From a virus, in the IMG/VR virus record IMGVR_UViG_3300035183_001329, positions 1 to 42,989 of that record: DNA of 42,989 nucleotides. The stretch is one strand, 5' to 3'. The translations under genes were made by a program, and so were the position numbers. This document shows positions 1-42,989 of this stretch, one piece after another (positions within the stretch are counted from its first letter, which is position 1; every line of letters begins with the position of its first letter). The notes beneath the pieces are model-generated. The model was not told where the DNA came from, did no database searches, and saw only the letters and a program-made list of their open reading frames with translations.

Positions 1-39
1 ATAGTAGACCTCTTATGTCAATATAAGTCCGTGTAGGAA

Positions 40-507
40 CTAGTCAAGTGCTTTTTTGAATTTCTTTTCTCTAAGAAATAAGTAGAGTTTTTCAATTTCC
101 TCAAAAGAAGAATCATTTTTAATTCGATTTGCTCTTGTAGAAATAATTTGAATATTATCTTTGATATAGCCTTTTTTGTTATCTATTCTATCTATAGATG
201 GACTATTATCAGTATTTAATTTTGAACTATATAGAGGTATTCCTAATACTGGACAATACCTTGGAATTTCAATATCTTCATTTTTTAAATTAAACTCTAA
301 ATTTTTCTTTTCTGCTCTTTTCTTAGCTGCAGAAAGCATTTTTGTTATATACATTGCTTCAACTTCTTTTGAAGTTTCAAAAAGAGAAAGTTCTATTTTT
401 TTAGTTTTTGTTTTTGAACGTTTTTTGGTTAAAAAGCCAATCTCTTCTATTTCTTCATTAATAATTTTTTGGCAAATACATTTTTTCTTTAAACAAATAC
501 AACACAT
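40..507 (-). CDS. HNH-type homing endonuclease (free-standing)
   Basis: This 155-residue protein has the core of phage HNH/NHN endonucleases. A Cys-Pro pair near residue 85 precedes the stretch SIDRIDNKKGYIKDN and then IISTRANRIKND (about residues 103-133), the usual finger with Asp-Arg-Ile-Asp, Gly-Tyr and Asn residues. The N-terminus carries CCIC and CIC clusters that could bind zinc, followed by a Lys-rich region. Such proteins nick or cut DNA and often spread as selfish genes in phage genomes. The ATG has a good upstream AAGGA. It is divergent from the next gene, with only 21 bases between start codons, so the promoters must overlap. The family is fairly sure; no target site can be seen. 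Confidence 0.75.
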   Translation of the reverse strand: MCCICLKKKCICQKIINEEIEEIGFLTKKRSKTKTKKIELSLFETSKEVEAMYITKMLSAAKKRAEKKNLEFNLKNEDIEIPRYCPVLGIPLYSSKLNTDNSPSIDRIDNKKGYIKDNIQIISTRANRIKNDSSFEEIEKLYLFLREKKFKKALD

Positions 508-528
508 TTCCTTAACTATTTAATAGAA

Positions 529-840
529 ATGATTCAAGTTGTCAAGGGAAATTTTTCAGATGAAACTATGCAACTTATTTGTTTTTTGTCTTCAAAAACT
601 GAAGAAAATTTTGAAATTGACTTTGAAAAAACTTATAAAATAGTAAACAAACAAGTTTATGGTACAAGGCGAGAATATTGCAAATATACATCAAATGCTG
701 AATTAGTTCAAACTATTCCAAATAGTGTTGTTATTTTAATTGAGTTATCATCTGATAAAAATTATGTAAAAATTTTAGATGAATACAATGGAATTTATTG
801 GGTTCATAAATATTGTCTAACTCAATATCAGCATAATTAA
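529..840 (+). CDS. Hypothetical protein, possibly SH3-like
   Basis: This 103-residue protein is not recognised. The C-terminal part (NYVKILDEYNGIYWVHKYCL) has the alternating beta pattern and a late Trp-Val pair reminiscent of small SH3-like barrels, which would suit a gene next to cell-wall hydrolases, but this is only an impression. There is no signal peptide or membrane segment. It ends four bases before the amidase start, so the two are probably co-transcribed and translationally coupled. The ATG has no convincing Shine-Dalgarno sequence. Confidence 0.6.
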   Translation: MIQVVKGNFSDETMQLICFLSSKTEENFEIDFEKTYKIVNKQVYGTRREYCKYTSNAELVQTIPNSVVILIELSSDKNYVKILDEYNGIYWVHKYCLTQYQHN

Positions 841-844
841 AAAT

Positions 845-1675
845 ATGTCAATAATTTTAAATGCAAAAAAATATGAAATTAAGGATCTCAACACTAAAAG
901 TTGGCAAGACGGATATAAAGATATAAAATATATAACAGATAAAACTAAACGTTCTCGTAGAATAAGAATGATTGTTGTTCATACACATGAAGGAATTTTA
1001 AGTAGGCTAGTAACTGGAAACGGTCGCGATTCAACAATTGATGAAACGTTAGCTAGATATCAAACTAATACAGATAGAAATGTTTCCTGGGATTATACAG
1101 TTGACATGAATGGAGATGTTATTTGCCAAAATGATCCATTTGTTGACTTTTCATGGCAGGCGGGGAATGTAAATGGATTTTCTCTTGGAATAGAAATGGT
1201 ACAGGATAAAGATCCTGAGAATCCAACAAAAAGAATTCTTTATACAAAGCAAATAGAAAAAACAGTATTATTAATTGATGTTCTTACTGCAGCTTTAGGA
1301 ATACAAAGGCAAATTCCATGGAATAAGAAACAAGATAAACCAAATTTAAACCAAATTAAACGTTTATCAGTGGCAGAAGGAAGTGGAATTGATTTGGTAG
1401 GAATTATTGGACACGTTAATGTAACATCTGAAAGAGGTATTGGTGATCCAGGAGAACATATATTTTTCGCATTAAGAGATGCGGGTTATGAATGTTTTGA
1501 TATGGATAATTCAGAAGATATAAAAACATGGAAGCAACGCCAAATTTCTTTTGGTATGAATGAAAAAGATTGTGATGGTATTCCTTTAACAAAAACAGTT
1601 TCAATATTAAAATCACAAGGTTACAAAAATGGAATTTATATTCAAAGACCCATTGATTCTATTATTCAATTTTAG
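845..1675 (+). CDS. N-acetylmuramoyl-L-alanine amidase (endolysin)
   Basis: This 276-residue protein fits the amidase_2/PGRP fold, zinc enzymes that cut the bond between MurNAc and L-Ala in peptidoglycan. Visible are the first strand with VVHTHEG (His46, probable zinc ligand), the central WDYTVDMNGDV, the SWQAG motif with the following SLGIEMV, and the late GH (His190) with GDPGEH (Asp201), where the family has its other ligands. An insertion of about 30 residues (around 155-185) separates the SLGIEMV segment from the second His. There is no separate wall-binding domain and no signal peptide, so release would need a holin. The stop overlaps by four bases with that of the convergent lysozyme-like gene. 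Endolysin is the likeliest role. Confidence 0.88.
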   Translation: MSIILNAKKYEIKDLNTKSWQDGYKDIKYITDKTKRSRRIRMIVVHTHEGILSRLVTGNGRDSTIDETLARYQTNTDRNVSWDYTVDMNGDVICQNDPFVDFSWQAGNVNGFSLGIEMVQDKDPENPTKRILYTKQIEKTVLLIDVLTAALGIQRQIPWNKKQDKPNLNQIKRLSVAEGSGIDLVGIIGHVNVTSERGIGDPGEHIFFALRDAGYECFDMDNSEDIKTWKQRQISFGMNEKDCDGIPLTKTVSILKSQGYKNGIYIQRPIDSIIQF

Positions 1676-2499
1676 AATTTAAGCTTTAATGCTTTACTAT
1701 ATTCTGCTAATGTAAAATATGAATTAATCAATTTATTAATAGTCTCATAGGTTAATTCTCCAGTTGGGTTAATATTCATTTTCTTTTGGAATTCCAAACA
1801 AGCTTGTTTTGATTTTGGTCCCCAATTTCCATCTGGGCTTAACAGTAAAATTAGTTGAGAAACCATTATTTCGACTCTTGTTTTACATTTGAACAAAGTA
1901 TCAACGCTTGGTTCAGGTGTTTTTTTTGTAACTTCACCTTTATATCCAGAAACACAAAGCTCGTAAAACCAATGTGAGTTTTTTTCTTTATATCTTTCCC
2001 AAAAAGCTTTTGCAGTTTTATAGTATCTTGATTTTTTGCTACTATCAGTATCAAATTCTTCTTTTTTATAATCTATTGGAACAAATTTATTTAGCCAATA
2101 TGTAGCATATTCATTTGGAGTTTCAAAATAAACATAATATACAATATCCTCATCTCCACTAGCTACGTGTCCTTCACTTTTAAACCATTTTGGGGAAGTT
2201 CCATTTTTTATTTTATAGTCATCGACATATTTTTTATTTACTTTCACGCCACCCCAATTATTACCATTCCATTTTTGTCCATGTCCTGTTTCCACTGCTG
2301 CGTTAGCGGCAATTTCAATTAATTGTTCTGGATTCAGAGAATATCCATTCTCTTTTGCCGCAGCTTGAAAAGAATCAATTACCCAAAGATAAAAAACAGC
2401 ATCTCGTTTAGGTCTTTCTAAATCTAAGAACCATTTTGGTTGATTTATTTTAGTAACTTCTTGTAATGGATCTAGCCAGCTAGGTAGTTTATATGTCAT
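1672..2499 (-). CDS. Lysozyme-like muramidase/glucosaminidase with C-terminal peptidoglycan-binding domain
   Basis: The N-terminal two thirds resemble the lysozyme superfamily as found in flagellar/phage glucosaminidases: a helix ending in AAVETGHG with a probable catalytic Glu, followed by NNWGGVKV. The C-terminal 60 residues match the PG_binding_1 repeat (DGNWGPKSKQACLEFQKK then a short helix), which anchors hydrolases to the wall. The reading frame can be extended to a TTG at 2520, but the ATG at 2499 lies just after the stop of the upstream gene and is preferred (275 residues). It is the second murein hydrolase of the window, convergent with the amidase. It could be a second endolysin or a virion-associated lysin; there is no signal peptide. 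Confidence 0.78.
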   Translation of the reverse strand: MTYKLPSWLDPLQEVTKINQPKWFLDLERPKRDAVFYLWVIDSFQAAAKENGYSLNPEQLIEIAANAAVETGHGQKWNGNNWGGVKVNKKYVDDYKIKNGTSPKWFKSEGHVASGDEDIVYYVYFETPNEYATYWLNKFVPIDYKKEEFDTDSSKKSRYYKTAKAFWERYKEKNSHWFYELCVSGYKGEVTKKTPEPSVDTLFKCKTRVEIMVSQLILLLSPDGNWGPKSKQACLEFQKKMNINPTGELTYETINKLINSYFTLAEYSKALKLKF

Positions 2500-2506
2500 G
2501 TAATCA

Positions 2507-2755
2507 TTATTCAATCGCAACTAGAGTAATTGTTTCTCCTGTGTTTTCATCAACAAAAGTTTCTATTCCGTTGATACCAATATCTTTTACAGTAGCTCTT
2601 TTAAAGAGTTTTCCATATATTTCTTTATCAAATGATGTTGTTGTTTGATTTGTAGCTAGATTTGTAATTTTTATAAAATGTCTAATGACTTCTTGGTACA
2701 AACCATCATTTCGTTTTATGAAAACTTTTGTCATTTTTGTTTCATGTTTAATCAT
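2507..2755 (-). CDS. Hypothetical protein
   Basis: An 82-residue protein of unknown function, predicted to be mainly beta with many Thr and Val. The start abuts the stop of the upstream gene and its end is a few bases before the lysozyme-like ATG, so it sits in one minus-strand operon (about 3542 to 1672). There is no signal peptide, membrane span or Cys motif. A small virion or baseplate accessory would be possible, but nothing shows it. Confidence 0.6.
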   Translation of the reverse strand: MIKHETKMTKVFIKRNDGLYQEVIRHFIKITNLATNQTTTSFDKEIYGKLFKRATVKDIGINGIETFVDENTGETITLVAIE

Positions 2756-3070
2756 TTAAAGTATTAATCCTTTTTTTGAAATAGAAGTAAAAGACTCTCC
2801 TTCTTTTTTATTTATTTTTTTTCTTGAAGATTTTATTGCCGACATAAAAATCTCACTTGTATGGATATCATCTAGTTCAAGTATTAATCGCTCAATCATA
2901 TAAAGTTTTTCGCGATCTGTTTTAAGATATTTTCTTACTTCTTGAACAACTTCAAAGCATTTATTTTTTTCTTCTTTTGTTAGTGTTGTTTCTAAAGAAG
3001 AAAAATCAATTTCATGCGTAAAATCTTCCTTTTCAAATGGATTTTCTTGTTCAGTATTTAATTTATTCAT
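2756..3070 (-). CDS. Hypothetical acidic helical protein
   Basis: A 104-residue protein of unknown function: an acidic N-terminus, then helices (KEEKNKCFEVVQEVRKYL, MIERLILELDD) and a basic Lys/Ser tail. It overlaps the upstream gene by eight bases and touches the downstream start, so it is translationally coupled within the minus-strand operon. No motif is recognised. Confidence 0.6.
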   Translation of the reverse strand: MNKLNTEQENPFEKEDFTHEIDFSSLETTLTKEEKNKCFEVVQEVRKYLKTDREKLYMIERLILELDDIHTSEIFMSAIKSSRKKINKKEGESFTSISKKGLIL

Positions 3071-3542
3071 TTTCTATTTCCTTTTCTCTTTTATTTATTT
3101 TAAATAAAGTTTGTCCTGCAATCAATAAAGTTGTAAATAATATTCTTTTTTTTTCTTTTGTTTCTTCTATTTCTTTTGCTAATATAATTTCTTTGCCCCA
3201 TAATTTATTTGTTAAAATAAAAGAAACTTCTTGCCATGTAGGAAGTGGACATTCATATTTTTCTAAAATAAGACAAAGTTTATCAGTAAGTTCAAGTTTT
3301 ATTTCATCAATAGTTATTACTCCTTTAGTATCTTCATTTTTTGTAATTTCTGACTTTGAAACTTCATAAACTCTATGTACTGCCCCACAATTATTACATT
3401 TAACATATGAAGGTAAAAGTTTTTCTGTTTTTGATTCTATTTCAGAAAAAACTATAAATTTATGAAAAATAGGAGGATTTATTCTTTTAAATTGCGGTAA
3501 GATACAGTTGCATTCAACTAAATGTTTAATATATGAGTTCAT
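3063..3542 (-). CDS. Conserved phage-type zinc-ribbon protein of unknown function
   Basis: This 159-residue protein has two half-knuckles of a probable zinc ribbon: CNC (residues 11-13, in HLVECNCILPQF) and CNNCG (around residue 50, in VKCNNCGAVHRVYEV). The combination of an N-terminal HLVECNC, a PPIFHKFIVFS segment and CNNCGxVH is one I associate with an unnamed family common in large phages, but I cannot name it with certainty. The C-terminus is helical and Lys/Glu-rich. It is the first of four tightly packed minus-strand genes that lead into the lysozyme-like gene. Confidence 0.65.
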   Translation of the reverse strand: MNSYIKHLVECNCILPQFKRINPPIFHKFIVFSEIESKTEKLLPSYVKCNNCGAVHRVYEVSKSEITKNEDTKGVITIDEIKLELTDKLCLILEKYECPLPTWQEVSFILTNKLWGKEIILAKEIEETKEKKRILFTTLLIAGQTLFKINKREKEIENE

Positions 3543-3581
3543 TTATTTACTTAAATAATAATAAAATAAACAGTAGAAATA

Positions 3582-3992
3582 TTATTCTTGTGGTAAAGAA
3601 AATGAAATTTTTGGCTTTGTTACTAAAGGAGAAACTTTTGACGATGCTACTTCTTTTGCTGATACTACTTCTTTTGTCTCTGACAGTTGAGTTTCTACTG
3701 TTGAGACTTTCAAAGTAGGGTTTTCAGCACCTACATAACCATCCAAAGCTGTTTTAATATCTCTATTAAATTCTTCTACAAACAATCCTTTTCCTTGTTG
3801 TATTGCTCTTTGAGAAAGCTCAATTATAACTTTTAAAGTTTGAGTATCTATAATTGAATTCAATTGAGGATCACGTTTTACATTTAACATTACAAAATCG
3901 TAAAGATTATCTTTAATTTTATTTGTATATTGGTACAAAGCCTTCTCTATTTCTGAATCTAGTTTTATTCTTGCCTGTTCTTTTATATTCAT
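3582..3992 (-). CDS. Hypothetical protein with Ser/Thr/Val-rich tail
   Basis: A 136-residue protein of unknown function. The first 90 residues are predicted helical and soluble. Residues 95-136 are low-complexity, with repeated short Val/Ser/Lys units (VVSAKEVASSKVSPLV), likely disordered. It stands alone between a 183-base AT-rich gap upstream and the zinc-ribbon gene downstream. No motif is recognised. Confidence 0.55.
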   Translation of the reverse strand: MNIKEQARIKLDSEIEKALYQYTNKIKDNLYDFVMLNVKRDPQLNSIIDTQTLKVIIELSQRAIQQGKGLFVEEFNRDIKTALDGYVGAENPTLKVSTVETQLSETKEVVSAKEVASSKVSPLVTKPKISFSLPQE

Positions 3993-4175
3993 TTTTTTAT
4001 TTATGATAAGATTTTTATAAAAAAATGTTATTTATAAAAGATAAAAATAAATGAAAATAAAACTTAAATTAAAGTTTATTGATAATTTATTATTAAATCT
4101 AAAATTTAAAAAATTTTAATAACAGTTATAAATCAGCTAATATTTATTTATTTTAATTATATTAAATTATTTTGA
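3993..4175. other. AT-rich non-coding gap
   Basis: This 183-base stretch is almost entirely A and T, lies between two minus-strand genes and has no open frame with coding character. It probably holds the promoter of the downstream gene, but in sequence this AT-rich -10-like hexamers are everywhere, so none is called. Confidence 0.4.
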
Positions 4176-4742
4176 TTAACCTTTAGAATGCTTATTTGCG
4201 ATAGAAGAGGCTGCAAAAGAAAATGGTTTAATACATGGTTCAAAACCATATGAACGAATTAAAGACATTAAATTTTCTGAAATATCTGAAGTATATTCTT
4301 TTTTGTATTTTGGGGAAGCATCAATATGAATTGATGGAATAATTTGATCTCCAACATCAGTCATTAATTGGTTCGCCGTCTCAATTGAATATTCTACTTC
4401 TTGATAAATTCTTGATTTATCATGTTTTGTTTTTCCAAATAATTCTTTTGGTAAAAGATGGCTTGTGTAGAAATACATTCCTCCTTTTCCTTCTTTATAA
4501 AGAGCAATAATAGTTACAAATCTAACTTTGTTAGATCTTTTTTGAGAATCTGTTCCAACAATTAAGTGATATAAATTTAGATCTTTTTCATCATTATTAA
4601 GTTTTGTTTTAATCCAGGAAATAACATTATTATAATTTATTTTACCTTTATCAGGTTGTGTCCATTTTCTTTTTAATGGAGGGGATACTTGTTCTTTGGA
4701 TTCACAGACAACATCAAATTGGTTTGGTTTTTTTTTACTCAT
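4176..4742 (-). CDS. RNase H-like YkuK-family (DUF458) protein
   Basis: The protein matches the YkuK/DUF458 family, an RNase H-fold group of unknown substrate. It has the first-strand motif HLIVGTDSQ, a long central segment with FVTIIALY, the acidic IHIDASP motif, and a final SYGFEPCIKPFSFAASSIANKHSK that corresponds to the family's terminal motif ending in Ala-Asp/Asn-Lys. The acidic residues in GTDSQ and HID are where RNase H-like nucleases bind metal. The frame extends to a TTG at 4790, but the internal ATG at 4742 (188 residues) is better, as the extra 16 residues are unlike the family. A nuclease role is inferred, not known. Its neighbour is the cysteine-cluster protein. Confidence 0.78.
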   Translation of the reverse strand: MSKKKPNQFDVVCESKEQVSPPLKRKWTQPDKGKINYNNVISWIKTKLNNDEKDLNLYHLIVGTDSQKRSNKVRFVTIIALYKEGKGGMYFYTSHLLPKELFGKTKHDKSRIYQEVEYSIETANQLMTDVGDQIIPSIHIDASPKYKKEYTSDISENLMSLIRSYGFEPCIKPFSFAASSIANKHSKG

Positions 4743-4808
4743 GCGGGTTGCCTTAAAAACTATTATTTGCTTTTTGTCAAAAAAATGCAATAATCTAATT
4801 TAATGTTA

Positions 4809-5462
4809 TTATAAAATTTTCTTATATGTGTTTGGATTATTTGGTGTTCTTATTAAAAAATTTTTTTTCAAATAAACACAATAATAATTTTTGCACATTT
4901 CAGGTCTAACTTCATAAATTCCGCAACGTTTTGTTTTTGGATTTAAAAATTTACAAATAAACCTATTCTCATAAATCTGTAAACGCAACATTGGATAAGA
5001 ATTTTCAGATTTAAAAGCTTCGTGCCCGCCAAAAAAAACATTTCCTATTCTCATACCTTCTTCTTTATCAATAACAATATCAGATCTCTCTATAGATGGA
5101 TTTATTTTTCTAAAATGTTTTAAAATTCTAGAAATATCCTCTTTATTTACTTTACCTAAAACATGTTCAAGATTTTCTGGATCTATTTGACAACAACCAG
5201 CTGCTAAATCTTCATATCCGCAACAGTTTTGCGTACAAGTTTTTTCAGCAATCTCATCTGTTAAAAGTTTCCTTTGAGATTTAGGGATTGAATCCCATTC
5301 TTCTTTATTATTTAAATTTAGTACAGGCAAATGAAACTTTTCTGTTAATTTTTTTTGAGGTTTTTCTTTTTCCGATTCTTTATTTGTAAAATTTACAAGA
5401 TCAAGGTCAATATTTTCTGTTTTTACTACTGTTCTTTTTATAGTTTTTATTGTAGTGCTCAT
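4809..5462 (-). CDS. YkgJ-family cysteine-cluster protein
   Basis: This 217-residue protein has the signature of the YkgJ/UPF0153 family of putative metal (Zn or Fe) binding proteins: CTQNCCGYEDLAAGCC around residues 76-91 and, near the end, ICKFLNPKTKRCGIYEVRPEMC followed by YYC. The second half (Cys-x-Phe-Leu, Arg-Cys-x-Ile-Tyr-Glu-x-Arg-Pro-x-x-Cys) is almost the family consensus. The N-terminal 60 residues are Lys/Thr-rich and specific to this protein. Homologues are known in bacteria and large phages; the biochemical role is unknown. It is divergent from the next + strand gene with a 45-base gap. Confidence 0.8.
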   Translation of the reverse strand: MSTTIKTIKRTVVKTENIDLDLVNFTNKESEKEKPQKKLTEKFHLPVLNLNNKEEWDSIPKSQRKLLTDEIAEKTCTQNCCGYEDLAAGCCQIDPENLEHVLGKVNKEDISRILKHFRKINPSIERSDIVIDKEEGMRIGNVFFGGHEAFKSENSYPMLRLQIYENRFICKFLNPKTKRCGIYEVRPEMCKNYYCVYLKKNFLIRTPNNPNTYKKIL

Positions 5463-5507
5463 TTATTCTTTTACAATTAAAATAAATATTAAATATTTAG
5501 AGGTATA

Positions 5508-6380
5508 ATGGAAACTCTTAAAGAAATAAATGCAAAACTATTAAAAGAAACAATAGAATCAAATTTGGTTCTTAAGAAATTAAATGAAGCATTAGATAGT
5601 AGAACGCTACATATATTAGCTGATCAACTCGAAAAACTTAATAGTTTAGTTAAAAATACTATGCCTTCATTTCATTCGTTAGGACTAGCAGTTGCAGAGG
5701 CAGAAAAAGATGCAAATTTAGCAGTGTCAAATCCTAAAAAAGCAAGAGACGTTATAGGAAAAGTTATATCTTTTTATTCAAAACTTTGGAACTTTTTAGC
5801 AAATGATTTAATTGCTATTTCAAGACTTCCAGCTATGCGTGATTTTTTTGATGATAAAAAAACACCAAATAAAGAAGCAACACTTAATGATTCACCAGAT
5901 GTTGAAACTATAAAAAATCAATTAATAGAAGCTTTAAAATCTGATAATTCTCCTTGGTTTAAAAAAGCATTAGCAATGATAACTAAAGATCCAAGCTATC
6001 TCAATTCTATTCCTTATCTTGATATGAATAGATTCGTAATAGAATTTACAAGTATGTCAAAAAAACAGCTTAAAGAAACTCTTGAAAAAATAAATTCACA
6101 AATAAAACAAGTCGCAAATCCTGAAAAAATTTCAAATGAAATTGCATCAAACAAATCTGGAGAGGGATCTTCTTCTTCTAACCAAAATTTAAAATCAACT
6201 TTTGATAAAGCAAGAGAAGAATTAAATAATATATATAAACATTATGGTTCAATACTTGGTGATAAACTTGAATCTGGTAATGCACAAGAGCTATTAAAAC
6301 AGCTTATAGTAAATGCTTTTATGCATAATCAAACTCCAGAGCAATTAGAGGCAAAAGTTAAATCTACTTTTAAAATTTAA
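5508..6380 (+). CDS. Hypothetical helical protein, possibly structural
   Basis: A 290-residue, almost wholly helical protein with a Ser/Gly/Asn-rich linker near residues 215-225 (GEGSSSSNQN) between two helical parts. No catalytic motif, signal peptide or membrane span is seen. The ATG has a strong AGAGGT Shine-Dalgarno. The stop overlaps by four bases with that of the convergent chaperonin-like gene. A virion or scaffold protein would fit the composition, but this is a guess. Confidence 0.6.
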   Translation: METLKEINAKLLKETIESNLVLKKLNEALDSRTLHILADQLEKLNSLVKNTMPSFHSLGLAVAEAEKDANLAVSNPKKARDVIGKVISFYSKLWNFLANDLIAISRLPAMRDFFDDKKTPNKEATLNDSPDVETIKNQLIEALKSDNSPWFKKALAMITKDPSYLNSIPYLDMNRFVIEFTSMSKKQLKETLEKINSQIKQVANPEKISNEIASNKSGEGSSSSNQNLKSTFDKAREELNNIYKHYGSILGDKLESGNAQELLKQLIVNAFMHNQTPEQLEAKVKSTFKI

Positions 6381-7756
6381 TTCTGTATTATAACCGCATT
6401 TACGTTGCTTAACGTATCTGTAAAACTTGTCGCAAATTTAACTCCATATATTATTTGTAATAAAAGTTCTTTATCAGAAATTAAATCAGATTCCAACGGT
6501 AGATCTTTAATAAGATCTATAAGTTGTTGATTGGCTAATCCATGACTATAATAATTTTTAGTTGTTCTTAAAATATTATCAAAAAAAGATGTGAATTCAC
6601 TAGTTTTTGATTGTGACCAAGTTTTAGGAATCTGAACTTCTACAACATTACCTAAAAGTTTTTCAATTCTTGAATCATATAATTTATTATAATCACTTAT
6701 TTCAATTGTTTTATATTCTTCTGCTTTTTCTTGTTTTCTTTTTATTAAAAATCTTATATGATTTTCAACAGCTTGTCTAGTTTTTTTATTTTCGATAATA
6801 AAACTTGTATTTGTCAAAATACATTTTTCAACAAATGGCATATCTTTAACATTTTTCGTTATAAGAGATTCACCACTTAAAACTGATATTGGTATACTGT
6901 CACAAATAACTGATAAATCTGTTATTTGATTTAAAGTATATAATGATGTTTCAAGTTCTACAGGATAGATTTGCACATTATTTCTAATAAAATTTGCAGC
7001 AATAATATTTAAAACTTCTTCGCTAAATTTTTGAGCAAATAACAAAACTGGAATTTTTGTCTCAAACGAATAATTTAATATATTAAAAATTTCAGAAGAA
7101 GATTCTATAATTCCATCCACAAGCACTACTTTAAAATCATTTATCTCAATAGTTTTTATACCATTTTTAAAAAATGCTGGATAAATTGAACCATTAAATC
7201 GATAACCTATTTTTGTTTCTAAAATAAGCTCTGAAGAGTTAGAAGGTTTTAATAAAACCTGATTTCTAATTCCAGATAATTCATTTATTTTTTTATAAAG
7301 TTGATAATACCAGTTTGGTTTTTGTATAAATAGTTGTTTTGTAAATAATTCAAATTCTGTTTTATTAGGAACATTAAAGTTATTTTCGTCTAAAATGCTG
7401 TAAAATTTTTCTAAAAATTTTTGTTTTTTACTTTGATTCATTACAAGAAAATTTAATATAAAATAAAAAGTAAAAAATGAAGAACCACTAATAGATTTTT
7501 CTGAATCAGTTAATACTTTATATAGTAATTCTATAAAAAGTCTTTCAATATCATTTTTTTTATTATAGTTTCTTAAGTAATTAAATAAAAACTTTGAAGA
7601 TCTAATATTTTCAAATAGATTATATTTCTCAATATAAAAATTTTTAGATTTTTCTTGTCTTAAGATTAAAGAATATTTTTCATTAATTAATTCCTTGATT
7701 TCATTAAAAAAATTATTATCTTCAATTAATTTGTTTTTTGGTAATGGATTCAACAT
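6377..7756 (-). CDS. Divergent GroEL-like (group I) chaperonin
   Basis: This 459-residue protein aligns by eye with GroEL in its middle and end. KIGYRFNGSIYPAFF (183-196) matches the GroEL segment at the start of the apical domain. KVVLVDGIIESSSEIF and KIPVLLFAQKFSEEVLNIIAANFIRN match the apical domain (GroEL ILLADKKISNIRE and [22 protein letters not shown]). RIEKLLGNVVEVQI (363-376) and FFDNILRTTK (391-400) match the return to the equatorial domain (RVAKLAGGVAVIKV, VEDALHATR). It is about 85 residues shorter than GroEL. The ATP-binding GDGTT loop aligns with SGSSF (residues 90-94) and the late GGG is not seen, so ATP binding is doubtful. Phage GroEL-like proteins are known in some giant phages. 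No co-chaperonin was found here. Confidence 0.8.
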   Translation of the reverse strand: MLNPLPKNKLIEDNNFFNEIKELINEKYSLILRQEKSKNFYIEKYNLFENIRSSKFLFNYLRNYNKKNDIERLFIELLYKVLTDSEKSISGSSFFTFYFILNFLVMNQSKKQKFLEKFYSILDENNFNVPNKTEFELFTKQLFIQKPNWYYQLYKKINELSGIRNQVLLKPSNSSELILETKIGYRFNGSIYPAFFKNGIKTIEINDFKVVLVDGIIESSSEIFNILNYSFETKIPVLLFAQKFSEEVLNIIAANFIRNNVQIYPVELETSLYTLNQITDLSVICDSIPISVLSGESLITKNVKDMPFVEKCILTNTSFIIENKKTRQAVENHIRFLIKRKQEKAEEYKTIEISDYNKLYDSRIEKLLGNVVEVQIPKTWSQSKTSEFTSFFDNILRTTKNYYSHGLANQQLIDLIKDLPLESDLISDKELLLQIIYGVKFATSFTDTLSNVNAVIIQN

Positions 7757-7790
7757 ATTTAAATTTGTAATTTAAACAAGGATTATTAAA

Positions 7791-8252
7791 ATGTTAGAAG
7801 ATCGAGAACCTATCGGATTATTACTTAAAGTTGTTAACAGATTAGATAAATTAGAAAATTCTCCAGTTCTCGGTGCAGAAACCATAACAAAGATAGATTT
7901 ACTTACTAAAGATATGTCAGAGATAGAAACAAAAGTTGCGAAACTAACTGATCCAGAAACAGGAATTTATACAAGAATATTAAAAATAGAAAATACTCTT
8001 GAAAGTATAAATAAATTAATTTCACAATTTGATAAAAAATTTGAAATACCCGCTGAAAAAAAAGAAGAAATAAAAGAACAAAAAGAACTTAATGAAATAA
8101 CAAAACAACTTAAAATTATTGGTGGTAAAGATTTAGAAAAAATAAAAAATACAATTGATTTCCATGAAAACTTTTCAAAGCTATTATGGATTGTATTTGG
8201 TGGTTTTACATTGCAAATAATAAATCTTATCATGACAGTTTTAAGAAAATAA
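7791..8252 (+). CDS. Coiled-coil protein with C-terminal membrane anchor
   Basis: A 153-residue protein: residues 1-105 are heptad-rich and charged (long coiled coil), and residues 128-150 (LLWIVFGGFTLQIINLIMTVL) form one hydrophobic helix ending in RK. This layout resembles XhlA-type haemolysin/holin-associated and other phage tail-anchored proteins, but the sequence is not diagnostic. It has a good AAGGA before the ATG and is followed after one base by the next gene, so the two are probably one operon with phoH. Confidence 0.6.
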   Translation: MLEDREPIGLLLKVVNRLDKLENSPVLGAETITKIDLLTKDMSEIETKVAKLTDPETGIYTRILKIENTLESINKLISQFDKKFEIPAEKKEEIKEQKELNEITKQLKIIGGKDLEKIKNTIDFHENFSKLLWIVFGGFTLQIINLIMTVLRK

Positions 8253-8253
8253 A

Positions 8254-8544
8254 ATGCCAAAGAAAAAGATGGAAAAATATCAACCTGTAGATCTCGAATT
8301 AATAAAAAATAATCCTTATCTTTTAAAGAAAGAATTTGATATTTTGCTTAAATTTATTAATAGAGATTTTAACAAATTTCTTACAAAAGGTATTTTTTCA
8401 GCAGGGCGTCGAACTAGAAAGAAACTTACGAGACTAAGAACTATTAGTCTTTATCTGTATAGGGCGATAAATTTATTGCAACTTGAACGGCGTGAAAACT
8501 TAAAAAAGATTAAACATAATCTAATATTCGTACAAAAAAATTAA
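8254..8544 (+). CDS. Small basic hypothetical protein
   Basis: A 96-residue, very basic helical protein (Lys/Arg clusters such as GRRTRKKLTRLR and RRENLKKIKH). It could bind nucleic acid or a phosphate-rich partner. It is packed between the coiled-coil gene and phoH, in the same direction. No family is recognised. Confidence 0.55.
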   Translation: MPKKKMEKYQPVDLELIKNNPYLLKKEFDILLKFINRDFNKFLTKGIFSAGRRTRKKLTRLRTISLYLYRAINLLQLERRENLKKIKHNLIFVQKN

Positions 8545-8562
8545 ATTCACAAAGGAATAAAA

Positions 8563-11256
8563 GTGAAAACAAAAATAAAAGAAACATCTAGAAAAAATTT
8601 AATTAGTAAAACAAAGAAAACTTTTATTTTAGATACAAATGTTTTATTATCTGATGCAGAATGTTTAAGATCATTTCAAAACAATGATATTGTTTTACCT
8701 TTAGTTGTTATTGAAGAATTAGATAGATTTAAAGATAAACAAGATGATGTTGGAAAAAACGCAAGAGAAATTTCAAGGCAACTAATTGAACTTGTAAAAG
8801 AAAATAAAAATGATGTTAAAACTGGAATTTCTCTCGGAAAGAAATTAGGAAAACTAAAAATTTTAAATCAAAAAGATTTAGAATCTAATGTAATAATTTC
8901 AATTCCAGAGTTAGATTACTCTAAAGGAGATAATAAAATTGTTCAATTTTGTTTAGAATATAAACAAAAATTTTCAAATGAAAAAGTTATTCTTGTTACT
9001 AGAGATTTACTTTTAAGAATCAAAGCTATTTCTGTTGGTATTGAATGCGAAGACTATAAAAAACTTTCTAAAGATATAAGTAAAATCCTTAATATGCCAG
9101 CATCTGAATCTGAGTTTTATACTGGTATTAAGACTTTTAAAGTCTCGAAAGAAGAAATTGATAAATTTTATCAAGACAAAAATAATATAGTCTTAACAGA
9201 AGAAGAAGAAAAAGGTTTATATCCAAATCAATTTATTGTATTTGAATCTGATGACTCAGACGCTAAAATTGCAGGAAGATTCTTGCAACCTGGTAAACCT
9301 CTTCGTTATGTTCCTTTTCAAGCCAATGCATGGAACATAAAAAGTAAAAATATGGAACAAGCATTTTTGTTAGATCTTCTTCTTGATGATTCTATTAGCT
9401 TAGTAACTATTAGTTCTAGGTCAGGAGCAGGAAAAACATTAATTTCTCTTGCGGCGGCTCTTGAATTAACTTTAACCAAAAGAAAATACAATAAAATCTT
9501 AATTACAAGAAATATTCAAGCTCTTGGGAAAGATATAGGTGCTCTTCCTGGACCACAACCTTTAGATGCAAAGATTTTAACTCCAACTGGATGGACTACT
9601 ATGGGAAATCTTAAAATTGGAGATCAAGTTATTTCTAGGGATGGAAAGGCAACAAAAGTTATTGGAATTTATCCAAAAGGAATAAAAGAAGTTTTTAGAA
9701 TTAAAACAACAGAAGGACAAATTACCGAATGCTGCGAAGACCATTTATGGTTAACAAAAACTTTTGAGGAGAAGAAAACAAATAAGCCTGGAAAAATTCG
9801 TTCTACAAAAGAAATTATTAATTCACTTAAAACTATTACAAACAATCATAAAATTCCAAATCATTATTTACCAAGAAATAAACCCATAGAATTTTCAAAT
9901 GTTATAAAATTTGAACTTCCTCCTTATACATTAGGAGCACTTTTAGCAAATGGATTAATGTCCAGAACAAGTATTAGTATATCAAAACAAAATAAAGAAA
10001 TACTAGAAAGAATTCAGCATGAAATTTCTCCTTTAGGCTTAGAATTAAAAAAAATTAACAATCATGCAAGTTACACTTTTATTGATAAAAACAAAAAATC
10101 AAACAAAAAAGCAAATTTTATTAAAATTGTAAATACATTAACATCTGAAGAAAAAATTTATTCATCAGTTGGTGAAGCTGAAAAAGTATTAGGAATAAAA
10201 AAAACTACAATAGCTTCACGATGTAAAAATAATTCTATAATAGATGGACTTTCTTTTTCATTTGTTGAAAATCATAACAATTTTTCAAATAGAATTAAAA
10301 ATATTTTAAATAAATTGAATTTAATTGATAAAAAAGCACATGAAAAATTTATACCTAAAGAATATATTTACAACGCTTCAATAGAAGATAGAATATCTCT
10401 TTTGCAAGGTTTGATAGATATTCATGGTACTATTAAAAAAAATGGAAATATTTCATTTAAAACAATTTCAGAAACTTTAAAAAATAACTTTATTGAATTA
10501 ATTTATTCTTTAGGCGGTAAAGCTATTGCTTATAAAAGAAAACATAAAGCAAATAAAATAAAAAATATTTCCAATAACTACTTTAGTTACGATATAAGAA
10601 TTAATTTACCAAACGAAATAAATCCTTTTTTTCTTGATAAAAAAGTTTATCATAAAAAATTAAATTATATGTATGATGTAGGAATTGTTTCTATTGATTC
10701 AATCGGACAAAAACCTGTTCAATGTATTAAAGTTGAAAATGAAGAACATTTATATATAACTGATAATTTTATTGTAACTCATAATACTCTTGGAGAAAAA
10801 ATGGAACCATGGATTGCTCCATTTAAAGATAACCTTGAATTTCTTTTAAATGAAAATATAGATGATGCAATCGCTAAAGGTGCAACTAAATCAAAGAAAA
10901 ATGAAAATCTAAAACATTCTTTTGCAATGCAAGATCTATTTGATCGTGGTATAATTCAAATTGAAGCTACTACGTTTATTAGAGGTCGTTCAATTCCAAA
11001 ATGTATATTTTTGGTTGACGAAAGCCAAAACCTTAGTTTGCATGAAATGAAAACAATATTAACAAGAGTTGGAGAAGGAACAAAAATTGTTCTTTTAGGA
11101 GATCATAATCAAATTGATAATACTTATTTGAATAAATTTACAAACGGACTTGTTATTGCAATTGAAAAATTTAAAGGTGAAGAAATAGCAGGTCACATTT
11201 CTCTCGTTAAAGGTGAAAGAAGTAAACTCGCAACAGTCGCAAGTGAACTTCTTTAA
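8563..11256 (+). CDS. phoH: PIN-PhoH ATPase/nuclease interrupted by an intein
   Basis: The 897-codon product is a PIN domain joined to a PhoH ATPase with an intein inside. FILDTNVLL (about residues 21-29) opens the PIN domain, with further acidic residues at VVIEELDRF and VTRDLLL. SRSGAGKT (around 285-292) is the P-loop. After the intein come CIFLVDESQNL (Walker B), LTRVGEGTKIVLLGD and HNQID, all typical of PhoH. PIN-PhoH proteins of bacteria act as RNA helicase-nucleases; phage PhoH function is unsettled. The intein lies between the P-loop and Walker B, so the ATPase cannot form before splicing. Removing residues 331-741 restores LPG-TLGEKMEPW, matching intact PhoH, and gives a 486-residue protein. 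The GTG start is supported by AAAGGA at 8551-8556. Confidence 0.9.
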   Translation: MKTKIKETSRKNLISKTKKTFILDTNVLLSDAECLRSFQNNDIVLPLVVIEELDRFKDKQDDVGKNAREISRQLIELVKENKNDVKTGISLGKKLGKLKILNQKDLESNVIISIPELDYSKGDNKIVQFCLEYKQKFSNEKVILVTRDLLLRIKAISVGIECEDYKKLSKDISKILNMPASESEFYTGIKTFKVSKEEIDKFYQDKNNIVLTEEEEKGLYPNQFIVFESDDSDAKIAGRFLQPGKPLRYVPFQANAWNIKSKNMEQAFLLDLLLDDSISLVTISSRSGAGKTLISLAAALELTLTKRKYNKILITRNIQALGKDIGALPGPQPLDAKILTPTGWTTMGNLKIGDQVISRDGKATKVIGIYPKGIKEVFRIKTTEGQITECCEDHLWLTKTFEEKKTNKPGKIRSTKEIINSLKTITNNHKIPNHYLPRNKPIEFSNVIKFELPPYTLGALLANGLMSRTSISISKQNKEILERIQHEISPLGLELKKINNHASYTFIDKNKKSNKKANFIKIVNTLTSEEKIYSSVGEAEKVLGIKKTTIASRCKNNSIIDGLSFSFVENHNNFSNRIKNILNKLNLIDKKAHEKFIPKEYIYNASIEDRISLLQGLIDIHGTIKKNGNISFKTISETLKNNFIELIYSLGGKAIAYKRKHKANKIKNISNNYFSYDIRINLPNEINPFFLDKKVYHKKLNYMYDVGIVSIDSIGQKPVQCIKVENEEHLYITDNFIVTHNTLGEKMEPWIAPFKDNLEFLLNENIDDAIAKGATKSKKNENLKHSFAMQDLFDRGIIQIEATTFIRGRSIPKCIFLVDESQNLSLHEMKTILTRVGEGTKIVLLGDHNQIDNTYLNKFTNGLVIAIEKFKGEEIAGHISLVKGERSKLATVASELL
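9553..10785 (+). other. Intein in PhoH, class 3 type, with degenerate LAGLIDADG endonuclease
   Basis: This covers residues 331-741 of the PhoH precursor (411 residues). It begins with Pro (PQPLDAKILTPTGWTTMG) after LPG and ends VTHN before Thr742. A non-nucleophilic first residue, Trp396 in the block B segment CEDHLWLT, Cys721 in block F (VQCIKVEN), Thr739 just before the terminal His-Asn, and Thr as first C-extein residue are the recognised hallmarks of class 3 inteins, which start splicing from the block F Cys. The endonuclease part has LGALLANG (457-464) and LLQGLIDIHG (613-622). In both, the acidic residue before the last Gly is replaced (Asn463, His621), so cleavage is probably lost. An IENR1/NUMOD1-like helix-turn-helix lies at about 521-566. 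Confidence 0.85.
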
Positions 11257-11269
11257 AATTAAACATATT

Positions 11270-11317
11270 ATAATTTTATATATTAATAAAGTATTTTAAA
11301 TTAATATATAAAATTAT
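11270..11317. terminator. Bidirectional hairpin between phoH and the fibre gene
   Basis: A perfect 18-bp inverted repeat (ATAATTTTATATATTAAT at 11270-11287 and its complement at 11300-11317) with a 12-base loop, made only of A and T. It lies between convergent genes, so a two-way terminator is the natural reading. The absence of G-C pairs is unusual for one. Confidence 0.55.
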
Positions 11318-11410
11318 TATTGGAATTAGGATTTTACTTTTAAATCTCAGAAAATAGAACTTTAATAGAAAATTTTCGAATTTTATTTCAGTTTATTTTG
11401 ATTCTACAAA

Positions 11411-13519
11411 TCATGCCACTTCAAAAACCCATTCTGATGCTACTGATCTAAAAATTAATTCTCGTCTAGTATTATCTGAAATTGTAACTTGTGTATTACC
11501 TGCAACACCATAGGCTCTAATTGTATCAAATCCACTTCTAGCAACAACAACATCATTTGAACCAGAAATTCTTTGTATCATAAGAATTCTTCCTGATGTT
11601 CCTACTGGTAAAGAAGCTGTAACATGTGTTGCAGAAGCATCAACAAAAACAACTTCATGCGATTCGTCTAAATATGTATCTGAATTAATTGTAACCTCTG
11701 GAATTCTTTTTCCACCTTGATAAAGAGTAACAACGTTTGTTAAGCCAATTGTTAAACTACTTCCTCTTATTGATGTAGAATCAAAAATTGAACCAACTGT
11801 TATTCCAGAAGTCCCAATTGATAAATAATTTGTACTACCTTTTGTAAGATACAAAGTTGCATTTGATGGACATTGATAATAAACATCACCAACATATGTA
11901 GTATTAGTATTTCCATAAAACCAATTATTACTTCCATCTATTTCCCAAATATTTAACCAAGAAACATCTCCAGCATCGCGAACAGCAATTTTTTTATAAT
12001 CCGATTTAAGACCAATTGCTTGATCTGCTGTCATTGTAGCTGTTTGTCCCATACCAATCCTTAATGGAACAACTATATCAGAATAAAAAGGTAAACCAGA
12101 GCCTGATGCAACAAGTGGTGTTCCTAAAGAACCTGAATTTGTAGAAATCCAATTTCCTCCTGAATAAGCTAAAACACCTCCATTAATTCCAGTTGGTAAA
12201 CTTGGTCCTCCATTTGAAGCAGATATTACTATAGAACCATTTGATTCAGTAGTAATAGAAATCCCACCTGAAGCAATAAGATATGGAGATCCATCAACCA
12301 ATTGTGTTAAAGAACCGCTAAACCCAGCAACAGCTTTAATTGATCCTGAAGAAATTAAATCGCTCATAAAAAGAGCATTTCTTGTCGGACTTCCTGAAAC
12401 AATAAAATAAGAATCTGGTATTCCACCAACAGAAACATGATCAAAACCAAAAATAACATTTCTGGCATAGCCATCAGAATCAATACGAATGGATGCACTA
12501 CTTAAAGACATTGATAAGGTTCTATAACCAACATTAAGTTTTAAATATCCAGAATCACTATCTGGAAAACTAAAATAAGGTTGACCTGTTGTTATTTCAA
12601 TATTTCCACCTAAACCAGATCCAGAAGAACCAGAACCAGCATTTCCAGCAATGATATAAATATTACTTCCATCTCCTCCTATGTTGGAATCACTATCTCC
12701 TCCATCTCCTCCTTTTATAAAAACAAATCCTCCAATACCTCCTCTAGCTGTACCATATGAACGACCACCACGACCAGAAGTTATATAAACTGATCCCCCA
12801 GTACCAGCATTTTGAAAGAATGTATCGGTAACAGCCGAACCTGAACCTGCATTTAAAACAATCCCGCCGCCATTATTTGGTATACCTTCAAGATAACCAG
12901 AATTACCAGCATAAACATATATTGAACCACCAGCACCAGAAACAATAGCATTTGAACCATTAATAAAAAAATCTTTAGAACTTGTATCTATAATAGGATC
13001 AGATGCTTTTATTCTTAATTTCGAAATTTCAATTCCATCTTCATTTTCAAAAATTTTAAGTGTATTTGTATTATCATTAAAAACAAAATTACTTGTTCCA
13101 GTTAAACCATAAGAACCAGAATATGCTACTGAGGTTGAATTAAAACTAAAAGATTCATTTTTAATTTCTATACTGCCATTAGAATTAGTTGTTATTGTTA
13201 TAGTACCTGATCCAATAAGATATGGAGATCCATCAGTTAACCGTGTTAAAGAGCCGCTAAAACCTGTTAATCCATAAACGGTTCCAGAAGAAACTAGAAT
13301 TCCTCCAAATGCGCTTACATTTCTGTCCGTACCACTGCGAGTCATGCCTCCAGAAACAAAAAGAAAAACGTCAGAACCAAACCCAGTTTGAGGAAAAATT
13401 GTAGGATCAATATTTCCTTCTAAATCAGAAGCCGCTCCTGAAGGGTATATTAAAATTGAAGACCCAGAAGAAATTATTTTTTCAACTCTTATTTGGTTTG
13501 CTCTAAAATCTATTGCCAT
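11411..13519 (-). CDS. Glycine/serine-rich tail-fibre or adhesin-like virion protein
   Basis: About 702 residues, rich in Gly, Ser, Thr and Ile, predicted beta throughout with no enzyme motif. A module GFSGSLTRLTDGSPYL...GSIEI near residues 85-135 is repeated near 410-450 as GFSGSLTQLVDGSPYL...GSIVI. Between the copies lies a stretch of GG and GxGG clusters (about 190-305) of the kind that forms polyglycine-helix bundles in some phage adhesins. The C-terminus (YLDESHEVVFVDASATHVTASLP and after) is the type found at the end of phage fibre/appendage proteins. The frame extends to a TTG at 13558, but the ATG at 13519 has AAAGAGAAA upstream. It is downstream of the H-lectin-like gene in the same direction. 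Confidence 0.72.
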   Translation of the reverse strand: MAIDFRANQIRVEKIISSGSSILIYPSGAASDLEGNIDPTIFPQTGFGSDVFLFVSGGMTRSGTDRNVSAFGGILVSSGTVYGLTGFSGSLTRLTDGSPYLIGSGTITITTNSNGSIEIKNESFSFNSTSVAYSGSYGLTGTSNFVFNDNTNTLKIFENEDGIEISKLRIKASDPIIDTSSKDFFINGSNAIVSGAGGSIYVYAGNSGYLEGIPNNGGGIVLNAGSGSAVTDTFFQNAGTGGSVYITSGRGGRSYGTARGGIGGFVFIKGGDGGDSDSNIGGDGSNIYIIAGNAGSGSSGSGLGGNIEITTGQPYFSFPDSDSGYLKLNVGYRTLSMSLSSASIRIDSDGYARNVIFGFDHVSVGGIPDSYFIVSGSPTRNALFMSDLISSGSIKAVAGFSGSLTQLVDGSPYLIASGGISITTESNGSIVISASNGGPSLPTGINGGVLAYSGGNWISTNSGSLGTPLVASGSGLPFYSDIVVPLRIGMGQTATMTADQAIGLKSDYKKIAVRDAGDVSWLNIWEIDGSNNWFYGNTNTTYVGDVYYQCPSNATLYLTKGSTNYLSIGTSGITVGSIFDSTSIRGSSLTIGLTNVVTLYQGGKRIPEVTINSDTYLDESHEVVFVDASATHVTASLPVGTSGRILMIQRISGSNDVVVARSGFDTIRAYGVAGNTQVTISDNTRRELIFRSVASEWVFEVA

Positions 13520-13547
13520 TTTCTCTTTAATAATTAAGTTGATTTTG

Positions 13548-14243
13548 TTATTTAACAACTATAAAATTCAAAGTTGAATCTGTCTGAGAAGAAACTTTTA
13601 CAACTGATGATGTTACATCTATAGTTCCATATACTGATGGATAAACTTGACCTGTATTATTTCCATTGTCTTCAATAGTTAAAAATAAATCAGTTGGATT
13701 TCCGTATAAAGTATTATAAGTAATATTTGAAGAATCAGAATTGTTTAAATGAACAGTTCCAGCTGATGCTGTATAAAAGTTTGTAGGAAGTAATGGTAAT
13801 CTTTCTACAACAACTGGATAATTTACTGCATATATTGCTCTATATTTTAAAGATCCAGAGAAATTAGAAGAAAATTGAATATCAAATCCATTAACAGTAA
13901 TATTTTTTATAAAAGTTGAAATATTATAAAGATTATTGGAACTTGTTAGTATTTCTACTGTAACAATTGGTTTTGAACTAAAAGATGTTGGAAACAAAAT
14001 AGAAGAAGCTGTTACCATTGTAGATATCGGTACAACATCTTCAATATATTCACCAGAAAAAAATAGAATTGAATATTCTTTTTTCCCAGGTAACAAATAA
14101 AATTGTCTATCAATTTTAATTTTTGAAATATCAATGATTTCTACTGTTCCATTTTCGTCAATATAAACTTGTGTAAGTTTTGGTTGATAACGTTCGTAAC
14201 CATAAACTTTTTTTATTCTATTTTTATTTAAATAACCTGGCAT
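13548..14243 (-). CDS. Virion appendage protein with H-type-lectin-like domain
   Basis: A 231-residue beta-rich protein. Residues about 80-145 (ILFPTSFSSKPIVTVEI, then ITVNGFDIQFSS and YRAIYAV) follow the H-type lectin pattern seen in many phage fibre proteins: Phe-x-x-x-Phe, Pro-x-Val, a GF strand and a final hydrophobic strand. The C-terminal part is Thr/Ser/Asn-rich and may pair with the fibre protein encoded immediately downstream. No signal peptide is present. Carbohydrate binding on the host surface is inferred from the fold. Confidence 0.6.
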   Translation of the reverse strand: MPGYLNKNRIKKVYGYERYQPKLTQVYIDENGTVEIIDISKIKIDRQFYLLPGKKEYSILFFSGEYIEDVVPISTMVTASSILFPTSFSSKPIVTVEILTSSNNLYNISTFIKNITVNGFDIQFSSNFSGSLKYRAIYAVNYPVVVERLPLLPTNFYTASAGTVHLNNSDSSNITYNTLYGNPTDLFLTIEDNGNNTGQVYPSVYGTIDVTSSVVKVSSQTDSTLNFIVVK

Positions 14244-14365
14244 TATATTTTTAAATAGTACAGACGTAATCTCTGTTTTGTAGCTACTACACTTAGAGGG
14301 TCTGGGAGGAAGGGATTAGTTTTTGATATTGCTTCTACTAATACTAGTCTTACTTATCTTACTAA

Positions 14366-16384
14366 ATGTACCAATTTTATTCTTCTTTAACTTATGAAAA
14401 TGAGTTTATTTTAATACTATTAAACTCAATTAATCCTGATGGGAATTGTACTTGTGGTTCTATTTTATGTAATAGTAAAGGTAAACATCCAAAGGAAAAA
14501 TGGAAAAATAAAGATTTTATAAAAGATTTAAACATTTCTAAAGAAGGGTTTAAATATTATTTAAATTTGTTAAATACAAATCAATACAATATTGCTGTCC
14601 AGACGGGATTTAATAGGACAAAAACAAAAAAACTTTTAATTCTAGATTTTGATAAACCAGAACTAGAAAAAGATTTGATTTCTAAATTAAAGTTAGAAAA
14701 TACTTGTGAAGTTTCTACTGGTAAAGGTATACATTTTTATTTTTTAGTAGATAAATCTATAGAAATAAAGTCTAAAATTAAGCCTGAAAATCGAGGTTTT
14801 GATATTTTATCTGATGGTAGATATGCTGTTACTGTAGGTTCTGTACATAAAACTTTGAATAAATATTCATGGAATAATAAAGAAATTAAAGAAATTCCAG
14901 ATTGGTTAATAAATTATTTAAATTCTTTTGAAGATAAAAAAGTCTTTAACAATAAAGAATTAACAAAAGAAGTAACTGAGAATTTAATTTTTTCAAATAA
15001 AAAATTGAAACAAATTCCAGTAGGAAAAAGAAACAATACTCTTTTTAAAGAGCTATTACGTTTTGTAAAGTTTAATCCTACAGTAAATTATAATATTATA
15101 AAAAAACAAGCTTTAAAAATAAAAGATCAAATGGAAGATAAAGATTCTTTTCCTGATGCTGAACTTGAGAAAGTTATTTCAAGTGTTCTTTCTTATAAAG
15201 AAAATAATAAGATTAAAGTTAATCATACTTTTTCATTAGAAAAAGCATCAGAAATTTGGACTAAAAAATTAACTAATTTAGGTTTAATAGAGACAGATTC
15301 AGAATCTTTTTTAAAATTTAAAAAATTTTACGAAGAATTAGAAAATTTTATTTTAAAGCATGGAATTATTAAAAGAGAACTTACAGAAAATTATTTAGGA
15401 AAAACAATTACAGAATTCATTTCTTATAGAAATGAATTAATGGATAAACTCTTTTTTGGAGTTCCATTATGGAATTATTTAAATATAAAACATCAAAATT
15501 GGGCCTTTTTATTTAACCAAGAAAAAATAGAAAAAAGAAAGTATAGAGGAGTTAAATATTTTGGTAAAGGTAATTCAACTCAAGAAAGAATTGGATTTGC
15601 TATTGATTTTGTTGACATGAATATTATTTTAAATCAATTAAAAATAAAGTTTGGAAGATTTGTGTTTAAATTTTTAAACAAAGTCCTTCATAGAAAAAAT
15701 TACATTAAAAAGACTCATGAAGAAACAGATTATAAAATATTATCATTTTTTAATTTTGCTTCTTCAGAAAATTTTCTTCAATTAAATAATGCAAGAGAAT
15801 TCGGAATAACATCTGGCTTGACAGCCGAAAATAGCGTCCCTAAATTTAGGGATGACGACATGCGAACAGAAAACAACCAGAAAAATAGTTCCAAGTCTAC
15901 AAAACTAGTAAAAGAAATCAAGGTAAAAAATAAAATAAATAAAAACCATACAACCAAATATAATTCAATTGGAAATATATTTTTCGAAGAAAAGAATCTC
16001 ATGTATTCATTTGATGTCACTTCTGATCCTGAAGGTTTATTACAAGACAGAGATAAAGTATTGGAAGTATTATCTAATTGGAAAAAAAATGATGTTGTAG
16101 GTATTGGTTTGCATATATATGTTTTTGATTCTGTTGATATGGATAATGATGTTATAAATGTTTTTGAATCTTTTGAATTAAAAGATTGTGTGCCGTTGGA
16201 TATTAAATCTAAAAAGAAGATACCGTTTAGTTTATTAAACAAGTATATGGTTCTTGAACATTTAGAAGTTTTATATCGAGATGGTGAAATTTTTAGTGAT
16301 AATGAAAATGATAAGTATGTTACATATGAACTTTATGACAATAATGATAATGCTGAAGAAATAAAAGAGGAAAACAATAAATGA
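14366..16384 (+). CDS. Prim-Pol type DNA primase/polymerase
   Basis: This 672-residue protein carries an N-terminal bifunctional primase-polymerase domain of the archaeo-eukaryotic primase superfamily. It has CTCGSILCNSKGKHP (28-42), NIAVQTG, the catalytic LLILDFD (Asp94 and Asp96), STGKGIHFYF (His123) and FDILSDGRYAVTVGSVH (145-161). Residues about 215-285 (IPVGKRNNTLFKELLRFVKF and on) look like the PriCT-type helical domain that follows it. The C-terminal 300 residues are not recognised, have a Lys-rich segment near 520-550 and end acidic. It would lay primers for the replisome. The stop overlaps the next start as ATGA, so the following glycosyltransferase is translationally coupled. Confidence 0.85.
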   Translation: MYQFYSSLTYENEFILILLNSINPDGNCTCGSILCNSKGKHPKEKWKNKDFIKDLNISKEGFKYYLNLLNTNQYNIAVQTGFNRTKTKKLLILDFDKPELEKDLISKLKLENTCEVSTGKGIHFYFLVDKSIEIKSKIKPENRGFDILSDGRYAVTVGSVHKTLNKYSWNNKEIKEIPDWLINYLNSFEDKKVFNNKELTKEVTENLIFSNKKLKQIPVGKRNNTLFKELLRFVKFNPTVNYNIIKKQALKIKDQMEDKDSFPDAELEKVISSVLSYKENNKIKVNHTFSLEKASEIWTKKLTNLGLIETDSESFLKFKKFYEELENFILKHGIIKRELTENYLGKTITEFISYRNELMDKLFFGVPLWNYLNIKHQNWAFLFNQEKIEKRKYRGVKYFGKGNSTQERIGFAIDFVDMNIILNQLKIKFGRFVFKFLNKVLHRKNYIKKTHEETDYKILSFFNFASSENFLQLNNAREFGITSGLTAENSVPKFRDDDMRTENNQKNSSKSTKLVKEIKVKNKINKNHTTKYNSIGNIFFEEKNLMYSFDVTSDPEGLLQDRDKVLEVLSNWKKNDVVGIGLHIYVFDSVDMDNDVINVFESFELKDCVPLDIKSKKKIPFSLLNKYMVLEHLEVLYRDGEIFSDNENDKYVTYELYDNNDNAEEIKEENNK

Positions 16385-17307
16385 AAAATGTTTTTACAAA
16401 TCTTCCAATGGAATTTCACATTCCAAAAATGTATGATACTATAGTTGTTGCCGATTTTTTTGTTGATGATGTTCAAGGTGGAGCAGAACTTACAACTGAA
16501 TCTCTAATAAAAGAAGCGCCCAAAACTAGAAAAATCTTTAAATTACATTCAAATTCATTAACTCCAAAACTTATTCAAGAAAATAAAGATAAAACTTTTA
16601 TTATTACAAATTTTGTAACAGCGACAAGTGAAGGATTAAATGAACTTGTTGAGCAAAATATAAATTACTATGTAATCGAATTTGATTATAAATATTGTCG
16701 CTTTAGATCTGAAGGTTTGCATCTAATGCAAACTAAAAAACCATGTGATTGTTCGACAAATCAATCAATAAAAGAAATTATTGTTCCATTATTTCAAAAT
16801 GCAAAAAAAATATTTTGGATGAGTGAAGCTCAAAAAAAACATTATGGAACAAAGATACCAGAAATCAAAGATTTACCTTCGGAAGTTTTATCATCAGTCT
16901 TTGATAAAGAAACTTTAGATTATATAGAATCTGTTTATAGAGAAACAAAAGATATTCAAAAAAGAACAGAGATCGCGATCTTATCAAAAGATAATGTATC
17001 TTGGATTAAAGGAATAGAGAGCACAATTGCCTATCTAAATGTAGAAGGTAAAGATTTTATTCATTTACCAAAATTACCATATAAAGAATTTTTAGCTGAA
17101 ATGGCAAAGTATCAAACATTTTGTTTTAGACCATCTGATAAGGATACTTGTCCGAGAATTGTAATAGAAGCAAAATTACTTGGTTTAGATCTGTTACTGA
17201 ACAGAAATGTTCAACATAAAGATGAAGTTTGGTTTAATGGTTCAAGAGAAGATATAGTTAAATACCTATCCTCTAGACCTGAGGTTTTTTGGAATAGCAT
17301 ATCATAA
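16381..17307 (+). CDS. GT-B type glycosyltransferase
   Basis: A 308-residue protein with a GT-B/GT4 look. VADFFVDDVQGGAELTTESL near the N-terminus resembles the GG(A)E acceptor loop of GT4 enzymes, and TCPRIVIEAKLLGL near residue 260 matches the donor-binding ExxPRvxxEA pattern with Thr-Cys in place of the first Glu. The donor and acceptor are unknown; phage transferases of this type decorate DNA bases, host surface sugars or virion proteins. It is coupled to the primase through an ATGA overlap and is the first of three transferases in this region. Confidence 0.7.
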   Translation: MKNVFTNLPMEFHIPKMYDTIVVADFFVDDVQGGAELTTESLIKEAPKTRKIFKLHSNSLTPKLIQENKDKTFIITNFVTATSEGLNELVEQNINYYVIEFDYKYCRFRSEGLHLMQTKKPCDCSTNQSIKEIIVPLFQNAKKIFWMSEAQKKHYGTKIPEIKDLPSEVLSSVFDKETLDYIESVYRETKDIQKRTEIAILSKDNVSWIKGIESTIAYLNVEGKDFIHLPKLPYKEFLAEMAKYQTFCFRPSDKDTCPRIVIEAKLLGLDLLLNRNVQHKDEVWFNGSREDIVKYLSSRPEVFWNSIS

Positions 17308-17314
17308 TAACGAT

Positions 17315-17689
17315 CTATTTTAGATCGTCATAAATTTCTCTATGAGAACGGCCCCAGTATCTTACTAGTCTTCCACTAGAAATATTTGCTTCATCTTCAT
17401 AAGGTTGTAATTCTTCATCATTAGTAGGAAATCTATTTTCATTATCCATTTCTTCTAGTTGTTTAAGATGAGTTAATTCATGTGCAATTGTCCTTAAGCA
17501 ATCTGCTATTGCACGATTTTTACAACAAACATTTATTTCTTTTGTCGAAGGGTTAAAAGAACCAGCAGTAGGGTCTTTTAATCCTTTTTTTATTAGTCTT
17601 ACAGTAAATCTAGATGTAATTTTTAGTTCTTTTTTACAATGTTCAATAAATTTTTGAACTATTTCTTTATTTTCTGGTGTTAGTTCCAT
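17315..17689 (-). CDS. Zincin-like metallopeptidase (HExxH)
   Basis: A small protein with TIAHELTHLKQLE, the HExxH zinc motif, followed some 25 residues later by YEDEANISSG, whose Glu can serve as third ligand (the gluzincin-like E..ExxA arrangement). A Cys-Cys pair precedes the motif. Small phage zincins of this kind have no defined substrate. The frame opens at a GTG (17701); the ATG at 17689 is used here, and neither has a clear Shine-Dalgarno. It is the only minus-strand gene after 14.3 kb and faces the primase operon. Confidence 0.72.
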   Translation of the reverse strand: MELTPENKEIVQKFIEHCKKELKITSRFTVRLIKKGLKDPTAGSFNPSTKEINVCCKNRAIADCLRTIAHELTHLKQLEEMDNENRFPTNDEELQPYEDEANISSGRLVRYWGRSHREIYDDLK

Positions 17690-17718
17690 TTTAGGACTCA
17701 CATACTAACTACTTCGTA

Positions 17719-17747
17719 TTGACTATAACTAACTGTGAGTTTATACT
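17719..17747 (+). promoter_or_regulatory. Sigma70-like promoter of the GMP reductase-like gene
   Basis: TTGACT (17719-17724), 17 bases, TATACT (17742-17747). The ATG at 17757 is only ten bases after the -10 box, so the transcript would be leaderless or nearly so. No Shine-Dalgarno is present, which agrees. Confidence 0.65.
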
Positions 17748-17756
17748 GCTTGTATT

Positions 17757-18866
17757 ATGCGATTTGATAAAACTCCAAAATATAGCTATCAAGATGTTTT
17801 TATAAAACCTGGATATTCTTCATTAAAATCTAGAATGGATGCTGATACAACTGTAGAATTTCTTGGGCTTCAAATAAAAATACCTGTATTTGTGTCAAAT
17901 ATGGATACAGTTTGTGAGAAAGAAATGGCAATTGCAGCTTATCAAGCTGGTGCTATTGGAGCACTTCATAGATTTATGTCTATAGCGGAAAATGTAAAAC
18001 AATTTAAAGCTGTTATAGACGCTGGAGCTTATTGCTTTTGTAGTCTTGGAGTAAAAGATTATAAAACAAGAATAGAAGAACTTTATAAAGTTGGAGCAAG
18101 GCATTTTATAGTTGATATTGCTAATGCATGGTGTCATCATGTTGAAGTATTAATGGATTATATAAATCAAATTTCTTTTAGAAAGGAAATTTATATTGTT
18201 CTTGGAAATGTTGGTACTCCAGAAGGTGCTATAGGTTTACAAAAAATGGGTGCTGATGCAGTAAAAACTTTAATAGGCTCAGGCAGTATTTGTACAACTA
18301 AAAATACAACAGGTGTAAATTCTCCAACTTTTTCCTGTGTTCAAGAAACATGTGAACATCCAGAATTATCAATTCCTGTAATTGCTGATGGAGGATGTAA
18401 AGAGATTGGTGATTTTGCAAAAGCGATAGGTGCTGGGGCGGCAATGGTAATGAGTGGAAGTTTTTTTGCAGGTTGTCAAGAAACTCCACCTGTTGTTCGT
18501 GTTTTAGAAGAAATTAAACGATATAAAGAAATTTTAATTCATGAACCTAATGATAGCACAGCTCTTCTTTTAGAATCTCTAGAAAAGAGTATTAAACCAA
18601 ATGAAGGTATTGTCAAATATAGGGGTATGGCATCATTTGGTTCAATGAAACTACAAAGTGATTTGTTAAATGATCCAAATATAATGTTTGCAACACCTGA
18701 AGGTAAAGAAATTGAAGTAAAAGTTAAAGGAAGCGTAAAAGAAATTATTTCAAATATTGCTGGAGGGCTTCGTTCAGCAATGAGTTATACAAATTCAAGA
18801 ACAATAAAAGAGTTTCAGACAAATGTAGAATTTGGAGTTAGGCATAACTCTTCTATTTATTCATAA
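17757..18866 (+). CDS. guaC: GMP reductase / IMP dehydrogenase family enzyme
   Basis: A 369-residue TIM-barrel enzyme of the IMPDH/GMPR family without CBS domains. It has SNMDTV (47-52), VDIANAW (119-125, GMP reductase-like), GNVGTPEGA, the catalytic loop IGSGSICTT (Cys179), IADGGCKEIGDFAKAIGAGAAMVMSG (GMP reductase-like) and a late YRGMASFGSM with GGLRSAMSY. GMP reductase converts GMP to IMP with NADPH; IMPDH runs IMP to XMP. The barrel motifs favour GMP reductase, while the tail keeps IMPDH-like features and the usual Lys in the loop after the Cys is Asn, so specificity is not certain. It would rebalance purines for dNTP synthesis in an AT-rich phage. Confidence 0.82.
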   Translation: MRFDKTPKYSYQDVFIKPGYSSLKSRMDADTTVEFLGLQIKIPVFVSNMDTVCEKEMAIAAYQAGAIGALHRFMSIAENVKQFKAVIDAGAYCFCSLGVKDYKTRIEELYKVGARHFIVDIANAWCHHVEVLMDYINQISFRKEIYIVLGNVGTPEGAIGLQKMGADAVKTLIGSGSICTTKNTTGVNSPTFSCVQETCEHPELSIPVIADGGCKEIGDFAKAIGAGAAMVMSGSFFAGCQETPPVVRVLEEIKRYKEILIHEPNDSTALLLESLEKSIKPNEGIVKYRGMASFGSMKLQSDLLNDPNIMFATPEGKEIEVKVKGSVKEIISNIAGGLRSAMSYTNSRTIKEFQTNVEFGVRHNSSIYS

Positions 18867-18904
18867 CGTTGCACAGAAGTTAATGATGTGTTATATTTTA
18901 TTGT

Positions 18905-19801
18905 ATGTCAGTAGAATCAAAGAAAAAAGTGCTTCCAATTGTTTATTTTGAACAAGATGGAACTAGAGATGACTTTGTACTCAAAAAAATTTTTGAAGGT
19001 AATGTCTCAACTTTAACAATGGAGAAAAAGAAAAACTACATTAGTTTTTCGGAGCTTCTTACATGGTATGAATGTCATTTTAAACATAAATTAAAATATA
19101 TTGATCAAATTGTCTTGGATGGCCCAAACGAAAATACAGAATTTGGACAAATATTACATGATATTTTAGAAAACTATCTTAAAACAAAGCAATTACCTAA
19201 TTTTGAAGAAGAGAAAAAAAAATTAACTGAAGCGTTTTCAAAACTTCCAAACTTTCAAAAATTAGAAGAAGAACGAGAAAATTGGCAAGATGTTCTCGAA
19301 CCAATAGTAACACAGATTCCTTCGTTTATGGAAAAAACATTTCCTGGTTGGGAATTTGTTGCTGCTGAATATGAAATGTTTGAACCTATTGAAAATGAGA
19401 CAGGATATTTTTTTAAAGGTTTTATAGATGGAATTATAAAGTGTGATAATAAATATCATATAATTGATTGGAAAGGTTCTAAAGATTGGTGGGATAAATC
19501 TAAATTTACTGATCCAAAAAAATATTTACAACTTGTACTTTATAAACATTTTTATTCTATTAAGAATAATATTCCTCTAGATCAAATAGAATGTGGATTT
19601 ATTGTACTAAGAAGAAAAACTCCAAAATCTAATAAAGATCGTTGTCTTTATATACCAATAGAAGTAAAAGAAAAAGAGCTTAAAGAAGCAGAAAATTTAA
19701 TTAAAAAATTTTTTATTAATATAAGAAAACATTATTACACAAAAAACAGATCAAGTTGTAGATTTTGTCCATATTATGGAACAGAATGGTGCAAAGGATA
19801 A
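18905..19801 (+). CDS. RecB/Cas4-like PD-(D/E)XK nuclease with Fe-S cluster
   Basis: A 298-residue nuclease of the RecB/AddB/Cas4 group. FGQILHDILENYL carries the conserved His, FKGFIDGIIKCDNKYHIIDWKGSK is the D...DxK core, and YLQLVLYKHFY is the QxxxY-type motif. One Cys in the N-terminal WYECHFKHK and three in the C-terminal CRFCPYYGTEWC form the four-Cys iron-sulfur staple of this group. Such enzymes process single- or double-stranded DNA ends. The gene lies among replication genes and follows the GMP reductase-like gene by 38 bases; a recombination or DNA end-processing role is inferred. Confidence 0.83.
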   Translation: MSVESKKKVLPIVYFEQDGTRDDFVLKKIFEGNVSTLTMEKKKNYISFSELLTWYECHFKHKLKYIDQIVLDGPNENTEFGQILHDILENYLKTKQLPNFEEEKKKLTEAFSKLPNFQKLEEERENWQDVLEPIVTQIPSFMEKTFPGWEFVAAEYEMFEPIENETGYFFKGFIDGIIKCDNKYHIIDWKGSKDWWDKSKFTDPKKYLQLVLYKHFYSIKNNIPLDQIECGFIVLRRKTPKSNKDRCLYIPIEVKEKELKEAENLIKKFFINIRKHYYTKNRSSCRFCPYYGTEWCKG

Positions 19802-19807
19802 AATACA

Positions 19808-19832
19808 AACTTTTATTAAAATAATAAAAGTT
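19808..19832 (+). terminator. Hairpin after the nuclease gene
   Basis: AACTTTTATTA / TAATAAAAGTT, an 11-bp perfect stem with a 3-base loop directly after the nuclease stop. No T-run follows, so termination is uncertain. Confidence 0.4.
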
Positions 19833-19886
19833 AATCTCCTTAAAAAGAGAATTCTTGTGTAAAATTAATAAGGTTAAAATATCAAA

Positions 19887-20903
19887 ATGAAAATATCAGC
19901 TTATACAACAACAAAAGACTGTATATTAGGACAATATCCATTAAAAGCTTCAATTGAATCAGTTTTACCAATTGTTGATGAATTGGTTGTATTTGATTCT
20001 TCTAGAAAAAATGATGGAACATTAACTTTATTAAAAGAATTACAAAAAAATAATGATAAAATTATCATACATCATGATACTAAAATTGATTGGGAATCAA
20101 AAAATCATGGTATTAATGATGGATTAACAAAAGCTGAATCAAGAAAACTTTGTACTGGAAATATATTGATTCAATTTGATGTTGATGAAATTTTTCATGA
20201 AAAAGATATAAAAAAATGGAAAGACTTATGTTTAGAATTTTCTACTGGAAACATAGAAGTTTTACACTTGCCTGTTATTGAGTTTTGGGGAAAAAATAAA
20301 ATAAGAATTGATATCAATCCAACAAAAGAAAGAATAACAAAAAATTTACCATATATAACACATGGCATACCAAAACAATTAAGATGGTATAATGACGAAG
20401 GTCTAGTTTTTTCTAGACCAGGTTCAGATGGTTGTAATTTGATAAATTCAATAACTTTTGAGCCAATACGGCATTATATGCCAAATATAGATTTTTCTTG
20501 GGATCTAAGACAATCTTCATTGTTTAATGAAGATAGTCTAGAAGTTTATGAAAAATGGTATAAAAAATTTGTCATAAATAATGATAAATATCCATGTGTT
20601 TATCACTATTCTTGGTTTGATATAAAAAGAAAAGTAAATTCGTATAAAAATTTTTGGACAGAACATTGGATTTCTTTATATGGAGAAAATCCAGAAAAAC
20701 CAAATCCAATGTTTCCAAATATTAAAAAATCTGAGATTGTATCAAAAATGATTGAAAAATATTCACTGGAATTAGAAGAAAAAACTTCAGGTTGGATTTT
20801 TCATCAACCTTGGGATGGTAGTTCTATTTTTGGATTGACTCTAGAAAATTCTGGTGTTACACATCCATCTTATATAAAGTCATGGATAGAAAAATTAGAA
20901 TAG
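19887..20903 (+). CDS. GT-A (family 2-like) glycosyltransferase
   Basis: A 338-residue GT2-like protein. ISAYTTTKDC and SIESVLPIVDELVVFDSS form the nucleotide-binding start, and ILIQFDVDEIFHEKD carries the Asp-x-Asp metal site (FDVDE). The C-terminal half has many Trp and Tyr residues (SWDLRQSS, YHYSWFDIKRKV), as in other phage transferases with a separate acceptor domain. Donor and acceptor are unknown. It overlaps the next transferase by 22 bases. Confidence 0.75.
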   Translation: MKISAYTTTKDCILGQYPLKASIESVLPIVDELVVFDSSRKNDGTLTLLKELQKNNDKIIIHHDTKIDWESKNHGINDGLTKAESRKLCTGNILIQFDVDEIFHEKDIKKWKDLCLEFSTGNIEVLHLPVIEFWGKNKIRIDINPTKERITKNLPYITHGIPKQLRWYNDEGLVFSRPGSDGCNLINSITFEPIRHYMPNIDFSWDLRQSSLFNEDSLEVYEKWYKKFVINNDKYPCVYHYSWFDIKRKVNSYKNFWTEHWISLYGENPEKPNPMFPNIKKSEIVSKMIEKYSLELEEKTSGWIFHQPWDGSSIFGLTLENSGVTHPSYIKSWIEKLE

Positions 20904-21670
20904 CTACAATTATACCTGTATATAATGCAAAAGATTACATTGTAGAATCTATCAAATCAGTTTATAATCAAAAGTTAAGTCCAAATATTATAAATAAAAT
21001 TTTTATTATTTATAATAATCCAACTGACCAAACTAACATTGAATTAGAAAATAATTTTTTACAAAATTTAGAATCAGAAGATATTAAAAATTCATTTTTT
21101 ATATCTAATCAGACGGAATTCCAAGGAATTCCTCAGACAAGAAATCATGGATTACAGTGTGTATTTCATGATGAAATTCAACAAGGTATTAGGTATGATT
21201 TGATAGCTAATCAAGATGCTGATGATGTTTGGATAGATGAAAATAAATTACAAAAACAAGTTCTATTTTTAGAAGAAAATAAAGATATTGATATATTAGG
21301 AACTCAATATATTGGAAGATATAAAAATATTAAAACTAAACCTGAAGATTATCTTCAACTAGAAAGAAAACCTTTGTATCATGACGAATGTCTTCAGTGG
21401 CTTTTGAATGGATTAAATCCAATTGTAAATGCCTCTGTCTTATTTAAAAGAAATGTTATTTCCAATATAGGAATGTATGATGATTTCTTTCCTTCCACAG
21501 AAGATATGTGGTTTTGGTATAGAGCAGCTTTTGCAGGTTTAAAATTTGCAAATCTTGAGGATAATTGTTTGTTGTATAATATATCAAATAATCCGAAATA
21601 TTCAGATAGTTTTCCAAAAACATTTTCAGAAATGTTTAAAGCTATTCTTAAAACAAGAAAAATGAAATAA
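20882..21670 (+). CDS. Family 2 glycosyltransferase
   Basis: A 262-residue GT-A protein: IATIIPVYNAKDYIVESIKSVYNQ is the textbook GT2 N-terminus, GIPQTRNHGL the middle motif, LIANQDADDVW the Asp-x-Asp site and STEDMWFWYRAAFAG the acceptor-side ED motif. It overlaps the previous transferase and its stop shares a base with the next start (TAATG), so the three genes are coupled. Substrates are unknown; DNA-base or surface glycosylation is possible. Confidence 0.85.
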   Translation: MDRKIRIATIIPVYNAKDYIVESIKSVYNQKLSPNIINKIFIIYNNPTDQTNIELENNFLQNLESEDIKNSFFISNQTEFQGIPQTRNHGLQCVFHDEIQQGIRYDLIANQDADDVWIDENKLQKQVLFLEENKDIDILGTQYIGRYKNIKTKPEDYLQLERKPLYHDECLQWLLNGLNPIVNASVLFKRNVISNIGMYDDFFPSTEDMWFWYRAAFAGLKFANLEDNCLLYNISNNPKYSDSFPKTFSEMFKAILKTRKMK

Positions 21671-22698
21671 TGTTTACGTTTTTAAAATTACTTCGGAATC
21701 CAATTGCAGATAAATTACAAACAATATGTGAACAGTTAAATCTTGATTCAGATATTGAAATTGAAACTTTTTTAGAAAAAAACCAATATTTCAAAAATAT
21801 TCTTTCAGGAATAGAAACGTATAAAAATACAAAAAATTACTATTATGGAATATATAAAAACTCAAATTATGTTCTAGAGGTTCTAGAATCATCAGAAGAT
21901 TATATAAATCTTGAGTCTTTAAAACAGCTTATTCAAGACTATAAAACTATTGATGATAAGCGGAATTTACATATTTTAGAAACGTTTCTTCCTAAAACAG
22001 AAATTCCAAGTTATGATAGAGTTAGTTCTATAACTGGAAGACAAAAAATTTTAAATGGGCCACAAATTTTAACCTTAAAAAAAGATGACAGAAAAAAAAT
22101 ATTTTCAGATAAAAATCTATTTTTAATAGATTTTTCTGCACTTGAGCCATCTTTTCTTTTTCAGATATTAGGATTTTATGATTTAAATTATGAAGATTTA
22201 TATTCTTCAATTAAATCAAATTTAAATTTAAAATTTATCGACAGAGCAGCTATCAAATTAGCAGTTTTAAAAATATTATATGGATCTAACATAGATCATA
22301 TTAAAGAAATTAATCATGAAGAAAGTATAAAGCTTGAAAAATTTCTTCTTAATGATAAATTTCTAAAATTTAAAGAAATGTTGCATTCAGATTTATATGA
22401 AAAAGGGCAATTATACAATATATTTGGAAAACCGTTACTGTCAAGAGCTCAAGTAGAAAATTCAGACTTTCAGCCTTATATGTTAGTAAATTACTTTATT
22501 CAAAGCTCGGCAGCAGATTTATCTTTATTACTTCTTAGTGATTTTTGTAAAAAATATGCAAATCATATAAATCCATTATTTGTGATTCATGATGCTTTAT
22601 TATTTTATGCAAAACCAAGTTTTAGCAAAGAAAAAATAATGAAATTAAAATATGAAAATTATGAAATTTTTGCTAAAATTACTCACTCAAACGAGTAA
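21670..22698 (+). CDS. Minimal family A DNA polymerase-like protein
   Basis: A 342-residue protein holding only the polymerase end of family A. SSITGRQKILNGPQIL (119-134) matches the TGR..NLQNIP segment. LFLIDFSALEP (150-160) is motif A with Asp154. DRAAIKLAVLKILYG (191-205) is motif B with Arg192, Lys196 and Tyr204. NYFIQSSAADLSLLLL precedes FVIHDALLF (305-312), motif C with Asp308. There is no 3'-5' or 5'-3' exonuclease domain and about 150 residues precede motif A. The second acidic residue of motif C is Ala309 and the Phe of motif B is Leu200, so activity may be altered. The main replicase here appears to be DnaE; this could be a gap-filling or inactive relative. Confidence 0.78.
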   Translation: MFTFLKLLRNPIADKLQTICEQLNLDSDIEIETFLEKNQYFKNILSGIETYKNTKNYYYGIYKNSNYVLEVLESSEDYINLESLKQLIQDYKTIDDKRNLHILETFLPKTEIPSYDRVSSITGRQKILNGPQILTLKKDDRKKIFSDKNLFLIDFSALEPSFLFQILGFYDLNYEDLYSSIKSNLNLKFIDRAAIKLAVLKILYGSNIDHIKEINHEESIKLEKFLLNDKFLKFKEMLHSDLYEKGQLYNIFGKPLLSRAQVENSDFQPYMLVNYFIQSSAADLSLLLLSDFCKKYANHINPLFVIHDALLFYAKPSFSKEKIMKLKYENYEIFAKITHSNE

Positions 22699-22766
22699 AA
22701 TATATTCATAACTACTAATTATGAGAATAGTCTCACCAGTCCTGTACTAGTCATTAATTTTACAGA

Positions 22767-22795
22767 TTGACCACCAAAAAACCAAGGACTATAAT
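22767..22795 (+). promoter_or_regulatory. Near-consensus promoter of the ssDNA-binding protein gene
   Basis: TTGACC (22767-22772), 17 bases, TATAAT (22790-22795). The start site should fall near 22802, just before AAGGA (22806-22810) and the ATG at 22818. The longer frame that opens at 22767 starts inside the -35 box and is therefore rejected. Confidence 0.8.
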
Positions 22796-22817
22796 ACACA
22801 GACACAAGGAAACACAA

Positions 22818-23708
22818 ATGGCTCAACCAAAATATCTACAAGCAATTAAAGAAAAACTAACACCTAAAACTCCATACGCAAAGAAAGAATTTATTCCTGC
22901 ATATCCAACTTGGAAACCTGAAATTGGAAAAACTTATAAAGTAAGGTTTGTTCAACCTGTAGACAATGTTACGGATGAACCTTTTTATGAGATTCTTTTC
23001 TACCGAAATCTAGAACCAAATAAGAGATTTGTTGCACCATATCAATTCAATTTGCCAGATCCAATAAAAGAAGAATACGATGCTATTAGACGAGATAATT
23101 GGAATATTGCAAAAAATTTAAAAGCTGGAGAAACATACTTTTCTCTTCTTTTAGATCGAGCTAATGAAGCAGCAGGAATTCAAGTTTTTGAATTCTCTAA
23201 AGAAATTAGAGATCAAATTTATAATGCCCTTCAATCTGAAGATTATCAGGATAAGGATGTTTTTGATCCTGAAAATGGATTTGATTTTGAAATCAAGGTG
23301 TTTCCAAAAACAGATAATTCTGGAAAACCAAAACTTTGGAATGGAAAACAAGTTCGTGGTTATTCCTTCCAAATCAGAATAAATCCTTCTCCATTAGCAA
23401 AAACTGCAGAAGAAAGAGAAAGATTATTATCTTCAATTCCAAGGATATTAGAGATCCAAAAAGGATTTGTTAAATCTCCTGAAAATCTAAGAAAAGTTCT
23501 GGATGCTTTCTATGAAGCAAAAAACATGGAAATGAATTCCGCCGAGCCTCAAGCAGTTACAGAAGTTTTATCTGAAGGAGTCGTAATAGAATCAGAAGAA
23601 GAGAAAATTCAAAAATTTTCGTCTCCTTCAACAACAACAACAGCAGCAATAGCTAAGCTAAATGCTTTAAAAGCTAAAGCTGGACTTAAAAAAGATGTAA
23701 CAGTATAA
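22818..23708 (+). CDS. gp32-like single-stranded DNA-binding protein
   Basis: About 296 residues resembling T4 gp32: a basic N-terminus, then the OB-fold start WKPEIGKTYKVRFVQPVDN, YEILFYRNLEP, a DPIKEEYDAIRR helix, and NPENGFDF-type segments (DPENGFDFEIKVFP). It binds and protects ssDNA at the fork and organises the helicase and recombinase. Unlike T4 gp32 there is no His/Cys zinc site (no Cys in the core). The C-terminal 60 residues are low-complexity, with an acidic patch (ESEEEKIQ) and a Thr run, and probably act as the partner-binding tail. It has a strong own promoter and terminator, consistent with high expression. Confidence 0.8.
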   Translation: MAQPKYLQAIKEKLTPKTPYAKKEFIPAYPTWKPEIGKTYKVRFVQPVDNVTDEPFYEILFYRNLEPNKRFVAPYQFNLPDPIKEEYDAIRRDNWNIAKNLKAGETYFSLLLDRANEAAGIQVFEFSKEIRDQIYNALQSEDYQDKDVFDPENGFDFEIKVFPKTDNSGKPKLWNGKQVRGYSFQIRINPSPLAKTAEERERLLSSIPRILEIQKGFVKSPENLRKVLDAFYEAKNMEMNSAEPQAVTEVLSEGVVIESEEEKIQKFSSPSTTTTAAIAKLNALKAKAGLKKDVTV

Positions 23709-23732
23709 TAAATAAAAATTAAATATTTTTAT

Positions 23733-23772
23733 AAAGCCAAGTATATAAAGGATACTTGGCTTTATTTTTTTG
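23733..23772 (+). terminator. Rho-independent terminator after the SSB gene
   Basis: AAAGCCAAGTAT (23733-23744), a 7-base loop, ATACTTGGCTTT (23752-23763), then a T-rich run. The 12-bp stem is perfect. It is the clearest terminator in the window and makes the SSB gene a single transcription unit. Confidence 0.88.
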
Positions 23773-23814
23773 TATTGAAAAATATATTAAAAGAATAATA
23801 ATAGAAGAAAGAAA

Positions 23815-24603
23815 ATGGCAAACTTTAAAAAGACCAGTAAGCAAGAAATCCCACTAGCTCCAAAAACAACAAATCCAATTGACTCAAAAGAACAGCCTAA
23901 TTCAAAAAAAATGGCAATAATTTCTGGAATTACTAAAGAAATAAATAAAACTCGTGGTGAGAAGATTGCATTTAATCTTAAAACAGATGATGATGCACCA
24001 ACTAATGTAAAGAATTGGTTTTCTACTACGGCAATTAAACTTGATTATATTATTTCAAATAAAAGAAATGGTGGGATTCCAGAAGGAAGAATAATAGAAA
24101 TTTTTGGAGAACCATCTTCAGGTAAATCAACACTTGCTCAAACAATTTGTGCTCAAGCCCAAAAAAATGGAGCAATAGCTGTCTATATTGATTCAGAAAA
24201 TGCAACATCTGTAGAAAATTTATCAATGCTTGGAGTCAATACAGATGAATTAATTTTCGTTCAAGAACAGTGTGTGGAAGACACATTTCAATTAATAGAA
24301 CAGATTATTACTTCTGTTAAGAACCAAGATAATGATATGCCTGTAATCATCGTATGGGATTCAATAGCGGCATCTGTTTCTAGAGCAGAGTTAGAGGCAA
24401 CTTATGAACAACAGCAAATTGGAATTAAAGCTAGAGCCCTTAGCAAAGGTATTATGAAAGTTAATCAGATTTTAAAAGATAAAAGAGTTACTCTTTTACT
24501 TGTTAATCAAACAAGACAAAAAATTGGAATCTTACATGGAGATGCTTGTGTTTCTCCAGAAACTAAAGTAAAAATAAGAACAAAGTTATCTAGTAAATGC
24601 TAA
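23815..24603 (+). CDS. recA: RecA recombinase, N-terminal part, with 18-residue N-intein
   Basis: This encodes the first half of a RecA-type recombinase. Residues 1-244 hold a RecA core: WFSTTAIKLDYIISN, GRIIEIFGEPSSGKST (Walker A), AVYIDSENA, PVIIVWDSIAA (Walker B), and RVTLLLVNQTRQKIGILHGDA, which ends in the L2 loop. From Cys245 the sequence becomes an intein start (CVSPETKVKIR) and stops after 18 residues. The recA sequence resumes in the next gene at TTTPGG, exactly where RecA should continue. The arrangement is a split intein with a very short N-part, so the two products should be joined by trans-splicing into a 420-residue RecA that catalyses strand exchange. A simple frameshift is excluded by the intein ends. 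Confidence 0.9.
   Translation: MANFKKTSKQEIPLAPKTTNPIDSKEQPNSKKMAIISGITKEINKTRGEKIAFNLKTDDDAPTNVKNWFSTTAIKLDYIISNKRNGGIPEGRIIEIFGEPSSGKSTLAQTICAQAQKNGAIAVYIDSENATSVENLSMLGVNTDELIFVQEQCVEDTFQLIEQIITSVKNQDNDMPVIIVWDSIAASVSRAELEATYEQQQIGIKARALSKGIMKVNQILKDKRVTLLLVNQTRQKIGILHGDACVSPETKVKIRTKLSSKC
24547..24600 (+). other. N-intein (18 residues) of the split RecA intein
   Basis: Cys245 to Cys262 of the RecA N-fragment. CVSPETKVKIR is a standard block A (nucleophilic Cys1, then Thr-x-Val-x-Ile-Arg). Canonical N-inteins have about 100 residues; very short ones are known only from atypically split inteins (AceL, VidaL types). Confidence 0.85.
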
Positions 24604-24616
24604 TGGTTATTAGCAT
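24597..24616 (+). other. Hairpin over the N-fragment stop codon
   Basis: ATGCTAAT, GGTT, ATTAGCAT: a perfect 8-bp stem with a 4-base loop. The TAA stop of the N-fragment lies inside the 5' arm. It is not followed by a T-run. Its role is unknown. Confidence 0.45.
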
Positions 24617-24752
24617 ATTAGTTCTAAAACTAAAAATAAAAGATAAAATAAGAGTGCAAATTTTATTTTAAATAAATATAAAATGTTAATAATTTAAAAA
24701 TTTAATATATTAAAATTAAATAAAATATAAAGAAAATAGAAAGAATTATAAA

Positions 24753-25130
24753 ATGGATATAAAAAATACTCTTTATAAAGAAGAAGAAATTACTTTAAAA
24801 GAATTATTTGAGAGATATGGAATTTCATCATTTGATGAAGTTGGAATGTTATCAATAGATGATGATATTGAAATTGAAAGTTATGATTTTGTTGAAAATA
24901 AACGAGTTTGGAGTAAACTAACTGATTTAGTAGTTAAACCATCTGTTGATACTTTTTATAGTTTAGGTTCTTTAAAAGGAACTGCAAACCATAAAGTTTG
25001 GTTTAATGATGGATGGATAGAATTAAAGGACCATCCTAACTCTGTTAGAGTTGATGGGAAAATGCATGTTTTAGATCTTTCAGTTGAAAGAACAAATTGT
25101 TATTTAGCTGAAGGTCAAATAAATCATAAT
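24753..25130 (+). other. C-intein (126 residues) of the split RecA intein
   Basis: It contains everything from just after block A to the terminal His-Asn, and no endonuclease domain. ITLKELFERYG near residue 13 is the segment that usually follows block A within ten or so residues in contiguous phage inteins, which places the split next to block A. Confidence 0.85.
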
Positions 25131-25661
25131 ACTACAACTCCTGGTGGTATGGCAATTCCTTTTGCTGCATCGGTTAGACTACGTGTTTATACTCCACAGA
25201 AAATAAAAGAAATTGTTGATAAACAAGAGATTATAAAAGGAATACAAGTTAAAGTGGCAACAATTAAAAATAAGGTTGCAAGACCTTATAGACAAACAGA
25301 ACTCCAAATTATTTATGGTAAAGGTATAAATGATTATGAAATTCTTTTTGACGACTTAAGAGCTTTTTGTGAAACTCCAAAATATAAAGAAAACCGAGAA
25401 AAATATGCAATAGATGGAATATGTGGGAATATTTCTGGAACTGGAGCTTGGAAAAAAATTGAATTAATTGATTGTTTTACTGGAGAAGTTAAATCAGAAA
25501 AAAATTTTTACAAAGCAGATTTTGGTACAATTTTTAATGATTCTAAATATAAAGATTATATTCTTTTATTATGTGATGGTGCTTTTATCTTAAAAGATAA
25601 TGAAAAAGACGAAAACTCTATCCCAAGTGGAATTCAAGTTGATGAGCATAGTTTAGATTAA
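24753..25661 (+). CDS. recA: RecA recombinase, C-terminal part, preceded by 126-residue C-intein
   Basis: The product starts with an intein fragment (residues 1-126) and continues as the C-terminal part of RecA (127-302). The intein part shows block B (GTANHKVW, Thr77 and His80), block F (VLDLSVERTNCYLAEG) and the terminal His125-Asn126. RecA resumes as TTTPGGMAIPFAASVRLRVY and then IKNKVARPYRQTELQIIYGKGI, the usual late core segment, and ends in a phage-specific acidic tail. Thr127 would be the +1 nucleophile. The gene has its own ATG, 149 bases after the N-fragment stop. Both halves are needed for a working recombinase. Confidence 0.9.
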   Translation: MDIKNTLYKEEEITLKELFERYGISSFDEVGMLSIDDDIEIESYDFVENKRVWSKLTDLVVKPSVDTFYSLGSLKGTANHKVWFNDGWIELKDHPNSVRVDGKMHVLDLSVERTNCYLAEGQINHNTTTPGGMAIPFAASVRLRVYTPQKIKEIVDKQEIIKGIQVKVATIKNKVARPYRQTELQIIYGKGINDYEILFDDLRAFCETPKYKENREKYAIDGICGNISGTGAWKKIELIDCFTGEVKSEKNFYKADFGTIFNDSKYKDYILLLCDGAFILKDNEKDENSIPSGIQVDEHSLD

Positions 25662-25720
25662 CTGAATATCTTTGGGCATTGCTACACGATATTACTGTGA
25701 TTACTCTTCTTACCCCGAAG

Positions 25721-26173
25721 ATGATAAATATAAAATTCGTTAAAACTACAGAGAATGCTAAAATGCCCGAGAAAGCACATGAAACTGATGCTGCTTTCGA
25801 TCTATTTTCTTCTGAAGAAGTTATTTTGTTGCCTGGAGAAACAAAAGCAGTTAATACTGGGCTGAAACTTGCTGATGTTCAGATTTCTGATTCAATTTCT
25901 AGATTTCTTAAAATTGAAGGTCGGTCAGGACTTGCACTTAAAAGAATAGTTCCAACTGGTGGTATTATAGATATCTCTTATAGAGGAGAAATAAAATGTA
26001 TTATGAATAATAATAATAATCTTTTAAGTCATCAAATAAAAATTGGAGATAAAATTGCTCAATTAATAATCTATACAATTTCTTCATCCCCTCAAGAAGT
26101 TAGTTTCAGTTTTACTGATTCTGTAACTGAATCATCAAGAGGAGAAAAAGGATTTGGATCAACAGGGTTCTAA
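25721..26173 (+). CDS. dut: dUTP diphosphatase (dUTPase)
   Basis: About 151 residues with all five motifs of trimeric dUTPases in order: AHETDAAFDL, GRSGLA, GGIIDISYRGEIK, GDKIAQLII and the C-terminal RGEKGFGSTGF arm. It hydrolyses dUTP to dUMP and pyrophosphate, keeping uracil out of DNA and feeding thymidylate synthase encoded further on. The frame opens upstream at 25679, but the ATG at 25721 (MINIKFVK) fits the usual family start. The insertion NNNNNL after motif 3 is slightly long. It lies between recA and the FEN gene in the + strand replication block. Confidence 0.93.
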   Translation: MINIKFVKTTENAKMPEKAHETDAAFDLFSSEEVILLPGETKAVNTGLKLADVQISDSISRFLKIEGRSGLALKRIVPTGGIIDISYRGEIKCIMNNNNNLLSHQIKIGDKIAQLIIYTISSSPQEVSFSFTDSVTESSRGEKGFGSTGF

Positions 26174-26221
26174 AATAAAGTAAGTAATATTTCTTTCCTT
26201 AAAGAAAAGGTAAACTGATGC

Positions 26222-27220
26222 ATGTCTATACTTTTAGTTGATGGTTTTAATAATTTTATGCGTAATTTTGCAGCAAATCAATCTGTTACTTCAAACGGTG
26301 ATCTTGTTGGTGGTGTTGTTGGTTTTATTAATACTTTAAAATATACAATAAGAATAATACAACCAAAAGAAATTGTTATTGTTTGGGAACAAGGTGGAGC
26401 ATCTTCTCGCCGAAAATCAATTGATCCAAACTATAAAACTCATAGTTCAAAACAACTAGAAATAAAAGAATATCACCAATATAGAGATGATGGAAGAGTT
26501 AATCCATTTTATGATGAAAATAATAAACCAAAGCAATTAAGTCTTCTTCTAAGTTTATTAGATTGTTTACCAATATATCAAATTTATGTTGAGAATACTG
26601 AATGTGATGATATTATTGCATATCTAGCAACTTCTAAACTTAAATCTTTATCTGAAAAAAAAATAATATTATCTGGAGATAAAGATTTTTATCAATTGTT
26701 AGTTGATCCCAATATAGAAATTTATGATCCATTAAAGAAACATTTTATTTCAAAGAAATATATTCAAGAAAAATTTGGAGTTTTAGTGGAAAATGTATGC
26801 CTTTTAAGAGCAATGATTGGGGATGAAGCAGATTCAATTAGAGGAATTGAAGGTATTGGAGAAAAAACAGCAGTTAAATTATTCCCAGAGCTTTCTAAAG
26901 AAGAGAAGAATCTTGCTTGGATTAAAGAACAGACAAATAAACTTTTATTTGAATCGAAAAAACCGATGAAGGCATTACAAAATTTGCAAAAAAACATCTC
27001 AACTGTTGAACGGAATTGGCAGCTGATGTATCTTTCAACGACTGTTCTTTCTGCTTCGCAAATAGCAGAAATTGATAAACAGATTTCTGAAAGAAATAAT
27101 TTATTAAGAAAAATGGAATTTATAAAGATTTTGCATGCCGCAAAAATGCAATATACACAAGATTGGGATTTTTTCCTATCAGAATTAAAAAAAATGGTGA
27201 GAATAGAAAATTTGAGTTGA
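26222..27220 (+). CDS. 5'-3' exonuclease / flap endonuclease
   Basis: A 332-residue FEN-family nuclease, like T4 RNase H and the PolI 5' nuclease. Metal-binding acidic clusters are visible in LLVDGFNNF, ECDDIIAYLA, LSGDKDFYQL and IGDEADSIRGIEGIG, the last also the helix-hairpin-helix GIGEKTA. It removes RNA primers and flaps. It is separate from the PolA-like protein, which lacks this domain. AAGG lies upstream of the ATG. Confidence 0.9.
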   Translation: MSILLVDGFNNFMRNFAANQSVTSNGDLVGGVVGFINTLKYTIRIIQPKEIVIVWEQGGASSRRKSIDPNYKTHSSKQLEIKEYHQYRDDGRVNPFYDENNKPKQLSLLLSLLDCLPIYQIYVENTECDDIIAYLATSKLKSLSEKKIILSGDKDFYQLLVDPNIEIYDPLKKHFISKKYIQEKFGVLVENVCLLRAMIGDEADSIRGIEGIGEKTAVKLFPELSKEEKNLAWIKEQTNKLLFESKKPMKALQNLQKNISTVERNWQLMYLSTTVLSASQIAEIDKQISERNNLLRKMEFIKILHAAKMQYTQDWDFFLSELKKMVRIENLS

Positions 27221-27227
27221 GCATACT

Positions 27228-27244
27228 CATTAGTATTACTAATG
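27228..27244 (+). other. Short hairpin between the FEN and helicase genes
   Basis: CATTAGT, ATT, ACTAATG: a perfect 7-bp stem just after the exonuclease stop, followed by a second possible stem (AGCT...AGCT) with a T-run loop near 27260-27275. Weak terminators or RNA-processing structures are possible. Confidence 0.3.
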
Positions 27245-27320
27245 GATACTAAATTTAAAAAAGCTATTTTTAGCTGAGATTTCGTATGTCTAAATATAAA
27301 GGAATAAACGGGCACAAATA

Positions 27321-28757
27321 ATGACTGACTCGATAGCTAGATCTTTTTCTGACGCTAATTGGAATCAAGCAATGCAAGAACGAATCATGCAAGCCATGAT
27401 TGTTGACAAAGAATGGGCGAAAGGCTTTATTGAAGTATTTTCGCCAGAATATTTTGATGATGATAGTTTACATTTAAAAGCAGTAAGTAAGTTGTATTTA
27501 AAACATCATGATAAATATAAAGAATTTCCTTCCATAGATTTATTAGAATCTATGGTAAAAGAATCATTTGCAAATGATAAATCTCTCCAGAGTAGGATAA
27601 ATATCTTTTTAGAAGAAGTAAAAAAAAATAAACATCTTGGAGATTTAAAATATGCAAAAGAAAAATCTTTAGATTGGTGTAAAAAACAAAAAACATATCA
27701 AACTGTTTTAGAAGCTACAGCTTATGTGGAACAAGGAAACTATGATCTTGTTGTAGAAAAAATAAAAGAAGTATCTTCATTTGGAATCACACAAACACAA
27801 GGTTTAGATTATACAGAAGAATTTGAAAGAAGATACTCGAAAGAGGCAAGGATTCCAATATCAACAGGAATTCCAGAGCTTGATCAAAAGATTATTTTAA
27901 ATGGTGGTTTAGCTCCAAAAGAAATTGGAATTGTTGTTGCACCAACAAATCATGGTAAATCTCATTTGCTTATTCAGTTTGGAGCAGAAGGACTTTTAAG
28001 AGGAAAAACAGTTTTCCATTTTACTATGGAAATGCCAGAAGAATATGTCGCATTAAGATATGATTCTTATATAACAAAAATAGACTGTTCTGATTTAAAC
28101 GATAATAAAGATATCGTGAAACAAGAAATTAATTCTTTAAAAGAAAAAGGAGTTTTAGGAAAACTTATAATTAAAGAATTCCCATCTGGTGTTCCAACAG
28201 TTACAAGTCTTAGAACTTTTATTGAAAAAATGGCTTATAAGAATTTAAAACCAGATTTAATAATTGTTGATTATGCGGCACTTATAAGAAGTTCAGAAAA
28301 ACATGAGCATACAAGAATTGAACTACAATTGATTATTAGAGAACTTAGAGCAATGGCGAAAGAAATGTTTTGTCCAATTTGGACTGCCTTGCAATCTAAT
28401 AAGGATGGAACAAAAACAGGTATAGTTGATGAAACTAATTTAGCTGAATCTTATGCTCAAGCTGCTGAAGCTGATTTTATTTTAGGACTTTTTCAAAAAG
28501 CTGGTTATGGAACAATTCATGTTGCTAAAAATAGAATGGGAATAAAAGATAAAACTTATAATATCTTTTTAGACACAGCTAAGTCAACTTTAAGTGTTTT
28601 GGAAGAAAGTAATTCTGCAGATACAAATAAAGATTTAGCTGTTAAAGCAGCTAATGGAGCAGCTTCAGGAAATCCAAATTTGAAAAATTTCTTCAAAGAA
28701 AGGCAACGTAAACTTCGAGAAATTGACTCAGAAGTAAAAGATGTTTTTAACGAATAA
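27321..28757 (+). CDS. dnaB: Replicative DNA helicase, DnaB/gp41 family
   Basis: A 478-residue hexameric helicase. The N-terminal helical domain covers about 1-150 (MQAMIVDKEWAKGFIEVFSPEYF). The RecA-like motor has STGIPELDQKIILNGGLAPKEIGIVVAPTNHGKS (Walker A at about 207-214), HFTMEMPEE (motif 1a), DLIIVDYAAL (Walker B), TALQSN (motif 3) and AEADFILGLFQ, with VAKNRMG. It unwinds DNA ahead of the polymerase and works with the Prim-Pol primase. No intein is present, although DnaB genes often carry one. The C-terminus is basic, then acidic. Confidence 0.9.
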   Translation: MTDSIARSFSDANWNQAMQERIMQAMIVDKEWAKGFIEVFSPEYFDDDSLHLKAVSKLYLKHHDKYKEFPSIDLLESMVKESFANDKSLQSRINIFLEEVKKNKHLGDLKYAKEKSLDWCKKQKTYQTVLEATAYVEQGNYDLVVEKIKEVSSFGITQTQGLDYTEEFERRYSKEARIPISTGIPELDQKIILNGGLAPKEIGIVVAPTNHGKSHLLIQFGAEGLLRGKTVFHFTMEMPEEYVALRYDSYITKIDCSDLNDNKDIVKQEINSLKEKGVLGKLIIKEFPSGVPTVTSLRTFIEKMAYKNLKPDLIIVDYAALIRSSEKHEHTRIELQLIIRELRAMAKEMFCPIWTALQSNKDGTKTGIVDETNLAESYAQAAEADFILGLFQKAGYGTIHVAKNRMGIKDKTYNIFLDTAKSTLSVLEESNSADTNKDLAVKAANGAASGNPNLKNFFKERQRKLREIDSEVKDVFNE

Positions 28758-28780
28758 AAAGGAAGGACGATAAAAGAAAA

Positions 28781-30736
28781 ATGACAATGGAAAAATCTAT
28801 TATTAATCAAGAAGGATACATCTCTGATCCATATAAGAACTTTATTCATATAAGCAGATATGCTAAATGGTTAGAAGACCAGCAACGTAGAGAAAATTGG
28901 GTAGAAACTGTTGATCGATATGTTTCTTTTATAAAGAAACATTTGGTTACAAATTACAAGTATGATCCAACAGATAAAATATTTGACGAAATTAAAACTG
29001 CAATTCTTGAGCATAATATAATGCCTTCTATGAGAGCACTAATGACTGCTGGAAAAGCAATTGAAAACGATCATATAGCTTCTTATAATTGTAGTTTTAT
29101 AGCGGTTGATTCTTTAAGAGCTTTTGATGAAGCAATGTATATTTTAATGAATGGAACAGGAGTTGGGTTTTCTGTTGAATCAGACTATATAAAGAATCTA
29201 CCAATAATTGCTGATGAATTTGAACAAACCGAAACAACAATTGTTGTTGAGGACAGTAAAATTGGTTGGGCTAAAGCTTATAAAGAACTTATTTCTCTTC
29301 TTGCTAATGGGCAAATCCCAAAATGGGACACACATAAAGTTAGACCAGCAGGAGCTAGATTAAAAACATTCGGCGGTAGAGCATCTGGTCCAGAACCATT
29401 AAAAGATCTTTTTCGATTTACAACTCAAATATTTAAAAATGCAAAAGGAAGAAGGCTTAAGCCAATCGAAGCACATGATATTATGTGTAAAATTGGTGAA
29501 GTTGTAGTCGTTGGTGGTGTTCGTCGTTCAGCACTAATTTCATTATCAAATTTAGATGATTTTGAAATGGCAAAAGCAAAAAGCGGACAATGGTGGGAAT
29601 CACAACCCCAAAGAGCATTAGCAAATAATTCAGCAGTTTATTACTCAAAACCAAATATAGCACAGTTCTTAAGAGAATGGAGAAACTTATATGAATCTAA
29701 ATCTGGTGAACGTGGTATTTATAATGCAGATTCTGTTAAAAAACATTTGGAAAAATTTGGAAGAAGAGATTTTAATAGGCTTTTTGGAACAAATCCATGT
29801 GCAGAAATAATTTTGAGAAGTTTGCAGTTTTGCAACTTAACAGAAGTTGTTATAAAAGAATATGATACAGAAGAATCTCTTATGAAAAAAGTTGAACTAG
29901 CAACATTGCTAGGAACATGGCAATCATCACTTACAAATTTCAAATATATTAGAAAAACTTGGAAAAATAACTGCGAGGAAGAACGATTACTTGGAGTATC
30001 TTTAACTGGAATTTTTGGTAACCAATTTATGTCAACAAATTCTCCAGCACTTGTTGAGAGACTAACTAAAATGAGAGAATGGGCAGTGGAAGTAAATAAA
30101 CGAGAAGCAGAAAAAATTGGTATTGAACCAAGTGCGGCAATAACATGTGTAAAACCATCTGGCACAGTTTCTCAATTAGTAGGAGTTTCAAGTGGAATTC
30201 ATCCATGGTATTCTAAATATTATATCCGTACAGTTCGAGCTGATAACAAAGATCCTCTAACAACATTTTTGAAAGCTTCTGGAGTTCCAAATGAACCAGA
30301 TTTTCTAAAACCTGAAAATACAACTGTTTTCTCCTTTCCTATGAAAGCTCCAGAAAATGTTGTAACTTCAAAAGAATTAACTGCAATTCAACATTTAGAG
30401 CTTTGGAAAACTTATAGAGAACATTGGTCAGAACATAATCCTTCTGTAACTATCCAAGTTGCAGAAGATGAATGGATGGATGTTGGAGCATGGGTTTATA
30501 AAAATTTTGATAGTATTGGTGGAGTATCATTTTTACCAAAATCAGAGCATTCATATCGACAAGCTCCATACCAAGAAATTTCAAAAGAAGAATATGAACA
30601 AATGCTTGCAACATTTCCAAAAGAAATATCTTGGAAAGATCTCAGTTTATTTGAAACTGAAGATGGAACTACAGGAACACAAGAACTTGCTTGTACATCT
30701 GGTGTTTGTGAAATTGTTGATATTGGAAATAAATAA
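28781..30736 (+). CDS. nrdJ: Class II (adenosylcobalamin-dependent) ribonucleotide reductase
   Basis: A 651-residue monomeric class II reductase of the ribonucleoside-triphosphate reductase type. Visible are the redox Cys in SYNCSF, NGTGVGFSVE, the WDTHKVRPAGARLKTFGGRASGP block, GGVRRSALISL, the active-site loop NPCAEI with nearby Cys, KPSGTVSQLVGVSSGIHP, and the C-terminal ACTSGVCE pair (Cys-x4-Cys) that re-reduces the active site. It makes deoxynucleotides without oxygen or a separate radical subunit but needs B12 from the host. No other RNR subunit is in the window. GGAAGG lies before the ATG. Confidence 0.92.
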   Translation: MTMEKSIINQEGYISDPYKNFIHISRYAKWLEDQQRRENWVETVDRYVSFIKKHLVTNYKYDPTDKIFDEIKTAILEHNIMPSMRALMTAGKAIENDHIASYNCSFIAVDSLRAFDEAMYILMNGTGVGFSVESDYIKNLPIIADEFEQTETTIVVEDSKIGWAKAYKELISLLANGQIPKWDTHKVRPAGARLKTFGGRASGPEPLKDLFRFTTQIFKNAKGRRLKPIEAHDIMCKIGEVVVVGGVRRSALISLSNLDDFEMAKAKSGQWWESQPQRALANNSAVYYSKPNIAQFLREWRNLYESKSGERGIYNADSVKKHLEKFGRRDFNRLFGTNPCAEIILRSLQFCNLTEVVIKEYDTEESLMKKVELATLLGTWQSSLTNFKYIRKTWKNNCEEERLLGVSLTGIFGNQFMSTNSPALVERLTKMREWAVEVNKREAEKIGIEPSAAITCVKPSGTVSQLVGVSSGIHPWYSKYYIRTVRADNKDPLTTFLKASGVPNEPDFLKPENTTVFSFPMKAPENVVTSKELTAIQHLELWKTYREHWSEHNPSVTIQVAEDEWMDVGAWVYKNFDSIGGVSFLPKSEHSYRQAPYQEISKEEYEQMLATFPKEISWKDLSLFETEDGTTGTQELACTSGVCEIVDIGNK

Positions 30737-30751
30737 TAGTTAATAACTATT
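30735..30751. repeat. Palindrome before the next start codon
   Basis: AATAGTTA-A-TAACTATT, 17 bases, ends four bases before the ATG of the next gene, which has no Shine-Dalgarno. Confidence 0.35.
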
Positions 30752-30754
30752 ATT

Positions 30755-31501
30755 ATGTATTTCCAAGAAATAACTAATAAACTTTTATCTGCTGATTCTC
30801 AAACTATAAGAGAACAGCAGATAAAGTTATTTTTGGCACAGGGAATTTTTCCTAAATGGATTAACGAAAACTTATCTAAAGTTGTAGTTAGTGATGGTCT
30901 AAATATTTTAGAATATTTTGTTTATAATGATTATCTATGCCTTGGAAATGAAACAGAATGGTTTCATTGTCCTATGAGCCCCTTGACAGCATTAGACCTA
31001 ATGACTACACATAATCTCTTGTTACCTACCCCAAAAATGGTTCAACAAATTTATCGTACTGCAAAAATTAAACCAAGAGCTGTTTCATGGGGAGAATTAT
31101 ATAAATCTGAAACTAAAAAATACAATAGAGATTCAACAAAATGTTATTTAGATCATTCAAAAAAAATACAAGAACAAATGAAACAAGTTGGATGGATTCC
31201 TGGAGATTTAGTTGCAGGACATAAAAAAGATGTTGTTTTGACAAATCTTTTATCTAATCCAAAGTATAAAAATAATGTTGCAATTTATGGATGGTTTAAC
31301 TCAGATGGAACAATAATTCAAAATTTAAATGGTATTGATCATGTTGTTTCATATGTTGATTATTCTCATGGATTGAGAATGATTAAAAATAATTGTATTT
31401 TAAATGGAAATCAATCAAAATTAACTGATCTTTTTGATGATAAGAATTTATGTAAATTAGTTCATGATGAACCTTTAAAGTTTAAAACATATGGAAAATA
31501 A
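30755..31501 (+). CDS. Conserved protein of unknown function
   Basis: A 248-residue protein. MSPLTALDLMTTHNLLLPTPKMVQQIYRTA, GDLVAGHKKDVVL, YGWFNSDGTIIQNLN and VDYSHGLRMI are strongly patterned and resemble a family I recall from bacterial and phage genomes without a known function. The His-Lys-Lys-Asp and Asp-Tyr-Ser-His-Gly elements look like active-site residues, so an enzyme, perhaps acting on surface polymers, is possible. There is no signal peptide. It directly follows the reductase. Confidence 0.6.
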   Translation: MYFQEITNKLLSADSQTIREQQIKLFLAQGIFPKWINENLSKVVVSDGLNILEYFVYNDYLCLGNETEWFHCPMSPLTALDLMTTHNLLLPTPKMVQQIYRTAKIKPRAVSWGELYKSETKKYNRDSTKCYLDHSKKIQEQMKQVGWIPGDLVAGHKKDVVLTNLLSNPKYKNNVAIYGWFNSDGTIIQNLNGIDHVVSYVDYSHGLRMIKNNCILNGNQSKLTDLFDDKNLCKLVHDEPLKFKTYGK

Positions 31502-31605
31502 AAATTCTAAATTTAGATATTCAAAAGTAAATAAAAGAGTCTGTAGAGACTCTAACTTTTTAGAGTTAAATAAAATTTCTTATATCGAGAATAGCATTCA
31601 AAATA

Positions 31606-31627
31606 TATTCTTCTTATAAGAAGAATA
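31606..31627. repeat. Perfect 22-bp palindrome in the 31.5-31.7 kb gap
   Basis: TATTCTTCTTA followed directly by its complement. It is flanked by two more hairpins: AGAGTC...GACTCT near 31537-31554 followed by a T-run, which could be the terminator of the preceding gene, and AATCTCT...AGAGATT at 31627-31649. The 193-base gap thus holds three stacked hairpins and no gene. Confidence 0.5.
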
Positions 31628-31694
31628 ATCTCTCTTATTTAAAGAGATTTATTCATATGTTCAAAACCAAATAAAAAGGTATATATCTAAAAAT

Positions 31695-31955
31695 ATGAAA
31701 ATAAAAATAGAAAGAAAATTCTTACAAAGAGTATTAGATTTTTATACAAATGAATTGATGAATAAGTTTCATGGAAAACTTTTTACTCCTGCATTGAAAT
31801 ATAGAATTCAAGATGAATTGAGAAATATTCAACTTATGAAACAAAGTATGGAACCACTAAATTCTTTTTGGTTTATAGATGTTAAAGTAATTTATGGTGA
31901 TCGAAATAATTTTGATGTAGATATAGCGGAGCCAGATCAAGTAGAAATAGTATAA
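31695..31955 (+). CDS. Hypothetical protein
   Basis: An 86-residue protein, basic at the start and acidic at the end (DVDIAEPDQVEIV). It is not recognised. It ends 14 bases before the dnaE fragment and probably shares its transcript. Confidence 0.55.
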   Translation: MKIKIERKFLQRVLDFYTNELMNKFHGKLFTPALKYRIQDELRNIQLMKQSMEPLNSFWFIDVKVIYGDRNNFDVDIAEPDQVEIV

Positions 31956-31969
31956 ATAAAAGGAAAAAA

Positions 31970-33823
31970 ATGAGAGAACCTAAAAAATATGTAAATCTTC
32001 ATGCTCATTCCAATGGAAGCATTGGTGATGCTATTGGATTACCTCAGGATCATTTTGATTTTGCTCAAAAAAATGAACTTTTAGCCCATGCGATTACAGA
32101 TCATGGAAATATGAATACCTTTTCGCATTCATATAAATATTATGAAAATCTAAAAAAAGATGAAATCCCTTTTAAGATCCTCTATGGAATAGAAGCTTAT
32201 TTTATTCCTTCTTTGTATGAATGGTCTTTATTAAAAGAAGCAAATATAAAACAAAAAGAACTTGAAAAACAACTTAAAAAGGCAAGTAAAACAAAATCAA
32301 AAAAACAAATAGAAGATTTGATTGTTCTTGATGAAATTGAAGAAAAGCGAAAACAAGATTTTTTTGAAGAAGTTGCTAATTTTGAACTCCTAAATAAAGA
32401 AGTTGCTTTGCTAAAAGATGTTGAAGGAAATATTGAAACTACTGTTGTTGAAAATGAAGAAGAAACAAAATCTAATAAAGTAAGAGATCCTCTTCGATCA
32501 AGAAGTCATTTAGTTTTATTAGCAAAAAACACAGTAGGACTTCATAGTTTGTTTAAACTTACATCTCTTTCATACAAAGATGGATTTTATTTTTATCCTC
32601 GTATAGATTTTGATCTTTTAAAACAAAATTCAAATGGAAATTTAATAGCAAGTAGTGCTTGTCTCGGCGGCGAACCAAATAAGATTATTATTAATCATTT
32701 TTTAGATTTAAATCTTAGTATGGAAGATTATAAGTCAAATATTAATAAACTTTTATCTTATAAATTCGATGTTATACAAAAAGAGCTTAAATTATTAGTA
32801 GAGAAATTCGTAGATGCTTTAGGCGGCAACCAGGAAGATTTTTATCTCGAAATACAGTTTAACAAACTTCCTTATCAGCATATTCTAAATTATCATCTTA
32901 TCGAGCTATCAAAACAAACAGGAATAAAACTTATTGCAACTGCAGACTGCCATTACCCTAATCCAGAGTTTTGGAAAGAAAGAATAATTTATAAAATGCT
33001 TGCTCATATGTCAATGAATAAGCTTAAAGAAATAGACTCAAGTGTTATACCACAAAAAATTGAAGAACTTGAACACGAATTATATCCTAAAAATGCAAAA
33101 CAAATGTGGGATGCTTACAAATATTATTGCGTTAATGAATATCCTGAAATATATTCTGAAGAATATCATGAATTAGTTTGTGATGCTATTGAAAGAACAC
33201 ATGATATAGCTTTTGATATTATTGATAAAAAAATAGAGTTTGATAAAACTCCAAAACTTCCTAGCCTTAATAAACTAATCCCACAAAATAAGCTTGAAGA
33301 TCTTAAATCTCAAGGATTATCTGAAGATGAAATAAGTTTTAATGAGCTAGTTGATTTGGTAATGGATGGATTAGAATCTAAAAAAAAATCAGAAGATGAA
33401 AAATATATTGATCGTGCTCTTGAAGAACTTGATGTTATCAAACACTTAAAACTTGAGAAATATTTTCTAACTTGTGCGCAGAGCCTTAATCTAATTAGAA
33501 AGAAAATGCTATTAGGGGCAGGAAGAGGATGTTTTCTTCCAGGAACTAAAGTTTATACACCCTATTCTAAAAATAGGAAACAAAAAATTGAAGATTTCAA
33601 AAATGTAAAAGACGAAAAGTGGGTTTATACTCATGATGGTTCTATTCAAAAGGTTTTGAAATGTTGGGAATATGATATTAATGAAGAAATTATTGAATTA
33701 GAGTTTGAAGATGGTACACTCGTTTCGTGTACAAAAGATCATAAATTTCTTACAAAAAATCGTGGTTGGGTTACCGCAGACGATATAAAAGATGATGATG
33801 AATTTGAAAAAGTATGTTTTTAA
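31970..33823 (+). CDS. dnaE: DNA polymerase III alpha (DnaE), N-terminal half, ending in an N-intein
   Basis: Residues 1-520 are the N-terminal half of a C-family polymerase. The PHP domain has NLHAHSNGS (His11, His13), AITDHGNM, YGIEAYF and SHLVLLAKN, with ATADCHYP further on. The segment MLLGAGRG (to 520) is the palm GxGRG motif, after which the family continues with Ser-Ala-Ala-Gly. Here Cys521 starts an intein instead and the frame stops 97 residues later. The catalytic aspartates would lie in the missing half, and no gene in this window encodes it. A charged insertion (about 84-170, Lys/Glu coiled coil) interrupts the PHP domain. The parts should be joined by trans-splicing. Confidence 0.9.
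   Translation: MREPKKYVNLHAHSNGSIGDAIGLPQDHFDFAQKNELLAHAITDHGNMNTFSHSYKYYENLKKDEIPFKILYGIEAYFIPSLYEWSLLKEANIKQKELEKQLKKASKTKSKKQIEDLIVLDEIEEKRKQDFFEEVANFELLNKEVALLKDVEGNIETTVVENEEETKSNKVRDPLRSRSHLVLLAKNTVGLHSLFKLTSLSYKDGFYFYPRIDFDLLKQNSNGNLIASSACLGGEPNKIIINHFLDLNLSMEDYKSNINKLLSYKFDVIQKELKLLVEKFVDALGGNQEDFYLEIQFNKLPYQHILNYHLIELSKQTGIKLIATADCHYPNPEFWKERIIYKMLAHMSMNKLKEIDSSVIPQKIEELEHELYPKNAKQMWDAYKYYCVNEYPEIYSEEYHELVCDAIERTHDIAFDIIDKKIEFDKTPKLPSLNKLIPQNKLEDLKSQGLSEDEISFNELVDLVMDGLESKKKSEDEKYIDRALEELDVIKHLKLEKYFLTCAQSLNLIRKKMLLGAGRGCFLPGTKVYTPYSKNRKQKIEDFKNVKDEKWVYTHDGSIQKVLKCWEYDINEEIIELEFEDGTLVSCTKDHKFLTKNRGWVTADDIKDDDEFEKVCF
33530..33820 (+). other. N-intein (97 residues) of a split DnaE intein
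   Basis: It starts CFLPGTKVYT (block A, Cys1) and has GTLVSCTKDHKFLT (block B, Thr and His) and GWVTADDI, then ends a few residues later as a canonical split N-intein does. The insertion point before the Ser of GRGS differs from a random break. No matching C-intein (block F and terminal His-Asn) is in the window. Confidence 0.88.
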
Positions 33824-33962
33824 AATTTTAAACTAATATCTATATTTGGGATTAAATGATATTCTATTAAATTTTTTATGCAAATTGTGGAATGTTGTTT
33901 TTATCATCAACAGATATTAGTTTTGCAGATCGATCTGTTAATGTTTTGTGTTGTTCTAAAAA
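33824..33962 (+). other. Unassigned gap after the split dnaE gene
   Basis: These 139 bases hold no convincing gene. A 12-base palindrome CAGATCGATCTG sits at 33926-33937. No T-rich terminator is seen after dnaE. Confidence 0.35.
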
Positions 33963-34190
33963 TTGTTTGAAATTACACAATTACAAATATTCGACTTGGA
34001 GTTCTCACAAAAAATAGAATTTAAAACAGCTAGAGATGTTATTACAACAACAATAAAACTTTTAGATAATATTCCTAAAATAAATAAACTTTTAAAACTT
34101 AGTTCTTTACCTTCAAACGAATCTTTTTTAAGTCAACAATTATTGCAAGAAATAATTGAGATGATTAAAGATAACATTATAATTTTTTGA
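33963..34190 (+). CDS. Doubtful small protein with TTG start
   Basis: A 75-codon frame with only a TTG start and an in-frame stop two codons upstream. The predicted peptide is helical (TARDVITTTIKLLDNIPKINKLLKL) with a normal composition, so it may be real or the remnant of a longer gene. It has no Shine-Dalgarno. It precedes the deacetylase-like gene by 13 bases. Confidence 0.35.
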   Translation: MFEITQLQIFDLEFSQKIEFKTARDVITTTIKLLDNIPKINKLLKLSSLPSNESFLSQQLLQEIIEMIKDNIIIF

Positions 34191-34203
34191 AAAGATAATA
34201 AAT

Positions 34204-35061
34204 ATGAATAAAAAAATAAAAATATTTTATAACGACAAACAAAATGTTGAAAACGTTAATAATTTTTTTTCTTCTACTGGAAACCTAAATCAGTTTATTG
34301 AAGCAATTAAAAATTTTGACTACGTAGAAATAATTAATAATTTTCAAAAGTTTTCAAAAAACGATTTTTCTTTATCTTATAGTAAAGAGCATATTGATTC
34401 TATTTTAGAATACAAAAATCAAAATTTACTTACAAATATAAAGAAAGAAGTCATAGATTTTTTATTTTGGTTAAATACTGCATTTCATGCAGCCGCAAAA
34501 TTTGCACTTGAAAATAAAACTTTTTGTTGCTCTCAAATTACAGATTTTCATCATGTTATATTTGATGAGTGTACAAATATTTATCCTTTAAATGGATTTA
34601 TTTTAACGGCAATTAAATTAAAACAGCAATATCCTGATATATTAATATCAATTATTGATATTAATACTTATTATAGTGATAGAACAGATAATATAATTAA
34701 TAAATTAGGCTTGAAAGATTTTATACACTATTATACTTTTGATGAAGTTATTGATAGTGTTAACAAACAAAAGTCGTTTTATGATGTTGAAGTATCATTA
34801 AAAAATGAACTAAATAAATTTACTAAATACTGTGATTTAATTTTATATCAAGTTGGTGAGGATTTTCAATATAAAGATCAGTATGGAAGATATTTTACGA
34901 TAGAAGAATTAAAGCGGAGAGATCAGATAATTTTTGAATTTGCAAAAATTAATAAAATACCTTTAGTATGGAATTTTGCAGATTTTTATCACAAAAATTC
35001 TAAAAAACTTTTAGAAATTCACTTAAATACTTTATCAGAGGCTTATAAATGGATTCTTTAG
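34204..35061 (+). CDS. Degenerate histone-deacetylase-superfamily protein
   Basis: A 285-residue protein that aligns with the arginase/deacetylase fold of class I/II histone deacetylases. DFHHVIFDECTNIYPLNGF (114-132) matches the catalytic His-His and GFC..N loop. ISIIDINTYYSDRTDNI (149-164) matches the metal-site strand iDxDxHHGDG. LILYQVGEDF (212-221) matches the QxGxD strand. ELKRRDQIIFEFAKINKIPLVWNFADFY matches the last helix and loop. The His pair (116, 117) and Asp220 are kept, but the metal-site Asp and His are Asn154 and Tyr156, so zinc binding is doubtful. It may be a non-catalytic relative or act on a different substrate. It overlaps the next gene by 13 bases. Confidence 0.68.
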   Translation: MNKKIKIFYNDKQNVENVNNFFSSTGNLNQFIEAIKNFDYVEIINNFQKFSKNDFSLSYSKEHIDSILEYKNQNLLTNIKKEVIDFLFWLNTAFHAAAKFALENKTFCCSQITDFHHVIFDECTNIYPLNGFILTAIKLKQQYPDILISIIDINTYYSDRTDNIINKLGLKDFIHYYTFDEVIDSVNKQKSFYDVEVSLKNELNKFTKYCDLILYQVGEDFQYKDQYGRYFTIEELKRRDQIIFEFAKINKIPLVWNFADFYHKNSKKLLEIHLNTLSEAYKWIL

Positions 35062-35363
35062 AATCAATTTTAGATGCAGGATTACTCGATGATCTTACTT
35101 CTTTTCAAGAAGAAATTGCAATAAACAGAATAAATGAATTAAATAAATTCTTTGAAAGTAGTAAATTTCAAATTCCAGAAATGGAATTGATTAATAAAAT
35201 ATTATTAATATTAATTGTAGTTCTAGTGTCAAATAATATTTATTTTGAACTTGATGCATTAATAAGTATTGTTCATTATGAAAGTCTTAATAGAAAAGAA
35301 CAAATTATAATTCCTGAAGAATTTTGCAAATATATTTTAGCAATAATGGTTCATAAGAAATGA
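35049..35363 (+). CDS. Hypothetical protein with hydrophobic middle
   Basis: A 104-residue protein: an acidic N-terminus, then a hydrophobic stretch KILLILIVVLVSNNIYF (about 50-66) that might be membrane-embedded or a buried helix. It starts inside the end of the deacetylase-like gene, so it is coupled to it. It is not recognised. Confidence 0.55.
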   Translation: MDSLESILDAGLLDDLTSFQEEIAINRINELNKFFESSKFQIPEMELINKILLILIVVLVSNNIYFELDALISIVHYESLNRKEQIIIPEEFCKYILAIMVHKK

Positions 35364-35401
35364 CTAATATATTACTTATATTATAAGAGATATTAGAATT
35401 T

Positions 35402-35782
35402 ATGCTTACAAGACAACAGATAAAAAGCTGTATAATTAAAGTACATAAGTCACCAACTTATGCAATGTTCTTTGATATTATTCAAGATGATAATGAATAT
35501 TATTTTAATATAATGCATTTTTCAGCAGAAGAAATCAAAGAACTAGTTCCAGTTAAAATTCTTACCAGAAGAAAAGCAAAAAATCTTTTTAAAGATAAAT
35601 ATTATATTAATGATATGGGAGATTATAAAGATGAAAAAACAATAATAAATAATTATTTTCCAGCTATTATGTATGAACATAAATGTTTAAAACAAAATTG
35701 TTTTGTTTTTGCTGATTGTTATGAATTCCTTGTTAATAAGAATCTTTTAAAACCAATTCCAGTAATAAAAGTAAATACATAA
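35402..35782 (+). CDS. Hypothetical protein
   Basis: A 126-residue protein, mixed alpha/beta, with Cys at the end (HKCLKQNCFVFADC) that could bind a metal but does not match a named finger. It is not recognised. It follows the deacetylase-like pair in the same direction. Confidence 0.55.
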   Translation: MLTRQQIKSCIIKVHKSPTYAMFFDIIQDDNEYYFNIMHFSAEEIKELVPVKILTRRKAKNLFKDKYYINDMGDYKDEKTIINNYFPAIMYEHKCLKQNCFVFADCYEFLVNKNLLKPIPVIKVNT

Positions 35783-36049
35783 TATAAAAATAAATTTAGT
35801 ATTGAAAATATATAAACTTTATTAATTTAATATGATATTTATTCAAATTTTTTTACTGTAAAAAATCTTTAATGAGTTTGATGATTTTAAAATATGTGTT
35901 TTATAAAAATTAAAATTACGAAGTAATAAACTTAAAAATTTTAATAAGCAAACTATTATGCAGAGACTTAAAAAGTATTTAAAACTTAATAAAAAAGTTT
36001 TTAAATATAATTTAAACTTATTTAAAACTAAAATAATATTTATAAATAA
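35783..36049. other. AT-rich non-coding gap
   Basis: 267 bases with many near-repeats of TTTAAAACTTA-like words and no plausible gene. An antisense frame here is low-complexity and was not accepted. It may hold promoters that cannot be picked out in this composition. Confidence 0.4.
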
Positions 36050-36334
36050 ATGGAACGAAAGGCAAATCATTTATCAAATGATATAACGCCAAGAAAAATT
36101 AGTTCAAATAATTTTAAACTTGTTCCTATAAAAAAATTTAGAATTGTAAATGAATTTTTTGAAGCTATAACTATAAATGGAAAAACTGATCCATTATTTG
36201 ATTCGTGGGAATCTGCTGAGAAAGCAATAATGAATTATTTAAGTTTATCTCAAACATTAAGAGGGAAATACACAATTGTAGTTGTTTATATAAATCTACC
36301 TTCTCAGATAAATAAAGAAAATGAAAATACTTAG
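36050..36334 (+). CDS. Hypothetical protein
   Basis: A 94-residue protein with a basic N-terminus and a small beta-alpha-beta-like pattern (EFFEAITINGKTDPLFDSWESAEKAIMNYL). A single-domain wing or modification-reader role cannot be shown. It overlaps the next gene by 14 bases. Confidence 0.5.
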   Translation: MERKANHLSNDITPRKISSNNFKLVPIKKFRIVNEFFEAITINGKTDPLFDSWESAEKAIMNYLSLSQTLRGKYTIVVVYINLPSQINKENENT

Positions 36335-36686
36335 TACATTTAATGATAAAGAATATGAATTTCTCTCTATTACATTAACAACTAGATATGCTCTTATTAA
36401 AAATTCACTTATAATAGAACTTTCTTCTATCTTAACAAAAAGGAAGTTAATAACAATTTTAAATGCTTATTTTAGAAATAATTTTTCAAAATCTGAAATT
36501 AAAAAGATTAAATCTTCAACCAAACAGAGATTTTTAAAAATAAAAAATATAATTTATATAGCATTTGTTATAAATAAACATTCTAATAGTAGAAAAATTA
36601 TTTTTTTAACAACTCAAATGATTCGAAACTTGAAAAAAAAAGGTATAAAAATTAGAGAACGGCATATTACGATTAATAGAACATAG
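36321..36686 (+). CDS. Hypothetical basic protein
   Basis: A 121-residue, strongly basic protein (KKIKSSTKQRFLKIKN, NLKKKGIKIRER) with hydrophobic segments between. It is not recognised. It is coupled to the previous gene by overlap. Confidence 0.5.
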   Translation: MKILSTFNDKEYEFLSITLTTRYALIKNSLIIELSSILTKRKLITILNAYFRNNFSKSEIKKIKSSTKQRFLKIKNIIYIAFVINKHSNSRKIIFLTTQMIRNLKKKGIKIRERHITINRT

Positions 36687-36724
36687 GGATTGTGCTTGGC
36701 TTAATCTTGCGTTATTCATATAGT

Positions 36725-37090
36725 ATGAAGAAAAGTTTTCATGAAATAGCTGCATTACAAGCAGATTTACTTGAGAAAAAAGATCGAGCTTATGGAAGTA
36801 GTTTTAATAAAACAGCAGATCATTTAAAAATTTTATTTCCAGATGGAATTGTAGATGATCAATATCAACATATGATGTTTATAATAAGAGTTTTAGATAA
36901 ATTGGCAAGAATAGCAAACAGTAGTTTGCTACCACCAGAAGAAGGATGTTTGGATGCTTATTTGGATATTAATGGATATTCAATATTAGGAATTAAGAAA
37001 ATTTTAGATGAAAAAGCAGATGCTGAACTTAAGGAAAAACATCAAACAGAAGAAATGGTAATAAAAAATGAAACGAACAATCTTACATGA
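36725..37090 (+). CDS. DUF1599-like (nucleotide-modification associated) protein
   Basis: About 121 residues with the pattern of DUF1599/Nmad1: a first helix (FHEIAALQADLLEKKDRAYGSSF), then a helix with KLARIAN and a final DAYLDINGYSILGI, resembling the YG..., K..R and D..Y..L motifs of that family. These proteins have been associated with phage nucleotide or base modification, though the reaction is unknown. The frame opens at a GTG (36692); the ATG at 36725 fits the family start better. It overlaps the next gene by 23 bases. Confidence 0.58.
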   Translation: MKKSFHEIAALQADLLEKKDRAYGSSFNKTADHLKILFPDGIVDDQYQHMMFIIRVLDKLARIANSSLLPPEEGCLDAYLDINGYSILGIKKILDEKADAELKEKHQTEEMVIKNETNNLT

Positions 37091-37301
37091 TGAAATTATA
37101 GGAGAAAAAGAGGCACTTGTTATTAAAGCAAGGACACTTTTAATAAGTGATGATTTTGGAAATGCTCGTCAAAGATTTTCTGAAATTTATTTTGATTATG
37201 TTGGAAAAGACAGAATTGATTCTGTTGGATTAACGACAACAGAACTTTATTTGGTTACAGACCGTTATAGACAATACCTGTCTAAATATAATGAAATCTA
37301 A
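37068..37301 (+). CDS. Hypothetical protein
   Basis: A 77-residue, mostly helical protein (HDEIIGEKEALVIKARTLLI, then TTTELYLVTDRYRQYLSKY). It is not recognised. It starts within the end of the DUF1599-like gene and closes that transcription unit before the next promoter. Confidence 0.5.
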   Translation: MKRTILHDEIIGEKEALVIKARTLLISDDFGNARQRFSEIYFDYVGKDRIDSVGLTTTELYLVTDRYRQYLSKYNEI

Positions 37302-37323
37302 AAACGGATATAACGATTCTCCC

Positions 37324-37351
37324 TTGACTGTGCTAGTACCGCGCTTACAAT
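37324..37351 (+). promoter_or_regulatory. Sigma70-like promoter of the long KTSC gene
   Basis: TTGACT (37324-37329), 16 bases, TACAAT (37346-37351). The start site would be near 37358, and AGAAAGAGAG precedes the ATG at 37378. The surrounding bases are richer in G and C than the region. Confidence 0.75.
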
Positions 37352-37377
37352 ACTCGACCTAGAAAGAGAGATAACAC

Positions 37378-37779
37378 ATGAGAAAAACAACTACAAAAGC
37401 TAAAAGACAAACAAAGGTTACTAAGAAATCAACGATGAAATCAACTCTAAATACAAGAAAATCGCTTTCAGTATCTTCTCAAATTCAATCTAACACAAAT
37501 AAGATAAGAACAATGAAAAAAAGCAGAATGCGAACAATGAGTTCGGCAAAATCAACAATTTCCTTTACTTTTAAGGACTCTTCATTTATTAAAGGTTTTC
37601 GTTGGGTAGCAAATCCAAAGAATCCAACAGTTGGTAACTTAACTGTTTTTATGAAAGATGACAGCAGATACCTTTATCGAAATATAGACAAGCAAACTAT
37701 CCGAAATTGGCGTCGCCGTCAATCGGCTGGTACTTTCTTTGTAAAGTATATCAAAGAAATCAAGTCTGAACGAGTTTGA
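37378..37779 (+). CDS. KTSC-domain protein with long basic N-terminus
   Basis: A 133-residue protein in two parts. Residues 1-60 are almost all Lys, Arg, Ser and Thr (repeats such as KKSTMKSTLNTRKS and MKKSRMRTMSS), histone-tail-like and disordered. Residues 68-130 resemble the KTSC domain: FIKGFRWV, LTVFMKDDSRYLYRNID, a helix and AGTFFVKYIKEIK. KTSC domains occur in phage and bacterial proteins, and nucleic-acid binding has been suggested. It has its own promoter and terminator, so it is a monocistronic, probably well-expressed gene. Confidence 0.72.
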   Translation: MRKTTTKAKRQTKVTKKSTMKSTLNTRKSLSVSSQIQSNTNKIRTMKKSRMRTMSSAKSTISFTFKDSSFIKGFRWVANPKNPTVGNLTVFMKDDSRYLYRNIDKQTIRNWRRRQSAGTFFVKYIKEIKSERV

Positions 37780-37805
37780 AACTTAAATTACTTTATAAGT
37801 AAACT

Positions 37806-37840
37806 AAATACCTTAAGAATTATTCTTAAGGTATTTTTTT
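37806..37840 (+). terminator. Rho-independent terminator after the long KTSC gene
   Basis: AAATACCTTAAGAAT and its complement around one base (37806-37836), then TTTT. A smaller stem TTACTT/AAGTAA lies just before it (37788-37802). Confidence 0.8.
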
Positions 37841-37848
37841 ATGTCATC

Positions 37849-37876
37849 TTGACATGATATTTTTTTGTTTTATCAT
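37849..37876 (+). promoter_or_regulatory. Sigma70-like promoter of the acetyltransferase gene
   Basis: TTGACA (37849-37854), 16 bases, TATCAT (37871-37876). The ATG at 37883 falls about where transcription should begin, implying a leaderless mRNA. A small stem ATGTCA...TGACAT overlaps the -35 box. Confidence 0.62.
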
Positions 37877-37882
37877 CCAAAG

Positions 37883-38296
37883 ATGGAACGTTGTTTTTTC
37901 ACATCACTTTCATCAAATGAAAAATATTCTATTTATTTTATTAAAGACCAAATAGAAGTTGGATTTTTAACAATTGTTGTTCCAACAGATGTAAGTTTGA
38001 ATAAACTAATTCAAACAGAAAAACGACAATCATATATTAAGTGGTGGAAAGAAAATGTTTTTAAAAAACCTTATGTTGATTTTTCTTATATAGAAAAAGA
38101 ATATCGTAATAAAGGTTTTGGAAAGAAACTTTATAAAATTGCTGCAATTTGGCTTAAAATTAAATTTGGTTTAAAACTTTGGGCTTCTCAAAATCAATCA
38201 AAAGAAGCAAAAAGATTATGGAAATCATTATCAAATAATACTGATCCTTTATTTGTTGCAAATAATGAATCTCTAGAATTTTTAGGTTTTAAATAA
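37883..38296 (+). CDS. GNAT-family N-acetyltransferase
   Basis: About 137 residues. VDFSYIEKEYRNKGFGKKLYKIAAIWL is the GNAT motif A (beta4, then the Arg/Gln-x-x-Gly-x-Gly acetyl-CoA loop as RNKGFG), and LKLWASQNQSKEAKRLWKSL follows as motif B. It transfers an acetyl group to an unknown amine or protein. The frame could open at a TTG (37865), but that lies inside the promoter spacer. It lies between two KTSC genes. Confidence 0.75.
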   Translation: MERCFFTSLSSNEKYSIYFIKDQIEVGFLTIVVPTDVSLNKLIQTEKRQSYIKWWKENVFKKPYVDFSYIEKEYRNKGFGKKLYKIAAIWLKIKFGLKLWASQNQSKEAKRLWKSLSNNTDPLFVANNESLEFLGFK

Positions 38297-38673
38297 AATC
38301 TAGTAGAAAATTTTAAATTTATCCGTCTGTAATAAATTACAATTTTTAATTGTCGTAAATTACTTTTTTAAAGTGAATACTTTTAATTAAAATTTAAACT
38401 AATCTTCTAAATTAGATATCATTAATTATTACTTAAATGATGAGTAATAGATAAGATTTATTAAACAAATAAGTTTTAAAAATTAAACACTTAAAAAAAT
38501 AAGTGTTTACATTTTTGCTGATGATTTAATCTTAATTAAAGTTTAAGATACTAAATTTACTTTGTTTTTTTAAAACTTAAAATAAAACATACAAATAAAT
38601 ATTGTACGTTGAAAACATATTAATATTTCAAAAATTTATTCTTTTAAAGAATAAATAGGATGATAACTGTATC
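38297..38673. other. 377-base gap with hairpins, no gene
   Basis: Very AT-rich with no coding frame. It holds a 10-bp hairpin TAAACACTTA / TAAGTGTTTA (38484-38509) and a smaller TTCTTT/AAAGAA stem near 38640-38652. TAGGAT just before the next ATG may serve as its ribosome-binding site. No clear promoter was found. Confidence 0.45.
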
Positions 38674-38913
38674 ATGTCAATAATAGGTGGTTTAAACACA
38701 GAAGAAATAAATGTAGAAACAAGCAAGCTGATAACAAAAGCAGAATATAATCCACTTTATCATGAATTAAAAATTTGGTTTAAAACTACTGGAGATTCTT
38801 ACATTTATAAAGGTGTTTCAGAAGAAATATGGGAAGAATTTAAATCAGCAGATAGTAAAGGAAAATTTTTTCATGCATATATTAAAAATATATATAATTT
38901 TGAAAAGTCTTAA
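38674..38913 (+). CDS. Short KTSC-domain protein
   Basis: A 79-residue protein that is little more than one KTSC domain: SKLITKAEYNPLYHELKIWFKTT, then DSYIYKGVSEEIWEEFKSADSKGKFFHAYIKNIY. The core Tyr-x-Tyr-x-x-Val, Phe-x-x-Ala-x-Ser-x-Gly-x-x-Phe and Ile-Lys pattern is complete. It is a second copy of the domain within 1 kb, with little identity outside the consensus. Confidence 0.78.
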   Translation: MSIIGGLNTEEINVETSKLITKAEYNPLYHELKIWFKTTGDSYIYKGVSEEIWEEFKSADSKGKFFHAYIKNIYNFEKS

Positions 38914-38952
38914 AAAGAAACAAATATTAATAGGCTTATTTGACAGTTAATC

Positions 38953-38980
38953 TTGACTTTAATTGCTCATGCTTTATGGT
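38953..38980 (+). promoter_or_regulatory. Possible promoter of the protease gene
   Basis: TTGACT (38953-38958), 16 bases, TATGGT (38975-38980); an alternative extended -10, TGGTATAT, overlaps. AAAGGA follows before the ATG at 38999. It is weaker than the others. Confidence 0.45.
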
Positions 38981-38998
38981 ATATGAAAGGATAAGTAA

Positions 38999-40711
38999 AT
39001 GAATAACAAAATAGCGTTCGTGATAGGTGGTTTGTCACTTCTACTTGCTACTAGGAATGTTCAAGCTCAAATATTTGAGAGTGTTCAACAATCATCACAA
39101 GATGAAGAATTTATTATAGATTTTAATGATTCAGTTTCATTAAGTACTATAAATGATATTTCTTTCCAATATGGAGTTACTTTGAGAGCTAATAGTGCTC
39201 GAATGGTATCAGAAGATAAAATTTATGTTTTTCATGCTTCTCATGAAGTTGGACAGCGAATTATTCGGCAACTCCAAACAAATAGGAATGTACAAGCTGC
39301 TGATCAAAATCAAGTAATGCATGCATTTTTTACACCAAATGATCCACAATATCCTGAACAGTGGGGTTTACATCGTATTGGTATTGAGCGGGCCTGGAAT
39401 ACTACTTGTGGTCGAGGAATTCGAGTTGCAGTAATTGATACTGGTGTTGCATGTGAAAATTACGATGGGTTTTCACAACTTTCTGATTTTAAAGGAACAA
39501 ATTGTATTGCTGGATGGGATTTTGTTAATGATGATGAACATGCAAATGATGATCATGGGCATGGATCACACGTTGCTGGAACTATTGCACAAACAACAAA
39601 TAATGGAATTGGAGTTGCAGGAATTGCTTATTGTTCTACTATTATTCCTGTAAAAGTTCTCGATTATCGAGGTTCTGGAACAACGGCTGATGTTGCGGAA
39701 GGAATACGTTTTGCTGCGGATGCAGGAGCACACATTATCAATCTTTCTTTAGGAGGTGGACCAAGAAACCGAGTAATGGCAGAAGCTATAAATTATGCCC
39801 GTTCAAAGGGAACTGTTGTAATCTGTGCCGCTGGAAACAATGGACATTATGTTGAATCTCCTGCAAACGAAGATGGAACATTTGCTGTTAGCGCTATTGA
39901 AGCAGGAGATTTGATTGCCTCGTTTTCATCACGAGGTCCAGAAATTGATATTGCTGCACCTGGAGTAAATATTCTTCAACAAACAATTTGTGATCATGGA
40001 CGTGGAGGATGTGAACAATTTATAGCATGGTCTGGAACTTCAATGGCAACACCACATGTTGCAGGTATTACTGCTTTGATTATGTCTCAAGGTGTAACAA
40101 ATGTGGATGCGGTTGAGAATATTTTGCGAAATTCTGCACAAATTCCTAAACATGGAGATTTAAATCCGCAACTATATGGAGCTGGTATTGTAAGTGCAGA
40201 ATCAGCATTATCTTTAATTAAAACAAGACAAGTTTTGTATCGAGGGTTTTCTACCATGTTATTATTTGTGCTTATTGCATCTTGGATTAATAAAAAAGGT
40301 GGAAAATTAGAACCAACAAAAAAATGGCTTTTACCTGCTATTATTGGTTCAGTTGGATTGTTCTTTTTACCAATGATTTTACCAGAATCAATACCTGGAA
40401 TCGAAATTATTTCTCGTCCTCCTGGTGATTTGACATTGTTTACAAATGAGTTTATACACCAATTTCTCCCACTTGGGAGTGCATTTTTACCAATTATTTT
40501 AATTTCTATGTTTTATAATCGTAAGTACCTTCGGCCTATGGTTGGTGGATTTTCTCTTGGTACTGCTGGATTCTTAATGGGAACATTCTTATCAGGAATG
40601 CATGCTGCGCCTTTTGGATGGTTTGCAATGTTTGTTTGGACATTAGGAAATATAATTGTAATGGGAACCATTGCTAGATTAATGCTTGACACTAGTAAAA
40701 ATCAATCATAA
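38999..40711 (+). CDS. Secreted, membrane-anchored subtilisin-like serine protease (S8)
   Basis: A 570-residue protein in four parts. Residues 1-23 form a signal peptide ending VQA. About 38-110 is an I9-like propeptide. The S8 catalytic domain covers about 115-405, with NDPQYPEQWGL, VAVIDTGV (Asp147), HGHGSHVAGT (His188), AAGNNG (Asn280) and SGTSMATPHVAG (Ser348). After it come about five hydrophobic segments (415-429, 443-462, 485-505, 511-532, 536-560). It would be exported and kept at the membrane to cleave extracellular or envelope proteins. Arg is coded mainly by CGN, unlike the AGA-rich neighbours, which suggests recent transfer from a cellular genome. All catalytic residues are present. 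Confidence 0.9.
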   Translation: MNNKIAFVIGGLSLLLATRNVQAQIFESVQQSSQDEEFIIDFNDSVSLSTINDISFQYGVTLRANSARMVSEDKIYVFHASHEVGQRIIRQLQTNRNVQAADQNQVMHAFFTPNDPQYPEQWGLHRIGIERAWNTTCGRGIRVAVIDTGVACENYDGFSQLSDFKGTNCIAGWDFVNDDEHANDDHGHGSHVAGTIAQTTNNGIGVAGIAYCSTIIPVKVLDYRGSGTTADVAEGIRFAADAGAHIINLSLGGGPRNRVMAEAINYARSKGTVVICAAGNNGHYVESPANEDGTFAVSAIEAGDLIASFSSRGPEIDIAAPGVNILQQTICDHGRGGCEQFIAWSGTSMATPHVAGITALIMSQGVTNVDAVENILRNSAQIPKHGDLNPQLYGAGIVSAESALSLIKTRQVLYRGFSTMLLFVLIASWINKKGGKLEPTKKWLLPAIIGSVGLFFLPMILPESIPGIEIISRPPGDLTLFTNEFIHQFLPLGSAFLPIILISMFYNRKYLRPMVGGFSLGTAGFLMGTFLSGMHAAPFGWFAMFVWTLGNIIVMGTIARLMLDTSKNQS

Positions 40712-40720
40712 TATTTATAT

Positions 40721-41278
40721 ATGACGCTATCACTAATTGTTGCAGCTACAAAAGAAGGGTATATCGGAAACGATAATACCCTTTCTTGGTTTCTTCCTTC
40801 TGATTTAAAGTGGTTTAAAGAGCTTACAATAAACAACACTGTCGTGATGGGTAGAAAAACTTATGAATCTATTGGGAAGCCTCTTCCTAATAGGATAAAT
40901 CATGTAATATCAAAAACTTTAGATCAAAAAGATGGAATTGAGATTTTTAATTCAGTTGAAGATTGGTTGAAAAAAAATCAAAATTTTCTTAAATCAAAAA
41001 CAGAGAAAGCTTTTGTTATAGGAGGTGTAGAAATTTATAATCAGTTTCTGTCTTCTGTTACAGAAGTTTATTTCTCTGAATTGGAAGAATCTGAAGAACA
41101 AAAGAAATATTCAAAATATGATAAATCAATTTCTTTTTCTCCACAATCTCTTTTAAATTCAGGTTGGAAATTATTAGAAAGATATCAAATAATTGATAAA
41201 AAAGGCTTTTTTAAAGCTTGCCCAGATAAATTTATCATTAAGTATGATAGGAATATTCTTATAAAATATGAAGAATAA
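40721..41278 (+). CDS. folA: Dihydrofolate reductase
   Basis: A 185-residue DHFR: LIVAATKEGYIGNDNTLSWFLPSDLKWFKELT with the catalytic acid in LPSD, VVMGRKTYESIGKPLPNRINHVIS, and AFVIGGVEIYNQFL, the NADPH site. It regenerates tetrahydrofolate, consumed by the thymidylate synthase two genes downstream. The C-terminus is about 20 residues longer than the minimal bacterial form. It follows the protease by nine bases, so it may share that transcript. Confidence 0.93.
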   Translation: MTLSLIVAATKEGYIGNDNTLSWFLPSDLKWFKELTINNTVVMGRKTYESIGKPLPNRINHVISKTLDQKDGIEIFNSVEDWLKKNQNFLKSKTEKAFVIGGVEIYNQFLSSVTEVYFSELEESEEQKKYSKYDKSISFSPQSLLNSGWKLLERYQIIDKKGFFKACPDKFIIKYDRNILIKYEE

Positions 41279-41330
41279 AAGAATTAAATTTAAAATGAAA
41301 TTAAATAAATAGATCAGATTAAACTTTATT

Positions 41331-41369
41331 TTTAAAATGGTTATTAACTATTATTAATACCATTTTAAA
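41331..41369. repeat. Hairpin between the DHFR and ParB-motif genes
   Basis: TTTAAAATGG and CCATTTTAAA, a perfect 10-bp stem enclosing 19 AT-rich bases. It may be a terminator for the DHFR transcript; no T-run follows. Confidence 0.4.
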
Positions 41370-41403
41370 TTAGTAATTGCAAATTCCTAAAATGAGATAA
41401 ATA

Positions 41404-42024
41404 ATGAGAATACTGAAACCAATAAACACGAATTTTGCTATTTGGTCTATGTTAAATGGAGATCATGCTTTAGTCGAAAATGTAAAGAAACTAAATGAAA
41501 AACTAATTACTAATCCTGATTTTTCATCGAAATTAGAAAACAATTTAAGAAAAGAAGTTTTTCTTTCCAAAAGAAAATGGATTTATGATTATATGAAAGA
41601 TGCTTCACTTTGTGTTGCTGAGATAAATTTTGATGAACTTTTAAAATTTGAATCTTGCTTCTCAAATATTAAATTTGATCAGTTTTTAGATTCGTATCAA
41701 ATATCTATGGAGCAAAATAAAGAAATTACAATTATTAGAAAAAGAAAAGAAAATATTCAAAAAGGAATTGAAGCTATTAATGATATTAAAAAAAGAGTTG
41801 CAAATCTAAAAATTGATATTGAAAAACAGGGAACTAAAATAGTTCCAGCTTGGAAAATTTGTTCTGAAAAATATCTAAATTCTGAAAATTTATGGATTGC
41901 TACAAATCGTGGATTAATGGTTAAAAAGAAAGATTCTGGTGTTGTAAAAATTATTGATGGTACTCATAGACTTTTATCATATGGACTTCTTGTCCGTTCA
42001 GAAAATTTAAAAGTGAAAAAATAA
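41404..42024 (+). CDS. Hypothetical protein with a ParB-like IDGTHRL motif
   Basis: A 206-residue protein whose end (VKIIDGTHRLLSYGLLVRS) resembles the DG-x-HR motif of ParB/sulfiredoxin-like domains, and whose middle is a charged helix (IIRKRKENIQKGIEAINDIKKRVANLKIDIEKQ). The earlier ParB motifs are not obvious, so the match is weak and the function unknown. It lies between DHFR and ThyA. Confidence 0.55.
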   Translation: MRILKPINTNFAIWSMLNGDHALVENVKKLNEKLITNPDFSSKLENNLRKEVFLSKRKWIYDYMKDASLCVAEINFDELLKFESCFSNIKFDQFLDSYQISMEQNKEITIIRKRKENIQKGIEAINDIKKRVANLKIDIEKQGTKIVPAWKICSEKYLNSENLWIATNRGLMVKKKDSGVVKIIDGTHRLLSYGLLVRSENLKVKK

Positions 42025-42106
42025 AGTGTATTTTTTGGGAAGAAAATTAAAATTTTTATAAAAAACTTTTTATATAAAAATTATTTGTTAGATAATAGTA
42101 TCTAGA

Positions 42107-42122
42107 TTCTTTCTTGAAAGAA
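42107..42122 (+). promoter_or_regulatory. Hairpin overlapping the thymidylate synthase ribosome-binding region
   Basis: TTCTTTC, TT, GAAAGAA: a perfect 7-bp stem ending about a dozen bases before the ATG. Its 3' arm runs into the purine-rich region that should serve as Shine-Dalgarno. A larger stem (AATTTTTATA / TATAAAAATT, 42051-42082) lies upstream. A translational switch is possible but unproven. Confidence 0.35.
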
Positions 42123-42134
42123 GAAAAAGATAAA

Positions 42135-42974
42135 ATGGTTACAAAAGCAGATAGCTATTATAAGCAAAACTTATATAAAATAATAACAAAAGGTAATAAA
42201 GATGAAAATCCAAGGCCAAAATATAAAGATGGAACTCCAGCGAATAGTTTGTTTATAACACAAATATTTGAAGAATATGATGTAGAAAATGGTGAATTAC
42301 CATTTACAACACTTAGGAATACAGCAGTTAAATCAGGAATAAAAGAAATTTTTTGGATTTATCAACTGCAATCCTCTAAGTTAGAGGAAGCTAGAAAACT
42401 TGGAATTAATTGGTGGGATGAATGGGAAATTGGGGATGGAACAATTGGACAAAGATATGGAGCAACAGTTAGAAAATGGGATTTAATGAATAAACTTTTG
42501 CATGGATTAAAACAAAATCCATTTGGAAGAAGACATGTTCTTAATTTGTATCAGGAATCTGATCTTCTTGAAACTGAAGGTTTATATCCTTGTGCATTTG
42601 AAACAATTTGGTCTGTTCGAAAAGATTTAGGCTCTAAAAATTATAAGCTTGATATGACTCTTATACAAAGAAGTTCAGATTATATCATTGCTAATTGGAT
42701 TAATAAAGCACAGTATTATGCATTACAATTAATGGTTGCTTCGGACCTTGGTTATAAACCAGGTAAATTTTGTCATTATGTTCATAATCTTCATATCTAT
42801 GATAGGCATTTAAATGCTGCAAATGAAATTTTAAAAAGAGAACCATTGGAAGAACAGCCAAATTTTACTTTAAAAGTAAGTAAAAATTTCTATGAAATTA
42901 ATATTAACGATTTCGAATTTATAAATTTTGACAAACCTCAAAAGATTAGTTCAGAACTAGAAATTGCAGTATAA
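42135..42974 (+). CDS. thyA: Thymidylate synthase (ThyA type), divergent
   Basis: About 279 residues. It has IGDGTIGQRYGATVRKWD (the Y-G segment of ThyA), NPFGRRHVLNLYQ (Arg pair for phosphate), the active-site LYPCAFETIW with Cys, LIQRSSDYIIANWINKAQYYALQLMVAS (Gln-Arg-Ser-x-Asp) and HNLHIYDRH near the end. It methylates dUMP to dTMP using methylene-tetrahydrofolate, the partner of DHFR and dUTPase. The active-site loop differs from the common PPCH form, so it is a diverged member. The frame opens at a TTG (42114); the ATG at 42135, preceded by AAAAAGA, is preferred. Confidence 0.88.
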   Translation: MVTKADSYYKQNLYKIITKGNKDENPRPKYKDGTPANSLFITQIFEEYDVENGELPFTTLRNTAVKSGIKEIFWIYQLQSSKLEEARKLGINWWDEWEIGDGTIGQRYGATVRKWDLMNKLLHGLKQNPFGRRHVLNLYQESDLLETEGLYPCAFETIWSVRKDLGSKNYKLDMTLIQRSSDYIIANWINKAQYYALQLMVASDLGYKPGKFCHYVHNLHIYDRHLNAANEILKREPLEEQPNFTLKVSKNFYEININDFEFINFDKPQKISSELEIAV

Positions 42975-42989
42975 TAAATAAGAAAAAAT

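What the first reader, a model, noticed from the sequence alone, without database searches (positions are those of the whole stretch)
24547..25130. recA split by an intein with an 18-residue N-part
Seen: the RecA frame runs into CVSPETKVKIR and stops after 18 residues. A separate ATG gene 149 bases on supplies 126 intein residues ending His-Asn, followed at once by the expected RecA sequence TTTPGG. Known: canonical split inteins have N-parts near 100 residues; only a few atypical ones (AceL-TerL, VidaL types) are split next to block A. Inference: a new natural member in RecA's L2 loop, giving a 420-residue recombinase. Very short N-inteins are valued because they are small tags, and each new one informs how such pieces recognise each other.
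Basis: partly seen in the sequence, partly recalled or inferred. Interest (0 to 1): 0.87.

Follow-up and report, generated by a model that had tools for sequence, protein, structure and literature searches.

The report
Phage RecA made in two pieces
A phage's DNA-repair protein RecA is encoded as two separate genes that must be stitched together after translation by a self-removing protein linker cut just 18 residues from its front end; it is one of a large, previously unsurveyed group of such split linkers, in which the break has come and gone many times and which often carries a DNA-cutting enzyme gene in the gap.

Summary
RecA (UvsX) N-part 23815-24546 runs into an 18-residue N-intein (24547-24600, stop). 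After 149 nt a second ORF supplies a 126-residue C-intein (24753-25130, ending His-Asn) and the rest of RecA (25131-25658). The joined protein has 420 aa and aligns seamlessly with an intein-free relative. Catalytic residues are conserved, dN/dS of the C-intein is 0.12, and no second recA was found in the nearest relative's 172-kb contig. I read it as a naturally trans-splicing, atypically split class 1 intein, cut in the turn after beta-strand 2, as in VidaL and PolB16 OarG. Splicing itself is not shown. The window is not alone: viral contigs gave 36 distinct inteins at this site with both halves visible, 24 split next to block A (N-parts 14-28 aa, three of 14) and 12 contiguous. Split/contiguous changes at least 9 times on the intein tree (5 forced by well-supported branches). 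The gap usually holds a Vsr-like or HNH nuclease gene; in the window it holds a decayed 3' end of that Vsr-like gene, so a lost homing nuclease explains the spacer. A new member of a known kind, within a much larger family than described.

The parts
23815..24546 (+). RecA/UvsX N-extein, 244 aa, ending KIGILHGDA (L2 loop)
   Evidence: Pfam RecA profile 6-201, PHROG 97 UvsX-like recombinase
24547..24600 (+). N-intein, 18 aa CVSPETKVKIRTKLSSKC (block A, Cys1); stop codon 24601-24603
   Evidence: Cys1 and Pro4 in 36 of 36 relatives at this site; ends after beta-strand 2 of the model
24604..24752 (+). 149-nt spacer, stops in all three frames, no Rfam match
24677..24752 (+). decayed remnant of the 3' end of a Vsr-like nuclease gene that is intact in relative L012
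   Evidence: local alignment score 32 against shuffle mean 17.3, sd 2.5, 0 of 500 shuffles reach it; the 5' side of the spacer is not significant (100 of 500)
24753..25130 (+). C-intein, 126 aa, own ATG; block B T77/H80, block F D108, block G H125-N126
   Evidence: His80, Asp108, His125 and Asn126 invariant; model pLDDT 93, PDB matches are inteins
25131..25658 (+). RecA C-extein, 176 aa, starting Thr+1 (TTTPGGMAIPF); stop codon 25659-25661

Best explanation
The two genes make two precursors, RecA(1-244)-IntN(18 aa) and IntC(126 aa)-RecA(245-420). The 18-residue N-part docks as the missing first strands into the nearly complete HINT fold of the C-part. Cys1 then attacks the -1 carbonyl, the chain passes to Thr+1, Asn126 cyclises, and one 420-aa RecA/UvsX recombinase is released with an intact L2 loop. 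The split sits in the beta-turn after strand 2, where a homing-nuclease gene (Vsr-like, still present in the nearest relative) entered the intein gene; in this phage that nuclease has been lost, leaving a 149-nt scar and an obligate two-gene RecA. Shown by sequence: the anatomy, the conserved catalytic residues, the seamless joined protein, purifying selection, the nuclease in relatives and its remnant here. Inferred: splicing, and the order of events.
For: RecA halves complement exactly. Relatives show all states at the same codons: empty (L015, L016), contiguous (L013, L014) and split (L012, L007-L010 and others). dN/dS between window and L002/L012 is 0.055 (RecA-N), 0.23 (N-intein, 17 codons), 0.12 (C-intein) and 0.11 (RecA-C) at dS 0.6-0.9, so the C-intein is constrained as much as RecA-C. 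No second recA in relatives' contigs. The contiguous homologue folds as an intein (pLDDT 97; PDB match RadA intein 4e2t, TM 0.82) with strands 7-12 and 15-20, so the split falls in the turn between them; the window C-part alone folds as an intein lacking the first strands. Nuclease remnant in the spacer; five other nuclease-less splits keep nuclease tails.
Against: No splicing assay. The record is a 43-kb fragment, so an intact recA elsewhere in this very genome is not excluded. The ribosome-binding site before 24753 is weak, though not clearly weaker than before other genes here. The N-part's last six residues vary between relatives, and its dN/dS rests on 17 codons.
Confidence: 0.9

Rival explanations
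1. The two RecA halves no longer splice. The intein is decayed and the halves either assemble without being joined, as some split phage enzymes such as NrdA and gp43 do, or RecA function is lost.
For: Function of split phage enzymes without covalent joining is documented (PMC2988022). The spacer carries a decayed nuclease, so decay has happened in the locus.
Against: Cys1, block B His, block F Asp and the terminal His-Asn are invariant. C-intein dN/dS of 0.12 equals that of the C-extein; a dead intein would drift. The break lies in the DNA-binding L2 loop, where an unspliced 126-aa insert would be expected to be harmful (general knowledge of RecA).
Confidence: 0.06
2. The interruption is removed at RNA level (an intron) or by recoding, so that a contiguous intein is made and splices in cis.
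For: The two ORFs are co-directional and close; a group I intron in a phage recA is known from general knowledge (host of I-Bth0305I).
Against: No Rfam match in the window. The C-part has its own ATG. The halves lie in different frames with stops in every frame of the spacer. Relatives have 0.8-1.1 kb nuclease genes in the gap whose stops overlap the C-part ATG by a few bases, the layout of translational coupling.
Confidence: 0.02
3. Assembly or sequencing artefact joins or breaks the gene.
For: Single metagenomic contig.
Against: Same split with 86-90% protein identity in an independent contig (L002/L012), and over twenty further distinct split members from other samples.
Confidence: 0.01

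Closest known systems
VidaL split intein (IntN 16 aa)
   Same: Cysteine-dependent, naturally split right after beta-strand 2 (S1 position) with a very short N-part (PMC13014065). From memory only: its full name is VidaL UvsX-2, i.e. it too comes from a phage RecA/UvsX gene, which would make it a likely family member.
   Different: Its sequence could not be obtained here; kinship is untested. No held paper links it to UvsX.
PolB16 OarG split intein (IntN 15 aa, reported as shortest characterised)
   Same: Same split position, tiny N-part, metagenomic origin (PMC10189870; PMC13014065).
   Different: Sits in a PolB polymerase; Ser1/Ser+1 (the window has Cys1/Thr+1); IntC 168 aa, not 126.
AceL TerL / GOS TerL split inteins (IntN 25 / 37 aa)
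   Same: Natural N-terminally split inteins.
   Different: Split after the first helix (S2), in terminase; longer N-parts (PMC13014065, PMC11766414).
Fractured genes with a free-standing homing nuclease (Dassa et al. 2009) and EDxHD nucleases such as I-Bth0305I
   Same: Split-intein halves flank a nuclease gene; the nuclease in 14 relatives is Vsr-like (1cw0, E 1.5e-5) with a weak match to I-Bth0305I (3r3p, E 0.03).
   Different: In the window the nuclease is only a remnant. The 2009 paper is not held, so the comparison rests on memory and citations.
Canonical split inteins (Npu DnaE, gp41-1)
   Same: Trans-splicing HINT fold, blocks A, B, F, G.
   Different: Those split at the usual nuclease insertion point with N-parts of about 100 aa; this one has 18.

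Membership tests
Class 1 intein | Cys/Ser at position 1, block B TxxH, block F Asp, terminal His-Asn, Cys/Ser/Thr at +1 | tested here: met
   Cys1, T77-x-x-H80, D108, H125-N126, Thr+1; His80, Asp108, His125 and Asn126 invariant across 35 members
Class 1 intein | HINT fold | tested here: met
   models of window C-part and contiguous homologue; all top PDB matches are inteins
Class 1 intein | autocatalytic splicing | not testable with these tools
   needs expression
Naturally split intein | two halves on separate ORFs whose host halves complement exactly | tested here: met
Naturally split intein | maintained by selection, no intact copy of the host gene | tested here: met
   dN/dS 0.12; no second recA in five related contigs; own genome only partly held
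Atypical N-terminally split intein (S1 type, VidaL/PolB16) | split directly after beta-strand 2, N-part about 15-35 aa | tested here: met
   N-part 18 aa; strand 7-12 then turn 13-14 in the contiguous homologue; definition from PMC13014065
VidaL sequence family | sequence homology with VidaL | not testable with these tools
   VidaL sequence not found in the held papers or among PDB sequences
Canonical (S0) split intein | N-part of about 100 aa, C-part about 35-50 aa | tested here: not met
   18 and 126 aa
Fractured gene with homing nuclease | nuclease gene between the halves | tested here: inconclusive
   only a decayed 3' remnant in the window; intact Vsr-like nuclease ORF in the nearest relative L012
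Group I intron interruption | intron RNA structure | tested here: not met
   no Rfam match

The most novel reading that the evidence does not exclude
In phage RecA inteins the split next to block A is not a one-way accident but a recurrent and possibly reversible state. Homing-nuclease genes (Vsr-like or HNH) enter at the beta-2/beta-3 turn and fracture the gene, decay leaves nuclease-free splits such as this one, and some splits may fuse back into contiguous mini-inteins. One relative (L002/L012), whose nuclease reads in frame into the C-intein, may be an intermediate.
Probability: 0.5. Interest if true: 0.75.

Novelty: new member of a known kind. Interest (0 to 1): 0.6.

Why it matters
Only about four natural inteins with very short N-parts are listed as characterised in the papers read here, and they are used or developed as protein-labelling tools. 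This locus leads to about two dozen more in one host protein, including three with 14-residue N-parts, shorter than the 15 aa reported as the shortest characterised. The same site also holds contiguous close relatives and empty genes. That gives natural matched sets for testing how a 14-18 residue peptide finds its partner, how splits arise from nuclease insertion, and whether they can be undone. It also means that these phages' central recombinase exists only after trans-splicing.

Tried and rejected
Searched GenBank phages with the window C-intein and a more central family member: no match. GTDB genome contigs: none. RNA intron: no Rfam match. Tested whether the 5' half of the spacer also matches the nuclease start: not significant (100 of 500 shuffles); only the 3' part is claimed. 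Tried to tie the family to VidaL by sequence through papers and PDB sequences: nothing retrievable. The N-RecA of near-identical split relative L249 lies beyond its contig end, so that pair (contiguous L242, split L249) is supported only by the stop just before the L249 C-part ATG. Direction of the split/contiguous changes cannot be read from the counts on the tree. The hairpin TGCTAATGGTTATTAGCA at the N-part stop was considered as a terminator; the scan lists none there.

Full report
OBSERVATION. The frame 23815-24603 encodes a phage RecA (UvsX; PHROG 97) that ends KIGILHGDA|CVSPETKVKIRTKLSSKC-stop. After 149 nt a second ORF, 24753-25661, begins MDIKNTLYK and reads to AEGQINHN|TTTPGGMAIPF. 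Pfam RecA positions 6-201 lie in the first ORF and 200-262 in the second. The joined 244 + 176 aa align without an indel at the junction to the intein-free RecA of relative L016.

WHAT IT IS. The intein has every class 1 position: Cys1, T77xxH80, D108, H125-N126 and Thr+1. Across 35 family members His80, Asp108, His125 and Asn126 are invariant, and Cys1 and Pro4 are invariant in 36 N-parts. A contiguous close relative (L037/L003, 133 aa) models as a complete intein (pLDDT 97.4; RadA intein 4e2t, TM 0.82). Its strands are 7-12 and 15-20, so the window's break falls in the turn between beta-2 and beta-3. The window C-part alone models with pLDDT 93 and matches inteins. The C-intein is as constrained as the C-extein (dN/dS 0.12 versus 0.11, window versus L002). 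Five related contigs of 55-172 kb carry no second recA. Trans-splicing is therefore the best reading; it is inferred, not shown.

FAMILY. Viral-contig scans and automatic classification gave 36 distinct inteins at this site with both halves visible: 24 split next to block A and 12 contiguous, besides many empty genes. One more split member, L097, lacks Pro4 and was missed by the motif search. Split N-parts are 14-28 residues long. Three have 14: CVTPDTKIKIRRRK (L034), CVTPDTRIRIRKYV (L142) and CVHPETKSRIRRRI (L247). A second insertion site six to seven codons upstream (KIG|C...SHN|TMYGDP) shows the same thing, three contiguous and two split. L004/L203 has both: a contiguous intein at the first site and a split one at the second. 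No relative of two C-parts tried is seen in 50,697 GenBank phage records.

NUCLEASE AND ITS LOSS. The gap usually holds a nuclease gene of about 290-365 aa. Fourteen aligned ones share a motif of the form IECYGDYWHANP and match Vsr endonuclease (1cw0, E 1.5e-5) and weakly I-Bth0305I (3r3p). Another lineage has HNH nucleases. Nuclease stops overlap the C-part ATG by a few bases in most cases, which suggests translational coupling. In L002/L012, the window's nearest kin, the nuclease reads in frame into the C-intein without a stop. In the window the last 76 nt of the spacer align with the 3' end of that nuclease gene (score 32 against 17.3 +/- 2.5 for shuffles, 0 of 500). L034, L294, L046, L310 and L276 also keep nuclease tails in otherwise short gaps. 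So the window is best read as a nuclease-loss product.

EVOLUTION. On a tree of 47 C-parts at this site, split/contiguous changes at least 9 times, 5 of them forced by well-supported branches (with site 1 included 12 and 8). Window and L002 (split) sit in a supported five-member clade with L037 and L042 (contiguous). Direction is not resolved; repeated splitting alone would also fit.

KNOWN OR NEW. Natural inteins split at this position are known: VidaL (16 aa) and PolB16 OarG (15 aa, reported as the shortest characterised) (PMC13014065, PMC10189870). From memory, VidaL is the UvsX-2 intein of a Lake Vida phage, hence possibly this very family; I could not check it. The window is a new member of a known kind. 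What appears new is the size of the family, the 14-residue N-parts, the mix of split, contiguous and empty states at one site, and the nuclease remnants that document how nuclease-free splits arise.

Noticed in passing
window 31970-33823; relative G001 (loci L321, L322): The window's DNA polymerase III alpha ends in a canonical split N-intein (GRG|CFLPGTKVYT..., 97 aa, then stop). In the 172-kb relative the whole polymerase is spread over four genes: gene 1 N-intein; gene 2 C-intein, an internal contiguous intein, then an N-intein; gene 3 apparent C-intein, then an N-intein; gene 4 C-intein. Gene 1 lies about 16 kb from the others. The replicative polymerase would need three trans-splicings and one cis-splicing. 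This deserves its own study.
   Followed up: partly
window 8563-11256: PhoH-like gene with a 411-aa intein (residues 331-741) that lacks Cys/Ser/Thr at position 1 (PQPLDAK...), has Cys at the block F position (VQCIKVE), a TECCEDHLW block B and a LAGLIDADG-type nuclease match: looks like a class 3 intein.
   Followed up: partly
L012:6779-7756 and on into the C-intein: Vsr-like nuclease ORF runs in frame, without a stop, into the C-intein and RecA C-part (about 628 aa if started at the nuclease ATG): a nuclease fused next to block A rather than at the usual insertion point.
   Followed up: partly
L020:1202-2380 (= L004, L203): One recA with two inteins seven codons apart: a contiguous one at KIG|C and the block-A-split one at GDPS|C.
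   Followed up: partly
L242 versus L249: Nearly identical C-inteins, one contiguous and one with its own ATG behind a stop: a very recent split or fusion; the N half of L249 is beyond its contig.
   Followed up: partly
window 24598-24615: Perfect inverted repeat TGCTAATGGTTATTAGCA spanning the stop codon of the N-part; not followed by a T run.
   Followed up: partly
window 23731-23765: Strong terminator-like hairpin just before the recA start, so recA and its second half may form their own transcription unit.
   Followed up: no
G001 and G002: Many further intein matches (8 and 9 with PF14890), so this phage group is intein-rich.
   Followed up: no
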